Shown: piece by piece, positions 1-64,000 of the stretch
Layout: each line of letters opens with the position of its first letter
How positions within the stretch are numbered: the stretch's first letter is position 1
NCBI GenBank assembly: GCA_036245805.1
Contig: BTRK01000002.1
Span: 8,490,689 to 8,554,688 of the forward strand
Source: Pristionchus mayeri
Lineage: Eukaryota; Nematoda; Chromadorea; Rhabditida; Neodiplogasteridae
Reading direction: 5' to 3'
DNA: 64,000 nucleotides
Position numbers and translations under genes: made by a program
Notes under the pieces: model-generated
What the model was told of the DNA's origin: nothing
The model's database searches: none
What the model saw: only the letters and a program-made list of their open reading frames with translations

Positions 1-1934
1 GTGTTCTTCCCTCTTTGTTCTGGTCACATAGGTAGGGTATCACCCATCATATGCCGTACATTTTCGTTAGCGTATCATTACAAATATTATGTATCGCTTC
101 AATCATCAACAACAAAAGTACAGAGATGACCTACATAGTAGAGGCATTGTACACCCTTTCTTGTGCATTCGTGTTATTCCCTCGCTAGCTTCTCACGCTC
201 ATTTTGCCATTTCATTTTGTAGGCGGGCACTTGCGCGATGAGTTGAGGATTTTGCATTAATGCATATTCCTCCGTATTGCTGTATTATCTAGCGATATTA
301 GGAATCATTGTTTCGCACGAAATTCAGGGAAGCGCGGCGAAGAGACATCATTCCTAAGGAGGCTAAGCCATGCATAGTGAATCCTAGCGAAGTACCAGGC
401 GAATGACAAAAAAGTCCATCGAATAAAGGAGAGGAGAGGACCAAACCAGAACAGAGGTGGACTCTTCATCCAGATAAGTGCTTGAAGGTGGTATCATAGC
501 TTCAAGGCGCTTAGGATACGTCCTAGTCAACTACTAGATGATTCCAGAGAGAATACGCTATGCACAACCCCAAACTTTCATTTGCCCACCCAAACCCCAT
601 TTATGCCATTTGTCCACCGAAATCCCGGATTGTCCACCGAAACCGTACAGCTCGCTCATTTGTCCACCCAATCCGTACAGAGCCCAAAATTTGTATTTAT
701 GTAGTGTTTTCAGATGTAAAGGACAAGGTAGAACGAATTGAGCTCGTCGAAGCTGCTGCTCCTTCTGCTGAATTACAATATGTTATGTATGCGGAGAAAA
801 ATTAGAGCGAATACTTTATCATGCGTAGTAATTTCATTGTCACATGAGCATTTTTTTAAAATTTGATGGTAAACACAATTCCTATCAATTCTGTATACTG
901 TCATTTACTCAAATTAAATATCAATATCATGTAATGAATCGACTTCCATTTAATTAGAACTATTTTTTTGATTTCGTGCTAAATGAGGTGTTGAGACGAT
1001 CCCTTGACGCTAGGCTTTCTCATTATGAAGTGTGTAGTTCGTGACTAGACTTCTAGAAGCTCATTCTTTATCAGTGGCTCCGACCAAGTGTGGAAGGCTA
1101 GTGAGGTGGAAGGCTTTTATAACGTCACAGAAGAATCGACAACCGATTGATAACTCTATGAACTATAGATGAAATTGCGTCAGAATCACTTCACTACACA
1201 TTCGTTACCTGGAGACCAGGTGAATTATTTTGTGTCAAAATACTGAGTTCAATTCTAATTAAAATGGGATACAACCCGGAATTGACAACGATTCACCCCG
1301 CTTGGGGGCTCATTCACGCCGCTAAGTCAGTGTAAACGATGTGCCACTCTCCGTCAACGTGAAGTCGCTATTGTTGAGTCGTATTTCAAACATATCACAA
1401 GTAGAATGGAGGACTGGCCATTCGATGTATTGAGGACATTTTAATTTTTTTCTGGATTTTTCATATATGTTTGCAAATCAAAAGACACTAGGGTGACTAA
1501 ATGACTCTTCGAGTCGTCGTTTAGAGTCGTGACCTCGCCTGAGATTCGGGTCGATCAGGTCAGATCAAATCCCTCGTTTAGTGGATGAGTCGTTTCACCT
1601 CTGATCCGAAACCTTTCGCCAACCTATAAGCCACACATCGTTTAAGAACCTGTCGGTTACGGAATTCAACGATAGAAATGAGAAAATTTTGAAATCGTCG
1701 GTGAGTAATTCCTATAAAATTTGGCAAATTTACTCTTTCGTTTTCAAAAGCATCGATCTCGGCGTCTCTTCTTTGGATGTTTTATTGACTTCGAGGCTAG
1801 ATAAGGCTGTGCATCGCCATTTCCCTCTCATTCCCACACTCGGCACGTGTTTCCTACGCGACAACTTGGGCTTACCCATCTTCTCAGTCTACATAGGAGG
1901 TTGCAAGAATGAGACATACAGTTGGGCACTACGA
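1..1934. other. No supported gene
   Basis: AT-rich sequence with short open frames that lack splice context or family features. Around 575-680 a short motif (tttgtccacc and close variants) recurs several times, a small imperfect tandem repeat. I see no RNA gene or transposon end here. Confidence 0.5.
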
Positions 1935-2004
1935 CGGATGATAACTATGACGAAATGCCGCTTTTGATGTGTCAAAGGCGGCATGCCGTCATAGTTCTAA
2001 TCCG
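1935..2004. repeat. 70-bp hairpin repeat (family A, best copy)
   Basis: A near-perfect short palindrome: the left arm starts cggatgataactatgacg and the right arm ends cgtcatagttctaatccg. The core reads atgccgcttttgatgtgtc. Related, partly decayed copies lie at about 6,010-6,050, 12,473-12,537 and 36,549-36,597, the last inside an intron of a receptor gene. This pattern fits a tiny non-autonomous hairpin transposon. No autonomous partner was recognised. Confidence 0.7.
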
Positions 2005-2116
2005 ATCTAGTGCCTTCAGTTGTGCTTAAGTTGATGCCTGTTCTGCAAGTACGAGGGTTGTCGCTTCAGGTATTTTGTTCACTTTCAGCATTTATGCGTT
2101 AAAGAGGCGAAATTTG

Positions 2117-2421
2117 TGGCTCTGTTTTCGAATCGGGGTCCCATCTGCAAATCGGGGTCCCTGAAAAAAATCGAGGTCCGATAGACCGTCATGGGACCCC
2201 GATTATTATCGGGGTCCCATCTGCAAATCGGGGTCCCAATGACCGATCAGCGACAGCAAATATTATCGGGGTCCCAAGAAAGATCGGGGTCCCAAAAAGA
2301 TCAGGGTCCCAAGACAAATAGGGATTGCTAAAAAATATCGGGGCCCCAAAAAAATCGGGGTCCGATAGATCGTCATGGGACCCCGATAATTTTTTGGGAC
2401 CCCGATTCGAAAACAGAGCCA
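2117..2421. mobile_element. 305-bp foldback element made of 'atcggggtccc' units
   Basis: The ends are perfect inverted repeats: tggctctgttttcgaatcgg on the left, with its reverse complement at 2,402-2,421. They are flanked on both sides by aatttg (2,111-2,116 and 2,422-2,427), a likely 6-bp target duplication. The interior is built almost entirely of the 11-bp unit atcggggtccc and its reverse complement, so both strands can fold. An open frame on the minus strand across it only reflects this repeat. It is probably a non-autonomous foldback transposon; the superfamily is not clear. Confidence 0.7.
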
Positions 2422-2799
2422 AATTTGGTTATGCAAATGTGAAACATTTGTAAATGCTCACTAGAATTTAGCAATCAATATGTCTTTACTCATTGTATTG
2501 ATGTTACAGAATTATATGATAAAACATGTATTTATGTTTTCGGAAAACCGTAAGTGTTACAGGAAGAATCAATAACGAGAAGATAATAATCACTTCATCA
2601 ATCATTAAAGTAAATTCACACGAACTGCACATCAATGCCTTGAGGCGACTCGACTCGTTCCTCAATCGAATTGGGGTCGGTTTGTGACGAAGTAGGCATA
2701 GCCCCATTCCGCGCAGAGATATAACGATCGTACTTGAAAACTACCTACAATGGATGTTGTTTTGTCAAAACAATGTGTCAAAACAACATGTCAACCTTT

Positions 2800-3400
2800 A
2801 AAGGTGATTAAGGACGATGAAATGCTGCATACCACAATAAGAGTTGCATACACAGCAACCACAAACACGAAAACCCCCGCAGCAGTTGGAATCTCTAAAA
2901 AGTATATTTCTTGACGATAAGAAAACATATTTACCAAGATTCTTCAGGACGCTAAAGTTGTGCCATCGTAAGTCTTCTATCACGTAGAAAGGGAACTAAA
3001 GCAAGTATTTTGTATTTTTATTCACAAACACCATAGCCAAACTACTCAAATCTGAGATTGTTAGGAGAAATGACAAAACTAAATAAGTATGACTCCCTGA
3101 CCATAGCAGTGATCCAAATTCTGCATGCAGTCGGACTCTCGCCACAATCAGCTACCGTAATTACCACAATAATTGTTAACTCCCACGAAATATAGAAGAA
3201 GAATGTGTGGATCGAGTGGAATCGGAGGTTGTGATAGCAACCTTTGATGGAAGATTGAAATGTACAATGCATAAATTTTCAATAAAATGAGGATGCGCAT
3301 GATTTACCGTCTATGAGCAAGAATATGTTGAGGAGGACGGAAAAGAGAGAAACAGCTCGTTGGAGTATCTGAGAAAAACATATATATCGTAACATGTGCA
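2800..3400 (-). pseudogene. Possible 7TM chemoreceptor remnant
   Basis: Two hydrophobic stretches can be read on the minus strand: ILQRAVSLFSVLLNIFLLID near 3,310-3,370, which resembles a first transmembrane helix, and IPTAAGVFVFVVAVYATLIV near 2,840-2,900. The second echoes PASAGVFFEF in the receptor gene at 49.8-52.1 kb. I could not join them into one open frame, so this is at best a decayed or poorly resolved receptor gene. The rest of the interval to about 3,830 has only short frames. Family assignment is weak. Confidence 0.25.
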
Positions 3401-4178
3401 AACATGATGTCAAACATTCACTCATTTTTTCAATAGAAGTGCATTATGTGACACAAAAGCAACTTAAATTTCAAGTAATGCATGAATTATGAACAAAAAT
3501 AAACTGCTATGTGGATTCCGCAGCAACAGTGAAAATTCCGCGCATATTCGTCGAATGACTCGGTCATTTTACGGACGTTCACGACACTGCCTAGAATGAC
3601 GAATGATAAAGAATCTACAGTGACAATAACATGGACATTGAGAGAACAGGATCTTAAGAAGTATGAAAAAATTCTATAATGATGGCTTTGCAAATCTGTG
3701 AAAAGTTCAGACTCGAGTGATTGACACAGAGTTGTGATAGGAAGCAACGGGGAAGTGTCCGTCGAGGGAGGCAAAGAGAACATGCGGTGAATCGAGTTAG
3801 CCTCCAGGACTGAGAGGAAGACTGCACTCAAACAAATTACTGTCCCCGTTCGATTGGAGCTTGCACGTTATAAATACATTTACAAAGTGAGTCATTCAAA
3901 CGTATTTATATCAATGATTGAGCGGTTGGCGATTCTACACTGTCACTAGTCATTTCGGTCATTTGGGAGTGCGCGAGAGTGCATGCGATAAATCAACATA
4001 GTTGAGACAATATTGTACTCAATCAAATTGCAACTCAATTTGATTACATATTGGACGATATTAATTTTCTGGAGTAAATTATCTCGTCTATAATTTGAAG
4101 AGTTCTTCGGATCATTGAAGAAATTCGGGGGCGAGAAAGAGTAGTCGAAGTGAAGAGAGTGCTACTCTGCTCTCTATT

Positions 4179-4352
4179 TCAAAAAGCGAATCCGGTAGGA
4201 TCTCCATGGGTGCCAATCCATTTCTTCCTCTCCTTCTGTTCCGTTCCTTTCCACCAGTCATCGGTTGTTCTTCTAACGTCCACCCACAGCTTTGTCTGTT
4301 CTTCCTTAAATGTGGCAATGCCCGACCACTTCATGGGCGCACCGATAAAGGT
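4179..4352 (-). CDS. Isolated exon-like frame, unknown protein (WWKGTEQKERKKW)
   Basis: An open minus-strand frame of about 57 codons runs to a stop at 4,179. It is Trp- and Lys-rich with a core TTDDWWKGTEQKERKKW. A similar motif, IDSWKGTGQEKG followed by KERW, occurs in an exon at about 59,660-59,760, also on the minus strand. This suggests two members of one gene family, or one exon scattered by duplication. No function is recognised and neighbouring exons are not visible. Confidence 0.3.
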   Translation of the reverse strand, partial: TFIGAPMKWSGIATFKEEQTKLWVDVRRTTDDWWKGTEQKERKKWIGTHGDPTGFAF

Positions 4353-4836
4353 GAGCTGAACTCAAGTCTGCTTGAATAAAATCATGCAATGGTTGGTGTC
4401 AATGACTTCGCAATTTCTTGGATTCTTCACACGAGAGTATATATTTTATCTACGCTCGAATGCGCAACGAGATGTGATACAGTATATAATGTATGGTGTT
4501 ACACAATAATTAGATTCTCCTTATACCGAGGATTAAAAGTGAAAGAGTAAAGGGATAGAAGGGGTACACACAAAAGAAGAGAAAGAGAGAAAGAAAATCG
4601 AAGATCTAGTCAGATGGTCTCATCTGTCTTCGTCTGGTCAGTATATGAGGAGGGAACCGAGGAGGAGGCACTCGGGTAGACCAGGTAGACTCTGCTCCGA
4701 GAACCAGCATCCGTAGATCTCTAACGGGGGAGAAGTGGGGAGGGAGTAGAGATGTGTGCGTGGGGGTTAAAAGAGAATATGTGGGTAGGGACAGGGAGAG
4801 AAGGGGGAAGTGAATAACTAACGATAAAGTGCTAAC

Positions 4837-5655
4837 TTAGTCTAATTTGTCTAATTTGAGTAATCTATTCGTAAAGACAGCAATACTTGAAGAACGATGA
4901 ACATCTGAAGGTAGTTCACTAAGTATCCTAGCTACTCTTCTGGAAAAACAATGAAAACGAGGTGTGGATTTAGTTGCCTCAATATGAATTCCAAATGTGT
5001 TCGATCTATCTCTAAGGGGTTTAAAAGTAAAGAATCTATTGCGCTCTAGAACTGTGTCGCCATTCATAATCCTACGGGCGAAGACTAGGTCAAAGATGAC
5101 TCTCCTCTCTGAAAACGCTTGAAGACCAGGAGTAGACGGACGTTTTGGATAGGAAGGAAGAGAAAGAGGTTATGATGGAGAAGGAAAACACCGATAGAAT
5201 AGAATTCGAGTAAATTGTTCTTGGACCTTCTCTATAGTCTGACTATCCTTCTTAGTATAAGGATTCCAGAAAGGACAAGCAAAATCAAGGTGAGGAAGGA
5301 CATAAGTGCGATAACATTTAATAAGAATTTCAGGGGAGTTAACTGAGACAGCTCGGAGCATAATATGGAGAGCAGTCTTAGCTCTGTTAGCACGGTCAAC
5401 AATGGAGGCATTTTTGAGAAGGGAAGGGACAACTTGAATACCAATCCATATTACCGTTTTCATTTGGTAGAAGCACGATTCCGAAATTGTATTTCCTATA
5501 CTACCTGTAAAAAGCATAGTTAGTAAAAGGGTTAACACATCACTGGCCACTAGACTGCCAAACTGGGCTGTTGTTATTGTTCCATTTAACAATAATAGTA
5601 GCACTCCGAAACGGAGCAGGAGTATATAATTGAGGAAATCTGTTAGAATTTTCAA
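4837..5655 (-). pseudogene. Non-LTR retrotransposon reverse transcriptase, C-terminal fragment
   Basis: The frame from 5,655 to about 5,170 carries the C-terminal region typical of nematode non-LTR (LINE) polymerases: an RANRAKTALHIM segment, then SPEILIKCYRTYVLPHLDFA, then WNPYTKKD and a VQEQFTRILF motif. After a frame break it resumes at about 5,110 with FARRIMNGDTVLERN and the closing Arg/Pro-rich segment, ending at 4,837. The catalytic palm (the xADD box) and the endonuclease are absent, so this is a 5'-truncated, frameshifted copy. 5' truncation is the usual fate of such elements. The roughly 330 bp below 4,837 is probably its 3' untranslated part but was not delimited. Confidence 0.75.
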
Positions 5656-6563
5656 AAAAATGGGGTCTACGTCATTTGTCCCTTTCGAAAATCTAGAAAA
5701 AAACTATTCATTAGTTATACATTCGCTCTTTTTCCTCTTTACTCCTTCCTTTCTCCATATATTAAATATATCAATCTCCATATATTAAATATATCAGAAT
5801 TGAAACTAATCGGAACCCCTCCACAAGCTCGCCTGAGTCTAAACCACATATGGTCCTCATCGAGGCACCCCCGCTCCATGAACGATGTGGAAAATACAAA
5901 TAATAATAAGAATGATATTATAGTAATACGTTACCACTGCCTGAGCTTCTGTCGTACCCAATTCCGTTATTGAACATTTGGATGCATCCCTGTGAAAATG
6001 GCACTAATTCGGATGAGAACTATGACGTATCAAAGGCAGCATGACGTTTTCGATATCCAATAATTTATTTACCTGAACTTCACTTGGAGCGCAAAATCCA
6101 TGAAGAATGCGACCGTAGTTGTAATAATAGCTGAAAATATTATTTATTATTGATAACAATTTTGCGATTGCGCGTCCACAAAATAGTTAATCTTGCGGAT
6201 TATCGTATATTAATTGTTCATTTCGAAACAGCACATAGATGCTCTACCACTGAGTTAAGCAACCGATGATTGTCTACCCTCCTAGCTCTATGATTTTGTG
6301 GGGTGGGCTAGGTCATGATTTTGACATCGTTTTTAATTTTTTTATTTATTTTTTACATAACATTTTTTTTCGATAGCACAATTCGAAACGTACTTTAGGG
6401 ACCAGAAGCACCCCGGCGACGGAGGATTGTTCTGAATCCAAATATTAATTGTTTTATTTTTATTTTTTTAAATATCGCATACGTTTTCCTGCTCGAAAAT
6501 CATTTTTCGCCTGCTCAATTTATAAATGATCGTTAGGATTATAAATACGAAGTGACCGCCTAC

Positions 6564-6691
6564 CGTTCTGGGGGTGGTCGTAGTTGGTGCTGTAGTCGTT
6601 GTCGTTGATGTCGTCGTGCTTGTCGTTGTTGTTGGAGGAATCGAAGTGGTGGTGGTTGTTGTTGTCGTGGTTGTGGTCATAGGAGGAGGCG
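6564..6691 (-). CDS. Threonine-rich (mucin-like) exon
   Basis: Read on the minus strand, this 128-nt exon begins after a tttag acceptor, encodes APPPM followed by long Thr runs broken by Pro, Ser and Ile, and ends TPRT before a gtaggc donor. On the plus strand it looks like a GTT/GTC-rich microsatellite. A shorter sister with the same APPPTTT start lies at 14,816-14,870, but its donor is gone. Repeated Thr tracts are typical of O-glycosylated stalks. Confidence 0.5.
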
Positions 6692-8215
6692 CTAAATCGA
6701 ATATTTTTGGACATTTTTTAAACTAAATTTTATCATTCTGTGCAAAGGTTGCCATTAATTATGCTACTTTTCGGCAATGTTTCTGGCGCAAAAAGAACAT
6801 GCCAGCAAATGATGAAAAAAATTGTCAATAATATGAAAATCATAACACAAATTCACAGTATTCGTCGTCCCATCGAAGAGCTCGAGGGTGTACGTACTGG
6901 TCATTTGGCCGGATGCACCTGCTAAACAAAGGAACACCGAATTTCAGAGTGTCGTTGGTCAGTAATTAATAAGAAGTCTAAATATAGGGATCGTCTATAT
7001 TCGTATTCGAAAGCCGATTGATGATAAATAACAATCATGACGTTAAATGAGAATCGGGAAATCGGAGAAATGTTCCGAACATACAATGATCATCTCAAGA
7101 ACCAGGCTTGATTCTAATTCGAGTATGCAAGAGTTCGCAACTATCTAGTCGTTTCACTCAATTTCTCCGCCGGTCTATCCACAAAAGATTAGGGATAATA
7201 AAAACAACGACAGCCTAATTAAGCGCTCTTGATTATCCTAATCCGAATATCATGGTAAGAAAAGCATTAGGGACTAGTGATGCCAAATCGGCGAGCGCTC
7301 TCCTCCTTTCCCACGCTCTCTCGCTCTGTCTGACCGGTGAGAGAGCGTGTGAAACGAGGAGAGCGCGCGCCGAATTGCCATCACTATTAGGCACCCAGCT
7401 CACCTGTCCAAGGTCCGCAATCAAAACTCTTGACAATGGTTCCATCCTTCATTTGCAGGGCCAAGTCCGGTTCGCAGAGTTGGTTACCATATTTCTTTAT
7501 AGCGAACACTTTTGTCTCCTCGACGTCGTTTGCCAAATTTGCCGCGCAACATTCTGCAAATGGCTGTATTTATTTAATATTTGAATCGAAAACAATCGCA
7601 CATGCATGCAAGTAATAAATGTAAGCAATTGCTACCATTAGTGATGCCAAAACGGCGCGCGTTCTCCTCGTTTCACACGCTCTAAAGTCGGTCAGACCGA
7701 GCGAGAGAGCATTTGAAACGAGGAGAGCGCGCGCCGCTTTGGCATCACTATTTACCATCATTTAGAACTGTGCCTGCGGCTTCGACGCAATTTGCCTGAA
7801 ATGAACAACGATCAATATGTTGGTATATCATATTTAGACTATGTGTTCAATGAATGTAAATCTCTCCAAAACAAAGGTAAATGATAAAATAATACACAAA
7901 TCTCACGCTTAGAGGCATCCTCGTATGGATTGCGTCATTGATAGACCTAAACAGTTGAGTTCGAAATTCATATATTTCTTCATTCGTCACGCTATATCGA
8001 CTGATCGATCAATCGAAGAGAGAGTGCATACAATGAAGAATTCTCGAACTAAGCAGAGGTGTTACGTTTAGTGTTCAGTCTAATTCGCAGCTTTGATTCA
8101 TGATAAATGAAAATTTTTTAGCAAATCTCATTGGAACTTGCAATTTCTTCGAGGTAGGATCACATTTGAAGTCTCCCATCCACCATACCATCGGACCACC
8201 GATGTCAAATCTCTG
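6564..8215 (-). CDS. Candidate multi-exon Cys/Thr-rich secreted protein
   Basis: Several exon-like blocks with good splice signals lie in order on the minus strand. About 8,160-8,215 contains DIGGPMVWWMGDFKCD. About 7,760-7,800 contains ANCVEAAGTVLNDG. 7,404-7,563 contains FAECCAANLANDVEE and DGTIVKSFDCGPW, with acceptor aatacag and donor gtgag. About 6,857-6,921 contains MTSTYTLELFDG after a tttag acceptor. 6,564-6,691 is almost all threonine and proline, after tttag and before gtagg. Cys-bearing blocks followed by a Thr-rich, probably O-glycosylated linker suit an extracellular nematode protein. No signal peptide or start was found and the last exon is missing. Two 108-bp hairpin elements sit in its introns. 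The linkage of blocks is inferred. Confidence 0.4.
7277..7384. mobile_element. 108-bp hairpin transposon (family B), copy 1
   Basis: A palindrome starting gtgatgcc and ending with the complementary atcac, flanked by TA on both sides (7,275-7,276 and 7,385-7,386). The arms read ctctcctcctttcc-cacgctctctcgc against gcgagagagcgtg-gaaacgaggagag in loose outline. TA duplication and small size suit a Tc1/mariner-type MITE. It lies in an intron of the candidate secreted-protein gene. Confidence 0.75.
7641..7748. mobile_element. 108-bp hairpin transposon (family B), copy 2
   Basis: Same length and same ends (gtgatgcc ... ggcatcac) as the copy 260 bp away, again flanked by TA (7,639-7,640 and 7,749-7,750). 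The arms match as ggcgcgcgttctcctcg against its complement. Looser relatives with ctctc-rich arms occur at about 12,148-12,247, 34,505-34,595 and 53,541-53,640. Confidence 0.75.
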
Positions 8216-8399
8216 AAGTATCATTTATTTTATATTTTAAACAAAAATATCTTACCACTAACGAAGCACCCGGTCCATTTTGACAAAAAACAAACACTGG
8301 ATCTGAAAAACAATATATTTTACCTCCAAACCAAATGAAACACACCTATTGTAACGTTAAAAATGACTGCAAAGATCGGGTCTTTGCACGATTTTCGGG

Positions 8400-9250
8400 C
8401 AGAATCTTGAGAATAAGTTGGGGTTCGGGCAAAGAATGATATCTAGCGAAACGGGTATGATACTGCGACGAAAACTGAGAAGCAATGGTAAAGAAAACAC
8501 ACTAATGGCCATCAAATATAGAGATGAGCAAATAATCGCAAATACCGAAATGGTGATTTCGATCATTGAATCGCTCTCACACTATTCGCATCACAATGTT
8601 ATTTCCATAGTGATTGATATTTTTGATGCAATTTTACTAGTCATGATCCCACTCGGAAGCTGTCCATTTTCGCCGACATTTTCGATAGAACTGTAGAATA
8701 GACTAGAAAATAATAGAATGTTAAATAATGGAATAAAGAATGGAATACAACTAACTACTGCCGGCCTCCGTGAACGAGAGGCGTGGATACCATAGGGCGT
8801 CTATCGGAGGCATATCACAGGTATATGTTGCCCCTGAAATGCTAGAATTTAAAATGAACGATACCGAGGATGCTTCGAAAAACATTCTAGACTTTAAAAA
8901 ATATTATTATAAAACCACGGATACTTCCCATACTAGAGATTTCCCTTCCGAATAATTTAAACCTCCGATAACAAAAGAAACACTAACCAGAAGACAGGCG
9001 AATCGAACACAGGCAGAAAATGAGCAGGAGAAGTTTCATCCTTGAAAGAGTGATTTCTCCTAATCCAACCGCTACTTATACCAGGAAATTTAAGCCTCCT
9101 TCAATCTTTGTTTCTTTCAAAAAAAAATTGACCCCCTGACGCACATCAACGAGTGCGAGAGGACGCGACTTGAGGAGAGTTCTCTCCATATTTGAAACAT
9201 ATTTCAACCAGACGCGTTTGCTGAGAGTCATGCTTTAAGAGGTGTTTTAT
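8400..9250. other. No supported gene
   Basis: Open frames of 60-90 codons occur on both strands, but none has splice context, hydrophobic segments or a recognisable motif. No repeat ends were seen. Confidence 0.4.
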
Positions 9251-9254
9251 ACAT

Positions 9255-9545
9255 AGTTTGATTAATATTTTCACCTTGGCAGATGCTTTATTTGTCGATG
9301 TCCTGAAGCTCAACATCATCGGTGGAAAAAAGTTATGTTATGAAAATGTAACACTCAGAATTAAATAATTCTGAAATTCAAAATTATGCATCATTTTCGT
9401 TAGAGATTTGATCGAATTTAGCATATCGGAGGCGCAAACTGCCATCTATAAGCAATCGAAAAGCCCCCGCGCGTATATGTTTTGCGAGAAACGTTTGCAA
9501 GCCGAAATATGTGATCTTTGAATCACTTTTCTTCAACTTGATAGT
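9255..9545. repeat. 290-bp duplicated segment, copy 1
   Basis: This stretch recurs at about 15,003-15,272 in the same orientation with scattered substitutions and small indels. Shared landmarks are attttcacctt, catcggtgga, gcgcaaactgccatctat, and gcaagccgaaatatg. It has no terminal inverted repeats, so it looks more like a segmental duplication than a MITE. A Thr-rich exon lies near both copies (6.6 and 14.8 kb). Confidence 0.7.
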
Positions 9546-9607
9546 TTTACAAAAGCTCCTAAGGATAATCGGTTTTTACGAGTCGCTAATGAAACGTTCT
9601 TGAGTTC

Positions 9608-9668
9608 TGTGAGTGAGTGAGTGAGTGAGTGAGTTGAGTGAGTTGAGTTGAGTGAGTTGAGTTGAGTT
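9608..9668. repeat. GAGT-type simple repeat
   Basis: A run of gtga/gagt units passing into gagtt units. A simple microsatellite with no coding meaning. Confidence 0.9.
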
Positions 9669-9769
9669 CTTATAAAACGGACATCCACGTTCGATTTTCT
9701 GTCGATTTTTATGTACCAATTTATCTCCGCCATCTTTACAGTCCGTCTGCGACCGATGCGACCTTTGTA

Positions 9770-11034
9770 TCAGGTTGACCAGAAAGTAACGCTCGATTTT
9801 GAAATTTTCGATTCTAAGATGCCATATCTGTTATTGCCGCCTGATTATCATATTGCTATATATGTTCGTTGAATTCATGAATACTCTTTCCATCGCACAT
9901 TGGTTCAAGCCTGTCCAATTGGTATTGAGGCCACAGGATGAAGTCAAAGGTACATCAACAAAGGGTTGAACTGATTACGTTTTGGGCCAACATTCCATGG
10001 ATAGCTTTGACAAGGCAAATATTATGTCACATGCGAAAAGTACTACTTACGGATATTACAATACAACATTTGAATCTAGTCTGCTGCAAAAGGATTGCTA
10101 GAAAATATACTCATGTTTTAACTTTACCCTACCTGAACCTAAATAGAAATACTTATTTTTACCGCGTATCCGGCACAATAGATGTATTGATCTCAAATGT
10201 AGGAAAACGAAAAGCGCTTCCCACGGTTTACTTAAAATTGTGTTTGTATGAAGATATAATACTTCTGCCAAAACATGCTACCTTCATCAACCTGAAATCA
10301 AAATTTGAACATCGAAATGCGAATATTTCAGAACTTCATGTTTCCAGCATTGATGAAAAGTCCTAACTTTTGTGGTTAATTGTTAAAGCAACTCTTTATC
10401 TATCCGTAGTCGGTAGGGCTAAGTCAGGGGATAGCTCCCATTTGAGGAAATGTATTCGTTCACCGAACAGCAAAAGTCGAAATTTTGACTATGTTGGTAT
10501 TTATTCAATAACACTGAAAATCTACGTTTCCTAAAAGTAGAAAAGGCATGAGTTCACATGTTTCCCTGTAATATGTAGCACCATAGGATATCTTGAAAGC
10601 GCATTTATCTAGAAACCAGTCCGTCTGAATCTCGAAGCAGAAAACGCTATCGCTTGAAACGTCTTTAATCGGCAAGAGTTGAATCCAATGGTTTTTTACT
10701 CGTGCTGTGTTGAGGCAGGAACGACCTCAGCCCTATTTTAGAGAGAACTACCTACGGGCTTCTTAGTCCGCTATGTGAGAATTTACTGCTATTTTTCCCC
10801 ACAAAATATGAGAAGCAGAAAATATTTTAAGAAAAGTATGAAAATATCAATTTTGATAAAACTTGGATTTTACGGATAACCTAAAGGAATGATGCCATTC
10901 GAACATATGCATATATTGCACAAGTAAACCCCTACTACTTGTTACCGAGGTAGCTTCAAATCTTTAACGAAAAGGATTTTACGCGAGCTCAAACATCATG
11001 TTTCAAATGAAGCGTTACTTTCTGGACAGCCTAA
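9770..11034. mobile_element. Mariner-sized element (1,265 bp), copy 1
   Basis: The left end is tcaggttgaccagaaagtaa and the right end is the inverse, ttaggctgtccagaaagtaa, flanked by TA at 9,768-9,769 and 11,035-11,036. The tyaggytg start, TA duplication and about 1.27 kb length are those of mariner elements. No mariner catalytic motifs could be read. The longest frame (9,938-10,366, plus) is unrecognised. A second copy of almost the same length lies inverted at 62,250-63,515, and the interiors match through landmarks such as ctaagtcaggggatagctc. Confidence 0.8.
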
Positions 11035-11575
11035 TAGATTCTGCAACTGCAGTATAGAAGAAAACTCGCGGAAATGACGGAGGTACACCCGTGCCTATTT
11101 GTATTTTTATTATTGTCATAAATCCAGACGCCGAGAGTAAAAATTAACTGTCCTCGATTCGCGATTGAAAAGGAATTCTTGTGAAACGGGTTTTCACGAG
11201 CTGCTTCTGCATTGATTTCCATTGCATCTCCACTGTATTCGCTCATTGAAAACAAAAATGTGTATTCGCTCACACCTGGGCGCTATCATTCTAATTTCAG
11301 GGGTGCAATCAGCTCATCAAGGCTTGACATCTCCGAGGTTCACTGAAAGATGAACTGCAACTGCACCCGGCGCTGATTTTGTTCAGCTCCAGCATTCCAC
11401 AGGACAATTATGACGTGATGAAGGGGATTTGGGTAAACTTGAAAAGTCAATATTCCGCTGTTGTTTGTTTCGATTGTGAAAATTGACGAGCTTGGGACTT
11501 CACAGCTTCACATTTGAAATAATTGGGATACGATCTGAACAATTGCAACAATTTTCTGAACTTATTTTATTCGAT

Positions 11576-11762
11576 ACTAGTCCGGAGGCCCCCGCCCTTA
11601 AATCAGAGATCTGACCCATATAACAATAGTTTGACCCAAGGCGAATTATTGATTGGTATACGGTAATGGACCGATGCCTTTCTGATGTGACCAGTCCCTC
11701 CCTTCAGAATTCGCAATCCGAACGGACACGAGTACACTGCGCTTTATATATAAGTATAGATT
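11576..11762. repeat. 185-bp dispersed repeat (family C), copy 1
   Basis: Begins actagtccggaggcccccgc and ends actgcgctttatatataagt plus atagatt. A second copy at 12,624-12,803 has the same head (actagtccgg) and tail (gctttatatataggtata). A fixed head and tail without inverted ends suggests a short LINE-mobilised or SINE-like element. No polymerase III box was found. Confidence 0.65.
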
Positions 11763-12147
11763 CTCAAGCACGATTATCGGATAAAATGGGTCTCGTGCGC
11801 TCCAATCAGTGAACAAATAATCGAATAAACTGGAAGACCATATGGAGATGAGAAGAGGTGAGCAGAGCACGAGAGAAGTATGTTGTGGCTTGTAACGATC
11901 ATTATTATTGTAGATCCGGTTCAAAAAATAATCATAGTGGAATCAACAGTGTATCAACAGTATTTTATAATTTTTTTGAAAAAACAAAACAAATTATGAG
12001 GATTATCGATCACTCATTTATTATAAACTAGTCAAGCAACTCGAGCGAATTGTCATATTGTTTATCGTTTTGTACATCGGTCGGTCAGTTGGTTTTCTCT
12101 AAATGCAGAACGTAGAATGATCAATGAAAGCGAGGCAACGTGCTGCA

Positions 12148-12247
12148 GAAGTAAGCAATGGTCTGACTCTCTTCAGTTCGCATGCTCTCTCGTCTATCTA
12201 ACCGGCGAGAGAGCGTGTAAACTAAAGAGAGTCAGGTCATTACTCGC
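12148..12247. repeat. Hairpin repeat related to family B
   Basis: The arms are tctgactctcttcagtt and its diverged complement aactaaagagagtcag, around a core of ctctctcg / gagagagcg. The boundaries gtaagcaatgg and tcattactc are imperfect inverts. Probably the same MITE group as the 108-bp hairpins at 7.3 and 7.6 kb, but more decayed. Confidence 0.5.
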
Positions 12248-12623
12248 AGAAGGAGTGAAGCCGGTGCAGCTGCAACAATTGTTATAACAGCTGTAATTGG
12301 GTAGTGATGAGGATGAGATGCCTAAAGTTGAGCAAGAAAGGTATATTATTGTGAATGTTTACAGCTTATCTGCAGCAAACCGCATAGATGGCTCGTTCGA
12401 ACGGATAATCATCGTCTGAAACATGAGTTCCTAGAGTGGACGTTGTCGCATTAAAATAAAATTTCGGCAGAAGGTCTTATGTGAACTATGGCGTCATGCC
12501 GCTTTGCTATGTCAAAGGCAGCATGTCTTCTCATCCGACATATTACCATGTTTTCGCTATCACGATCAGAATTTTATCACGTTCATGCTAATTTTATTTC
12601 CATAGCAAAAATATTTTTTAAAA

Positions 12624-12803
12624 ACTAGTCCGGCTGCCCCCGGCCTTCGGCGGGGGCCCCGTCCTAGCGGAGTAGGTTTCGCAATCACTGGTTTCGCAAC
12701 TTGTTGACGCGCGATCTCTCTCCATTTCGTAATCGTTTCGCAACTGTTTCGTAATCCGGACATACGGACAGACACACACTGCGCTTTATATATAGGTATA
12801 GAT
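12624..12803. repeat. 185-bp dispersed repeat (family C), copy 2
   Basis: Shares head actagtccgg and tail gcgctttatatataggtata with the copy 1 kb upstream, in the same orientation. The interior contains repeated tttcgcaa / tttcgtaa units that the first copy lacks. Confidence 0.65.
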
Positions 12804-13185
12804 ATTGGTTATTGTCGCTTAGTCGATCGATTTGTTGTCGTGCAGCACTCGCGTAGGCATCAACTGGAGCAGAATGAGGGAAGAGTGTTTCCAGTTGTTG
12901 AATTCTCGTCATTTTCTTTCTTGTGAATTATAGGGACGTAGAATGAAAAGTGGGAGAGGAGTTGAAGTGCGCGATTTGCTGTGCGCGATTATCTGTTGAA
13001 GCTTGGTGCAGTTTCTCAGCACTCGTTGATGATTCACCTGCATTTGCAGCGACCAAACAAATGTACAGGATACATTCTAAAACAGCTTTATCACGGATTT
13101 CCTATAATAATGCAGGAACCGATACGACTGAAAAATATTTTGGGTCGCGAATTTTGTTGAAATCAGAATTACTGACCGTGAGTAC

Positions 13186-14290
13186 GTGAGTACGGAGAAC
13201 ACGCCTATCAACTACGATTTTTTTAAAAAATGCATGTTTTGTTCTACCACTTTGGATGGCTATATTTCGGTATATTTTCGGCCCACAATGACCGGATTTT
13301 TTTCAATCGATGCATATTTGTGTGATCTACAAATAAGTTGGCCAAGCCTAAGTGCAGAAATTACGTCTATAGTGTTTTGCTCCAAAAACTAATTTACCGA
13401 TCCTGAACGGCCTTCCATAGTGAAAAAACTCGATGTTTATCTTTGATTCGGATTCCCCGGAATTGAGGTAAGTGCAGAGTCCGTTTCTCCTCTCGGTGGA
13501 GTATCATACCGCCACTCGGTAGGGTGAACCTGGTCTTGTTCTAATTTTTGGATGAAACACGTCTCGAGTAATATCTCACCTGCAATTTATGCAAATGAAC
13601 ACTCTAGTGGAATCAGAAGGTAGCTCTCGATGTGCTCTACAAAAATGACTTAGCGATCCAATACGTTAAATTTAACTGTTCTCGAGATACGATGTGAAAA
13701 CATTGTCACAAGGTCGAAACTCTTATTCCCCCCCCACTGCTCTCCACCGGATTATGTGTCGCGTCGTATCTCGAAAACGGTTAAATTTAACGTATTGGAT
13801 CACTGAGTCATTATTGTAGAGCACATCAAGAGCTACCTTCTTATGCTTCTAGAGTGTTCATTTGCATAAATTACAGGTGAGATATTACCCGAGACGTGTT
13901 CCATCCAAAAATTAGAAAAATCCAGGTTCACCGTACTTAGTGGCGGTATGATACTCCACCTGATAGGAGAAACGGACTCTTACCTCATTTTTTTGATAGG
14001 AGAAACGGACTACTTACCTCAGTTCCGGGGAATCCGAATCAAAGATAAACATCGAGAGTTTTTCACTATGGAAGGCCGATCAGGATCGGTAAATTAATTG
14101 TTCTAGCAATACAATATGAACACGTAATTAGGCTTGGCCAACTTATTTGTAGATCACACAAATATGCATCGATTGGAAAAATGTGGTCGTTGTAGGCCGA
14201 ACATGGACCGAAATATATCCCTCCAATTGGTAGGTCAAAATATGTAAATATTGAAAAACGAAGTTGAAAGGCGTGTTCGCCGTCCTCACT
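13186..14290. mobile_element. Long foldback element, 1.1 kb
   Basis: The left half (about 13,186-13,700) returns in reverse complement in the right half (about 13,750-14,290). Matched pairs include gagaacacgcct with aggcgtgttcgc, aagttggccaagcctaa with ttaggcttggccaactt, and cgttaaatttaac across the centre. Arms of about 500 bp with some mismatches and one local duplication (gataggagaaacggact) on the right. Such structures are either foldback transposons or palindromes. No transposase was found inside. Confidence 0.75.
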
Positions 14291-14326
14291 TTGGTCAATA
14301 TTTGTGATATCAGCGTTTCCCGGCCC

Positions 14327-14700
14327 TAGTATACCTCAGAAAAACGAACGCCACGTGCAGGAAAAGAATCCAATCGCTCTAAAACGTTGGAAATCATATA
14401 TTTAATACCTTGAGAACATGCCTAAGCAAAAAACAGATTTTTAAATGCATTTTCCGAAAAGTTATGAATGCCCAAAAAATGGTCATGCAAAAAAGAGATT
14501 TTTTTCATGCCCTGATTGCAAATTAGGAGATTTTGTTTTCATATTCTCAGGATGAACTTTACTCACGATTCCAATCATTTTGACGGTTTTAACAGGTCTC
14601 TAGCTTTCCTAGAACCTGAGTTATGAATTTGCGACCCTGTTTTTGCAGCTATAGTACCAGATATAGTACCAGAACATCCAAATTGCGAAATCAGCTACAA
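14327..14700. repeat. Arm of Tc1-like foldback family D
   Basis: From tatacctcagaaaaacgaac onward this matches the right arm of the element at 52.7-53.5 kb and the reverse complement of the arm at 56.7-57.7 kb. Landmarks are ggaaaagaatccaatcgct, cccaaaaaatggtcatgcaa, and the tail near ttgcagctatagtacc. No second end is visible, so it is an isolated arm. Confidence 0.6.
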
Positions 14701-14815
14701 AACAATTTATATCAAAAATGAAAATCGTCTACTCACTTTCTGGCGCGACTGTATGTTAATTATGCTAAACACACGATATTTTTGTATACAAATATTTTAA
14801 TTTATTTCCGTTTTA

Positions 14816-14870
14816 GGGGTGTTCGTCGAATTTGCCGTTGAAGTCATCGTCGTTGTTGGAGGCGGAGCTA
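14816..14870 (-). pseudogene. Decayed Thr-rich exon, sister of 6.6 kb exon
   Basis: After a tttag acceptor the minus strand encodes APPPTTTMTSTANSTNTP and ends in a TPKT-like context, matching the start and end of the exon at 6,564-6,691, but the donor reads gaaat instead of gt. It is shorter and probably not used. Copy 2 of the 290-bp duplicated segment lies just beside it. Confidence 0.4.
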
Positions 14871-15002
14871 AATGTTTTTGGATCATTCTGAATTTCATTT
14901 TTCAGATTATTAGGTTGAGCATAAAGCACATTTTGGGCCACAACTTTGAGTTGGTGCAGTTTCTTTCGCTAAGAAAAACATATGTTGTCCTGATGTCGAT
15001 AT

Positions 15003-15272
15003 ATACTAATATTTTCACCTTAGAAGTTTATTTTTTGGTGTCCTGGAGCTCAAACTCATCGGTGGAAAATAGTTATGTAAAAACATAGATATTCAGTATC
15101 AAGTAATTGTGAAATTCAAAATTGTGTATCCTTTTCGCTAGAGGTTTAATCTAATTAGACATATCGGATGCGCAAACTGCCATCTATGAGCAATCAAAAA
15201 GCCCACGCGCCTTTGCAAGAAACGTTTGCAAGCCGAAATATGCGATCTTTGCACCCTTCATCAACTTGATAG
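15003..15272. repeat. 290-bp duplicated segment, copy 2
   Basis: Matches 9,255-9,545 in the same direction with point changes and a deletion near gcccacgcgcctttgc. With the decayed Thr-rich exon next to it, this suggests an old duplicated block whose middle was lost. Confidence 0.7.
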
Positions 15273-15587
15273 GTTTCCTCGACCGTGAAGGACTGTAAAA
15301 TTCGACTCCACAAGTCCCTCCAAATTCACACTCAATGCATGAAACGAGTAGGAGGCTTGTGTCCCATAAATATACATTTCGAAATTATTTCGCATTCGTC
15401 GTCCTTAATTCTACTCGACGTTTCTTGCCTTTATTTAGATAATTTGTTATCATATATTCGAGTATTTGTTTCGGTTGTTGGTGATCATTTATGACTGCCC
15501 GTGAAAGAAATATTTTATTCATCGTTTAAAATGATTGCTTACAATAACGAAGGGCCAAAATAACAGTAAATTGAGATAGGCGAGATA

Positions 15588-17354
15588 TTAAGAGACATTC
15601 CACGAGAAAACGTACCAACCTTCGGATGGCTTTTTTTGCAACCGTCCTCAATATTTTGCTGGTGAAGTTCTCATACCGAGTGCTGATATTTGGCACAATA
15701 TTAACGCCTCTGGTGCACTCTCCGAAAAATGCCAGCCTAGCCCCAAAAAAAATCGAAATTTTCAAATTTCCTAAAAGTAGGATATTATAGGTTTTTCTGG
15801 TGTATTTTTCGATGAAAATAACGAAAAACGTAGTATTTTTCGATGAAAATAACGAAAAACGTAACGAAAAAAGGATCAAAAAGTGCGATTTTCCTCGTTT
15901 TTTGGCCGCCCTGAAAAATTTATAACGCACTCTGCCAGAAATAACTTCATTTTCGAATTCCCCATGAAAAACTGCGTATAATTTCCAAATTTTACGAAAA
16001 TTCATACGTGTGCTCGGAAGTTATGGTTTCCAGAACTTTACCACTCTTGAGCAACCTCGCAGAGCAAAACTATCACACTTTCTCCAAATCACGCCGGAAG
16101 GGTACTTTTGAACATCGAAACTTATTTTTATATCGAATCAAACAATTTGAGGTCATGGTCAGGCAATTTGAAGTCTTAATTTTGAAATTTGCACTTTTGG
16201 AAATTCCAAATTTCTCTCATTTCAGAAATATCGATATTTTTTCGTCATAATTAGGATTGTAATCATCGAGAATGCCTCACTTTACGTTTTACTTATTGCT
16301 AATATGTATTCACATAATTTTTATGCATACCCCGCTCAATCGTACATGATAATGATTTGAAAACTCGAGAAAGTGCGATTTTTTCAAAATTTTCGAAATT
16401 TTGCGATTTTGAGACACTCTCAGATTGCTATTTGAAGTTCAACCAACTCATATTTCGCTCAGAATTACTATATACAACCCTTATAATGATTTCCCATTGG
16501 TTTGGAAGCCATCTGGCGAAAAATATTTTTTCAGTGTACTCGAGGTGGATCAAAAATTTCGAAAACAAATTTTGAAAAAAATCGCACTTACTCGAGTTTT
16601 CAAATCATTATCATGTACGATTGAGCGGGATATGCATAAAAAAGATGTGAATATACATTAGCAATAAGTAAACCGTAAAGTGAGGCATTCCCGATGATTA
16701 CAATCCTAATTATGACGAAAAAATATCGATATTTGTGAAATGAGAGAAATTTGGAATTTCCAAAAGTGCAAATTTCAAAATTAAGACTTCAAATTGCCTG
16801 ACCATGATCTCAAATTGTTTGATTCAATATAAAAATAAGTTTCGATGTTCAAAAGTACCCATCCGGCGTGATTTGGAGAAAGTGTGATAGTTTTGCTCTG
16901 CGAGGTTGCTCAAGAGTGGTAAAGTTCTGGAAACCATAACTTCCGAGCACACGTATGAATTTTCGTCAAATTTGGATATTATACGCAGTTTTTCATGGGG
17001 AATTCGAAAATGAAGTTATTTTTGGAAGATTGCGTTATAAATTTTTCAGGGCGGCCAAAAAACTTTTTGATCCTTTATCGATGTCCTGCAGCTTCGAAAC
17101 TACGTTTTTCGTTATTTTCAACGAAAAATACACCAGAAAGATCTATAATCTCCTACTTTTAGAAAATTTGAAAATTTCGATTTCTTTTGGGCTTAGGCTG
17201 GCATTTTTCGGAGAGTGCACCAGAGGCGTTCATATTGGGCCAAATATCAGCACTCGGTATGAGAACTTCACCAGCAAAATATTGAGGGGGGTTGCAAAAA
17301 AGCCATCCGTCGACCCCTCCCAAAAGGTACGTTTTCTCGTGGAATGTATCTTAA
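15588..17354. mobile_element. Long foldback element, 1.77 kb
   Basis: Begins ttaagagacattccacgaga and ends with the near complement of that sequence. Each arm is about 850 bp and the centre lies near 16,480. Paired landmarks are ataccgagtgctgatatttgg, gttatggtttccagaacttt and gcgaggttgct. Open frames on both arms (15,526-16,005 minus and 16,955-17,401 plus) are the same sequence read from opposite sides, with no known domain. One arm of a relative lies at about 35,310-36,045. It looks like a non-autonomous foldback element. Confidence 0.8.
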
Positions 17355-17695
17355 ATGTGGCGAAAAATGAATCAAACGATTGTGTCGAATTACATTGTTG
17401 AAATGCTTTCCCATTTCAAGCTCCCTGAATTGTCGTTTTTCAAATATGCATTAAACCAGTGATGATGCGAGTCAGAATCATAGTTTTCTTCACAACATTC
17501 ATTTTAAGAGCGAAATGACAAATGACACACGCGTTTAGGTGAAACCAATTTGCAAGTCGTATCATCAGTATAACATCTAACCTAGTCATTCGAAGGAGCC
17601 GCAAATGATGCAGGAACGGGAAGCGCGCAAAGGACCAATTCGTGTTTCATCTCCCTGAAAATTCACCGAGTTTTCATAAATTATGCAATCACAAA

Positions 17696-20600
17696 TCAAT
17701 TTCTGGAACAGTTGTCCACAAGATACGGAGAGAGCGCAGAACAAACTAAAATTAAAATATCTTACGTGCCCTATCCTCCCACATATCAGTATCTTCATTG
17801 TTCATGTCAACTGATGTAATATAAGTTCTTTCCTTTCGTCTACTCTCGTCTTGGCCTCCAAACACCATAAGCCGTCCACATGACACAAAGAGAGAAGGCG
17901 CCGCCCTGTATATAGAGTACATATAATGCTGTGAAAGTATTTTTCAAACACTTTTTTCTCTTTTTGTTTTTGCATTATACAAACACATTTGTCAAAATTT
18001 GTACCCAAGAACAAATGAGGTGTCTCTTTGGGTTGCCGGTACGAATACAAGTAGTCGGTATTCATACCCTCTTCCCATCCCCTCGCCTCTCTTTCTCTCT
18101 CTATTCGCTCGAGTGAGATCCTCTGCCAGGGGGCGCGAATAGTTCGCTCTCAGCGAATTATTCGCTCCATCTCTTCCCTCCTCTCTCATGTCTCAGTTCA
18201 TAGGGGAAGAAACTTATTGCACTCTGACTTTTTCCCTTTGGTTTCCTTAATCAACCCCTATCCCCAACCACTAGTATCCCTATATTAAATATATTTGTAA
18301 ATATCCACGGACGCTATCCGATTTTATAAATTTTATCTACGAACAACACGAATCCAATACAAAGATTCAACAACACTTCAACAATTACTACGAGAAAATT
18401 CACTTACTAACTGAAATACAGAAAACACACCTACTAACTATTGGACAACGCAACGATGACAAACTATGCAATCAATCGTCGGTCTCACTGACTTCATCTT
18501 CATCTTGATCGTTGGCGTCAACTTCGTCCTCTTCTCCTTCCACTTCCATCTCTCGTTCCTCCTCCTCCTCCAGACTGCCAATCACTTCTTCATCTGCTCG
18601 GAAGTTCTTCACTTTGGCAATCACTCGCTCTTAGCCTTGAGACTGCACTCTGAAAATCTGCGCATTAGTTTAAAATTTCGAAGAAGTCGTATAACTTGAA
18701 ATAGAACAGAAGTTATTTGAAGAAACCAACCTGAGACAACCGAAGCTGTTCAATCGGAGGAGTAGAATGTCCTCTGCATGCTCTGCAGATAGGCGATTTC
18801 TCAGATGGTTCCGGTAGAGGAGTCCTGAATTACATATCCGACTATTACCAAAGCATAAGCGACAATTTAACTCATCAGCAGCCGAGAAGACTCTCTCAGC
18901 AGAGACTGAAGTGAGAGGGGATGAGAGGAACTCGCGAGCCAGAACGGCCAATCTGAGAGAGAAGATTGGTATTCGAGTGGATTATTCGACACCGTACCTT
19001 GGGAACTTGTTCTGATTGGTTCGCCAAAAATCGAGAGCCTCCATGTTCACATCAATTCCACTGATGCACTGGTCGAGATAAAGCGTCAGTTCCGCGTCGA
19101 GGCTCCGAATCGTGTGGTCCTTGGCAGAAGAAGAAGGAGTAGGAGAGGCGGAGACTGCCGGTTGCAAAATCCCGTAGATTGCCGCTCTGTAAGCATGGAC
19201 AATCTTTTATGCAATCAGAACAGTCTGAGTCTCTTCGAACCTGCGGCTAGACATAGCTGCAGATGGAGCCGTGATCGTATTTGAAGTAGCAGGGGAAGCG
19301 TGTGTAAGATAAAAAAATTGTTAATCCAAAATTGAAAAAAACTAACCGATAAATTCTGACGAAATCTTCTTCCAATCCACAGAATTTTTGAAATTGAAGA
19401 TTGCCGATGGATCAAAGAAATCCGGCTTCAGGACATCGTTGTCTTCGAAAAAAATTGTCCCATTTCTTCAGAAGATCTTTCATGATGCATTGTGCCAGTT
19501 GTTTCGTCGGGCCAGTTTCATTGGCAATAATACTGCAAATAGGCTAATGTGATCAAGGAAAGGCAAAATTGAATTTCGGAACTCACTTGTCTAGATGGGA
19601 TTTGACTCCTTGAAACACGAACAACGATTCGCTGAGCAAATTGCCCTCCCTCGATAACTGAATAGGTAAATCACTTCAGAAATAATGTTTCAAAGGTAGA
19701 AAGAGATAAGATAACGCTTCTTACTTCGTTAGTGAATCGGTCGAATGGCTCCAGTACTTTGGCAGTTTGTTGAAGGGAGTGAGTCTCGTTATCAGATACC
19801 TTCCGTTTGCACTGCTCGTCGAGAATCGCGTTCACCGCGGGCATCTAGAAAGAATTCGAACAGTTATATGCAATACTAATGATCTTATAATTACCTGAGT
19901 AAGTGCGGCCTTAATCATTCTCAGCTCACTGCCCCATCGAGTATCGACTGAGTTCGGGACTGTAATCGCACGAAGGTTCTCTTCCTCGCAGGCCCTTCAA
20001 GAAAACATTTCCCATTATAAAGACAGATTGTTAACTACAAACCTCCAAATAAAAGACACTTACTTGAAGTAGGCGTCGCGGGTAGGGGCAAAAGTGTTCA
20101 GCGATCTTGCGAAGTCTTTTATCTTCTTTATTGACTTTCCTCCCTTCCACTCAGCGAGTCCTCTTGTAACCATGATATGCAGCTGGTGATTAGTGCATCT
20201 CGGACTGTAATAGAACCAATAATCAAATTCGAATGTTTTAACTAACTTCCTGTGTCCCATCATACGAACTGCTTTTCTAACATTGGCAGCTGAATCAGGT
20301 ACAATAGCAGTAACGGTCAGCGAGTACTCGTCGATTATCTCAATACAATATGATTCCACAGTGAAGAAGGCACAAACGGGCATACCTTTTCTAGAAGTTC
20401 CTTGATGGCCTCTGGGGTGTGTCTCCCTACAGTCTTCCTCACTGCGATTAGTCGCCCCTCCATTTTGAATTCTGCCGTTATGTAATAAGCGAGTACTGCT
20501 CTGAGGGAGACCTTCGCTCCCTTGCCAGTCCATGAGTCAGTCACAAGAGTCACTGGAATTCCTTTGAGATCCTGAAAACGAAAATTGTAAACAAAACAAC

Positions 20601-23600
20601 AGCGCATCGTCTAATGGTGTTATCAGTGTCATTCTCTAGACGCACTTTCTAGAGAAACAAAACGAATCGATAGGTCTAGTCGAAAATGAACTGGAGACGA
20701 CCCCCCCCTCTCCCCTCATTTTACATTTTTTTACACCCCAGGAGCGATTCATTTTCCATTAATCTATTCAAATAAGTCTTTGTGAGGTGATGGGAGACGT
20801 GCACAATTATAATTATAGGGAAAGGTGGAGAGGATTCGTCTCCCTCTCATTCTCGACTAGGCCAACCCCCAAGTCTCTCTAGACGAAATAAAAGAAAATC
20901 ACCATACAAGAAAATCGTTAAATGCAACGAATAGGGCGAAAAATTGTGGGAATGAGACATACCTTCATGTTCTTCTCGATGATCTCCGCGACCATCTTCG
21001 GGATGATTGAATCCGTGAGTGTAGTTCGAGACGGAAACGTAGACCATTCACTCTCCGGGAAAAATGCGAGGAAGGTCTTGGAGTGGAACATAGTTGGACA
21101 GACAGTAGAGTTCTCGGCCAAGAATTCAGCGCACATTCGTTCCCGCTTCTTCGTGAGTTCCTGAGAATAAATTAGTGAACCGAAAGGGTGGTCGAAGAAC
21201 ATAACACATTCAAAAAATATTGAAACTCACCTTGTTCTCTGATACTATGGTGTATTCCATAGGATGAGTGGATCGGAGGTGATTATGGAGTCCGCTGGTT
21301 GATTTCTTGGTCGTCTTGAAAACTCGCTTCTTAGCATCAATTGGGCACAATTTACACTCGGCCTCGTCGGAGTTGAGCCTCTTGAAATGGACCCATACTC
21401 CTGACTTCTGACCGGTACGAACAATGTCTGTCATACCTGCAAATACTCAAATGACAGCGAATTAAAAACATGGCAAACTTAGCAGAAGGCTGCTATGTGA
21501 GCGAACATACACATGAAACCGAATGGATTAATGAACAACTAAACCCAAGTATCTACAAGCAGCCACAACTTGCAAAATAAAGCGCAGGGAGAAGAAAAGT
21601 CGCAAACTTGCGAGAGAAGACGAAACGGACTGAAAAGTAGTTGCCTGGAGTAGGGAACCGGAAGTAGATCAAGGGATCGTCGCCCTCGTGAGAGGTCACT
21701 CCTGATCTATGGATCAGGTTGATTGCAATTGATGCGAGACTGGTGTAGATCGGCTGTACGGTCAGCTGTTTCAGTTTTTGATTGAGGGTTCCATCGGAAT
21801 CGCTATGAAGTTTGTTGGCGAAGTAAATTATACATTGAAAAAATCATCTGTAAGCAGACAGTTGATATCTGGGTGGGAGGATAGTAAACGTACCAAGCTG
21901 ACAATGAGCAATGGAGGAGCGGAGAATCTGGGAAAACATTTGATCATTTTTTCCAATTAAATATTGCATAATTCGGTAATATGTTAAAACAACGATATAA
22001 AATACGAAAACAATTTAAAAAATATCCGTGCTATCATCAGCATTTATCTTTATTATAAATATCTCTTAATCCCAGCGATTTGAAAAAAAAATCACAAAGA
22101 ATGATTTTTTTGCGAATACCAATGACAATTTATCAAAATAGAGTAAACATTGCATAGAGTTTTCACACATATTGAAATATTAAAATAATTTTAGTGTCTC
22201 CAATCATTTAAAGGGAACAAGGGAAGAAAATTAAATGTGCGATAGGCTCCCCTCTGCGAACTGAGAGAGAAGAGTGAAGGGAAGAGAGGGAGCTAATAGT
22301 TCGATGGAGAGCGAACTATTCGTACCCGCTGGCAGAGAGCGCGAACTATTCGTTGAGAGAGAGGGGGTTGACCCCTCGATAGGAACACGAGCGAGAGAGG
22401 GAAGGGAAGTGCCCCAGAGGGGACGAATAGTGCAAATTCGTTCCTGCATCCCTAGTGTCTCTACATTTACTCGGGATATGATTTTTAATAAAATGTAAAT
22501 GCCTGCAGTGGTTGATGTTTCCGAGTGTCGTCCAAATGTTTGTTATAGGATCATATCGCTCAACTGTGTTGGAATAACCAGCGTTGTAGTACCATCTCAA
22601 TTAATAGCCTCATTGATAACTTAGCATTTGAAATTCGAAACGCAGTCCATACATTGAATCGCTGATAAACAAGGGAAAAATATAAATCGAAATCCGATGA
22701 AAATCCCTTTACGAATTACACATACCCTCCAACTGCGTAAATGTGGCCTTTAAAAGCGGCCACTGCGAAGTGTGTTTTCTTCTCGTTCATGGGATCTATT
22801 TGAGTCCAGCTAAACGTATAACAAATATATTTCTTGAATGTAATTCAACAATTATACGAAAATCAGCTCACCTATTTGAATCGGGATCGAAAAATTCTCC
22901 GTCGAAATTATGATAGTGACCTTCGTCTTCACGAGATCTGCCTCCGAACACTGAATATGCTTAATCTCAAATATTACTCAGGTTCTTTCTATTAAATGTT
23001 TTTGCTTTGCATTTCATGGAAAGGACTACACTGATAAGTGATATCGTAATGTATTGAATCGTCAAAGCTTATTGAAATCCCTATAATCCCCTAAGTATTA
23101 TATATGTGTTGCTCATCAAACCGTAGAGTTTTCCATTGAAAACACAAGATGAAGCGAATTCGCGAGATGTCGACATTGGAGGTAGCGTTGACCACCCTGC
23201 AAGAAACCGTCTATTAGGCAATTACAGGAATTGAAATCAAAGATCGCACTCGCGATTTTTAAGTTCGCATCATTCTTTCCAAGCCGTTCCTAACATTAGA
23301 CGTTGGAGTTATTCGTTCCGTACGCCTGTCATTAAAAACTAGCAATATCTGAGTTTCTATAGAGTGTGTTTCATTGACATACCAGACGATTAATTATTAA
23401 ACTATTGCAGAGATGTGTATCTGTTAAAACATACGAAAAAATAACTATGTGAATCCGTACTAATCTTGCTAATTCATATAGCAAACTCAGAATTTCAGGC
23501 ATATTGAAAAAATATAAATGTCACGAGAAGTGTAATTTGAAACCTGCAGTTATATTCGATGGATCGAATCTCTGCAGTATTGAGAATGATCGATTATTTG

Positions 23601-26086
23601 CGTATCCGCCGGCTGCGTATCTGCAAAAAGTAAAACATTGGAGTAAAAAATGATGTTATTGGTGTGCAAACTGACAAAGGCCCACATTTTACCATCGATG
23701 ACACCCGTTGCGATGCCTGTCCGAATATTTGAAGGTTGGCTGTACCCCAAATAAATACATCTAAAAATGGATTGAAGATCTCAAAACAAATCGGAAAAGT
23801 TCCTTCGAATGAAAATATACAAAAAAACCTTGTGATTCACTGCAACAACGTTCTGTCGAGAATACAAATATTGAGAAGGTTGGCATCATAAAAAAATAAA
23901 ATAAAAATATTATTGTTACAAAACATAATCTCTGAAAACAAATAACATGAATATAATAATTGAATGAATGGGATAACACTGACTAGTCCATGTATTTCTC
24001 AACGGGTTGTAGATCATGAGGAATCTATGATCCGGACGCAGCTCATTCGTGGGTTCGAATTTTTGACAATACCTGTAAATAAATACTAATTTCATTTCCT
24101 GGATTTACAACCGAATAAACCTAGTGCAAAAACCAATGTATGTGCTGCGTCCGTATTTCTTCTGCTCGTGGTAAACGTGCTCATGTCTAAATTACTCCCT
24201 CTGTTTCTGATAAATTCCTGTGAAATTAAGGTATTATTTTTTTGAAAATCAGTAATTCTACAAACCTTCGATTTAGCTATGAACGAAACACAATCTTGAC
24301 TGCCCATCGCCCATTCGGGATTATCCACTTCATTCAGTTGTGATTCTGGAAGGATCTTTTAAGATGGTCTTTTAAGACCATGACCTATTCATGGTTTCGC
24401 GCTGCTCCCCTCGATTTGAGGGGAGCAGTGCGAAACGACGTATCGGCGGTCATGGTTAAAAATCGATCGGTAGGTCAATGGCAGGTCAAGACTGGGTACC
24501 GTACCCAATCGATAGTACAGTACTACCAGATAATGTATACCACTACCGTAACCCCCGATTATCGCAAACTAACTTTATTTTTAAAAAGTCTTTACACCGT
24601 GCCCAATCGATTCTACAGTACCAAAGTCACTACCGTAAACCAGTTCGATGAGTAAGATCAGTTCCTTGGGTCGAACAATTTTCAAAATTGTCAAAAAAAT
24701 TCTAAAAATCCTAAATCGATAATAAATTGATTCTACAGTAATTAGAGGTCCGGTAGGATACTTAAAATATTTTTACTATCGATGTTGAATTTTTAGATAT
24801 TTGACCCAAGGAACTGGATCTGACCCATGGAACTGGGTTACGGTAGTGACTTTGGTATTGCACACTTGATTGGAAACATTACAAGGACTTTTTAAAATTA
24901 AATTTGTTTGCGATAATCGAGGATTGCGTGGTATATTGTATCTGGTAGTACTGTATGATCGATTGGGTACGGTAACTAGTCCAGAGCTTCCATTGACCTA
25001 ATGATCGATTGTTGACCATGATCATTCATTGTTCAGCGCAGCCCCCCCTCTAATCGAGGGGAGCAGTGCGAAACCATGAGTAGGGGGTCATGGGGGTCGC
25101 CGCCGGCGTGTGCAACTATGATTGGAATTCCTACACTCACTTTACAATCTGATCCGGGCCTATATTATTATTATCGATCCGTCGAGATATCGCTTCGAAG
25201 ACCTGAAATTTAGACGAGTCAAGAATTCATTTCAAGATTGAGAATAACCTGCTTCTCCTCATCAACGTAGAGTGAATCCCGCTGAAGTATTTCCACCAGA
25301 TCATTGAACGACCATTCGAGAAACGAAAAGGTTCGGGAGATACGGACAAAGTTTCTCTGAAATGTATGGCTTGTTTTGTATGAACACGTGTAAGATAACA
25401 CTTATTGTGATACATCGATATAATTGAGCAAAGACGCTTGTATTTTACTGTATCCAACACTATTGCACAGATTAAGAATTTGAAGCGCATTCTCATAGTT
25501 CATTCGATTTTTCATGAAGTATGCGCAAGCGTCAATGACACAATCCTGCAATAAATGTTTGATGTGCATTGCGCTACTCAGAGAAAGATATTAACGATTT
25601 GAAGGTAAAACGCAGCCGAGAATAAGTCCTGAAAATTATCGACCGTAATATTATAGTTACAGTTCCTGAGTAGGCATAGTCCAGCAAGGATTTAATGATG
25701 GACGCATTTAACCCTGAATAATACTCTGTTGTTATAAACATGAACCGAAACTAACCCAAGCAGTTTGCGGTCATATCAATTTCACCCGTATGGGCCTCAT
25801 TCATATTAGACTCAAAAAGAGCACGGAAATATGGAATTCTTGCACACATAACAACCTTGAACAGTGTTCATTATACGTGTCCCCGCCATTTCGACGGCAT
25901 TACCTTGTGTACATGAACCTTTTCACCATCGACTACAATTGTTGTATCATAATCAGATTCATGGTTTATGTTCTTTACTTTATCATTGGCTTCCTGTAGA
26001 TAAGTAATGTTATGGAAATTTATTACTTTATGCAACCTCGGAATGTGATACGACAAATTCGTCGGGATGATCAGGTCCATCGACAT
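17696..26086 (-). CDS. BTB-BACK-Kelch protein gene, interrupted by transposons
   Basis: Kelch-like proteins usually bring substrates to the CUL3 ubiquitin ligase. The ATG at 26,086 opens MSMDLIIPTN. The BTB domain follows with DYDTTIVVDGEKVHVHK and, after a 50-nt intron, RIPYFRALFESNMNEA (25.78-25.98 kb). BACK segments include LNYID, joined by a splice to RNFVRISRTFSFLEW, and LVEILQRDSLYVDEE (25.15-25.5 kb). Kelch repeats run from 24.1 kb down: FLMIYNPLRNTWTS, YAAGGYANNRSFSI, GWSTLPPMSTSREFASS, WTQIDPMNEKKTHFAVA, then SNTVERYDPITNIWTTLG. A final repeat, FVSCGRLMVFGGQDE, and the stop at 17,696 lie beyond the hAT insertion. Near 25,660 the BTB frame slips by 2 nt between VTI and ITVDNFQDLF. If real, the gene is a pseudogene. 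Confidence 0.8.
18028..22454 (-). mobile_element. hAT transposon (4.43 kb) inside the Kelch gene
   Basis: The direct repeat gtgtctct flanks the element (18,020-18,027 and 22,455-22,462); 8 bp is the hAT hallmark. The left end ttgggttgccggtacgaata and the inverted right end tagggatgcaggaacgaatt agree at most of their first 20 positions. Subterminal regions on both sides are rich in gagagagagcgaactattcg-type repeats in opposite orientation, likely transposase-binding sites. The element lies in an intron of the Kelch gene on the same strand. Confidence 0.85.
18472..21434 (-). pseudogene. hAT family transposase, two inactivating lesions
   Basis: Exon 1 (21,231-21,434) is a BED zinc finger: GVWVHFKRL, then CKLC and LHNHLRSTHP. 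Exon 2 (20,963-21,161) includes FFPESEWSTFPSRTTLTDSI. Later exons hold the RNase H-like core: VTLVTDSWTGKG, IVPDSAANVRKAV and CTNHQLHIMV, then TRWGSELRMIKAAL and LEPFDRFTNEV. The C-terminal dimerisation region has EALDFWRTNQNKFPR and, after an intron, SPLTSVSAERVFSAADELN. A long acidic tail ends at 18,472. Lesions: a 7-nt T run near 19,450 shifts the frame by one between LLKKWDN and FFEDNDVLKPDFF, and a TAA follows FEETQTVLIA near 19,210. Otherwise introns and domains are complete, so the insertion seems fairly recent. Confidence 0.85.
24378..25093. mobile_element. 716-bp palindromic element in a Kelch intron
   Basis: The ends are complementary: ccatgacc ... catggtttcgcgctgctccc on the left and gggagcagtgcgaaaccatg ... 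ggtcatgg on the right. Inner pairs such as ggtacggta / taccgtacc and cactaccgtaa / ttacggtagtg continue to the centre. No transposase is present. It sits between the BACK-encoding and the first Kelch-encoding exons. Confidence 0.75.
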
Positions 26087-26599
26087 TGATTTGTATGCTT
26101 GAATGGCGTGTTTCTAGATGAAAGAAGTGAACAAACCGCAAGTATTAAATAATGATGGATTCGGAGACGCCATCGAGATGAATCAATAGGGCACTCAATA
26201 AAGACGAGATGACTGAAGGGCACTCTTAATAAAGAAGAGGTGGTAGCTGAAAACATCCAACACATCGTATTAATTGTATTGAGCTGAGGATGATTAAGCA
26301 AAGGCAAACCAGCGATGAATAATGCAATATGTGAGATAAATCTGAAACAAGGCATGGGCAGACGCGTGTCATCGATGAGTCGAAACGCGCGCGAAATGCA
26401 TATACTTACAGTAAGAACATGGCATTAGACAGGCGATTCCGCTCAAGAGTTTCGTGCGTGATTTATCATGACTCATTTGAGGCAATTTCAACTCACTATC
26501 TCACGATATATAACTCATTGTGGTATCATAACATATTATAGTGCCCTGTCCTTTAACTATTTGGCAGTTTCAATTATCGATTTTACACTTTCCCCTCTC

Positions 26600-26710
26600 T
26601 GCACACTTGCCAGACCATCTTGGAAGGCTTTAGTGAGAATTTTGTGTAATTACATTTTCGTTTCTCTACACTCTCCATCGCTCGTTCGAATAGCAGAGAG
26701 TGTAAATAGA
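26600..26710. repeat. Short hairpin upstream of the Kelch gene
   Basis: Imperfect arms of the ctctacactctc / gagagtgtaaatagagag type, similar in style to the 108-bp hairpin family. It lies about 0.5 kb upstream of the Kelch start on that gene's strand. The boundaries are uncertain. Confidence 0.35.
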
Positions 26711-26846
26711 GAGTGGGATAAGATTACCCGAAAAAAAGAGACAAAAACAGAAAGTAATAAGTAAACTCCGTTTTTTGTCAATACTTAACAATGACGAAAA
26801 ATAGCAGCGAAACCTAAGAATTTTCATAAAATAATTATTTTATTTA

Positions 26847-26951
26847 TCACTCTCCAGTACGTCGCAAATTCGTGAGCGCGGCACTATCCACATCAATTTT
26901 GAATGCTCCCTTACCATCCACGCGAGGTTCTAATCTGTGAGGAGCAAACAT
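26847..26951 (-). CDS. Terminal exon or tiny ORF, unrecognised (MFAPHRLEPRVDG...)
   Basis: After a good acceptor (tttttcag) a 34-codon frame starts with ATG, reads MFAPHRLEPRVDGKGAF and IDVDSAALTNLRRTGE, and stops at 26,847. Codon use looks coding. If it is the last exon of a gene, the upstream part would lie toward 27.1 kb and beyond, where the 5.5-kb Tc1-like element is inserted. An exon-like sequence with VPQSLPPNGIAATRHG at about 32,660-32,720 lies on the far side of that element. Whether the two belong together is untested. Confidence 0.35.
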   Translation of the reverse strand: MFAPHRLEPRVDGKGAFKIDVDSAALTNLRRTGE

Positions 26952-27151
26952 CTGAAAAACAGCATTAATGAATATTTAAACTACTGTCATTATTCATACA
27001 ATTAACAGTTCTGAAACGAGGGTTTATAAAAATATTTGCCATCAAAGTATACATTACTTAATTGCTGACATTCACCGAAGCACTAACAACAACAACGCAT
27101 ATAACAAGAAATGAAAGCTGATGCTCTACTACATGGCCAAATAATTCCAAA

Positions 27152-28250
27152 GTCACCCCGACTTTGAGGGGGCTTTTACCCCCTTCAAAATGTATAACTT
27201 TTTGGCTATTTTTGGCTATGGGCTTCTTTCGTCAAGGTCTATCGATTGGTGTACTCAGATCTGCATATTTCCCATTTGGTCTTTGATCTTGGCGGTCTCC
27301 CGCCTCCTCCCCCCTCCACTCATTTCCATACTCCCTTGTGTGGGAGAGAGACCTTTGTTTCCATTCCACTCTTTCAATTCTGCTCACATCGTTCGGTTGG
27401 TTAGTGCTTTCGCTTGTTGGTTCGACTCGCTTTCAGATATCCATACAGCGTATCGGCTACAGTATCCAGACGGGAGATTGAGCCAGATCAACTAACGCGC
27501 AGCACTTTCGCACTGGAATCATGTAAGATGGGTGCCGATTTGGAGTCAGAACAGTAAGCTTTCCATGCCGTTTATTGATTCATCGATCTTCAGGTGATCT
27601 ACCGTGTATTCTTGTCATTTTTTTCGATTCAAGAGATCATGATGCATTTCTTGTTAGCCAACTTTTTTATGATAAGGAAAGTTAATTCGAAGGAAAAAAT
27701 GGTGAAATTTGTCTTTTAAGTTTAAAAACAATTTTTATTTAAAAAATTCAATAAAATGTTGAGGTACCGTAATTCATAAATTTGATCCAAACGGAAAAAT
27801 GTTTGACGTGGAACGGAAAAATCACAACTCTTTCTTCGACAGAGCTCCCTCATTTTAAAACTTTTACGCTTTTGATTCGCTTGTTTTCTTTGGATAATCG
27901 TTATGTGTGATGTGATCGCATGTTAATTCCAGTCCCACTTGGCTCACTCGCCTCCTCGCCCATTAGGATTCATTCGAAGAATGGAGTTGCAGTCCTTATC
28001 AGATGAGTCCATCCTTTCAATTTCGAATCAGCACCCATTAGGGATTAGATCGAACAGGTGTATAGCTTGTGAGGAATGTCTTTGCAGCGTGGGTCCGCTA
28101 GGATCCATTTTTAAATGGAACTTCTCGGGAAGTTGTGAAAAAAGGAGCGAAAGAAGAACTTTATCAAGGACATGTAACAGGTACATCTTACATTATACAC
28201 TTAGAATAATACTAAAACAACGATGAACCAGGGCTTAATTAGGACGGGGC
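27152..28250. repeat. Left 1.1-kb terminal inverted repeat
   Basis: Pairs with 31,555-32,654. It contains open frames of up to about 100 codons that appear identically in the other repeat (for example 27,939-28,226). They have no known domain and lie downstream of both internal genes, so they are probably not coding. Confidence 0.9.
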
Positions 28251-28293
28251 ATTAGATAATATCGTAATATCATTTTTTTAAAATCTATTGAAG

Positions 28294-29680
28294 CTAGAAC
28301 TCAAAGTCAGAATGGACCGAGTTATCGCGATCCATCGCAGATCCCTCCCCGTCTCCCATACTCATGCGCTCATTATATTCTCCCTCCCTCTCATCCTCAT
28401 ATTCATCATTCACTCTATTAGCATGAGCAGCATTATCCAGATCGATGGCGTCGCACTCCTCTAAGTATGAAATGAGCGCTGGCTTCTGGATCGAGTAGGT
28501 GTCAGAGTTGATGCGACGTCGGTTGTTCCAGTTAATCCTGTAGTTATTCTATCAATAGTTCCAAAAGAGTATTCCCTCACGCCCTCGCGACTGGCGACCA
28601 CTTCGTCGAGAAATCCTGTTCACTATTGCAGCGGAGAGCAAGGAATGTCTAAATGATCAGTCCAATCACTTTCGAAAAGTCTTAGGTACCTCTCTTACAT
28701 ACACCATTTTAGCAGGATTCCTCTTCTGAAGAGGAATAAGGTGCTCTGGGGTATCGTGGAAGAGAGCATCCACGAGCTCTCTTGCGAACTCGAGGTCTCT
28801 GGGGGCTTTGAGGGAAAATTCAGCCACTTTCTCACGGGGGAAATAGTCCCGGGCTCTCCCTAGAAACAAGAAATTCAGTTGAAGGAATTCAGTTGTATCA
28901 AACTTACTCTGCATTACTGGCTTGGTAGCCATGTTGTCTTTAATGAATGAAAGAACACTCATTATTTCCTTCTGATTCTCCCTCAATTCGTTAGTCTGCT
29001 CTGCTAACTGGGCGACCTATAGGAAGGAGTTCATTGTTAGTCCATTAAACTTGTGCTTGACCATAATCTAAAGGGACTCACACTGCTTCTCGTAGCTTCT
29101 ACAACGGGTCGAAGGAGATTAATTGCAATGGAATTGTCAGCAGGGGGAGGAGGAAGAGGGACACTCTGTCTAAATATTCAGCGGTTTTACTTCTTTCGTT
29201 TCTGAACTACCTGGTAGTAGATGCCGCTGCAGCCGGTGGAGCGAGAAAGGAGACCTGCCGAGATTGAGACCGAGGTTCTAAAGAAGATAAATCAGTTGTA
29301 TTTAATTTCAGATTTGACACCTCATTTCACTGGTCGCAGCTGGTGCGAGAGAACTGCTGGAGCTACAGTAGAGGGAGCCTCATAGAGGGAGACATCTCCA
29401 TCTAATTACTCGTTTGTTTATGTTGACTTGTAAGATAACAAGCATAAATTTACTGATTGCTGTGCACTCTTATTGACACACACATAGGGGGTGGAGGTCA
29501 AAATTTCTGACCAGATTCTTCCGCGAGTGCGGAACGCACGCTGGCAGTAGTGGGTGGAGGGAGGGAGGGGTGAGTGGAGGCAGCTGAGGCAGCTTTCCTC
29601 TTCCTAGTCAGCATCTTAGTCGGCTCCGCACGCGTCTGCCCCTTCCTCGTGGATGAACGAGCTCCTGATATGGAATTCAC
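28294..29680 (-). CDS. Second gene of the Tc1-like element, coiled-coil protein of unknown function
   Basis: Exon-like blocks run from about 29.68 kb. The first has a basic N-terminal region with KMLTRKRKAASAAS, then Pro/Ser-rich sequence. At about 29,090-29,170 comes PPPPADNSIAINLL and LRPVVEATRSS. At 28,920-29,020 comes VAQLAEQTNELRENQKEIM, a likely coiled coil. After a 48-nt intron the core reads ARDYFPREKVAEFSLKAPRD, then ELVDALFHDTPEHLIPLQKR and MVYVREVPKTFRK. A last block has NWNNRRRINSDTYSIQKPAL and a very acidic tail ending at 28,294. A frame change near 28,550 may be a lesion or an unresolved intron. I do not recognise the family. A basic, coiled-coil, acidic-tailed protein beside a transposase could be a DNA-binding partner. 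Confidence 0.6.
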
Positions 29681-30224
29681 TCACTCATCCATCAGGACTA
29701 GACGAGGGTACGATGAACATAATGCACAATTGTATCGAAGAAGTGGTATGATACTGTATATGTACTCATTGAGTGGAGAGAAGTAATGTAGAATCACTCA
29801 CTTGGCTCCCTCCTCATGAATGCAAGACAGTCTGCCTTACTCCCCACAAAAATTGTCTTCCTCTCAAATAACATCCCGAGTGAATGTAGATAGGTTACTG
29901 TAGCAGGGGGGTTGGTGCAAACTCAACCAGCTCTTATGTCGATGACCGGGCATATCTCTCTCAGAGTTGGGTCATTTGGGCATTCACCCACGAAGAATGA
30001 CATCGTTCTGGTCTCAAAAGAACTCTTTAAACACTTAGAAAACGATAGAGACGACCACACAACAGAACAAGAAAAGATGAGAATGCATCTGATTTCAATA
30101 ATCCCTTTGTTCTCTGACACTTCCTCGACTATTCATTACCATATAGTGTCATTCATTTATCGATTTTATCGTCTCTCTTGTTGGTCCATCGTTCATCGTT
30201 ATTAATATTTATTCTCATCTGCAG
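29681..30224. promoter_or_regulatory. Divergent intergenic region of the Tc1-like element
   Basis: About 540 bp between the presumed starts of the two opposed genes, so it should hold both promoters, since the terminal repeats lie at their 3' ends. No TATA or initiator motif stands out. Confidence 0.35.
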
Positions 30225-31551
30225 ATGAATTTGACAAAAGAAATGGAAGATATCTGCAGAGCACAAATGTTCATTGGGAGGAAAGGGAGAGAAATTCATC
30301 GTCATCTCGAAAATTTGAAGCACAAAGTTTCGTACCAATCGGTTCTCACGTTTGTGAAGAAGGAGAACGAAAGGAAATCGGGGACAGCTAGAGTGTACAA
30401 GTGAGATAAGAGTTGACAACATATAGACTTTTGTGAATTGAGAAGAAAAAAATATTTAAGAAGTTATGTGTTCGGAGAAGATAGTGAAAAGGTACAACAA
30501 ATTGTGAAGGATAAATACAAGGAAGACAAGAGGGCCTCAGAACGACAGGTATTGATACTATTCATCTTTTATTAGCGTTCTCGCAACCCCAAGCACTCTT
30601 GCATCTAAACCACGATTCATCATCTCATTGAGATTCGACCTCGAATCAAGAGAGACGAAGATATCGACATCTCTCGATCTGTTTTGCAGTCGATGAAAAG
30701 GGCATCATCACTTAAGACATATGCACCCCTGTACGTATAACAAAATTAGGAAATCTGATCAACTATGATTGCTGTTTCTAGGAGTGTACCAAAGATCAAG
30801 CCTGATCAGGCAGCTCGACGATTATCAATGGTAGAACGATGGATTGCAAATGGGGAACGCTTCGATTACTGGGTTAGAATAGCAAGATAATTAAGTTATC
30901 AACCTCCTCTTAGATATTCTCTGATGAGTGTTCCCTTTCTCTATGCGGGAACACCCATCAAGTAACTACTGACGATGTCGCCGATCCTGCCCGCCTCTTG
31001 CCGACTCAAGCCTTCCCTGAAAAGTCAGTAATTTCTATTCCGTTGTGAATTTAATATGCGTCTTAGGTTGCCGTTTGGGGTGCCATTTCTCGATTGGGAA
31101 GAGGACCCCTCGTGTTTCTAAAGAAAATGGAGAAGCTGAAGGACATATCTCGTACATATCTCGAGATTCTCCAAGAGCACCTTCTTCCCTACATCGATTC
31201 AACCTTTGGGAGACAAGACGCCATCTACATGCAGGACGGAGCGAGATGTCATACATCTCGCCATGCATTGGACACACTCAGAAACCAGTGGGGGATCAAT
31301 GTGGCTGAGTGGGCTCCCTGTTCTCCAGATTCGAGTTTATTTGGAGGGAGCTGAAGATCTTCGTAGAGTGGGAGGTCAAGCCAACCACAAGATCAGACCT
31401 AATCATGGCAATAGAGACCTTTTGGGAAACCAAACTGACCCCTGAGATGTGCAATATGTATTATGACCACTGCATAGATAACGCAAAATCGGTTAAAGCA
31501 GCCAAAGGAACCGCAATTGCAGAACATAGGACCAAACATGTATATAATTAA
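30225..31551 (+). pseudogene. Tc1/IS630-type DDE transposase, broken at the third catalytic motif
   Basis: Cuts and pastes the element through DDE chemistry. ATG at 30,225 follows tctgcag. Exon 1 (to 30,400) has a helix-turn-helix, IGRKGREIHRHLENLKHKVS; exon 2 is 30,461-30,548. Further exons give PKIKPDQAARRLSMVERW, then FSDECSLSLCGNTH (first Asp), VAVWGAISRLGRGPLVF, IYMQDGARCHTSRHALDTL (second Asp) and WAPCSPD. There the frame breaks at 31,329-31,333: FIWRELKIFVEWEVKP continues in another frame, consistent with loss of about 10 nt covering most of the usual LNPIE motif. A possible TAA also lies in the third block, unless an alternative acceptor is used. The C-terminus ends at 31,551, just before the right repeat. 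Confidence 0.8.
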
Positions 31552-31554
31552 TTC

Positions 31555-32654
31555 CCCCGTCCTAATTAAGCCCTGGTTCATCGTTGTTTTAGTATTATTC
31601 TAAGTGTATAATGTAAGATGTACCTGTTACATGTCCTTAATAAAGTTCTTCTTTCGCTCCTTTTTTCACAACTTCCCGAGAAGCTCCATTTAAAAATGGA
31701 TCCTAGCGGACCCACGCTGCAAAGACATTCCTCACAAGCTATACACCTGTTCGATCTAATCCCTAATGGGTGCTGATTCGAAATTGAAAGGATGGACTCA
31801 TCTGATAAGGACTGCAACTCCATTCTTCGAATGAATCCTAATGGGCGAGGAGGCGAGTGAGCCAAGTGGGACTGGAATTAACATGCGATCACATCACACA
31901 TAACGATTATCCAAAGAAAACAAGCGAATCAAAAGCGTAAAAGTTTTAAAATGAGGGAGCTCTGTCGAAGAAAGAGTTGTGATTTTTCCGTTCCACGTCA
32001 AACATTTTTTCCGTTTGGATCAAATTTGTGAATTACGGTACCTCAACATTTTATTGAATTTTTTAAATAAAAATTGTTTTTAAACTTAAAAGACAAATTT
32101 CACCATTTTTTCCTTCGTATTAACTTTGCTTATCATAACAAAAGTTGGCTAACAAGAAATGCATCATGATCTATTGAATCGAAAAAAATGACAAGAATAC
32201 ACGGTAGATCACCTGAAGATCGATGAATCAATAAACGGCATGGAAAGCTTACTGTTCTGACTCCAAATCGGCACCCATCTTACATGATTCCAGTGCGAAA
32301 GTGCTGCGCGTTAGTTGATCTGGCTCAATCTCCCGTCTGGATACTGTAGCCGATACGCTGTATGGATATCTGAAAGCGAGTCGAACCAACAAGCGAAAGC
32401 ACTAACCAACCGAACGATGTGAGCAGAATTGAAAGAGTGGAATGGAAACAAAGGTCTCTCTCCCACACAAGGGAGTATGGAAATGAGTGGAGGGGGGAGG
32501 AGGCGAGAGACCGCCAAGATCAAAGATCAAATGGGAAATATGCAGATCTGAGTACACCAATCGATAGCCCTTGACGAAAGAAGCCCATAGCCAAAAAGAG
32601 CCAAAAAGTTATACATTTTGAAGGGGGTAAAAGCCCCCTCAAAGTCGGGGTGAC
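31555..32654. repeat. Right 1.1-kb terminal inverted repeat
   Basis: Reverse complement of 27,152-28,250 with a handful of single-base differences. This near identity implies recent gene conversion between ends or a young insertion. Confidence 0.9.
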
Positions 32655-33165
32655 ATGGGGTGACACACCGTGCCGCGTCGCGGCGATCCCGTTAGGGGGG
32701 AGACTCTGCGGTACTGTAAAAATATATGCAGATGATATCAGCGTGGGAAGCACATAATGATTGATTACCTTTAATCTCTCCCGTTCGCACCTCACCACTC
32801 ATTTGAAGAGCCATAAGGCCGAAAGGCGGTCAAAGAGATTCCCAGATAACCCCTTGTGGGCTGGGGCGAATTAAAAGTTCATGAGAATGTCGTGAGAATT
32901 AGGTTATAGCATCCTTCTGTTCACACCACATCACTCACTTCGAACTTGGATAGGCCCACCAGGAGTTAGATGCGATATACGTTGAGGGCGCTTTTCGCAT
33001 CACGGTGCGTTAGTGAGTTCCTGGGAATTTGGTAAAAAGCGATTACAAACAGGCATACACACAGCTCAGTTAGCGATATCATGAATCTACATCGTTGTCA
33101 GTGGTGTACAGAGGCATAGACGTTGCCCCAATATCATAGTACGAGAGAGGAGGACATTGGTTTAA

Positions 33166-33238
33166 GGGGGTATAGCTCAGTGATCAGAGAACCCGACACG
33201 TAATCGGAAGGTCGCTGGCTCGAATCCAGCTGCCTTCA
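33166..33238 (+). tRNA. tRNA-Thr(CGU)-like sequence, probably a pseudogene
   Basis: A 73-nt sequence with tRNA layout. The acceptor arms ggggggta-type / tgccttc pair with G:U help. The A box is tagctcagtga. The anticodon stem ccga/tcgg holds loop cacgtaa, and the T stem gctgg/ccagc holds loop ctcgaat. The anticodon reads CGU (Thr). Position 33 is A instead of the nearly invariant U, and the T loop starts with C, which weakens the B box (ggctcgaatcc). One D-stem pair is also bad. It may be a decayed tRNA or the head of a tRNA-derived SINE. Confidence 0.55.
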
Positions 33239-33339
33239 TCCACTATTGAAGGCTCGTGGCATTCCCTACAGTGACATAAATTTGCCTAGCCAATAGTCCT
33301 CATTCCGAAACCCCGAACTACAAATCGACGATTGTGTGA

Positions 33340-33660
33340 TTGAATTACGATTGTGACTGTGCTTGTAGGGTCTGTGATTGTGTTATGTGTGTGTCTGAAA
33401 TCACAATTTTGTTCCTGATTTTGAAATATTGTGTAATGAGCACAAATTTCATCGGGAAATCAATGAATCGACATATTTGTAGTTTGTAAACGGAAAAGGA
33501 TATGATTGTGATTATTACGACTCTGTTTGTGTTCAATGTGTGTCTGAAATCACAATGTATTAAAGTGCTAATCACAATGTCTTCACGTTCTTGAGCACAA
33601 AAGCTAATTGGAAAATCAGAAAAGCGATGGATGATTGATAATTGATAACATGTGAGTAAT
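33340..33660. repeat. Two diverged direct repeats of about 160 bp
   Basis: The order tgtgtctgaaatcacaat, then gagcacaaa and a gaaaatcag/gggaaatca motif, occurs twice (about 33,385-33,470 and 33,535-33,625). The start is also rich in gattgtga units. Looks like an old tandem duplication; no coding signal. Confidence 0.45.
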
Positions 33661-34062
33661 GCGTTAACAACGACAAAACTCTGGCGCAATATTGTACAGG
33701 GAAAACAAATGACGTCAGTTTACGATTCGACTCTGAGTCACCCTGCTCATCTTATCAAAGTGTGCACACATGCGAACTGGATCTGTCCCAGAAAATGAAC
33801 CAATAAAAAATCACATTGCGGAGCGCCCCTTGGAACAACCGATATAACGGTACAGCAATAATTACACTTTATTCGTCATGTGCATGAATATTCACAAACA
33901 ATTTATCAAGACAAACATTCCTATGGGATAACCTGTAAACCAAAATCCGAGATCATTGAAGTGATATTGCGAGGCAATTTTCCAAGAGCATTTAGAAAGA
34001 CGAATACAAAATATCCTAGCGTTCTAATCTAAACATGTTCAAAAAACTAAAATGCAAACAAA

Positions 34063-34948
34063 TTACGTTGCGAATACCAATGAAATCGCTAGAATCCCCG
34101 AGCCGATTGCGAGCAAAATGCCGATTGTTATCAGGTTTTTCTTCCATCCTCCCTGCTTTTGAAGGGCCGCGTCTTCCAATTCTGGCATCGGGATGATCTC
34201 GGGTTGCGAAGCGAATCGAACGTGTGAGGAGACGGAGGGAATGTGTCGATGAGGCGTGTTCGCCTGCAATTTGTAAATGTACTATTGAAAATAGTACAAC
34301 AATTAAAATTTTGACGATTCCCAAAAGATAGGCATAAACATATTCGAATGCATATATCGGTGGGGCGTGTTCGGATTCAAGATTAATAGTCAAAGTAACT
34401 TCGATATGTGTTTGTTAGCGGTCCTTAGATCTTGGGGACTTTTGGAATGGTTTTTCATAAAGAGCGGGGAAAAGGATCGATACACGCATGGATTTAAACT
34501 AGAGTTCGCAATTCGGGTCGTCGTCTCTTCAGTTTCCACACTCTCTCGACCGGTGGAGTGGTGAGAGAGTGCGCAAAATGAGGAGGCCATGGTATATTTT
34601 TTCGACTTTCCACTTGAATTACTTACCGCGTGCAGTATTCCGTGGCTGGTTCCAGGGAAGACGCCATGACCGCTCGAGGCAGTTGGAGAGGGAAGAGTGA
34701 GGGAGTAGGGCAGGGGCTGAGCGAAGGCTCCGAACTGAAGTGAACAAGCATTAATACAATACAAGTGAGGGAGTAGCATTTTCAAAAGAGTTCTCTGAAG
34801 TTCCCACGCCCATCCCATCAAACTCTTGCACGATAGAGCACGACCCGTATTTCGAAATTACTCAAAGCGTGTCAACTCTATTCACTCAAAAAAGCAATAA
34901 TTGGGAACTCACCCTCTCCGCATCTTCATACGATGGAAGCTTCTCCAT
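34063..34948 (-). CDS. Small tail-anchored membrane protein (114 aa), three exons
   Basis: All splice junctions are phase 0 with good signals. Exon 1 (34,913-34,948) encodes MEKLPSYEDAER and ends before gtgagt. Exon 2 (34,627-34,734) encodes FGAFAQPLPYSLTLP and on to HGILHA before gtaagt. Exon 3 (34,063-34,263) encodes ANTPHRHIPSVSS through WKKNLITIG and a hydrophobic helix, ILLAIGSGILAISLVF, then AT and stop. No signal peptide, so the single C-terminal helix suggests a tail anchor with the N-terminus in the cytosol. LPSY near the start is of the L/PPxY type bound by WW domains of Nedd4-like ligases. That role is inferred; the family is not recognised. Intron 2 (363 nt) hosts a hairpin repeat. 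Confidence 0.75.
34505..34595. repeat. Hairpin repeat in intron 2 of the small membrane gene
   Basis: The arms cgtctcttcagtttccacac and gtgcgcaaaatgaggagg pair loosely around actctctcgacc / ggtgagagagt. Same general design as the 108-bp hairpin family at 7.3 kb. Confidence 0.5.
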
Positions 34949-35309
34949 TCGAGGCGCGAGGGTGCATCGATTGCGCGTTGCGCGCCAATTATAAAGACAT
35001 AGCGAGGACTAAGCGATAAGGTTTATCACGCGGCCCGCTTTTTCTTGCTCTGTCGGTGCTGAGGTGCGTAGTTTAGAAGGATGAGTAAGATATCGGTAAG
35101 AAAGACAGAGTAGACAGTATCTACTAGATACTAGAGTGAGTCGACCGTGCAGGTTGTTGAATCAGCTGTCTATATTTAATGTATATTGACAGGGCAATAA
35201 ATGTCCACTTTTAAATTCCCCACTTTTTCCTGTATCATCGTGTCATCCAATCAAATTGTGATATGGTAGAGAGTGGATAGTAGAGTCGCTACTTTGATAG
35301 TAGAGTCGC

Positions 35310-36045
35310 TAATAAAAGAGGCTTTCCGAAATTTTTCCTTACGTTGAAACCGAATTTTCATGTTAGAGCTCACGAAAAGCACGTCAATTTAGAACTTTTT
35401 TCGATTTTTGAATTTTTTACTTTTTCAAATTAATGTTCTATATGACTTTACCACCTAATAGTTGATCAAAATGATTGTATAAGATATAACGAGTTTTTTT
35501 TACCAGTAGAGCTATAGGGGGCGAAAATTTTCGGGGCCATGCGAACCCATGTTCAGCAATTTGACGTATTTTTCATAATTTGGATCGCAATATTTCAAAA
35601 GTCTTTTTTTTATTTTTAAAATTCTAAAAAAATCACTCTGGACCTAACTTTTCACGTAGATTCCGAAAAACGTATCGAGAATGTGTACCTCGGACATTTT
35701 TAGATCGATATACTCGATTATTTTGACGAAAAAGTGGTTTTTCGGGCTTAACTTTTTTATTTCGCATTTTCTCGCATTTGGATATCGAAATTCGTTTTCT
35801 ACGATTGAAAACACACCAGGAAATGTGTATTCCATGTAATTCCAAGATATTGACTTTTTTTACCACTAAAATGGGGGGTACCTGTAACTTTTTCAAAATC
35901 GACCCCTAGCCTTAGTCATTGTGGCCGTCAATCAGCACTCGGTACCCACACGTCAGAAAAAAAGTTTGGAATTTATCGAATTTTTGGCCATCCGTGGACC
36001 CCTGCACAGTTATTACGTTCTCTGGTGCACGGTCTCTTAATTGTG
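35310..36045. repeat. Single arm of a foldback element
   Basis: Reading the minus strand from 36,045, ttaagagaccgtgcaccag and, about 110 bp further, taccgagtgctgatt match the ends of the 1.77-kb foldback at 15,588-17,354. The intervening gtccacggatggcc corresponds to ttcggatggc there. Only one arm is seen. The minus frame at 35,633-35,896 is part of this repeat, not a gene. Confidence 0.5.
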
Positions 36046-36232
36046 TCCAAGGCGCGTAGATTCACAAACACCTAAAATATCCAATCAGGCTTTCTTTCAA
36101 ACGTGGACATTTCTGGCGATGTCAATTTTTTGTCTATTCAGAGGGAGTACATTCAATAGGAAACATAGTGCGTTGTCATTTTTACGCTTTGACACGCCTT
36201 CATTTTTAGATATCAGACACTCTCAGCTGAAA

Positions 36233-37718
36233 ATGTGGCTGCACACGATATTTCAGCTTGCTTACGGAGTTCCCGGAATACTATGTTATTTACTCGTTTT
36301 CTGTACTATGTACGGAGTTCGGAAGGTGCTCAGTCGAAGTTTTGCGGTGATTTACGTGATAATGGCAGTTGCGGTAAGTAATTTTTCTTTATTTTCATGA
36401 AGATGTTCTCAATTTGAGAACATGTCAACATGGCTAAACACCTGGATCATTCTGAAATTGAATGACGAGCCCTTCTTCTATTTCTTTTATGAATGGATCA
36501 ATGGATGGCCTTGGATCGTGTAACTCGCGGGGTGGGGCACTAGGTCCTATGAGAACTATTGCGTCATGCCGCTGTTGATCTGCCAAGGCAGAATGATTTA
36601 ATTACTTTCATATGAATTAATATCACAATGATTAATCACAACGGGACACTTTCTATACTCGTAATGGTAATTCAAGAGGTTATAATGCATCCTAGAAAGA
36701 AACTTTTAACTTTGATACTCAGAGTTTTTAGGTCGGCTCACCTTTTCCTGGTCCATCATTTCTACTTTGTGCAGAATATTGATGTCCTACTGCTTACGTT
36801 CGACCGATTTTCCGCGATAATTGCCGTCGAGGAAGACATAAAGGTGGATTTTAATGTAATTTATTCGAAATCTTGTTTATTCAGTGGTGGAAGCGTTTCT
36901 ACGTCTACATTGTTCCGATCTTTCATTTAATCGCTCTAGTTCTAAATATTTTTACTGCTTTTTTGTATTCGGATCAGTTCATTGCCTTTGAGGTTTCCAT
37001 TGACCGCAGCGATGATAATTTATGAAGGACGCTATCGAGCAATTGAAGTTGGGAAGGATAAATCAGTAAGTAATTTATTTTTAAGAAATAGCTAAGCAAT
37101 CGATACTTGTAGGCAAATGAAGCTTCGGAGAAATTTAAACTCTTTGAATGTTGTACATAATTTTCAAGACTATGTTTTCAGGTTCTGTCACTGTATTACT
37201 TGCGGAAATTGAAAAGAACTATATATTCGGCTTCGGTAAACACGAGATGTTACAAGATGAAAATCACAATTTTAGCAAATTTCGTTTCTACTCATTTCCC
37301 TATGCACGTTCGTCACACAATTCATCAATCTCATTGTTGCGGTAAAGATTATTGACTCAGAACCCAGACCCTAAATTTGAAAAAAAATTTCAACATCTTT
37401 TAAATCATGACAGCGGAATGCATCGCTTCAGAGCACCCTAACAATACCTTCTGAATATGGCAATATTCATTGAACCTATATTCTGCATTTTACAATATAC
37501 TTCCGACTTATTCTCGCTGGGACCTGCTATGTGCGTGCATCAATGATTTTCAGATATCATAAATATATTTTACAAATATTGCCATTATATAAATATATTT
37601 TACAAATATTCTCAGATACACAATCATGCTGCCCGGCCCGGTTCGGCAATTCCTTACCAGAAAAATATGCCGATTCTTTCGAGATCGCGTTAGTAGTGAC
37701 GGTCCGTCCTCGTCATAA
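36233..37718 (+). pseudogene. 7TM chemoreceptor of the SRG superfamily (Srv/Srg-like), probably degenerate
   Basis: Exon 1 opens MWLHTIFQLAYGVPGILCYL (TM1) and ends VIYVIMAVA before gtaag. Exon 2 has STWLNTWIILKLNDEPFFF and ends PWIV before gtaac. Exon 3 gives SAHLFLVHHFYFVQNIDVLL and LTFDRFSAIIAV (TM3). Next come WWKRFYVYIVPIFHLIALVL (TM4), a TAAMIIYEGRYRAIEVG loop, FLLISLCTFVTQFINLIVA (TM6) and CILQYTSDLFSLGPAM (TM7), then LPGPVRQFLTRK to a stop at 37,718. Frame slips after LYSDQFIAF and before LLNMAIF argue for a pseudogene. Intron 2 holds a hairpin repeat. It converges on its nearest relative at 39.1-40.7 kb. Such receptors act in chemosensory cilia. Confidence 0.65.
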
Positions 37719-37812
37719 ACACATTGTTACATGGAATCGTATCGTGATAATAAATATAATTTCATTCAAGAATCATATTTGTTTGACCAGACATTTTTAG
37801 ATGGAGGACTTA

Positions 37813-39018
37813 TCAGGCTGATTCATAAGTTTTTTCCAATTTTTACTTTTGAAGTTTTCACATATTCCGGTGTTTGCTTCTAATTGATTTTCATTATGAT
37901 ATTCACATATTATTAGAGCATGGATGCTCTCTTTAGCGCACTTTGGTACAGACCTCTTGAGAGTGGCTTGAGGCCATAGTGTTAGATCAAAGTAGCCGCG
38001 GCTACGAATGTAGCTGCGACTTTCTCAGTGTAAATCTTTCCCGTGAGTCGTGATTGGGCAAATTAATCAACACTATTCTGAAGTGTCATGAATGTACATC
38101 ACAATAGTGCATGCGATTCGTATTTGGCGCAAAGGATAAATTCAGGAAAGGTTCTAATTTCATAGTGGTGTTCAGACCGCCATGGCCAAAATGAGTTTCC
38201 TTCACTGCGCTTCTGTGTCCATTGCCCTGTCGAAACCAAAACCATCTTAGCATAATGATCCGTACATAATGCTTATATTTTCGTTATGGAGGGCTTTTAT
38301 CATTACAACCAAAAGCTGCAGTCATCAACATTGTTATGATGGAATTTGCACATCGAAATCAGTGCATTTCACAGCTTCCTAATTAGATGATGGATAGTGG
38401 CCCCACGTTTGTGTGTTCATCAGCATCGGCAACCCTCGACCTATCCGTTAATTGCTTCCCATAGTCAAGGGATACCTGCGCAGTCAGGTGATGGGCACTA
38501 AAACTGATCAATAAAAAGTCAAAATTGTGATTAATTTGGTTAATATTCGGATTTTCGATAATTTTCTGTTTTGAGAAGATGATGAAGCGATATATCAAAT
38601 TTAACAAATAGCACAATAGTGTAAGACTACATCGCCCCTATAAGCTTGTTTCTATAACATAAAGGACATGACAAATGACATCTCAAGTGGGATTTCTTAT
38701 CTGCTTATCTTGTTAGTTGTTCCCTTATTCTGTGATTGCTTAGGCTAGCACCGATTTCAACCTATTTTTGGAAAGCTGATTCAAGGCGCTTCTCAATAAT
38801 TTATGTGGAGTAATCCAGCTATTTTTTCCTGCAAAACTACCGAGAGCTAAAGCATTTCAAAATTTTCTTGAAAAATTCTATCTTGGTAAACGTTCAATTT
38901 CTTGCATGATTTTGAAGCTCGACACAATTCGGACATATGATAAAAAATTTGGATGGGGCTTTTTAGGTGACTTTGAACTGCACATAGAAAATTGGAAAAA
39001 ACTTATGAATCAACCTAA
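37813..39018. mobile_element. Mariner-like element remnant, 1.2 kb
   Basis: The left end tcaggctgattcataagttt and the inverted right end ttaggttgattcataagttt share about 30 bp (to ttccaattttt) and are flanked by TA (37,811-37,812 and 39,019-39,020). Size and ends suit mariner. No transposase motif could be read inside, so it is decayed or non-autonomous. It lies between two convergent receptor genes. Confidence 0.8.
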
Positions 39019-39099
39019 TATACAAACAGCATGCAACTGAGCAAACTCCTTGCAAAGTAAAAACGCACAAGAACTAACAAATCATGAACAAACAATTTC

Positions 39100-40661
39100 T
39101 CACGACGATGGTGACCGATCGCTGCTGAAGGAGAGAATGAGCAAATAATTTTGGAAGAGCGCGCCAGTCTTTCTTGTCAGAAATCTTCGAATCGGACCGG
39201 GCACAATGATTGTATATCTGGAAAAAAATGGGAAATTAATGAGCATAAATATTGCACTTTCAGAAGTACCTTATGAACGAGAACATTTTTAAACCAATTG
39301 GTCGTTCTTTAGTGAAAATAGTGTATGAATAGATTTGGGAGAAATTTTCATAGCTAGGAACGTTCTCTAGTTCCTTTTGAAAGTCTAATTAAGCTGAATG
39401 CTGTACACGTACATCGCAGGCCCCAGTGAGAACAAGTCGGAAGTGTATTGCATAATGAATACAATTCGTTCGATGTGCAGCGACATGTTCAGGAAGTACA
39501 GAAGGGCGAGGGTGATCTGAAATATCGATTTGACAGGCATTTTTTTATATTGAAATATCAAATCGGCTTACTGCAAGTGTGAGGTTAATGAATTGCGTGA
39601 TAAAAATGCATAAGCTGATTAGAAGAAATGAAATTTGCTAAAAGTAAGTATTTCCCTCTAAAAACATAATTGTAATTCACCGATGCTGCTTTATAAGTTC
39701 TTCTCAATTTTCGCAGGTAATACAGTGACATTATCTAAAAAATAGCATATTTTGTATAAATTTGCTGAACAAACGTTGAGTATCGAGCATACAGTAAAGA
39801 CAATAACTCCTAATATTAGTTGAACATGTGCCGTAATTGCATTGTTCTAAATGAAATATTTTTTTTATTAATTATGTATTTCGAAACAGAATTCAAATTG
39901 ATTACTTGTTGAGTTTTCTCGTCTACAATGGACGAATACCGGCCTTCATAAATCGTCAATGTAGCAGTCATTGGCAATCTGACATTATTTTTGACAATTC
40001 CGCGAAGTTTTCTTTGGAGAGTAACTACGTTATACTCATTATTTATAATTCTAAAAAGATACCTGAGATATAAATGAGCAGATAATACAACTAAATGCAT
40101 AGCCGCGGCTGCATAGAGATACACGCGTTGCCACCACTGCAATATATGTCGGTGAAAACATCATAAACTGAGTTGACCTTATTATCCTTCACAATGGCAA
40201 TTATTGCTGCTAATCGATCGAATGTAAGCATGAAGAGGTCAATATTTTGCATGAAGTAGAAATGATTTAGCAGAAATATGTGTCATGATCTGAACATGGA
40301 CAAATCTTTGAATGTAAACTTGCCACCTACACGATCCAGGGCCATTCAATTGCCCATTCGTAATAGAAATAAAAGAAGGATTCGTCCTTCAGCTTCAGGA
40401 AGATCCATGTGTTCAGCCATGTTGCAGTGTTCTAAACAAAATACATTACAATTTATATGTATTATTGAATATGTATTAATAGTAGAGTTTGCTGATAAAT
40501 TAGGATTTAGAAATACTCACTGTAACCGTCATAATAACATAAATTACAGCGAAACTACGACTGAGCACCTTCCGAATTCCGAACATCGCATAGAAAACCA
40601 ATAAATATCCGAATATCCCGGGAACACCGTACCCAAGTTGAACTACAGTGTGGAGCCACAT
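39100..40661 (-). pseudogene. 7TM chemoreceptor (Srv/Srg-like), near intact with one stop
   Basis: Close relative of the gene at 36.2 kb. Exon 1: MWLHTVVQLGYGVPGIFGYL to VIYVIMTVT. Exon 2: NTATWLNTWIFLKLKDESFF, ending WPWIV before gtagg. Exon 3: HIFLLNHFYFMQNIDLFM and LTFDRLAAIIAIVKDNK. Then WWQRVYLYAAAAMHLVVLSA, MTATLTIYEGRYSSIVDEKT, FLISLCIFITQFINLTLA, RIVFIMQYTSDLFSLGPAM, and a C-terminal IIVPGPIRRFLTRKTG ending at 39,100. In exon 3 a TGA stands where relatives read SAH, so with this splice model translation would stop. Otherwise all seven helices are present. Confidence 0.65.
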
Positions 40662-40664
40662 TTC

Positions 40665-41050
40665 CGGTGGAAAAGGAAACCACTAAAGTCTGGAAAGGAA
40701 GATCGTCACTCCTAATTTTCAAAAGCCCCCTGAATAGGCATACGCTCGCTTCTCAGAAATGCCAAAGTTTGAAAGACGGTGTGATTAGCGCGTGAGTCAG
40801 TGGAGGAGTAATCATCTGCCTCTATTCACTACATGTGCATCTTCGTAGGTCAGAGTGGGCGAGAGGGTATGGAGTGAGCGGGCCTATTGGAGGGATATGA
40901 GGGCCATTTTTTTCAGTTTCTCGAGTCTGGTCCATTCTCGAGTAGTGTAGACACAAAAGAAATCTTTTCATGCATCATATGATTGTGCGGGCTAATTTTT
41001 CGCCGAGAGTGGGATGATGTATTTGTGTACTCCGAGAATGCTACGTGTTC
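40665..41050. other. Intergenic, no supported feature
   Basis: Upstream region of the minus-strand receptor gene, so it should hold its promoter, but no motif stands out. It ends at the mariner insertion. Confidence 0.4.
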
Positions 41051-41075
41051 TATTGGGGTGTCCGGAAAGTTCGTA

Positions 41076-42966
41076 CAGTACCGGACAAAAGTATTGCAAC
41101 AAAATGGAAATTGGCATAACTTTCTTCTAAGATCATATATCGACTAGTGGTTTGGAGTGATCGATAGGTAGTCCTCGCGAGAATATAGTCACATGGCGCA
41201 TGTTGATATACATACGAAACTATATATGACATATGCAATCTGCCAATCAGAGTCCGGAAAATTGACCGTAATCTCACAAATATTTTTTCTGACATACCAC
41301 ACTAACTATGGTGAAAGTACATCCACTGGCGCATATAACTCGCTATTGAACCCTTTGAATGTATTTCGCAATCTCTGGGTACATCGGTTTTTCGGAACTC
41401 CTAAAATTTCATAAAATGATCATATCTTCCGTCGTAGATCAGTACTAATTCGCACATCATTTTTAGAATCTACCCGAATTCGAACCAATCGTGCAGCAAA
41501 GTGCCCTTGGACATGCTGTCATAATGCAAAATAAAATTTTGAGTGTATCTCTTTTGGTTTTCAAAATATGAATTTTTCTCATTTTTGCTCTTCTGTAGAT
41601 GGTATTTTTTTTACAATTTTTAGAAGTGATTGAAATTTAGTCCTTACCAACATTTTCTCAATAGCATGAAACTTCGAAACACGTTCATATCTAGCTGATT
41701 ATGCAGATAATCTTGTCAGAATAGAACAAATGTGTTGCACCAGGTCATCGATTTTCCGTTTTCAAGGTGAAATTTCACTGAACTCAAGGGTCTAGGAGTG
41801 CCCGGTTTCGTATTATTGAGATATTTGAAATTTCGAAGTCAGCTGTTCGAGAAAATGAGAAATTCGGAGGTTGAGAAAATCGATTTTTTTAAAGTTTTGA
41901 AACTGCAACTTTTTCAGCGTGATTATGTAGCGTTGTTCAAGAAATGTCGTTTTCCGTTTAATATTAGCACCTGCATGACATAGGCCGTGAGAAAATTCCT
42001 AAATGGGCTATTGGATGATCACCTTCCGAGGTTCCGACCGATTTTTCTCGACTTAAGGTTGAATGGATTTTAAATATCATAGTTTTAGTGGATGCTCGGG
42101 TCAGTGTGTTACACAGAAACACTTGAAATTTGCTGCGGAAATTCCTGGAAAATAATAAAATCTGGTGAAAAGTGAAATTTTCGGGGAAACTATCACATTG
42201 TGAATCGAGTAGAACTCGATTTCAATAGTGCTTTAGAGCAGTTAGGGGTAGCCTAATATAATGCAGAAGTAATTTTGGGTCCAACTTGTTCGGCTGAGAA
42301 ATTATGATATTTCATAATTGTTCACTGTGTCCGCATCTGGTGGGACCCTTTGCGCGATAGAGAAGGTATCCTTGTGAAATTTCAAATTAACACCCTAAGC
42401 ACTCTAGGTCCTATTAGTACCATGGCCTGAATCGGAATTCTTGGCGGAATCTCCGGGCAGTGGTGACTGTTCTCCGATCCGGCCTCTTAAATGTTCAGAG
42501 TTCATTGCAGAATAGTAATGCGAGCCAATTTGAACTACGATTGTAAAGTACGATGTATAGGGATATTAATGAGCGCGCTTCAATCATTGTGCTACGTGAT
42601 ACGTACTTTAGGCGATCATCGAATCTGTACATTGCACAATCCTGCAATTTTCATTCTCAAATTCACAAGCGCTGTGCTTTAGCTCGGCAACCTTAGGCGC
42701 AGATTGAAAGCTATTTTCGAAGTACACTATCTGGTTAGTATAATATGCAAACTAGAAGGTGATGCCTCAATCTATTTCTGAGGGGTGCTCTTCCAAATCC
42801 TAGATTGGATATTAATGAAACAAAATAAGCACATTTTTATTTCTTCTGTTTCCTAAAGCTATTGAAAGCCGGGTTTGACGGTGTTATTCAGAATATAATC
42901 AGTCCTCGCTTAATCACTGATTTACAGCGCTGAGTCTTTAGGCTATTAGTATGCTAGAGATATGCT
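41076..42966. mobile_element. Tc1-like terminus plus unassigned transposon sequence
   Basis: Directly after TA at 41,074-41,075 comes cagtaccggacaaaagtatt followed by gcaac, the form of a Tc1-type terminal repeat. The matching far end was not found. The rest is AT-rich and noncoding-looking, with only short frames. It may be the body of that element or further nested pieces. Confidence 0.5.
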
Positions 42967-42974
42967 CAAACAAA

Positions 42975-43502
42975 GGGAGGGTGACAATTGCCCAAACGAC
43001 AATTGGCCAACTCGTCGCCGTTCGCTTGGAATTTGGCGAAGCAACTTGGGAGTTGTTTCATTGTAACCAGTATGTGCTCCACTACATTTGCATATGTAAC
43101 TCTTGTTACCAGCCGATCTTGAGTTTCACTTCATATCTATGTATATCTATGGGTTCATGATCCAAAATTGGCAATTTGAATGGAAAATCACGGTTAGATA
43201 AACACCAACAGCCCTAACCAATCGATAACCATTTTACTGGTGATACAGTAGATATTGTGGTACTAGAATATCGATTGGTTACCTTACTCTCTGATTATCT
43301 AGCCATGATTTTCAACTAAAATTCTCAATTTTGGACCATGAACCCCGGGTCGTTGGTGAAGTGTAAAATTCATGATTGCCTAGTAACAAGAGTTGCATAT
43401 GCAAATGTAGCGGAGCATATAGAGGTCACAATGAAATAACTCCCAAGTTACTTCGCCAAATTGCAAGCGAACGGCAACGAGTTGGGCAATTGTCACCCTC
43501 CC
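42975..43502. mobile_element. Palindromic MITE (family E), copy 1, 528 bp
   Basis: The ends gggagggtgacaattgccca and their complement are flanked by an 8-bp direct repeat caaacaaa (42,967-42,974 and 43,503-43,510). The arms continue with aactcgtcgccgttcgctt and cttgggagttgttt through most of the length. 8-bp duplications fit hAT-type mobilisation. The core ggttcatg.tccaaaattg is shared with the copy at 45.8 kb. Confidence 0.8.
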
Positions 43503-43683
43503 CAAACAAAACATAGTGAAAATCGGCGTGTGTTGACTGTTCAAGGAATTTTTTTATTTTCCTCTTTCCGAATGCAATCGGGAGGCTTTTACACATAATG
43601 CAGAAATGTACTAGCAATACCCTAACTCATGCTAAGAATAAAACCAGGGCTGTCGAAGTTTGAAACTTGGAAAATCAAAAGGA

Positions 43684-43706
43684 AAGAAACTTTTGAGACA
43701 ACCTAA
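43684..43706 (-). repeat. Isolated mariner-type terminus
   Basis: Read on the minus strand it starts ttaggttgtctcaaaagttt next to TA (43,707-43,708). The start is typical of mariner ends, but no partner end was found. It abuts the 3' end of the reverse-transcriptase relic. Confidence 0.45.
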
Positions 43707-44201
43707 TACAATCCTCTCCATGCTAGGTGGGGTCTGGATGTGCTGTCCTCTCTCTCCAGAGGTCTCGGTTCCGAGTGTGCCTCTCTGTCAATCCGTTCGT
43801 TGCGAAATCTTGCCTGGTTCCTTTCATCCAACTCATCTTGGGTCTCCCCACTGGTCGCCTTCCAGTTGGCTGATACTTTAGTATCCTTTGGCAAGGATGA
43901 TCTCTATCTCGTCGCTTGATATGCCGATACCATCGCAATCTCTTCTCCCTCACTTTATCGACTATCGACACGATACCGAGTTTTTCTCTGACTCTTTCAT
44001 TACGAAGTCGATCTCTCAAGCTGATCCGACAGATCCATCTAGCCATTTTCATCTCATCCACACTCAGTCTATCCTCCAATCCAACTGTGAGTGCCCAGTT
44101 CTCACTTCCGTACATCATTGCCGGGCGGATTATCGATTGATATTCTTTGCCTTTCAATCGAATCCGAACTCTCTTATCACAGAGATCGCAGATGGCGTTT
44201 G

Positions 44202-45433
44202 ACAAAATGTTCAAAATGCTTCGATCTCTACCATATTATCATGGTTGATGTGTCTGAAGATAAGAAACTTTCAGTTTAAGTTTCAGAGCCGTAAAATCAA
44301 AAATGCCTAAAAGCCGGCTCTGGAATTTTCAAAATTTCAAAATTCTGTATAATCGTTCAACGTTGAGCTACAGTGAAGTTAGGCAGTGTAAAATTACCAG
44401 CTCTATAAGCTGAACATCTTTCATGTTGATAACTTTGAGCAAGGATAAAAATGTATTGGTGAAAAAAATGAAAATTCATTTTTTCGAGTTGAACTTTCGA
44501 TGAAATTACAATGTCGTGAAAAAAAATGTTCCGACCAACCACGAGATTATTATAGATTCAAAATCTACGCCTTTTTCTACCCCGGATAACCTTTTTTCCT
44601 GCCCAATCGTTAATGGTATTCGTTCTCATTTTTCGCCTTGAATATTCTAAATCTCAATTTTTCTTTCCAAATTTTCGTTTGACTGTAACAACTATTTATA
44701 GCCTCCAATCGCGTTCAAATTTGGCCGAGGAATCCTGCTGAACATATAAACGTGTCCAATATCAAAATATGCCAAAATGCAAAATTTTTAAAATTTCGAT
44801 TTTTTCGTTCAAAATGGTCGAAAAATCGAATTTGTAAAAATTTTGCATTTTGGCATATTTTGATATTGGACACGTTTATATGTTCAGCAGGATTCCTCGG
44901 CCAAATTTGAACGCGATTGGAGGCTCTACATAGTTGTTACAGTAAAACGAAAATTTGGAAACAACGAGAAAAATTGAGATTTAGCATATTCAAGAAAAAT
45001 GAGAACGAATACCATTGACGATTGGGCATGAAAAAAGCTTATCCGGGGTAGAAAAAGGCGTAGATTTCGAATCTATAATAATCTCGTGGTTGGTTGGAAC
45101 ATTTTTTTCACGACATTGAAATTTCATCGAAAATTCAACTCGAAAAAATGAATTTTCATTTGTTTCACCAATACATTTTTATCCTTGCTCAAAGTTATCA
45201 ACATGAAAGATGTTCAGCTCATAGAGCTGGTAATTTTACACTGACTTCTAACTTCACTGTAGCTCAACGTTGAACGATTATACAGAATTTTGAAATTTTG
45301 AAAATTCCAGAGCCGGCTTTTAGGCAATTTTGATTTTACGGCTCTGAAACTTAAACTGAAAGTTTCTTATCTTCCGACACATCAACCATGATAATATGGT
45401 AGAGATCGAAACATTTTGAACATTTTGTCAAAC
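44202..45433. mobile_element. Long foldback element inside the RT relic, 1.23 kb
   Basis: The ends gacaaaatgttcaaaatgct and the complement cattttgaacattttgtc bound two arms of about 600 bp that match closely; the centre lies near 44,820 (aaaatttcgattttttcgtt). Paired landmarks are ccagagccggcttttaggca and atataaacgtgtccaatatc. It splits the RT frame between GGVLHDNTCLL and DKRVRIRLKG. The exact target duplication is hard to read because the flanks continue the palindrome for a few bases. Confidence 0.8.
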
Positions 45434-45829
45434 AGGGGTGTGGGATTCATGCAATCTCTCAGAAGACACGTGTTATCGTGGAGTACACCACCACACGCGT
45501 TGAACTTGACCCAACCAGTTCTTATTCGGTTGTTCACGTCTCTTTCAGAACCTCCATATTCATGCACCGAAATTCCTTCACTTGCTGGATCCTTTCTCCG
45601 TTAACATCTTCCATTATTCCTTCGCTTCCACCAATCACCGCCAACTCCGTTTTCCGGGTGTTTAGTGTAAGCACTCCAGCCGCCAAACTCCTTTGGATTT
45701 CCTTCACTTTACTCTTTACTCTTCCTTCACTTCACTTTACTTCACTTTACTCCTTCACTCTACTCTCTAATCTTGTGACATCAGATTCGATCAGACATAA
45801 ATCATCAGCGTATGCTAGGCAGTTCGGTG

Positions 45830-46343
45830 GGGGGGGGGGGCGGACAAAACCGCAACGGACAAAACCGCAACGGATCACCGTTCGCTGGAGATTTGAACTA
45901 GCAACTTGGGAGCTGTTGTATTGTTATCAGTGTACCATCTAATACATCACCCTGATTAAACCATCTAATTAGGCGATCTTGAGATTCACTCCCTATCACC
46001 CTATGTTTTCATGGTCCAAAATTGAGAATTTGAGTGGAAAATCATGTTTAGACCGATACCCATGTTCCTGGACCACAGGAGATACTGGGGTACTTGAATG
46101 CAAATTTGCTACGGCATTTGGTGTGTATACAACCATGTTTTACACTCAAATTCTCGATTTTGGACCATGAACCCCTAAACGGTGACACGGAGTGAAACTC
46201 AAGATGACCTATGTCGAGGACCTAGTCAGGGTGATGTAGTAGATGGTACACTGATAACAATACAATAACTCCCAAGTTGCTAGATCAAATCTCCCAACGG
46301 CGATCCGTTGGGGTTTTGTCCGTTGCGGTTTTGTCCGCCCCCC
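45830..46343. mobile_element. Palindromic MITE (family E), copy 2, 514 bp
   Basis: Flanked by the 8-bp direct repeat gttcggtg (45,822-45,829 and 46,344-46,351). The ends are poly-G then cggacaaaaccgcaacgg, with the unit ggacaaaaccgcaac doubled in each arm. Internally it shares tcaacttgggag-type and tccaaaattgagaatttgag sequences with the copy at 42.98 kb. It interrupts the RT relic just before the YADD box. Confidence 0.85.
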
Positions 46344-46477
46344 GTTCGGTGCCATCTCCAGACAATCGCCTAGCACCGTTTCGAGTACGGTAATGAAGAG
46401 CAGGGTTCTCAACGCACTTCCCTGATTAACAATACCAACTTGCAATTTTCACTTTATCTATGTTTCAAACGCGTTCT

Positions 46478-46940
46478 CCGTAAGAACGCAGTGAGAGGGT
46501 GAGATAGTGGCACACCTGTTATGTTTCACAATTGAAAACGCGTTCTCTGTAAGAGTGCAGGTGGGGTGGCACAACTCCGCCAAAATGGTCTCCTAAAGCT
46601 CAAACTTTCAGAATATAACCACTAGGGACCAGTAATCGTTCATTCGAGAGTTGAAGCCAAATTATAGATTTTATATACTATTCAAAAGAGCGTGAAAAGT
46701 TATTTTAGAATCTATCTTTTCGTCGAAAAAAAAATATCAGAAAGCGAGAAATCGGTCAAAATATGCATTTTTTCGCTCATTTGCACATACATCGCCTTAA
46801 CTACCCCTCTTAAAACGCTGTCTCCGTAAGAACGTCAAATTCGGGAGTGGGAGTGGCACAATCGTTGAAAGTCATCCAATGAAGCTCAAACTTTAGGGTT
46901 AGAGTGCCTATGGGTGGGACACACTTCAGCCAAAAAACTA
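46478..46940. repeat. Three diverged direct repeats
   Basis: The motif cgttctccgtaagaacg followed by a gtggcaca and, further on, aagctcaaactt occurs at about 46,478, 46,538 and 46,818 with changes. It fills the gap between the RT relic and the mariner transposase and is probably part of yet another element. Confidence 0.45.
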
Positions 46941-46951
46941 GACCAAAAAGT

Positions 46952-47557
46952 TGATCTTTGAACTTTGGAATCCGAAATTCCATCATCGCTACAGATGAGA
47001 AGTGGATCACGTACGATAACCCTGTGAGGAGACTGCAATGGGTGGATGCAGATGAGAAGCCCACGCCCGTCCCGAAGAAGGAAGAGCACGGAAAGAAGGA
47101 ACTCCTCTGCTTCTTCTTCTCGGTGCACGGTCCCATCTACTGGGAGATCCTCACCCCTGGCACCAGCATCAATGCCGACCTCTTCTCTGAACAACTGGAA
47201 GATGTCGCGATCAGAGTCCCTCCCAGACTCCTGAACCAGGGCAAAATTCTTATTCTGATGGACAATGCTCGCCCACATCGAGCGAAGATGACCCAGAAGA
47301 AAATGGACGAGCTGAAGATCGAGAGGATTCCCCATCCACCGTATTCCCCGGATCTCTCCCCAAGCGACTGCCACTGCTTGCGCTCTCTCTCTGACTTCTG
47401 CAAAGGAAAGAAGTTCAAGAATCGAGATGAAGTTGTGAGGGCTTTCGTGAACTGGGCGGTCTCGAAGAAACCCGCATTCTGGAAGAGAGGAATCGAGACC
47501 CTGCCCAATCGATGGAGGGAGGTAGTGAGAAAGAAGGGGGCATACATTGGTCACTGA
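46952..47557 (+). pseudogene. Mariner transposase, C-terminal catalytic half
   Basis: An open frame of about 200 codons with all three catalytic acids of the mariner D,D34D type: ATDEKWITYDN, then LILMDNARPHRAKM, then YSPDLSPSDCH, with 34 residues between the second and third Asp. Typical WVDADEKPTPVPK and LTPGTSINADLFSEQL blocks lie between, and the C-terminus (FVNWAVSKKPAFWKRGIETL) is normal, ending 41 bp before the right inverted repeat. A stop codon lies directly upstream (46,949-46,951), and the N-terminal helix-turn-helix half is absent, so it cannot bind its ends by itself. The intact catalytic half suggests the damage is recent. Confidence 0.9.
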
Positions 47558-47629
47558 GAATTGTAAAGCATTGAATAAAAAATAAAAACAAAAAATTATA
47601 CGAACTTTCCGGACACCCCAATAGTTCCA

Positions 47630-48235
47630 TCAAAAGTTTCTCCCTATTATATTTTTCAAGTTTTTTCTCGCTTGCTTTCCCTTCCCTGTGTCAGTAATTT
47701 CCATTTAGTTGGGGTAACGTAAATACAATACAATATAGGTTTGAATCGATTCTAGAAAGCTTTGTATGCGAATAATTATGCGATATCTCAAAAACTCAGA
47801 AAATGTCCATTTTTGGGTGCCCTTTCTTCGTAACTTCAATTTGAATACGAGCTAACATTTGATTATGCCCTCTTGAAATTTGATTCTATAAGATCTGCTC
47901 TTCAATATTATAGTAAAATATCCAACATTCAAGACGTAGTAAAAACAGGGTAGATCCAAAAAGGCTGATTTCGGAGGACATTTCGCCATCTAGCTGTCGC
48001 ATTCTACTGTTCCCGATCAGGTTGTTGCAGACTTCCCGAGTTTAAAGTTTATAACACACATGCCGAGTACTTCCCTGACCACAACAATTGAGCTGGTTGG
48101 ATCAATCGCAAAAAGGTCAAGGCTATGCAATGTTTGTGTGCAATGCAATGCAATGCAATGTCAACAGAAAACTGCCTCGCTTGATTTTACGAACAAGAGC
48201 TCATCCCAACTGGGGATAATCAGGCCTCCTCACTA
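47630..48235. other. No supported gene
   Basis: Sequence between the mariner right end and the 19-bp tandem array. There is a short caatg run near 48,140 (a pentamer repeated four times) but no exon signals or element ends. Confidence 0.4.
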
Positions 48236-48239
48236 TAAT

Positions 48240-48535
48240 GATCATCCCTCTATCTGCTTCACATCCCTCTATCTGCTTCACACACCCCTCTATCTGCTTC
48301 ACATCCCTCTATCTGCTTCACATCCTTCTATCTGCTTCACACATCCCTCTATCTGCTTCACATCCCTCTATTAGCTTCACATCCCTCTATCTGCTTCACA
48401 CATCCCTCTATCTGCTTCACATCCCTCTATCTGCTCCACATCCCTCTATCTGCTTCACATCCCTCTATCTGCTTCATCAGTCACATCCCTCTATCTGCTT
48501 CATCAGTCACATCCCTCTATCTGCTTCATCAGTGA
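48240..48535. repeat. 19-bp tandem repeat (minisatellite)
   Basis: About 15 copies of catccctctatctgcttca, mostly 17-21 bp apart, with single-base variants and two copies followed by tcagtca. It ends 30 bp before the start codon of the ORF1-like gene. Frames through it merely repeat the unit. Confidence 0.9.
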
Positions 48536-48566
48536 ACAGTCGTCTCCCCTTTCTCTCTGTGAAACC

Positions 48567-49482
48567 ATGAGTCATCATTCCTCCCCTACCAATCCAACAA
48601 TCGAGGAAGAAGACTTGGACTACCCCATCTCTGCCTTCCTGATGTGGCGAACCATTCAGTAAATGGTGCATTCGGAAAGGTATTTGATGAGATCTACAAG
48701 AAGAACCCCGCGAAGAGAGGAAAGTACGATGAGAAGGATATGGCCCACCCCTACCATCTCCACAATGGTGGCTATATCCTCAACAAGAATAAGTACGCTC
48801 GCAGGTTTGAGCTTACTCAAGCCACAATCTTCACATCCTTGGAGGTCCTCTGTCGAGAGATGGCCAAGCTACAGCACCAGATGCAGGAGATTCACAAGGC
48901 CATCAAAAGCTTAGTGGATGCTCACACTCCTCTTCAATCTTCTCTCGCTGACGTCACCACTCGATTGAATCTTCTCGATTCGAAGCAGTGGCCTCCCCTT
49001 CATGCCAACTTCGAAACGGCAGTCAAGACTGTTGTTTCTACCGCGGTCAAGGAAACCATCAAGACAGATTCGAGCGACCGTCTCCGTAAATGCCAGGTTT
49101 TTCTTCGGAACTGGATATCGGAGAAGGGATACTCGGAATCTGTCGAGGAGCTGTGCAAGAAGATCGACAATCCCACGCCAATGAAGATCTTCCGTCTCAA
49201 GGGGAAGGAAGGAGTTCGACCCCTGATTCTCACCTTCACGACTATGGAGGAGGCAGTCCGTTTCATTCGCTCTCTCTCAAGGAGCAAGAGAGACGGCAAG
49301 TTCCCCACCATCTTCTCGCGAACTACTCAGTAGAGGGGGAGAAGAAGTACAAAGAGACATGGGCTGAGGCGTGCGCTCGCAACGACTCTGCCGGACGAAA
49401 GAAATTCATTGTCCGGAATCTTCAAGTCGTCAAGCTGGACAAGGCAGGAGAATGGACAAAGAGGACGAGACCAACAAGGTGA
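48567..49482 (+). pseudogene. ORF1-like protein of a non-LTR retroelement (tentative), two frameshifts
   Basis: Starts MSHHSSPTNPTIEEEDLDYP; after one frame change continues VNGAFGKVFDEIYKKNP and KARRFELT-like sequence. A coiled-coil region follows (LCREMAKLQHQMQEIHKAIK), then an alpha/beta region with CQVFLRNWISEKGYSES, PTPMKIFRLKGKEGVRPLIL and TFTTMEEAVRFIRSL, which reads like an RRM-fold with its VxFxxxxxA pattern. After a second frame change near 49,315 it continues EKKYKETWAEACARND and KKFIVRNLQVVKLD. Coiled coil plus RRM-like fold plus basic C-terminus is the design of many LINE ORF1 proteins. No reverse transcriptase follows, so the copy is a fragment or a spread gene. Family match is inferred. 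Confidence 0.5.
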
Positions 49483-49826
49483 AGCTACACATTTGCTCAT
49501 ACCAGTCATCGCTCCCACGTTTCAATTCTGCACCCAGCAATGCTGCATAGAAGCAACATCTTTGAATTAATAACACATCTTTATTTCATAACATTCGTAA
49601 CATTTACATATGCCATTTATAGTGCGCATATATGTTGTACATTTTGTGACGATTCAATCGCAGGTACATGGCTTAAATTTCGCGTCTCTCTGGGGCTATG
49701 AAAAAGTGTTATGAATTCCGGCAATCGACAAACATTTCGAGATCAGGCACAACGACTACTATTGGGTACGTCTAGGATGTAGTTTCAGGCTCAAATTTCT
49801 GTGAGAGATAAGCAAATATTGTTTAA

Positions 49827-52122
49827 TCAAAATCGACATTGCATGAAATTCGACGTAGTCGCCACTGTGCTGACGGTGATTCGAGGTTGCTGGGATTCCC
49901 TGACGGAACCGGGGCCGGATCCAGTCGACAGCACCGAGTAGCCGAGCACGGACCGACGAACCTTCAATGGGGTTATTTTAATTATCATTGATAGGGTCGG
50001 GTGCGATCGGGGTGATATTTGGTAAGAATCGAGCGCGGACGGGCGAAGATTCAAAGCAGCCATTTTTTGGCGTTTTGAATCACACATATGACAACAAATG
50101 AAACGTCGAAAGGAGGGTGCGGCACTGCTTATGAGAGATATTCTCACTAACCTTGGAAAAGGTGGCAATTAGCACCCATGCCGTCAGCACGTTGTTAATA
50201 ACATTTAGGAGGCTGTAAAATGCGGGTTTTTCTCATTTGATTCAAGCTCTGTCACCGAAATATCAACGAGAACTGTAGTTTCGTAAATGGCGATCTGCCA
50301 GTGCGAAGCAGAACAGAAAAGAAGTATGTGAAGAAGCAAACGAATAGCCATGATCCTGAAAAAAGTGATTTATGTGATTCCATCTCAATGACAGTGTTCA
50401 TTCGTCTGTGCATAATGTCATGATAATGCATACTTAATACAAATCCTAATCATTTATTCGAGCATCAAGACAGAGGCCGAACAATGCCGGTCGTCCACCC
50501 ATTATTGTTTTCTGTACACTCGTTGTCAGTTGGACGCCGTACAGTAACATGGAGGGGCAAAATGACAAAATCATACGGTCAATGGCAACCAGTGTACAGA
50601 GAATGTATACACGCGTGTATAATCCAAATGATTACCTATACTGATGAGAAAAGCGGCAAGAGTAGTCCTCATAACTCCGCGAGTCATTTTTCTCACTTCA
50701 GTGGTGCCAGAGCGCAATTTCTAAAATAAAACAAAATGAAAATGAGATTGGAATAGCTCTGACCAAAAATCTGCGGAACTTCAGACACATTCCAAAGTAG
50801 CAAATGAAATTCAGAGCTTCGCCGATGACTCCAATGCCAGCACAGCCAACCTAAAGCGGCATTTGTAAGCTCTCAAAGACTGAAAAACTACCGAATACAG
50901 CATGAAGTAGTTTCCCAGGAGTGCGAATTCAATTCCGATAGATCCGAAGACGTTGGGATTAATCTGAAAGCCGTATTTACACAATTTAAATTGCATTCCT
51001 GATAAAAAAATACAGTGATGGCCGTGGATCCCGGAATACAAAGCGGAATCGACGCAAGGAGGAGGAATATCCAGAATATTACGAAGATAATGAGCATTCG
51101 CCTACCACTCCAGACCTGTAAAGATAGACTATCAACACGTGAATTTTACATACTTTAACCGCCCGACGAATTTTTTGCTAGCCTCGTCATTTCCGTTGAA
51201 TCCACACATTCACTATGCACTATGCACGAACGAGCAAAGTACAAACTGGGCGAGCAAAAAAATAGTGGAGGGAACTAGTTCTCACTTTTGCATGTTTCAG
51301 CGGGAGTGCAATGGCAGTGAGACGAGTCAGGCCGAGAAAGAGATGAAGCAGGCCCCCGATCAGGATCAGCAGAGTGGACTAGGTGATAATGATTATGATG
51401 AGCGTAATTCAATTAATAGTCTCGCATTTCCTATGTCCATCGAAGGACAAGAGAACGTGGGAAGTGAAAAGATTGTACAAATTGTGAATTCTACTGCGCA
51501 CTAGACGGAAATTTGAATACTAATAATTCTTATCAGGTGAGTGGTCTGTACAACTATATTTCAGCCTCGAATAGGCAGAAATCCTGCTGATTCACCTGAA
51601 TTTGAACCAGCGTAGCCAGCACACCTCCGATTGACTGTAATTAATGAGAATGGAAGTGAAAACAAAAATACGCATACCTTGTAAAACTCGAAGAAAACTC
51701 CAGCCGACGCGGGTTCTTGGACGAGAATGAAAATCATGAAGTACATAATGTTCACGGTGCCTAAAATTGCTTAATGCGCGTTCTCAACTTCAAATCGTCA
51801 TCTCATAATACTTAGTAACCATCACTGTGATATATTATTATGTAATCTATTATTGTTGCTAATTGATAATCACAATTGCCCAAACATGAAAATCTCGTAA
51901 ATCCGAACGTGAGTTGATCATGAGTGAGCGGAATGAGGGATCCAAATTGAGCTTCCGACCTTTGACAGTGAGCACGTATACAATTCTGGAAAAAAAAACA
52001 ATTGAACTAGGTAGTTTTTTTATATCTTTAAAAATATGCAAAATATGCTAAATATTACCTGAAATGTAGAGGAAGCGTGACAACCATGACAATTTCACGA
52101 TTGTTAGCACTACTGCTTCCAT
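49827..52122 (-). CDS. 7TM chemoreceptor, family unresolved
   Basis: A putative first exon reads MEAVVLTIVKLSWLSRFLYI; the next has VYVLTVKGRKLNLDPSFRSL. Then NIMYFMIFILVQEPASAGVF and SIGGVLATLVQIQ (TM2-3), RMLIIFVIFWIFLLLASIPL (TM4), NPNVFGSIGIEFALLGNYFM (TM5), GVIGEALNFICYFGMCLKFR, TRGVMRTTLAAFLISI, SWLFVCFFTYFFS (TM6), VINNVLTAWVLIATFSK (TM7) and SFRRFICCHMC, then a C-terminal tail to the stop at 49,827. Between about 51,140 and 51,540 and near 50,230 I could not follow the reading frame, so it may be damaged. It differs clearly from the four Srv/Srg-like genes nearby. Confidence 0.5.
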
Positions 52123-52735
52123 TTAGCCAAATACCTGTAAAATGCAGAGAAACTATACAACGAAGGATTGATTTAACACATATAATATAGGTGAGGGCCT
52201 GTGGGTGACGCATGTACTGATAGATAGCTTGAATTCTTAGTGAATTTAGTTCGGTGGCCCAAAACAGCGCCTTATCATGGTGGTTTTTTGCCATCAGACA
52301 CTGAGAATGCTCGAATGTCAAGCACGTTCGCACGCACATTGAACACAGCCCCTTTTCATTCAAAATTGAACTAAAAACTGTTTGCAGCGACTATTTTCAG
52401 GCGCGATATGCTCACAAGTCGACATCATATGATCACTACAATTTTTTGCGCGCAAATTCAAACTTGTCATGTGAGCTGATGTATAGGCACCACTTTACAA
52501 CTAGAAATTAGTAGGTTCTCGAAAATTAAAAAAAGGACCACGTTTACTCTCAAATTTTTCGACTTTTTTCTATGTATCTTGATGTACGTATATGGGTACC
52601 TCCTTGATTATCTGTTGATTCCTAAATTCAAATTTCGGCGAGTTAGCACGATTTTTGCGTGCTATTGAGAGTGGACGAAATATATGAGAGTGTTTTTAAA
52701 TTAACCTTTTCGTTAATAGTCCAACTACTTGTTTA

Positions 52736-53530
52736 CAGTAGCGCGCATAAGTCATGGGACACTTTTTGCTTTTATTGTAACTTTTTGCCCAGGAAAGGCA
52801 TCATTCTGGTACTAACGCTGAATATACCAAATCCATTGGAGATTATGCTCATGATATTGGGGTATGACGCAATAGCCTATTTATTGCGTAGTGATGACGC
52901 AATCAAAGTGTACTTTTTCAATACGGCATTATTCTTACATGAATTTTTTCCTACTCGCCAAACTTTATGATGTTTTCGTGATATGACTGAGGACTACCCA
53001 GATAAAATTTTTGAAGTTGCTGCGCGACCGCACATTTGCAGCAGCCTTGCTGCAAAAACAAGGTCTGAAATTTAGAACTCAGCTCCTAGACTAGCTAGAG
53101 ACTCGATCAAAACGCCAAAATGATCGCCATCATGAGTAGAGTTGATACTGAGAATATGAAAGCAATATCTTGAAATTTGCCCTCAGTGCATGACAAAATC
53201 ACTTTTTTGTATGACCATTTTTTGGACTTCCATAACTTTATGGGAAGGTTACGTAAAAATCTGGTTTTAGCATGTTCAGAATGTATACTAGGGTGTTTTT
53301 ACACACTCTCGTCGTCTGTACTCTCTCGCCATAGGAGTAAATAGGGTGTTTTCCGACTGTAGTATACCTCCGAAAATCGCACGCCGCAGGCAGGAAAGAT
53401 GTCCAATCGCTTTAAAAAGTTGGGAATCCGGTCTCCAATACATTTTGAACATTCCTATGCAAAAACTAGATTTTTACGTAACCTTCCCATAAAGTTATGG
53501 AAGTCCAAAAAATGTGTTTTGTGGGCAAAT
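52736..53530. mobile_element. Tc1-like foldback element (family D) with central hairpin
   Basis: Starts cagtagcgcgcataagtcat after TA (52,734-52,735). The left arm runs to about 53,290 (atgtatactaggg). A short hairpin (acactctcgtcgtctgtact / gagagtac-type) occupies the centre, and the right arm returns in reverse complement from tagtatacctccg, with aaccttcccataaagttatgg pairing with ccataactttatgggaaggt. The right arm breaks off where another hairpin starts (53,541). Confidence 0.65.
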
Positions 53531-53540
53531 ATAATCATGT

Positions 53541-53640
53541 CAGGCAATCGTCTGACTCTATTCATTTTGTACACTCTCTCGCCTTTCTAACAAGCGAGAT
53601 GGTGTGCAATATGAAGAGAGTCAGACGACTGCTCCAGGCG
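53541..53640. repeat. Hairpin repeat related to family B
   Basis: The arms gcaatcgtctgactctattc and gaagagagtcagacgactgc pair around tacactctctcgcc / gcgagatggtgtg. A longer, better-preserved relative of the 12.15-kb hairpin (shared tctgactctctt). Confidence 0.6.
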
Positions 53641-53742
53641 GGGGGGGACCACTTTCCAGATACGACATATTTAGGTGATATCATGGTTACGCATTGGGCA
53701 TCATGGAGGATCTCCCATCGGTATGAAATAATAAACGGTGAT

Positions 53743-55381
53743 TCATGAATAACACTCATTGTGACATATTTGGGGGTTGCTTTGTGAATTTATTTGAGCC
53801 GCTGACATCAAGTCGATGATACTGATCCGAGGTTCTCTACTACTCGATCCCTTTTGAACTCCATGAACTTCCGAGTGTAAAGGACCGGGAAAGAGAAGGG
53901 TGTATCTGAAGAATATTACTTTTGACATCGGTTTTGATTATTAACATTAGAGGTGAGAGTGGAAGCAAACGGAAAAGCCTCAAATATTGATAGATGCTTG
54001 TGCTGAACTTAGTTTACAATGAGCAAGAGGAACCAAACAACGAATATTGGCTCACATCGCCGGTCCGATCGCCAACAAGTCCGAAGCGTAGAACATCAAC
54101 TCGTAGATTGTTATTGCGTCATCAGACAAAACTGTTAGTCCCGTGGTTTTGTGAATTGCGTAGAGACTCTATAATATGAATTTTTAGAATGAACAATGCA
54201 AAAAATAACTTACAGCTACAAAAATATTTACAAACTGAGAAAGGAAAATGCATAGACTGATAATGAAGAAGCTTCGTTCCTGAATTCACATTAACAGAAT
54301 TGTCTAATGTCGATAAACTTGCAATGGATGACACATTTGACTTCTTGAGGTCCCTCAGGTATTTGATTGAGATAACCTAAATTTGAATTGCATTTGTAAT
54401 GTGAATCATCAAATATAAAAAATAAAGCACGAAACAAACATTGAGAATAGAGCAAGAAATAAATGTAATGAGTCCAAACAAGAACCCACAGTTTGCCGCT
54501 AGTGGAGTTGCCTGTAAAATGCGCATATGTTAGGCAGGGTAGAATAGCCAACGTAAAAGTCGGAACAAATATTACACTCAAATTTATCATACATGTTCAT
54601 TGATTTTGTATGTTCCAGTTCTTGCATCCAACTGCATAATTGTTTCGAATGGAATCCTTTAAAATGTGTTCGCATACAGTCTAAACAAACTATAACCTTG
54701 CAATGACGTGTATAGTCAGAGCGATGATGTGAGAAGCTATGATCACGAAGGCATATTTACGCTTCCACCACTAAAATAACTTCGAATTCAAGCTAAGTTA
54801 TTCTCTGAAATATGATAAATTTATTACATTTGTATTCTTCGACATAGAAACGATCACAGCGTAGCGGTCCAGAGAAAGTAGCATCAGGTCTATGTTTTGC
54901 ACGTAGTACAAATGCGAGACCAGGAATGCATGTGCGTTGCTGAAAACAAAGCGTCTGAGATCTTCATGAAACTGATATTGTGCGCAATTTTGGGCAATAG
55001 TCTCTCCATTTTAACTCTGTCGGATTATCGAGAAGTAAAAGAGAAGAAAATATTGAATTTTATACCATAATTGACACAATTGTTTACTAACACCAATATA
55101 TGATGTTTGGCAACAAACTCGCAGTAGAAGAACAATGATGGTTCGTGTCGGAGTTTGAGGTAGATCCATACATTCAGCCAGGTTGCTACATTCTAAGCAA
55201 AATCATTCCAAATTAACTTTTAAAGAGCCTATAAACTCACTGAAGCAGTCATCAAAGAGTAAATCACGACGAAATTCTTGCTGAGTACTTTTCGAACTTT
55301 GAACATGGCATAGAAAACCGGGATATAGCACATCATTCCCAGAATACCGTAGATCAATTGTACCGCATTTCGCAACAACAT
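53743..55381 (-). CDS. 7TM chemoreceptor (Srv/Srg-like), best preserved of the cluster
   Basis: Exon 1: MLLRNAVQLIYGILGMMCYI to VVIYSLMTAS. Exon 2: NVATWLNVWIYLKLRHEPSL. Exon 3: AHAFLVSHLYYVQNIDLMLL and LDRYAVIVSMSKNTN (TM3). Then WWKRKYAFVIIASHIIALTI (TM4), ATPLAANCGFLFGLITFISC (TM5), a loop with VISIKYLRDLKKSNVSSIAS, FFIISLCIFLSQFVNIFVA (TM6), ELMFYASDLLAIGPAM (TM7), and a long tail from LFPGPLHSEVHGVQKGSS to the stop at 53,743. No in-frame stop was found in this model, although the stretch near 54.65 kb before TM5 is not resolved. Transcribed like its neighbours on the minus strand. Confidence 0.6.
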
Positions 55382-55614
55382 CTCGTCGGAAGACCTTCGA
55401 CTGATGATGTACTAAGAAAGGGCCCATGTGGTGCTGATTCGGCTATTGATAGCGGAGAAAGTGCACAAACAGCTAGTTAGCCATGATTTATGCGCTGATT
55501 TCTGAGACTCTGAGAATGAATATAGTCGACGTTGGCTTATCATAACAAGATATCTAGTGACCAATTACGATTAATATTGGTCTGACGAAATATTTAAAAC
55601 TAGAGGAAAGCACC

Positions 55615-56347
55615 TCGCCCAAAGGTGAACAGCCATAATTGCAAGCTTCAACAACGCGACAATATAGATATACCATTTCTTCCACCACTGAATATGTTTG
55701 AAATTAGGGGCTCTCAAACTTAAAAAAGTGGTTACATCAAAATTACGCAATCTTTATTTACCTCATTAATGATGCAAATCGATCGAAAGTAAGCAGTGAG
55801 GTAGAGATTTTGCACATAGTAAAATGGCCGAGGAGTTAGACGTGGGTTGATCTGTACAAACGACTAGGCAAATATTTGAGATCTCTTGGCTTCTTTCCAC
55901 CCCCTCATAATTTCATCCACTACCGTTTCATTTCCTAATTTCCATATTGAACATATGCCAATACAATAATTCAGAGGCGGTGGGGAAAAGGAGATGATAG
56001 CATAGGAGGATTAGGGTGTTCAGTAATCCAAGACGTGTCAGTTATTCAGAAAGCGCACATTATCCATGTTCATTGATCCACTCATAATAGAAGAAGATGC
56101 AGGGATCATCCTTCAACGTTAGGTTAAGCCAAGCGTTCAGCCATGTGGCGATATTCTGAAGTGGAAAAAAATCAGAAACAAGTGAATTCTGAAATTAAAT
56201 TCTTGCCAAAACTGTCATGATCACGTATATGACGTCGAAACTCCGACCAAGTACCTTCTGCACTCCATACATTGCATAGAATACTAGGAAGTAGCATACA
56301 ATTCCGGGCTAACGGTACCTCAACTGAATGGCTGTATGGAGCAGCAT
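55615..56347 (-). pseudogene. 7TM chemoreceptor pseudogene, truncated
   Basis: Starts MLLHTAIQLRYR, then TAG, then PGIVCYFLVFYAMYGVQKV; relatives read YGVPGI there. Exon 2 gives NIATWLNAWLNLTLKDDPCI and FFYYEWINEHG followed by TAA. TM3 is frameshifted (FYYVQN then LLTFDRF-like sequence in another frame). TM4 reads WWKKWYIYIVALLKLAIM. Nothing after TM4 is present; the next gene begins at once downstream. Clearly dead. Confidence 0.75.
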
Positions 56348-56724
56348 TGTAGGGAGGACGCCGGAGGAAAGTGGAATACTATGAATATTGGAAAGGTAGT
56401 TTGTTAATTAGCGCATTGTACACGGATGAATGAAGCGAAAAGGAAGCCTTTCGAATTTCGAATCTTGAAAAGCGGTCTGATTTGGTTTCGTAATCTTACA
56501 TTCAAATCGAACATGTGGAGCGAGTTAGAAACAATCTCACGGAGTGTGGAGATATGATAGAGGTGGAAACAAACCTCTCGATCTTTCCACCACATGCAGC
56601 GTTTCCCATTTGGCAATGCACGCGAGAGGGGGGAAGGAGGTGCGGTAATAGGAGATAAGGGTAGGAGAGAGGAATGACCTGGACCCTTCCAACATGATGC
56701 GCCATCCCTTTAGCAAGATAGATA

Positions 56725-57690
56725 CAGTCGCGAGCAAAAGTTTTCGGGCACTTTTTGATTTTCCTGTAACTTTTTGCCCAGGAAAGTCATCAAGCTGGAA
56801 CTCGGGTACTATGCACCAAATTCATCAGAGATTATTTTCTTGTTGTTGGCTTATTGCGAAATCGCACAATGATTGCGTAGTGACGACGCAATCAAATGGT
56901 ACTTTTTCAAAACGGCATTATTCTTACATGAATTGTTTCCTGCTTGCCAAACTTACTGAGGTTGGAGACATGCCCGGGGCCTACCCAGAAAAAAAATTGA
57001 AGTTGCTGCGCGACCGCACATTTGCTGCAGCCTTGCTGCAAAAACAAGGTCTGAAATTCTGAACTCAGCTCATATCTTAGGTTCGATTATTTAGGAGACG
57101 TTTGCGCAACATCTCTTTGTCGTAATCGACCAATTAGCGGAAGTTCGCCCCCGGCACTTGCCTAGCATTGACAGTTAGAGAAAGGCCTAGTGAAAGGAAA
57201 TGGAGAGAGGGAGCGAGGGGAGAGATGAACCCTTACTCAGCCATACAATGTGATAGATAGAACACATATGACGAGAATAAACATAACGACATCATCACAT
57301 TTCTCTCCTCATCTCATTCAATGTCATTCTCCATTTCCTTATGTAGCAGCATCGACCATTGTCCTTCCTTTGTTCAGCGCTTCATCTAAACTTGCGAGGT
57401 GTTTGGCCTTGCCATCAGCTAGCGCATTCCGATCCAATCGTCTCTATCCCAACACCTAGACCAGCTAGAGACCCGTTCAAAGCATCAAAATGATCCCCAT
57501 CATGAATCCAGATGATCTTGAGAATATGATAACAAAATCTCATAATTTGCCCTCAGGGCATGAAAAAATCACTTTTTTGCATGACCATGATTTGGACTTT
57601 CATAACTTTATAGGAAAGTTAGGCAAAAATCTGATTTTTGCACAGGAATGTTCAAAATGAATCAGATATATGATTCCCAACTTTTGAAAA
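56725..57690. repeat. Left arm of Tc1-like foldback family D
   Basis: Starts cagtcgcgagcaaaagtttt after TA. It follows the 52.7-kb element through gtaactttttgcccaggaaa, gctgcaaaaacaaggtctga and tttggactttcataacttta. About 400 bp starting near 57,065 (around aacacctag) is an insertion absent from the other copies. No right arm was seen. Confidence 0.6.
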
Positions 57691-57844
57691 AATCCAAAAT
57701 GCATGTGGTTGTACTGATAAACATCAACATTGTATAATAATTTATCTGATACATACACAAAGATATTAGCTGCTCAATACTACAAATGCATTCACTAATC
57801 AATATTGTATTAAATAATAATAGAAAAAAAAGTTCAATGATTAT

Positions 57845-58381
57845 TAATTATCGTTGCCCACTATTTGCCTTGCTCTCTTTGCTCTTCTTACTGAACTAGT
57901 AGACGTTTTTCTTCAAACAATTGCTATGATATACCTCTGCTGCTCGTTTCTTCTTGATTGGTTTATATCTTGTACAATAAGCTCAGCTTGAAAGTCGATT
58001 ACATCTTCGTCCTCTAGATCTCTGTGCAGCAGGAGGAGCACAATCTAAAATATTGGATGTGATTAAGATATTCAAGTCCTACTCACAGCACATATCCAAT
58101 CGATCTGAGACTTGTTATGCGAAACAACGCATCTCCGTTGTTGAATAGAGAACACTTCTCTCCATTCGGGAAACATCTCGCGATCCAAAAAGGTTGACAC
58201 GAACATCCCATTCAGCAATGTTTCCGGGAATTTCCCGCCATGTATGATACTCCGAACTGACAGTCAATACTACTATACGCTCGGTATAGTAAAATAACCT
58301 CGTTCTTTCCAGTGCTGATTGTGTTCGAAGCACGTCCGACGTATTTCTTTTGTTTTCTTCAATTAAATTTGCATTTGCCAA
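57845..58381 (-). CDS. Unrecognised gene, at least two exons
   Basis: Frame of 88 codons opening MANANLIEENKRNTSDVL and continuing ERIVVLTVSSEYHTWREIPG, WDVRVNLFGSRDVSRME to about 58,115. A further exon-like block at 57,950-58,045 reads LHRDLEDEDVIDFQAELIVQ and DINQSRRNEQQ, and after a 40-nt gap RRAKRARQIVGNDN ends at 57,845. No family recognised; mixed alpha/beta character, no signal peptide or membrane helix. Confidence 0.35.
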
Positions 58382-58647
58382 GTGTAATTTTTCAAAAGTA
58401 CTTCTTCATCTTTGAAGATTTCAATAAATATTCTCAATATCCCCTCAGCCGAGCCTCTGGAGAACTTCAAATAATATTGTTGAAATTATTTTTTCAAAAA
58501 AAACTTACAATTACTATCTTTCGAATAGTGCATTTAAATTCGCAATTCCCGGTGCAATAAGGCGTTTCGAATTCCATATCTGATTGTTTTCAAATTAACT
58601 GTTTTTTCTTATTAAATATTGTAAAATATGCCTTCATGATAAATATC

Positions 58648-59944
58648 TTAGATTATGGTAAAATGATCGTAATCGTTTTCTATTGGTTGATGAATTTGTG
58701 TGCTGATGTTGTGTCCCAGAACGTAGTCAACTTTTGTGTATGTAGTTTTAAACTCCTGAAAACAACAGATAGGCGATGATATCCATAATGGCGTTTAACC
58801 TTATGTTAGTGTAGAACTTTTTTGTACCAATTAGAATGAAGCTTATCGCAAAGCCAAACGAAGTTTTCAGAAAATAATTCCCGGCATACTCTCTCAACGT
58901 CGGTAACAAAGCAGTTTAAGTCTCCAGAAAGAGCAACTATAACGATCATCTTGAGATATATCTTTTCTAAAAACAAACTTCTAATATTTTCCATATCGAA
59001 CTGTTGCTGGACCAATTCAGTCTTGATTCGGATCAAAGCGTTTCTCAAATGTGATCTGTTCGGTTCCGTTTTATTTTCTTCTTCGCGTTTATTGTCTCTG
59101 TTATTCTGATCTTCGTTTCTCTTGACCATCTCGGCATTTTCGTCCTTCTCAGATGTATTCTCTTTCTTATCTCTTTCTTATCGTATTATGATGTATATAG
59201 CAGCAGACGTGATGAATATCATTCATCCGATCACGCATAGCCGCAATGGAATAATTATAATCTTCAATGTTAGATTCCGACGTTTCTAACCCTGTAGAAA
59301 GGACTCACTATCCCAACAGTCAATAATAGTTGTCTCGAAACGCCCGTCTGAATTTGCTCCTTGTCGAACGAGAATCACTGCTGCTCTGTGTAGTTCCGCA
59401 TGCTCTTTGACCGTTCGGTGCGTGTGCTCTCTATTGGGATAACTTAATCTGAGCAGAACACATGTGGAATATAACGCAAAATATCAAACGTACGCTATAA
59501 CATCATATTTAAGAGTATTCTCAACGAATTCCTTAAATACATTTTCCTTTACATCTTGTATCTCGTTGAGTTTTATGAGAACAGGTTCATATTTCTGCAC
59601 ATATCTACAATACTTTGAGTTTCACAAATTCACATTTTGCGCAATAACATTGTTGTTGAATACTTACTCTTCCAAGACTCTCCATCGCTCCTTGTGCATG
59701 ATTCCCTTCTCCTGTCCGGTTCCTTTCCAACTATCAATGTTCCAATACATGCAGCGGTCAAACCTCTGAAAAAATAATAAAATGCGAGGAAAAATACATA
59801 CTACATAGTACTATATCACCTTCGGTTCGCACATGATATCCACTTTCAGAGGTGCCGACACTGAACCAGTATCGGATATACCATTTGTATCTCAAAACAA
59901 ATATCACGCCTCTCACGAAAGAATCCGGACAAGGCTGGTACAAT
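58648..59944 (-). CDS. Unrecognised multi-exon gene, 3' part
   Basis: Exon blocks with consistent splice signals: 59,823-59,944 (SFVRGVIFVLRYKWYIRYWF and GTSESGYHVRTE), 59,670-59,766 (FDRCMYWNIDSWKGTGQEKG), 59,512-59,615 (YVQKYEPVLIKLNEIQDVKE), 59,310-59,440 (LSYPNREHTHRTVKEHAELH, then ETTIIDCWD), then NYSIAAMRDRMNDIHHVC. A Lys/Glu-rich stretch (NKREEENKTEPNRSHL) leads to LRNALIRIKTELVQQQFDME and ELFSENFVWLCDKLHSNWYK. The last exon reads EFKTTYTKVDYVLGHN and stops at 58,648. A 17-nt gtgag...ctacag gap near 59,300 is too short to be an intron and may be a lesion. The 5' end lies in or beyond the foldback upstream. Function unknown. Confidence 0.45.
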
Positions 59945-60370
59945 CTGAAAATTCGAATTTTGGGTTTTAACAGATCTAGTGGTAGTCCATGCTCCGGAAT
60001 CCGATTCTGAGCATTAGGGATTTCCATCTTAATCAGCGGCTGCAGCAGGTTGCTGCAAAAATTCCTGACCCTCATATTGGAGCATCCTAAAATGGGTTCA
60101 AAATACCTAATTTGAGCTGAAATCTGGCATGTAGGCATCAATTATGAACCTACATGGCTCAACTGATCGATTTTTTGGTAGGTCAAAAGTTGAGCTCTGA
60201 GAACTTTTCGCTCCATAACTTTAACAGTTCGGAATGGACACAAACCAAACGTTTGCATCTTTTAGAGAATTAAATTCTGCATCGACTTGATTTTTTTCAG
60301 ATTTTTCCCATCTGGTGAAAGTTGGTTTATAAGCGGAAAACCGCAAAAAAAACTCAGGGCGCGTGTGTTT

Positions 60371-60443
60371 GCACCGCACGTTCAGGAGGTAAGGTGTAAG
60401 ATTAACAATAGGGTCATCATGGGTTCGACTCCCCATGGGAGCA
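60371..60443 (+). ncRNA. tRNA-like sequence (B box), plus-strand arm
   Basis: Ends gggttcgactccccatggga plus gca, with an exact B box and a plausible T stem. The 5' half does not give a good acceptor partner. Probably tRNA-derived, not a functional tRNA. Confidence 0.35.
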
Positions 60444-60643
60444 AACATGTTTTGCACGTTAATAAACTAAATCACTAATATATTTCTTCATTTTTCAGTC
60501 TCTACTCACTATTGCATGATCAAAATTTAAAATATTCTTCAGTAAGATGATTGTACGAGCGAAATAAGTGATCTGAATAATTATAACGAATAAAAAAACA
60601 TGTGCACACGATGAAAATTTAGTTCATGAACGTGCAAAACATG

Positions 60644-60720
60644 TTTGCTCCGACCGGGAGTCGAACCCACGATGACCCGATTGAGAATCGTAAGTCTTAC
60701 ATCCTGGACATGCAGTGCAG
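60644..60720 (-). ncRNA. tRNA-Glu(CUC)-like sequence, minus-strand arm
   Basis: On the minus strand it reads gtccaggatgtaagac, then cgattctcaatcg (loop ttctcaa, anticodon CUC) and cgtgggttcgactcccggtc, close to the general layout of tRNA-Glu. The acceptor stem is not paired. It is the mirror of the 60.4-kb copy. Confidence 0.4.
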
Positions 60721-61329
60721 AGACGCGCGCCTTTTTTTGCGGTTCCGCTTATAAACCAACTTTCACCAGATGGGAAAAATCTGAAAAAAAATCATGTCGA
60801 TGCAGAATTTAATTCTCAAAAAGATGCAAAAGTTTGGTTTATGTCCACTCCAAACTGTTAAAGTTATGGAGCGAAAAGTGCTCAGAGGTCAACTTTTGAT
60901 CTACCAAAAATCGATCAATTTAGCAGGATCATAATTGATGCCTACAGACCAAATTTCAGCTCAAATGAAGTATTTTACACCAATTACGGATGCATAAAAA
61001 TGAGGGTCAGGAATTTTTGCAGCAACCTGCTGCAGCCGCTGATTAAGATGGAAAGCCGTAAGGCCCAGAACCGGATTCAGGAGCATGGATTACCCCTAGA
61101 TCGGCTAAAACCCCAAATTCGAATTTTTAGATTGTACCACGAAATAGCCGAATTGTCCCGATTCTCTCGTGAGAGGCGTGATATAATTATGAACGGTTCA
61201 CTGTTTTTCTTGAGTGGGATTTTATATATAATATGCACTCGCTCAGTTCCCATTTTAATAAACGTTGCATTGAATTTGTTTGAATGATCTCGCATACAGT
61301 GAAACTGCCATGAATAAACCAACCAATAT

Positions 61330-62163
61330 TTCTAGATCTCTGCGTCGTTTGGTGCAAAATAATCATTGGATGACGGAGCAATGAATTTCCCCACTGCTTC
61401 GAATTGCTCAATATTGAGTCCTGAATAGTTCGAAGAGTTTTAAAAATAAAATGTTATGATAATTAATTTTCATGGTTTGGAAATATTACAATATTGGGAT
61501 AAGATAATACAGATAAATCTCACCGTATCCTCCCGTTTCCGCGCAAAAACGATCAAACGCGTGATGCCAGTCATCGCGGGAATTTGCGCTCAAACGATAT
61601 TCATCAAAGTGCACTCATATAGTCATAAAAAACATGTATTGAACATAAAGCATTGCAATTATTTCGAAAGTTGAAAGATTTCTGGAGGTTTTCAGAGGAT
61701 GAAAATTCACGAAATATATTGGAACTCACTTATTCGCTGTTTAGCTGCTTTGATGCGCGCCTTCCTTGGTTTCAAGCACTATTGTACATTTTGGGGGAAT
61801 CAACGGAGAATCTGTAATGTGTAAAACAATGGTCGCTATCCATCACACACATATTATGACAACAACGACAAGATCGGTTTGCCATAACATGTACAGCAAC
61901 ATAAATAAGTATGTTCCATTTAATCTCTGAATCACCTTGGTGGCAGCTGCGATAAGTGTCTTCATCATTGTTATCAACAGATTCAACAAATGCATCAGGC
62001 GGATTCTGCAATGCAAAATTGTAGGTCTGTTTTATGGAAAGATTGCGAGTTTATAATATTAAAGAAATGTATCAATCAATCATGCCTCGCTTACTTCATA
62101 TATGTCAAATGGTTGACCCTCGTTTTCTACTAGACTACTGCTACCAAGGCTGTTCGCCGACAT
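61330..62163 (-). CDS. Unrecognised small gene, four or five exons
   Basis: Exon 1 (62,095-62,163): MSANSLGSSSLVENEGQPF, 23 codons, donor gtaagc. Exon 2 (61,936-62,005): NPPDAFVESVDNNDEDTYRS, donor gtgatt. A third block near 61,730-61,810 is basic (ARIKAAKQRI) but its frame relative to exon 2 is not clear. The fourth (about 61,530-61,620) reads HFDEYRLSANSRDDWHHAF and DRFCAETGGY before gtgag. The last reads LNIEQFEAVGKFIAPSSNDY and FAPNDAEI, stop at 61,330. Short acidic N-terminus, then a basic and aromatic C-terminal part; no membrane helix. Family not recognised. Confidence 0.5.
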
Positions 62164-62249
62164 GACTGTGACATCTGAAAGCGAGGAATTGTTGATTGTG
62201 CCTTTTCAGTGGGATTCGAATATGAAATAATTGTGAAAACAACATAATA

Positions 62250-63515
62250 TTAGGCTGTCAGGAAAGTAATTGTAGATTTGGACCTTGATGTTTGAACCAT
62301 CCTAAAATCATTTTCGTTAACGATCTCAAGCTAGCTCTTTATTGCATATTAGGGGTCGATTTGGCCAATCTATACATGTGTTCAAATCGCTTCATGCTTT
62401 TTGGGTTTCCGAAAAAATCAAGTTTTACCATATGTGACATTTCCTCTATTTTCTGAAAATATTTATCGCCACTCGTATTTTGAGGGGAATAACGGCAGTA
62501 ACTTTTCATATAGTGTAGTGAGAAGCCCATTCTCAGTTCTTTCGAAAATTAGGTCTAAGGCCGTTCTTGCCTCAACATAGCACGACTTACACACCATTTA
62601 ATTCAACTCCTTCCGAGTTAACACTTCTCAAGCGATAACGTTTCGTGCATCCATGCATATTCAGACTGTCTTTTCCATAAGTGCGCATACATGATACACT
62701 ATGGAGCTACCTATTACTGAGAAACATTTCAACTCTCGCCATTTCTACATTTAGAATTTATGGATTTTAAGGATTGTTGAATAAAGGTCAACATACCCAA
62801 AATGTCGACTGTTGGTGTACGGCGAATGAATGCATTTCCTCAAAAATGAGCTATCCCCTGACTTAGCCCAGGCGAATACTGGTAGATAAAGAGTTGCTCT
62901 ACCATGTAACCACAAAAGTTAGGACTTTTCACCAATGCTGAAATCAGGAAGTTGTCATATAGTTGAATTTCGACGTTCAATTTTCAGCTTCAGGGTGGTG
63001 AAAGGTGCACGTTTTGACAGAAGTATTTCAAACATATATAAATAAAATCTTAAGCTGAGCACGAAAGGTGCTTTTAGTTTTACTGCATTTGGTTTCCATA
63101 AGTTTATTGGTACGGGTACAAGCTCAGTTCAAGCATTTATGATGACGTTCGGTAAGGGGCAATGTCACAAATGACAGAATTTTCAGACAGGCCTTTCGTT
63201 ACGGATCAGAGTGACATGTTGTATTGTGATGTGCGTATGTCGTACTTTTCGCACATGACATAAAATTTGCCATATCTTAGTTCTCCATGGATTGCTGGGC
63301 CAAAATGATATCAGTGCAACTCTGTATTGATATATTTTTGACTTCAACATGCATCCTCATTACCAAATGGAAAGGCTTGAATCAATGTGCGATGGAAAGA
63401 GTATCCAAGGACTGAACTAGTATACACATCAATATGATAGTCGGGAGGAAACAAAGGACGGGGTTTCTCAGTATCGAAAATTCGAAAATCTACAATTACT
63501 TTCCTGACAACCTGA
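62250..63515. mobile_element. Mariner-sized element (1,266 bp), copy 2, inverted
   Basis: The left end ttaggctgtcaggaaagtaa and inverted right end tcaggttgtcaggaaagtaa are flanked by TA (62,248-62,249 and 63,516-63,517). The interior matches 9,770-11,034 in reverse orientation. The minus strand has longer open segments than the other copy, for example LYLPVFAWAKSGDSSFLRK and GLLTTLYEKLLPLFPSKYE, ending at 62,339 with MYRLAKSTPNMQ. These do not show mariner DDD motifs. They may be the relic of an unrecognised protein. Confidence 0.8.
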
Positions 63516-63519
63516 TATA

Positions 63520-64000
63520 TTGAATTGATCACCGTGAGGTTGCAGCGAAACGCTTACTTTTTTTGAAATATTAATCTCGGATTTGAAAATTTGAACCGAA
63601 CAACCTGATGTGATAATCGCAGTATCCATGAATTGTTTCATAGACTGGGTCTACTGGGTCTAGACTGTGGTCGACCGTTGCCTCTCCATTTGGCCCGTTA
63701 GCATGCTTGATAGCTTCAATATTGCATATAATATTGTGAAATATTTATCATTTGTCCTAATTAATTATTGAAAGGCAAAAGATACATATAATAAATCAGC
63801 CAAATACATATCCGTACGTTTTCTAATCATTCGGTACATTTACATAATGCGCATTTCCAATTATAAACAATCGACGGAGTTACCTAGCGAGATATTCGCA
63901 GGATCCATTGCAATGTGTATCGGTTGCGTCTGATCCTTTATTGCCTGTTTATTCGACCCACGTACATGCGCAGTTACTTTAATATATTAGATATAACATT
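63520..64000. other. No supported feature
   Basis: AT-rich end of the window. A short direct repeat (gggtctactgggtctagac) lies near 63,647. No exons or element ends seen. Confidence 0.4.

Follow-up and report, generated by a model that had tools for sequence, protein, structure and literature searches.

The genome of the free-living nematode Pristionchus mayeri harbours a large and diverse lineage of Tc1-type transposons in which the transposase is accompanied by a second, divergent gene, a conclusion that we regard as well supported, and the protein of this second gene is proposed (with a probability of roughly 0.6) to be a transposition partner analogous to ORF1 of Harbinger. The element analysed here is a decayed member of the lineage and lies in a window of 64,000 nt (assembly GCA_036245805.1, contig BTRK01000002.1, positions 8,490,689-8,554,688, forward strand), within which it extends from 27,152 to 32,716 and is followed by TA. 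The classic example of one-protein transposition is provided by Tc1/mariner elements, which for that reason are used for gene transfer in many hosts; their typical layout is one gene between short inverted repeats. Nematode Tc1-mariner elements are reportedly the subject of Palazzo et al. 2021, and the literature searched (top-ranked titles and abstract openings, with few subscription papers covered) described no BEN or Tudor partner of a Tc1-type element.

Extent and terminal repeats of the element

The element is bounded by the following features.

27,152-28,262, no strand: left long inverted-repeat arm, on the second-gene side, with the outer ~62 bp and TA absent
31,542-32,716, no strand: right long inverted-repeat arm, on the transposase side, ending ...GCGGTACTG (CAGTACCGC from outside)
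32,717-32,718, no strand: TA adjoining the right terminus

The arms align in three segments, 27,147-27,666 with 32,140-32,659 (99% identity), 27,663-27,799 with 32,006-32,142 (97%) and 27,795-28,262 with 31,542-32,009 (99%), an identity far above chance. A preliminary description of this DNA, a Tc1-like element with 1.1-kb inverted repeats around two divergent genes, is borne out by these arms and by the same layout in relatives and in a second copy elsewhere in the genome (copy B, L063), 98% identical to the element in the window. The right end, previously placed at 32,654, lies 62 bp further out, at 32,716 plus TA: the match of copy B and of the shorter relatives L064 and L065 to the window extends to 32,718, where the arm reads ...GCGGTACTG and then TA (from outside, TA and then CAGTACCGC).

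Among 24 inspected rows of relatives, some of which show the same element again, TACAGTACC stands outside the shared sequence in 18, a close variant in 2 and neither in 4. As 20 of the 24 rows begin further out, at TACAG, the left arm, beginning at 27,152, is short of ~62 bp and of its TA, and 27,152 was rejected as a true alternative terminus in favour of truncation. Copy B is also truncated, on the same side but at a different point. L064-L070 and L072 have TA followed by CAG at either end, and the window copy and L071 at the right end only (AACAG at the left of L071); the former relatives thus carry the TA on both sides that a Tc1/mariner target-site duplication would leave.

The two genes and their predicted products

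The transposase gene and the region shared with the second gene are laid out as follows.

30,004-30,224, no strand: gap of 221 bp between the predicted start codons at 30,003 (minus) and 30,225 (plus), presumably a shared promoter
30,225-30,400, plus strand: transposase exon 1, N-terminal region
30,461-30,548, plus strand: exon 2 of the transposase, a prediction based on splice sites and phase
31,067-31,551, plus strand: transposase catalytic region, with a 10-bp deletion at ~31,332, the catalytic Glu lost and the frame shifted

A Tc1-type frame from 31,067 carries QDGARCH and SPD motifs, and the catalytic frame of copy B reads ...SPDLNPIEFIWRELK, a reading that the window copy loses through its deletion. 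In Pfam the window copy's own catalytic fragment gave no DDE match, and that of the relative L066 matched DDE_3 (8e-9). The pattern QQD/MQD..SPDxxPIE is present in L066, L067 and copy B, with triad spacings of 34, 34 and 35, respectively, when counted by hand; the DD34E-type triad of Tc1/mariner therefore occurs in relatives, and is not intact in the window copy. On these motifs the transposase of the lineage is classed as Tc1-type, DD34E/DD35E.

The second gene is read, on the minus strand, as follows.

28,294-30,003, minus strand: second gene, predicted to be spliced, with a Tudor-like domain, linker, coiled-coil-like stretch, BEN-like domain and acidic tail (structure models made on relatives)
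29,802-30,003, minus strand: exon 1, Tudor-like N-domain, conserved; TGA at 29,925-29,923 in the window copy, CGA in copy B
29,512-29,614, minus strand: putative exon (MLTRKRK...) found by inspection, its join to exon 1 provisional
29,211-29,277, minus strand: putative exon, basic linker, from splice sites and phase
29,082-29,169, minus strand: putative exon, proline-rich linker
28,908-29,016, minus strand: coiled-coil-like exon (VAQLAEQTNELRENQKEIMSVLSFIKDNMATKP); DNMA.K also in P0003
28,690-28,859, minus strand: BEN-like domain, first exon
28,581-28,648, minus strand: BEN-like domain, second exon (TFLALRCNSEQDFSTKWSPVAR)
28,294-28,548, minus strand: last exon, tentatively joined to the preceding one, with the end of the BEN-like region and the acidic tail

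The window copy is dead, with the catalytic Glu deleted and a nonsense codon in the second gene. The preliminary description is corrected on intactness: its spliced DDE transposase keeps the Tc1-type motifs and predicted introns but is broken in this copy, and its second gene (28,294-29,680) remains predicted as spliced and divergent but is now predicted to start at 30,003 with the conserved first exon and carries the TGA. The coiled-coil-like stretch and acidic tail that it attributed to the second protein were both found as described, the tail being present in some families.

It is fairly well supported, by models of relatives, that the second protein combines a Tudor-like N-domain with a C-terminal domain resembling the BEN DNA-binding domain. 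The predicted structures show a five-stranded barrel (Tudor, SH3-like) and a C-terminal core with the BEN helical fold, resembling the BEN proteins BEND3, BANP, Insensitive, NACC1 and BEND6; unlike these, the P. mayeri protein is transposon-encoded and has the Tudor-like N-domain, and identity to known BEN proteins in alignments is 7-18%. Pfam searches with every spliced second protein tried returned weak chance-level rows and no BEN match, and a PDB chain search with the core profile gave no match; divergence may be too great for BEN recognition at the sequence level. The full-length profile matched two gag/capsid PDB chains across a low-complexity linker (E 0.0025 and 0.0082), a Tudor/KH protein chain (E 0.75) and an effector chain (E 1.8), all judged to be chance. 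Most second-exon pieces were left out of alignment A5 of this protein.

Pairing of the two genes across the genome

In the P. mayeri genome the partner was found beside 80 of 99 related transposase matches (>38 bits) in divergent orientation, a count that pooled 131 rows of one search with one of the 25 rows of another, and beside 0 of 30 distant transposase matches; 15 of the 99 had no partner and 4 had it on the same strand. As 150 of 535 and 150 of 560 candidates were scored, copy numbers are lower bounds. The second scoring contributed 97 of its 150 rows (the other 53 being elements already in the first set) and a further set 47 of 83 (the remaining 36 were second fragments or had entered an earlier count). 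Of the 44 weak rows in this further set, two overlap weak rows of the earlier 131-row search. All 65 N-domain matches in the genome (63 places, as two are second fragments) sit upstream of a BEN-domain match.

That such pairs arose by chance insertion, nesting of unrelated repeats or assembly artefact is practically negligible. Nested elements do exist (L069, L071), but the divergent pairs are narrowly spaced (2.06-2.44 kb for the eight pairs with scores above 90 bits) across the large contigs, a position that a random point would occupy ~0.3% of the time, and in the nine relatives read one set of inverted repeats encloses or contains both genes; orientation, spacing and shared repeats contradict this explanation. 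The window copy and these nine relatives depart from the typical Tc1/mariner layout in having two divergent genes and long repeats, and the lineage is for this reason considered a variant of Tc1/mariner.

The second gene could instead have been captured from the host on a single occasion and have travelled with the element since as a passenger, as the 15 of 99 transposase copies without a partner might indicate. This is very improbable, since the gene partners transposases down to 33% identity to each other (among nine compared), is under purifying selection (dN/dS 0.06-0.14, well below 1), has diverged in step with the transposase (Mantel r 0.88, nine families, L074 being omitted because its transposase pieces are identical to those of L073) and has its N-domain upstream of a BEN match in 65 of 65 cases. 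On pairing, selection and co-divergence the capture reading is rejected, and we conclude that the second gene is not a passenger. The preliminary description had left open an accessory factor or a captured host gene; within this one genome, many families have a homologue in divergent orientation next to a related transposase, which favours the former and disfavours recent capture. It had also stated that homologues always found outside such elements, or other copies of the transposon without the gene, would refute it. The outcome is mostly the opposite, with 80 of 99 transposase matches paired and 65 of 65 N-domain matches upstream of a BEN match; some copies do lack the gene, and for a related transposase family of 19 copies the genome search found no partner.

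Subterminal arrays and the proposed role of the partner

Arrays with a 10-bp period were clear in 4 of the 9 ends tested and marginal in two more, the lag-10 test being applied to the outer 100 bp (L065, L073 and L074 left out) and not being independent of a look at 8-mers, as it was run after it. The window contains one marginal case.

32,647-32,686, no strand: subterminal stretch with 10-bp self-similarity (..TGTCACCCCATGTCACCCC..)

At this right end 19 of 30 positions matched at lag 10, with 0 of 500 shuffles as high; elsewhere in the arm, 100-bp windows gave up to 18. Across whole arms no over-represented 8-mer stood clearly above shuffles; several three-copy 8-mer words were seen in L074, L067 and others, at a level that shuffles also reach.

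The known functions of BEN proteins lie mainly in transcriptional regulation, with which Dai et al. 2013 reportedly deals. The second protein might accordingly be a self-regulator, binding the central promoter or inverted repeats to control transcription, or an anti-silencing factor whose Tudor-like domain blunts host small-RNA or chromatin silencing, in either case selected with the element but taking no part in cut-and-paste. The regulatory habit of BEN proteins and the 221-bp upstream region common to both genes suit self-regulation, which conservation, selection and co-divergence fit equally well; against it stand the phased arrays near the termini (within the outer 100 bp to which the lag-10 test was confined) and the retention of the outer end sequence by short relatives, as would be expected of cis sites for mobilisation. 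On balance we consider this reading rather unlikely.

As a transposition partner, the second protein would be made together with the transposase, in opposite directions from the central region of ~0.2 kb, and the BEN protein, perhaps as a dimer through its coiled coil, would bind the element's own DNA. Candidate binding sites are the arrays of 10-bp phasing that lie ~30-70 bp in from the termini; once bound, the protein may help the transposase to find, synapse or cut the ends, and the Tudor-like domain may link the complex to chromatin or host factors. More tentatively, and doubtful at present, the whole Tc1-type radiation may be an obligate two-protein system, in which the Tudor/coiled-coil/BEN protein builds the synaptic complex on helically phased 10-bp arrays at each end and insertion or escape is guided by way of chromatin by the Tudor-like module. 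We know of no such division of labour in Tc1/mariner.

The lineage resembles the Tc1 family (IS630-Tc1-mariner) in its DDE_3-type transposase (L066), its DD34E (L066, L067) or DD35E (copy B) spacing and its TA and CAGT-type termini, and differs from it as follows: a second gene is read in the opposite direction, introns are predicted in each of the two genes, the inverted repeats measure about 0.55-2 kb and some families carry subterminal 10-bp arrays. In En/Spm (CACTA) elements TnpA acts on subterminal repeats, so that short motifs repeated inside the ends are likewise candidate accessory-protein sites, although superfamily and protein are different and the P. mayeri arrays are 10-bp-phased and ~30-70 bp from the end. 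For the related ISY100 the transposase alone is sufficient (PMC2170065). PIF/Harbinger elements likewise have two separate genes, one catalytic and one for a predicted DNA-binding partner, and in Harbinger ORF1 binds the ends and both ORF1 and transposase are needed (PMC2836001). That superfamily is unrelated: its transposase is joined by a Myb-like ORF1, whereas here the transposase is Tc1-like and keeps its own N-terminal region and the partner is predicted to be Tudor/BEN-like; a need for both proteins, taken from Harbinger, would be presumed for the P. mayeri lineage.

Retention of a second, apparently DNA-binding, chromatin-type protein by a long-lived Tc1-type lineage, with its transposase and through many families, points to a Tc1 transposon whose activity involves two proteins. 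If so, a two-part machine can evolve within Tc1/mariner, as it did independently in Harbinger, and the lineage would supply many sets of element, partner and site for studying whether the partner contributes to recognition of the ends, to host range, to the choice of target or to evasion of silencing. Nematode genomes may also have in this lineage a mobile supply of BEN and Tudor-like modules.

Pairing of the transposase with a divergent second gene

The two-gene element in the window (C2:8,490,689-8,554,688; assembly of 290.8 Mb) of the free-living nematode Pristionchus mayeri belongs to a lineage rather than being an oddity. Using a fragment of its transposase as query, matches were obtained at at least 129 places in the genome (from the best 150 of 535 candidates scored), and the 99 listed hits above 38 bits, the cut between related and distant transposases, had a divergent homologue of the second gene (the partner) within 8 kb in 80 cases, one on the same strand in 4 and none in 15. 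Transposon copies lacking the second gene, which the preliminary description had named as the case against it, thus exist within this genome but are outnumbered by those with a divergent partner; among the hits weaker than 38 bits a partner was found in 0 of 30. In L066, a relative with 54-57% identity, the inverted repeats are 1,403 bp long (99.7%) and a homologue of the second gene is divergently placed; used as query, that homologue gave 131 matches. All eight further loci carry the two genes together with inverted repeats of ~0.55 to 2 kb; L067-L072 had been chosen as paired loci, L073 and L074 by their second gene alone.

With the L073 transposase and partner as queries, 23/23 members of the L073 family were paired; of 97 rows taken from the L073-transposase search, 40 remained without a partner. 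Nineteen of these 40 form one family (C1:5724160 and 18 further places; a 79-aa end piece, 44% to L073) in which the second gene was not found, being either true one-gene relatives or carriers of a diverged partner. For 25/44 weak partner hits (E 0.2-4), a transposase from the list lay divergently and no more than 8 kb away, against ~0.3% expected. The other 19 (C1:13270704, C3:7871605/7872105 and C2:10238128/10239497 among them), some of which are close inverted pairs, may be solo copies, companions of other transposases or domesticated genes. Inspection of one of the 44 weak loci, L075, showed an N-domain like those of the others (SYCLVKIGDRYEITDRTFIRG...) followed by a coiled-coil-like and then a BEN-like stretch.

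Termini and condition of the window element and copy B

Features of the window element
27152..28262, left arm, second-gene side
28,294-30,003, minus strand, second gene (predicted exons)
31542..32716, right arm, transposase side
33354-33556, diverged 54-bp direct repeat (spacing 149) directly outside the element

Self-comparison of the window bore out the long inverted repeats first proposed, and of the bounds 27152..32654 the right one required revision. On the right, homology with copy B (L063 on C4, ~98% alignment across the element) and with the shorter relatives L064 and L065 extends to 32,718, where the terminus reads TA then CAGTACCGC from outside. The left edge at 27,152 lacks ~62 bp and the TA of a full terminus, because TACAG lies outside the stretch shared with that edge in 20/24 inspected rows of relatives. 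A comparable piece is missing from this side of copy B, where the break falls at a slightly different point (~6081-6095), so that both copies lack the outer ~50-62 bp near a 10-bp-periodic stretch.

The predicted starts of the two window genes are divergent and 221 bp apart. In the window copy, 10 bp are deleted from the transposase immediately upstream of the catalytic Glu, and the second gene reads TGA at 29925-29923, a codon that is CGA in copy B. Compared with the window, copy B lacks 2 bp of the second gene and 243 bp of the arm next to it; judged by sequence, both copies look inactive.

In the three elements for which the two positions were compared, the repeats end internally at the transposase stop or no more than about 45 bp from it.

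Inner edge of the repeats and transposase stop
Window, edge 31542, stop 31551
L066, edge 4112, stop 4068
L067, edge 2487, stop 2502

In L066 (6918-6959) and L070 (2171-2236) the last transposase codons recur in the opposite arm, past the second gene, as though the arms had expanded inward to take in the end of the transposase. L074 (C4:43045000-43053500) has arms at about 1764-3583 and 6190-8501, the right one reaching the locus end, with the second gene inside both (BEN exon 2899-3072 and 6701-6874), giving two copies around one transposase; its transposase pieces are identical to those of L073, and their BEN exons differ in about a quarter of the protein. Remnants of another mariner/Tc1-type transposase with 28-29-bp inverted repeats are nested in the second-gene span of L069 (3191-4434) and the transposase gene of L071 (4385-5663).

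Periodic arrays near the element ends

Self-similarity at lags 9-12 was scored in the outer 20-120 bp of nine ends against 500 shuffles and other windows of the same arm, and the strongest lag was 10 bp in 8/9. The score was reached by 0/500 shuffles for the window family, L066, L067, L070 and L071, and by 3, 16, 21 and 170 for L068, L072, L064 and L069. Excess over other windows of the same arm was clear in L066 (25/17), L067 (25/17), L070 (21/16) and L071 (26/19); L068 (19/16) and the window family (19/18) had a slight excess, and L064, L069 and L072 showed none. The units, among them GTAACCCGGG (L066), GTGTCCCCGG (L067), AGTAACCCCC (L070) and GGAGTCCCC (L071), differ in sequence and are similar in position, and we read the arrays as candidate sites acting in cis for either the transposase or the partner. 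The outer end of the window family is retained in several of its short relatives. Loci L016-L031 share it, at least one being an inverted pair of short length (L018/L019, ~420 bp) and several having two successive GCGGCGAGTC units near the end.

Co-inheritance and possible role of the partner

Rough dN/dS ratios, from short exons with synonymous sites near saturation in 2/4 comparisons, were 0.10 (BEN exon), 0.06 (coil exon) and 0.03 (transposase piece) for L069/L072 and 0.14 (BEN exon) for L073/L074. Transposase and BEN distances correlated across nine families (r = 0.875, reached by 0/20,000 permutations), also when L069 and L073 were omitted (r = 0.80, 13/20,000). On these patterns, the partner has been inherited together with the transposase and its function maintained.

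By its transposase and TA ends the element is a member of Tc1/mariner, from which its second gene sets it apart. No such partner for a Tc1-type element was described in the records listed by searches of a mostly open-access literature; earlier, unnamed consensus entries may exist in repeat databases.

The partner is predicted to have DNA-binding and chromatin-type folds. A model for it may be ORF1 of PIF/Harbinger, which binds the ends, both proteins being required (PMC2836001); by analogy, the partner would bind the phased arrays and work together with the transposase. Against such dependence, ISY100, a related element, has a transposase that can do without a partner (PMC2170065), and the retained N-terminal region of the transposase here also counts against a two-protein mechanism; the main rival is that the partner is regulatory or anti-silencing. 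With only 4/9 ends having arrays that clearly exceed the rest of their own arm, we grade slightly lower, at roughly one chance in three, the boldest reading, in which this whole radiation of Tc1-type transposons would be an obligate two-protein system with the partner seated on phased arrays.
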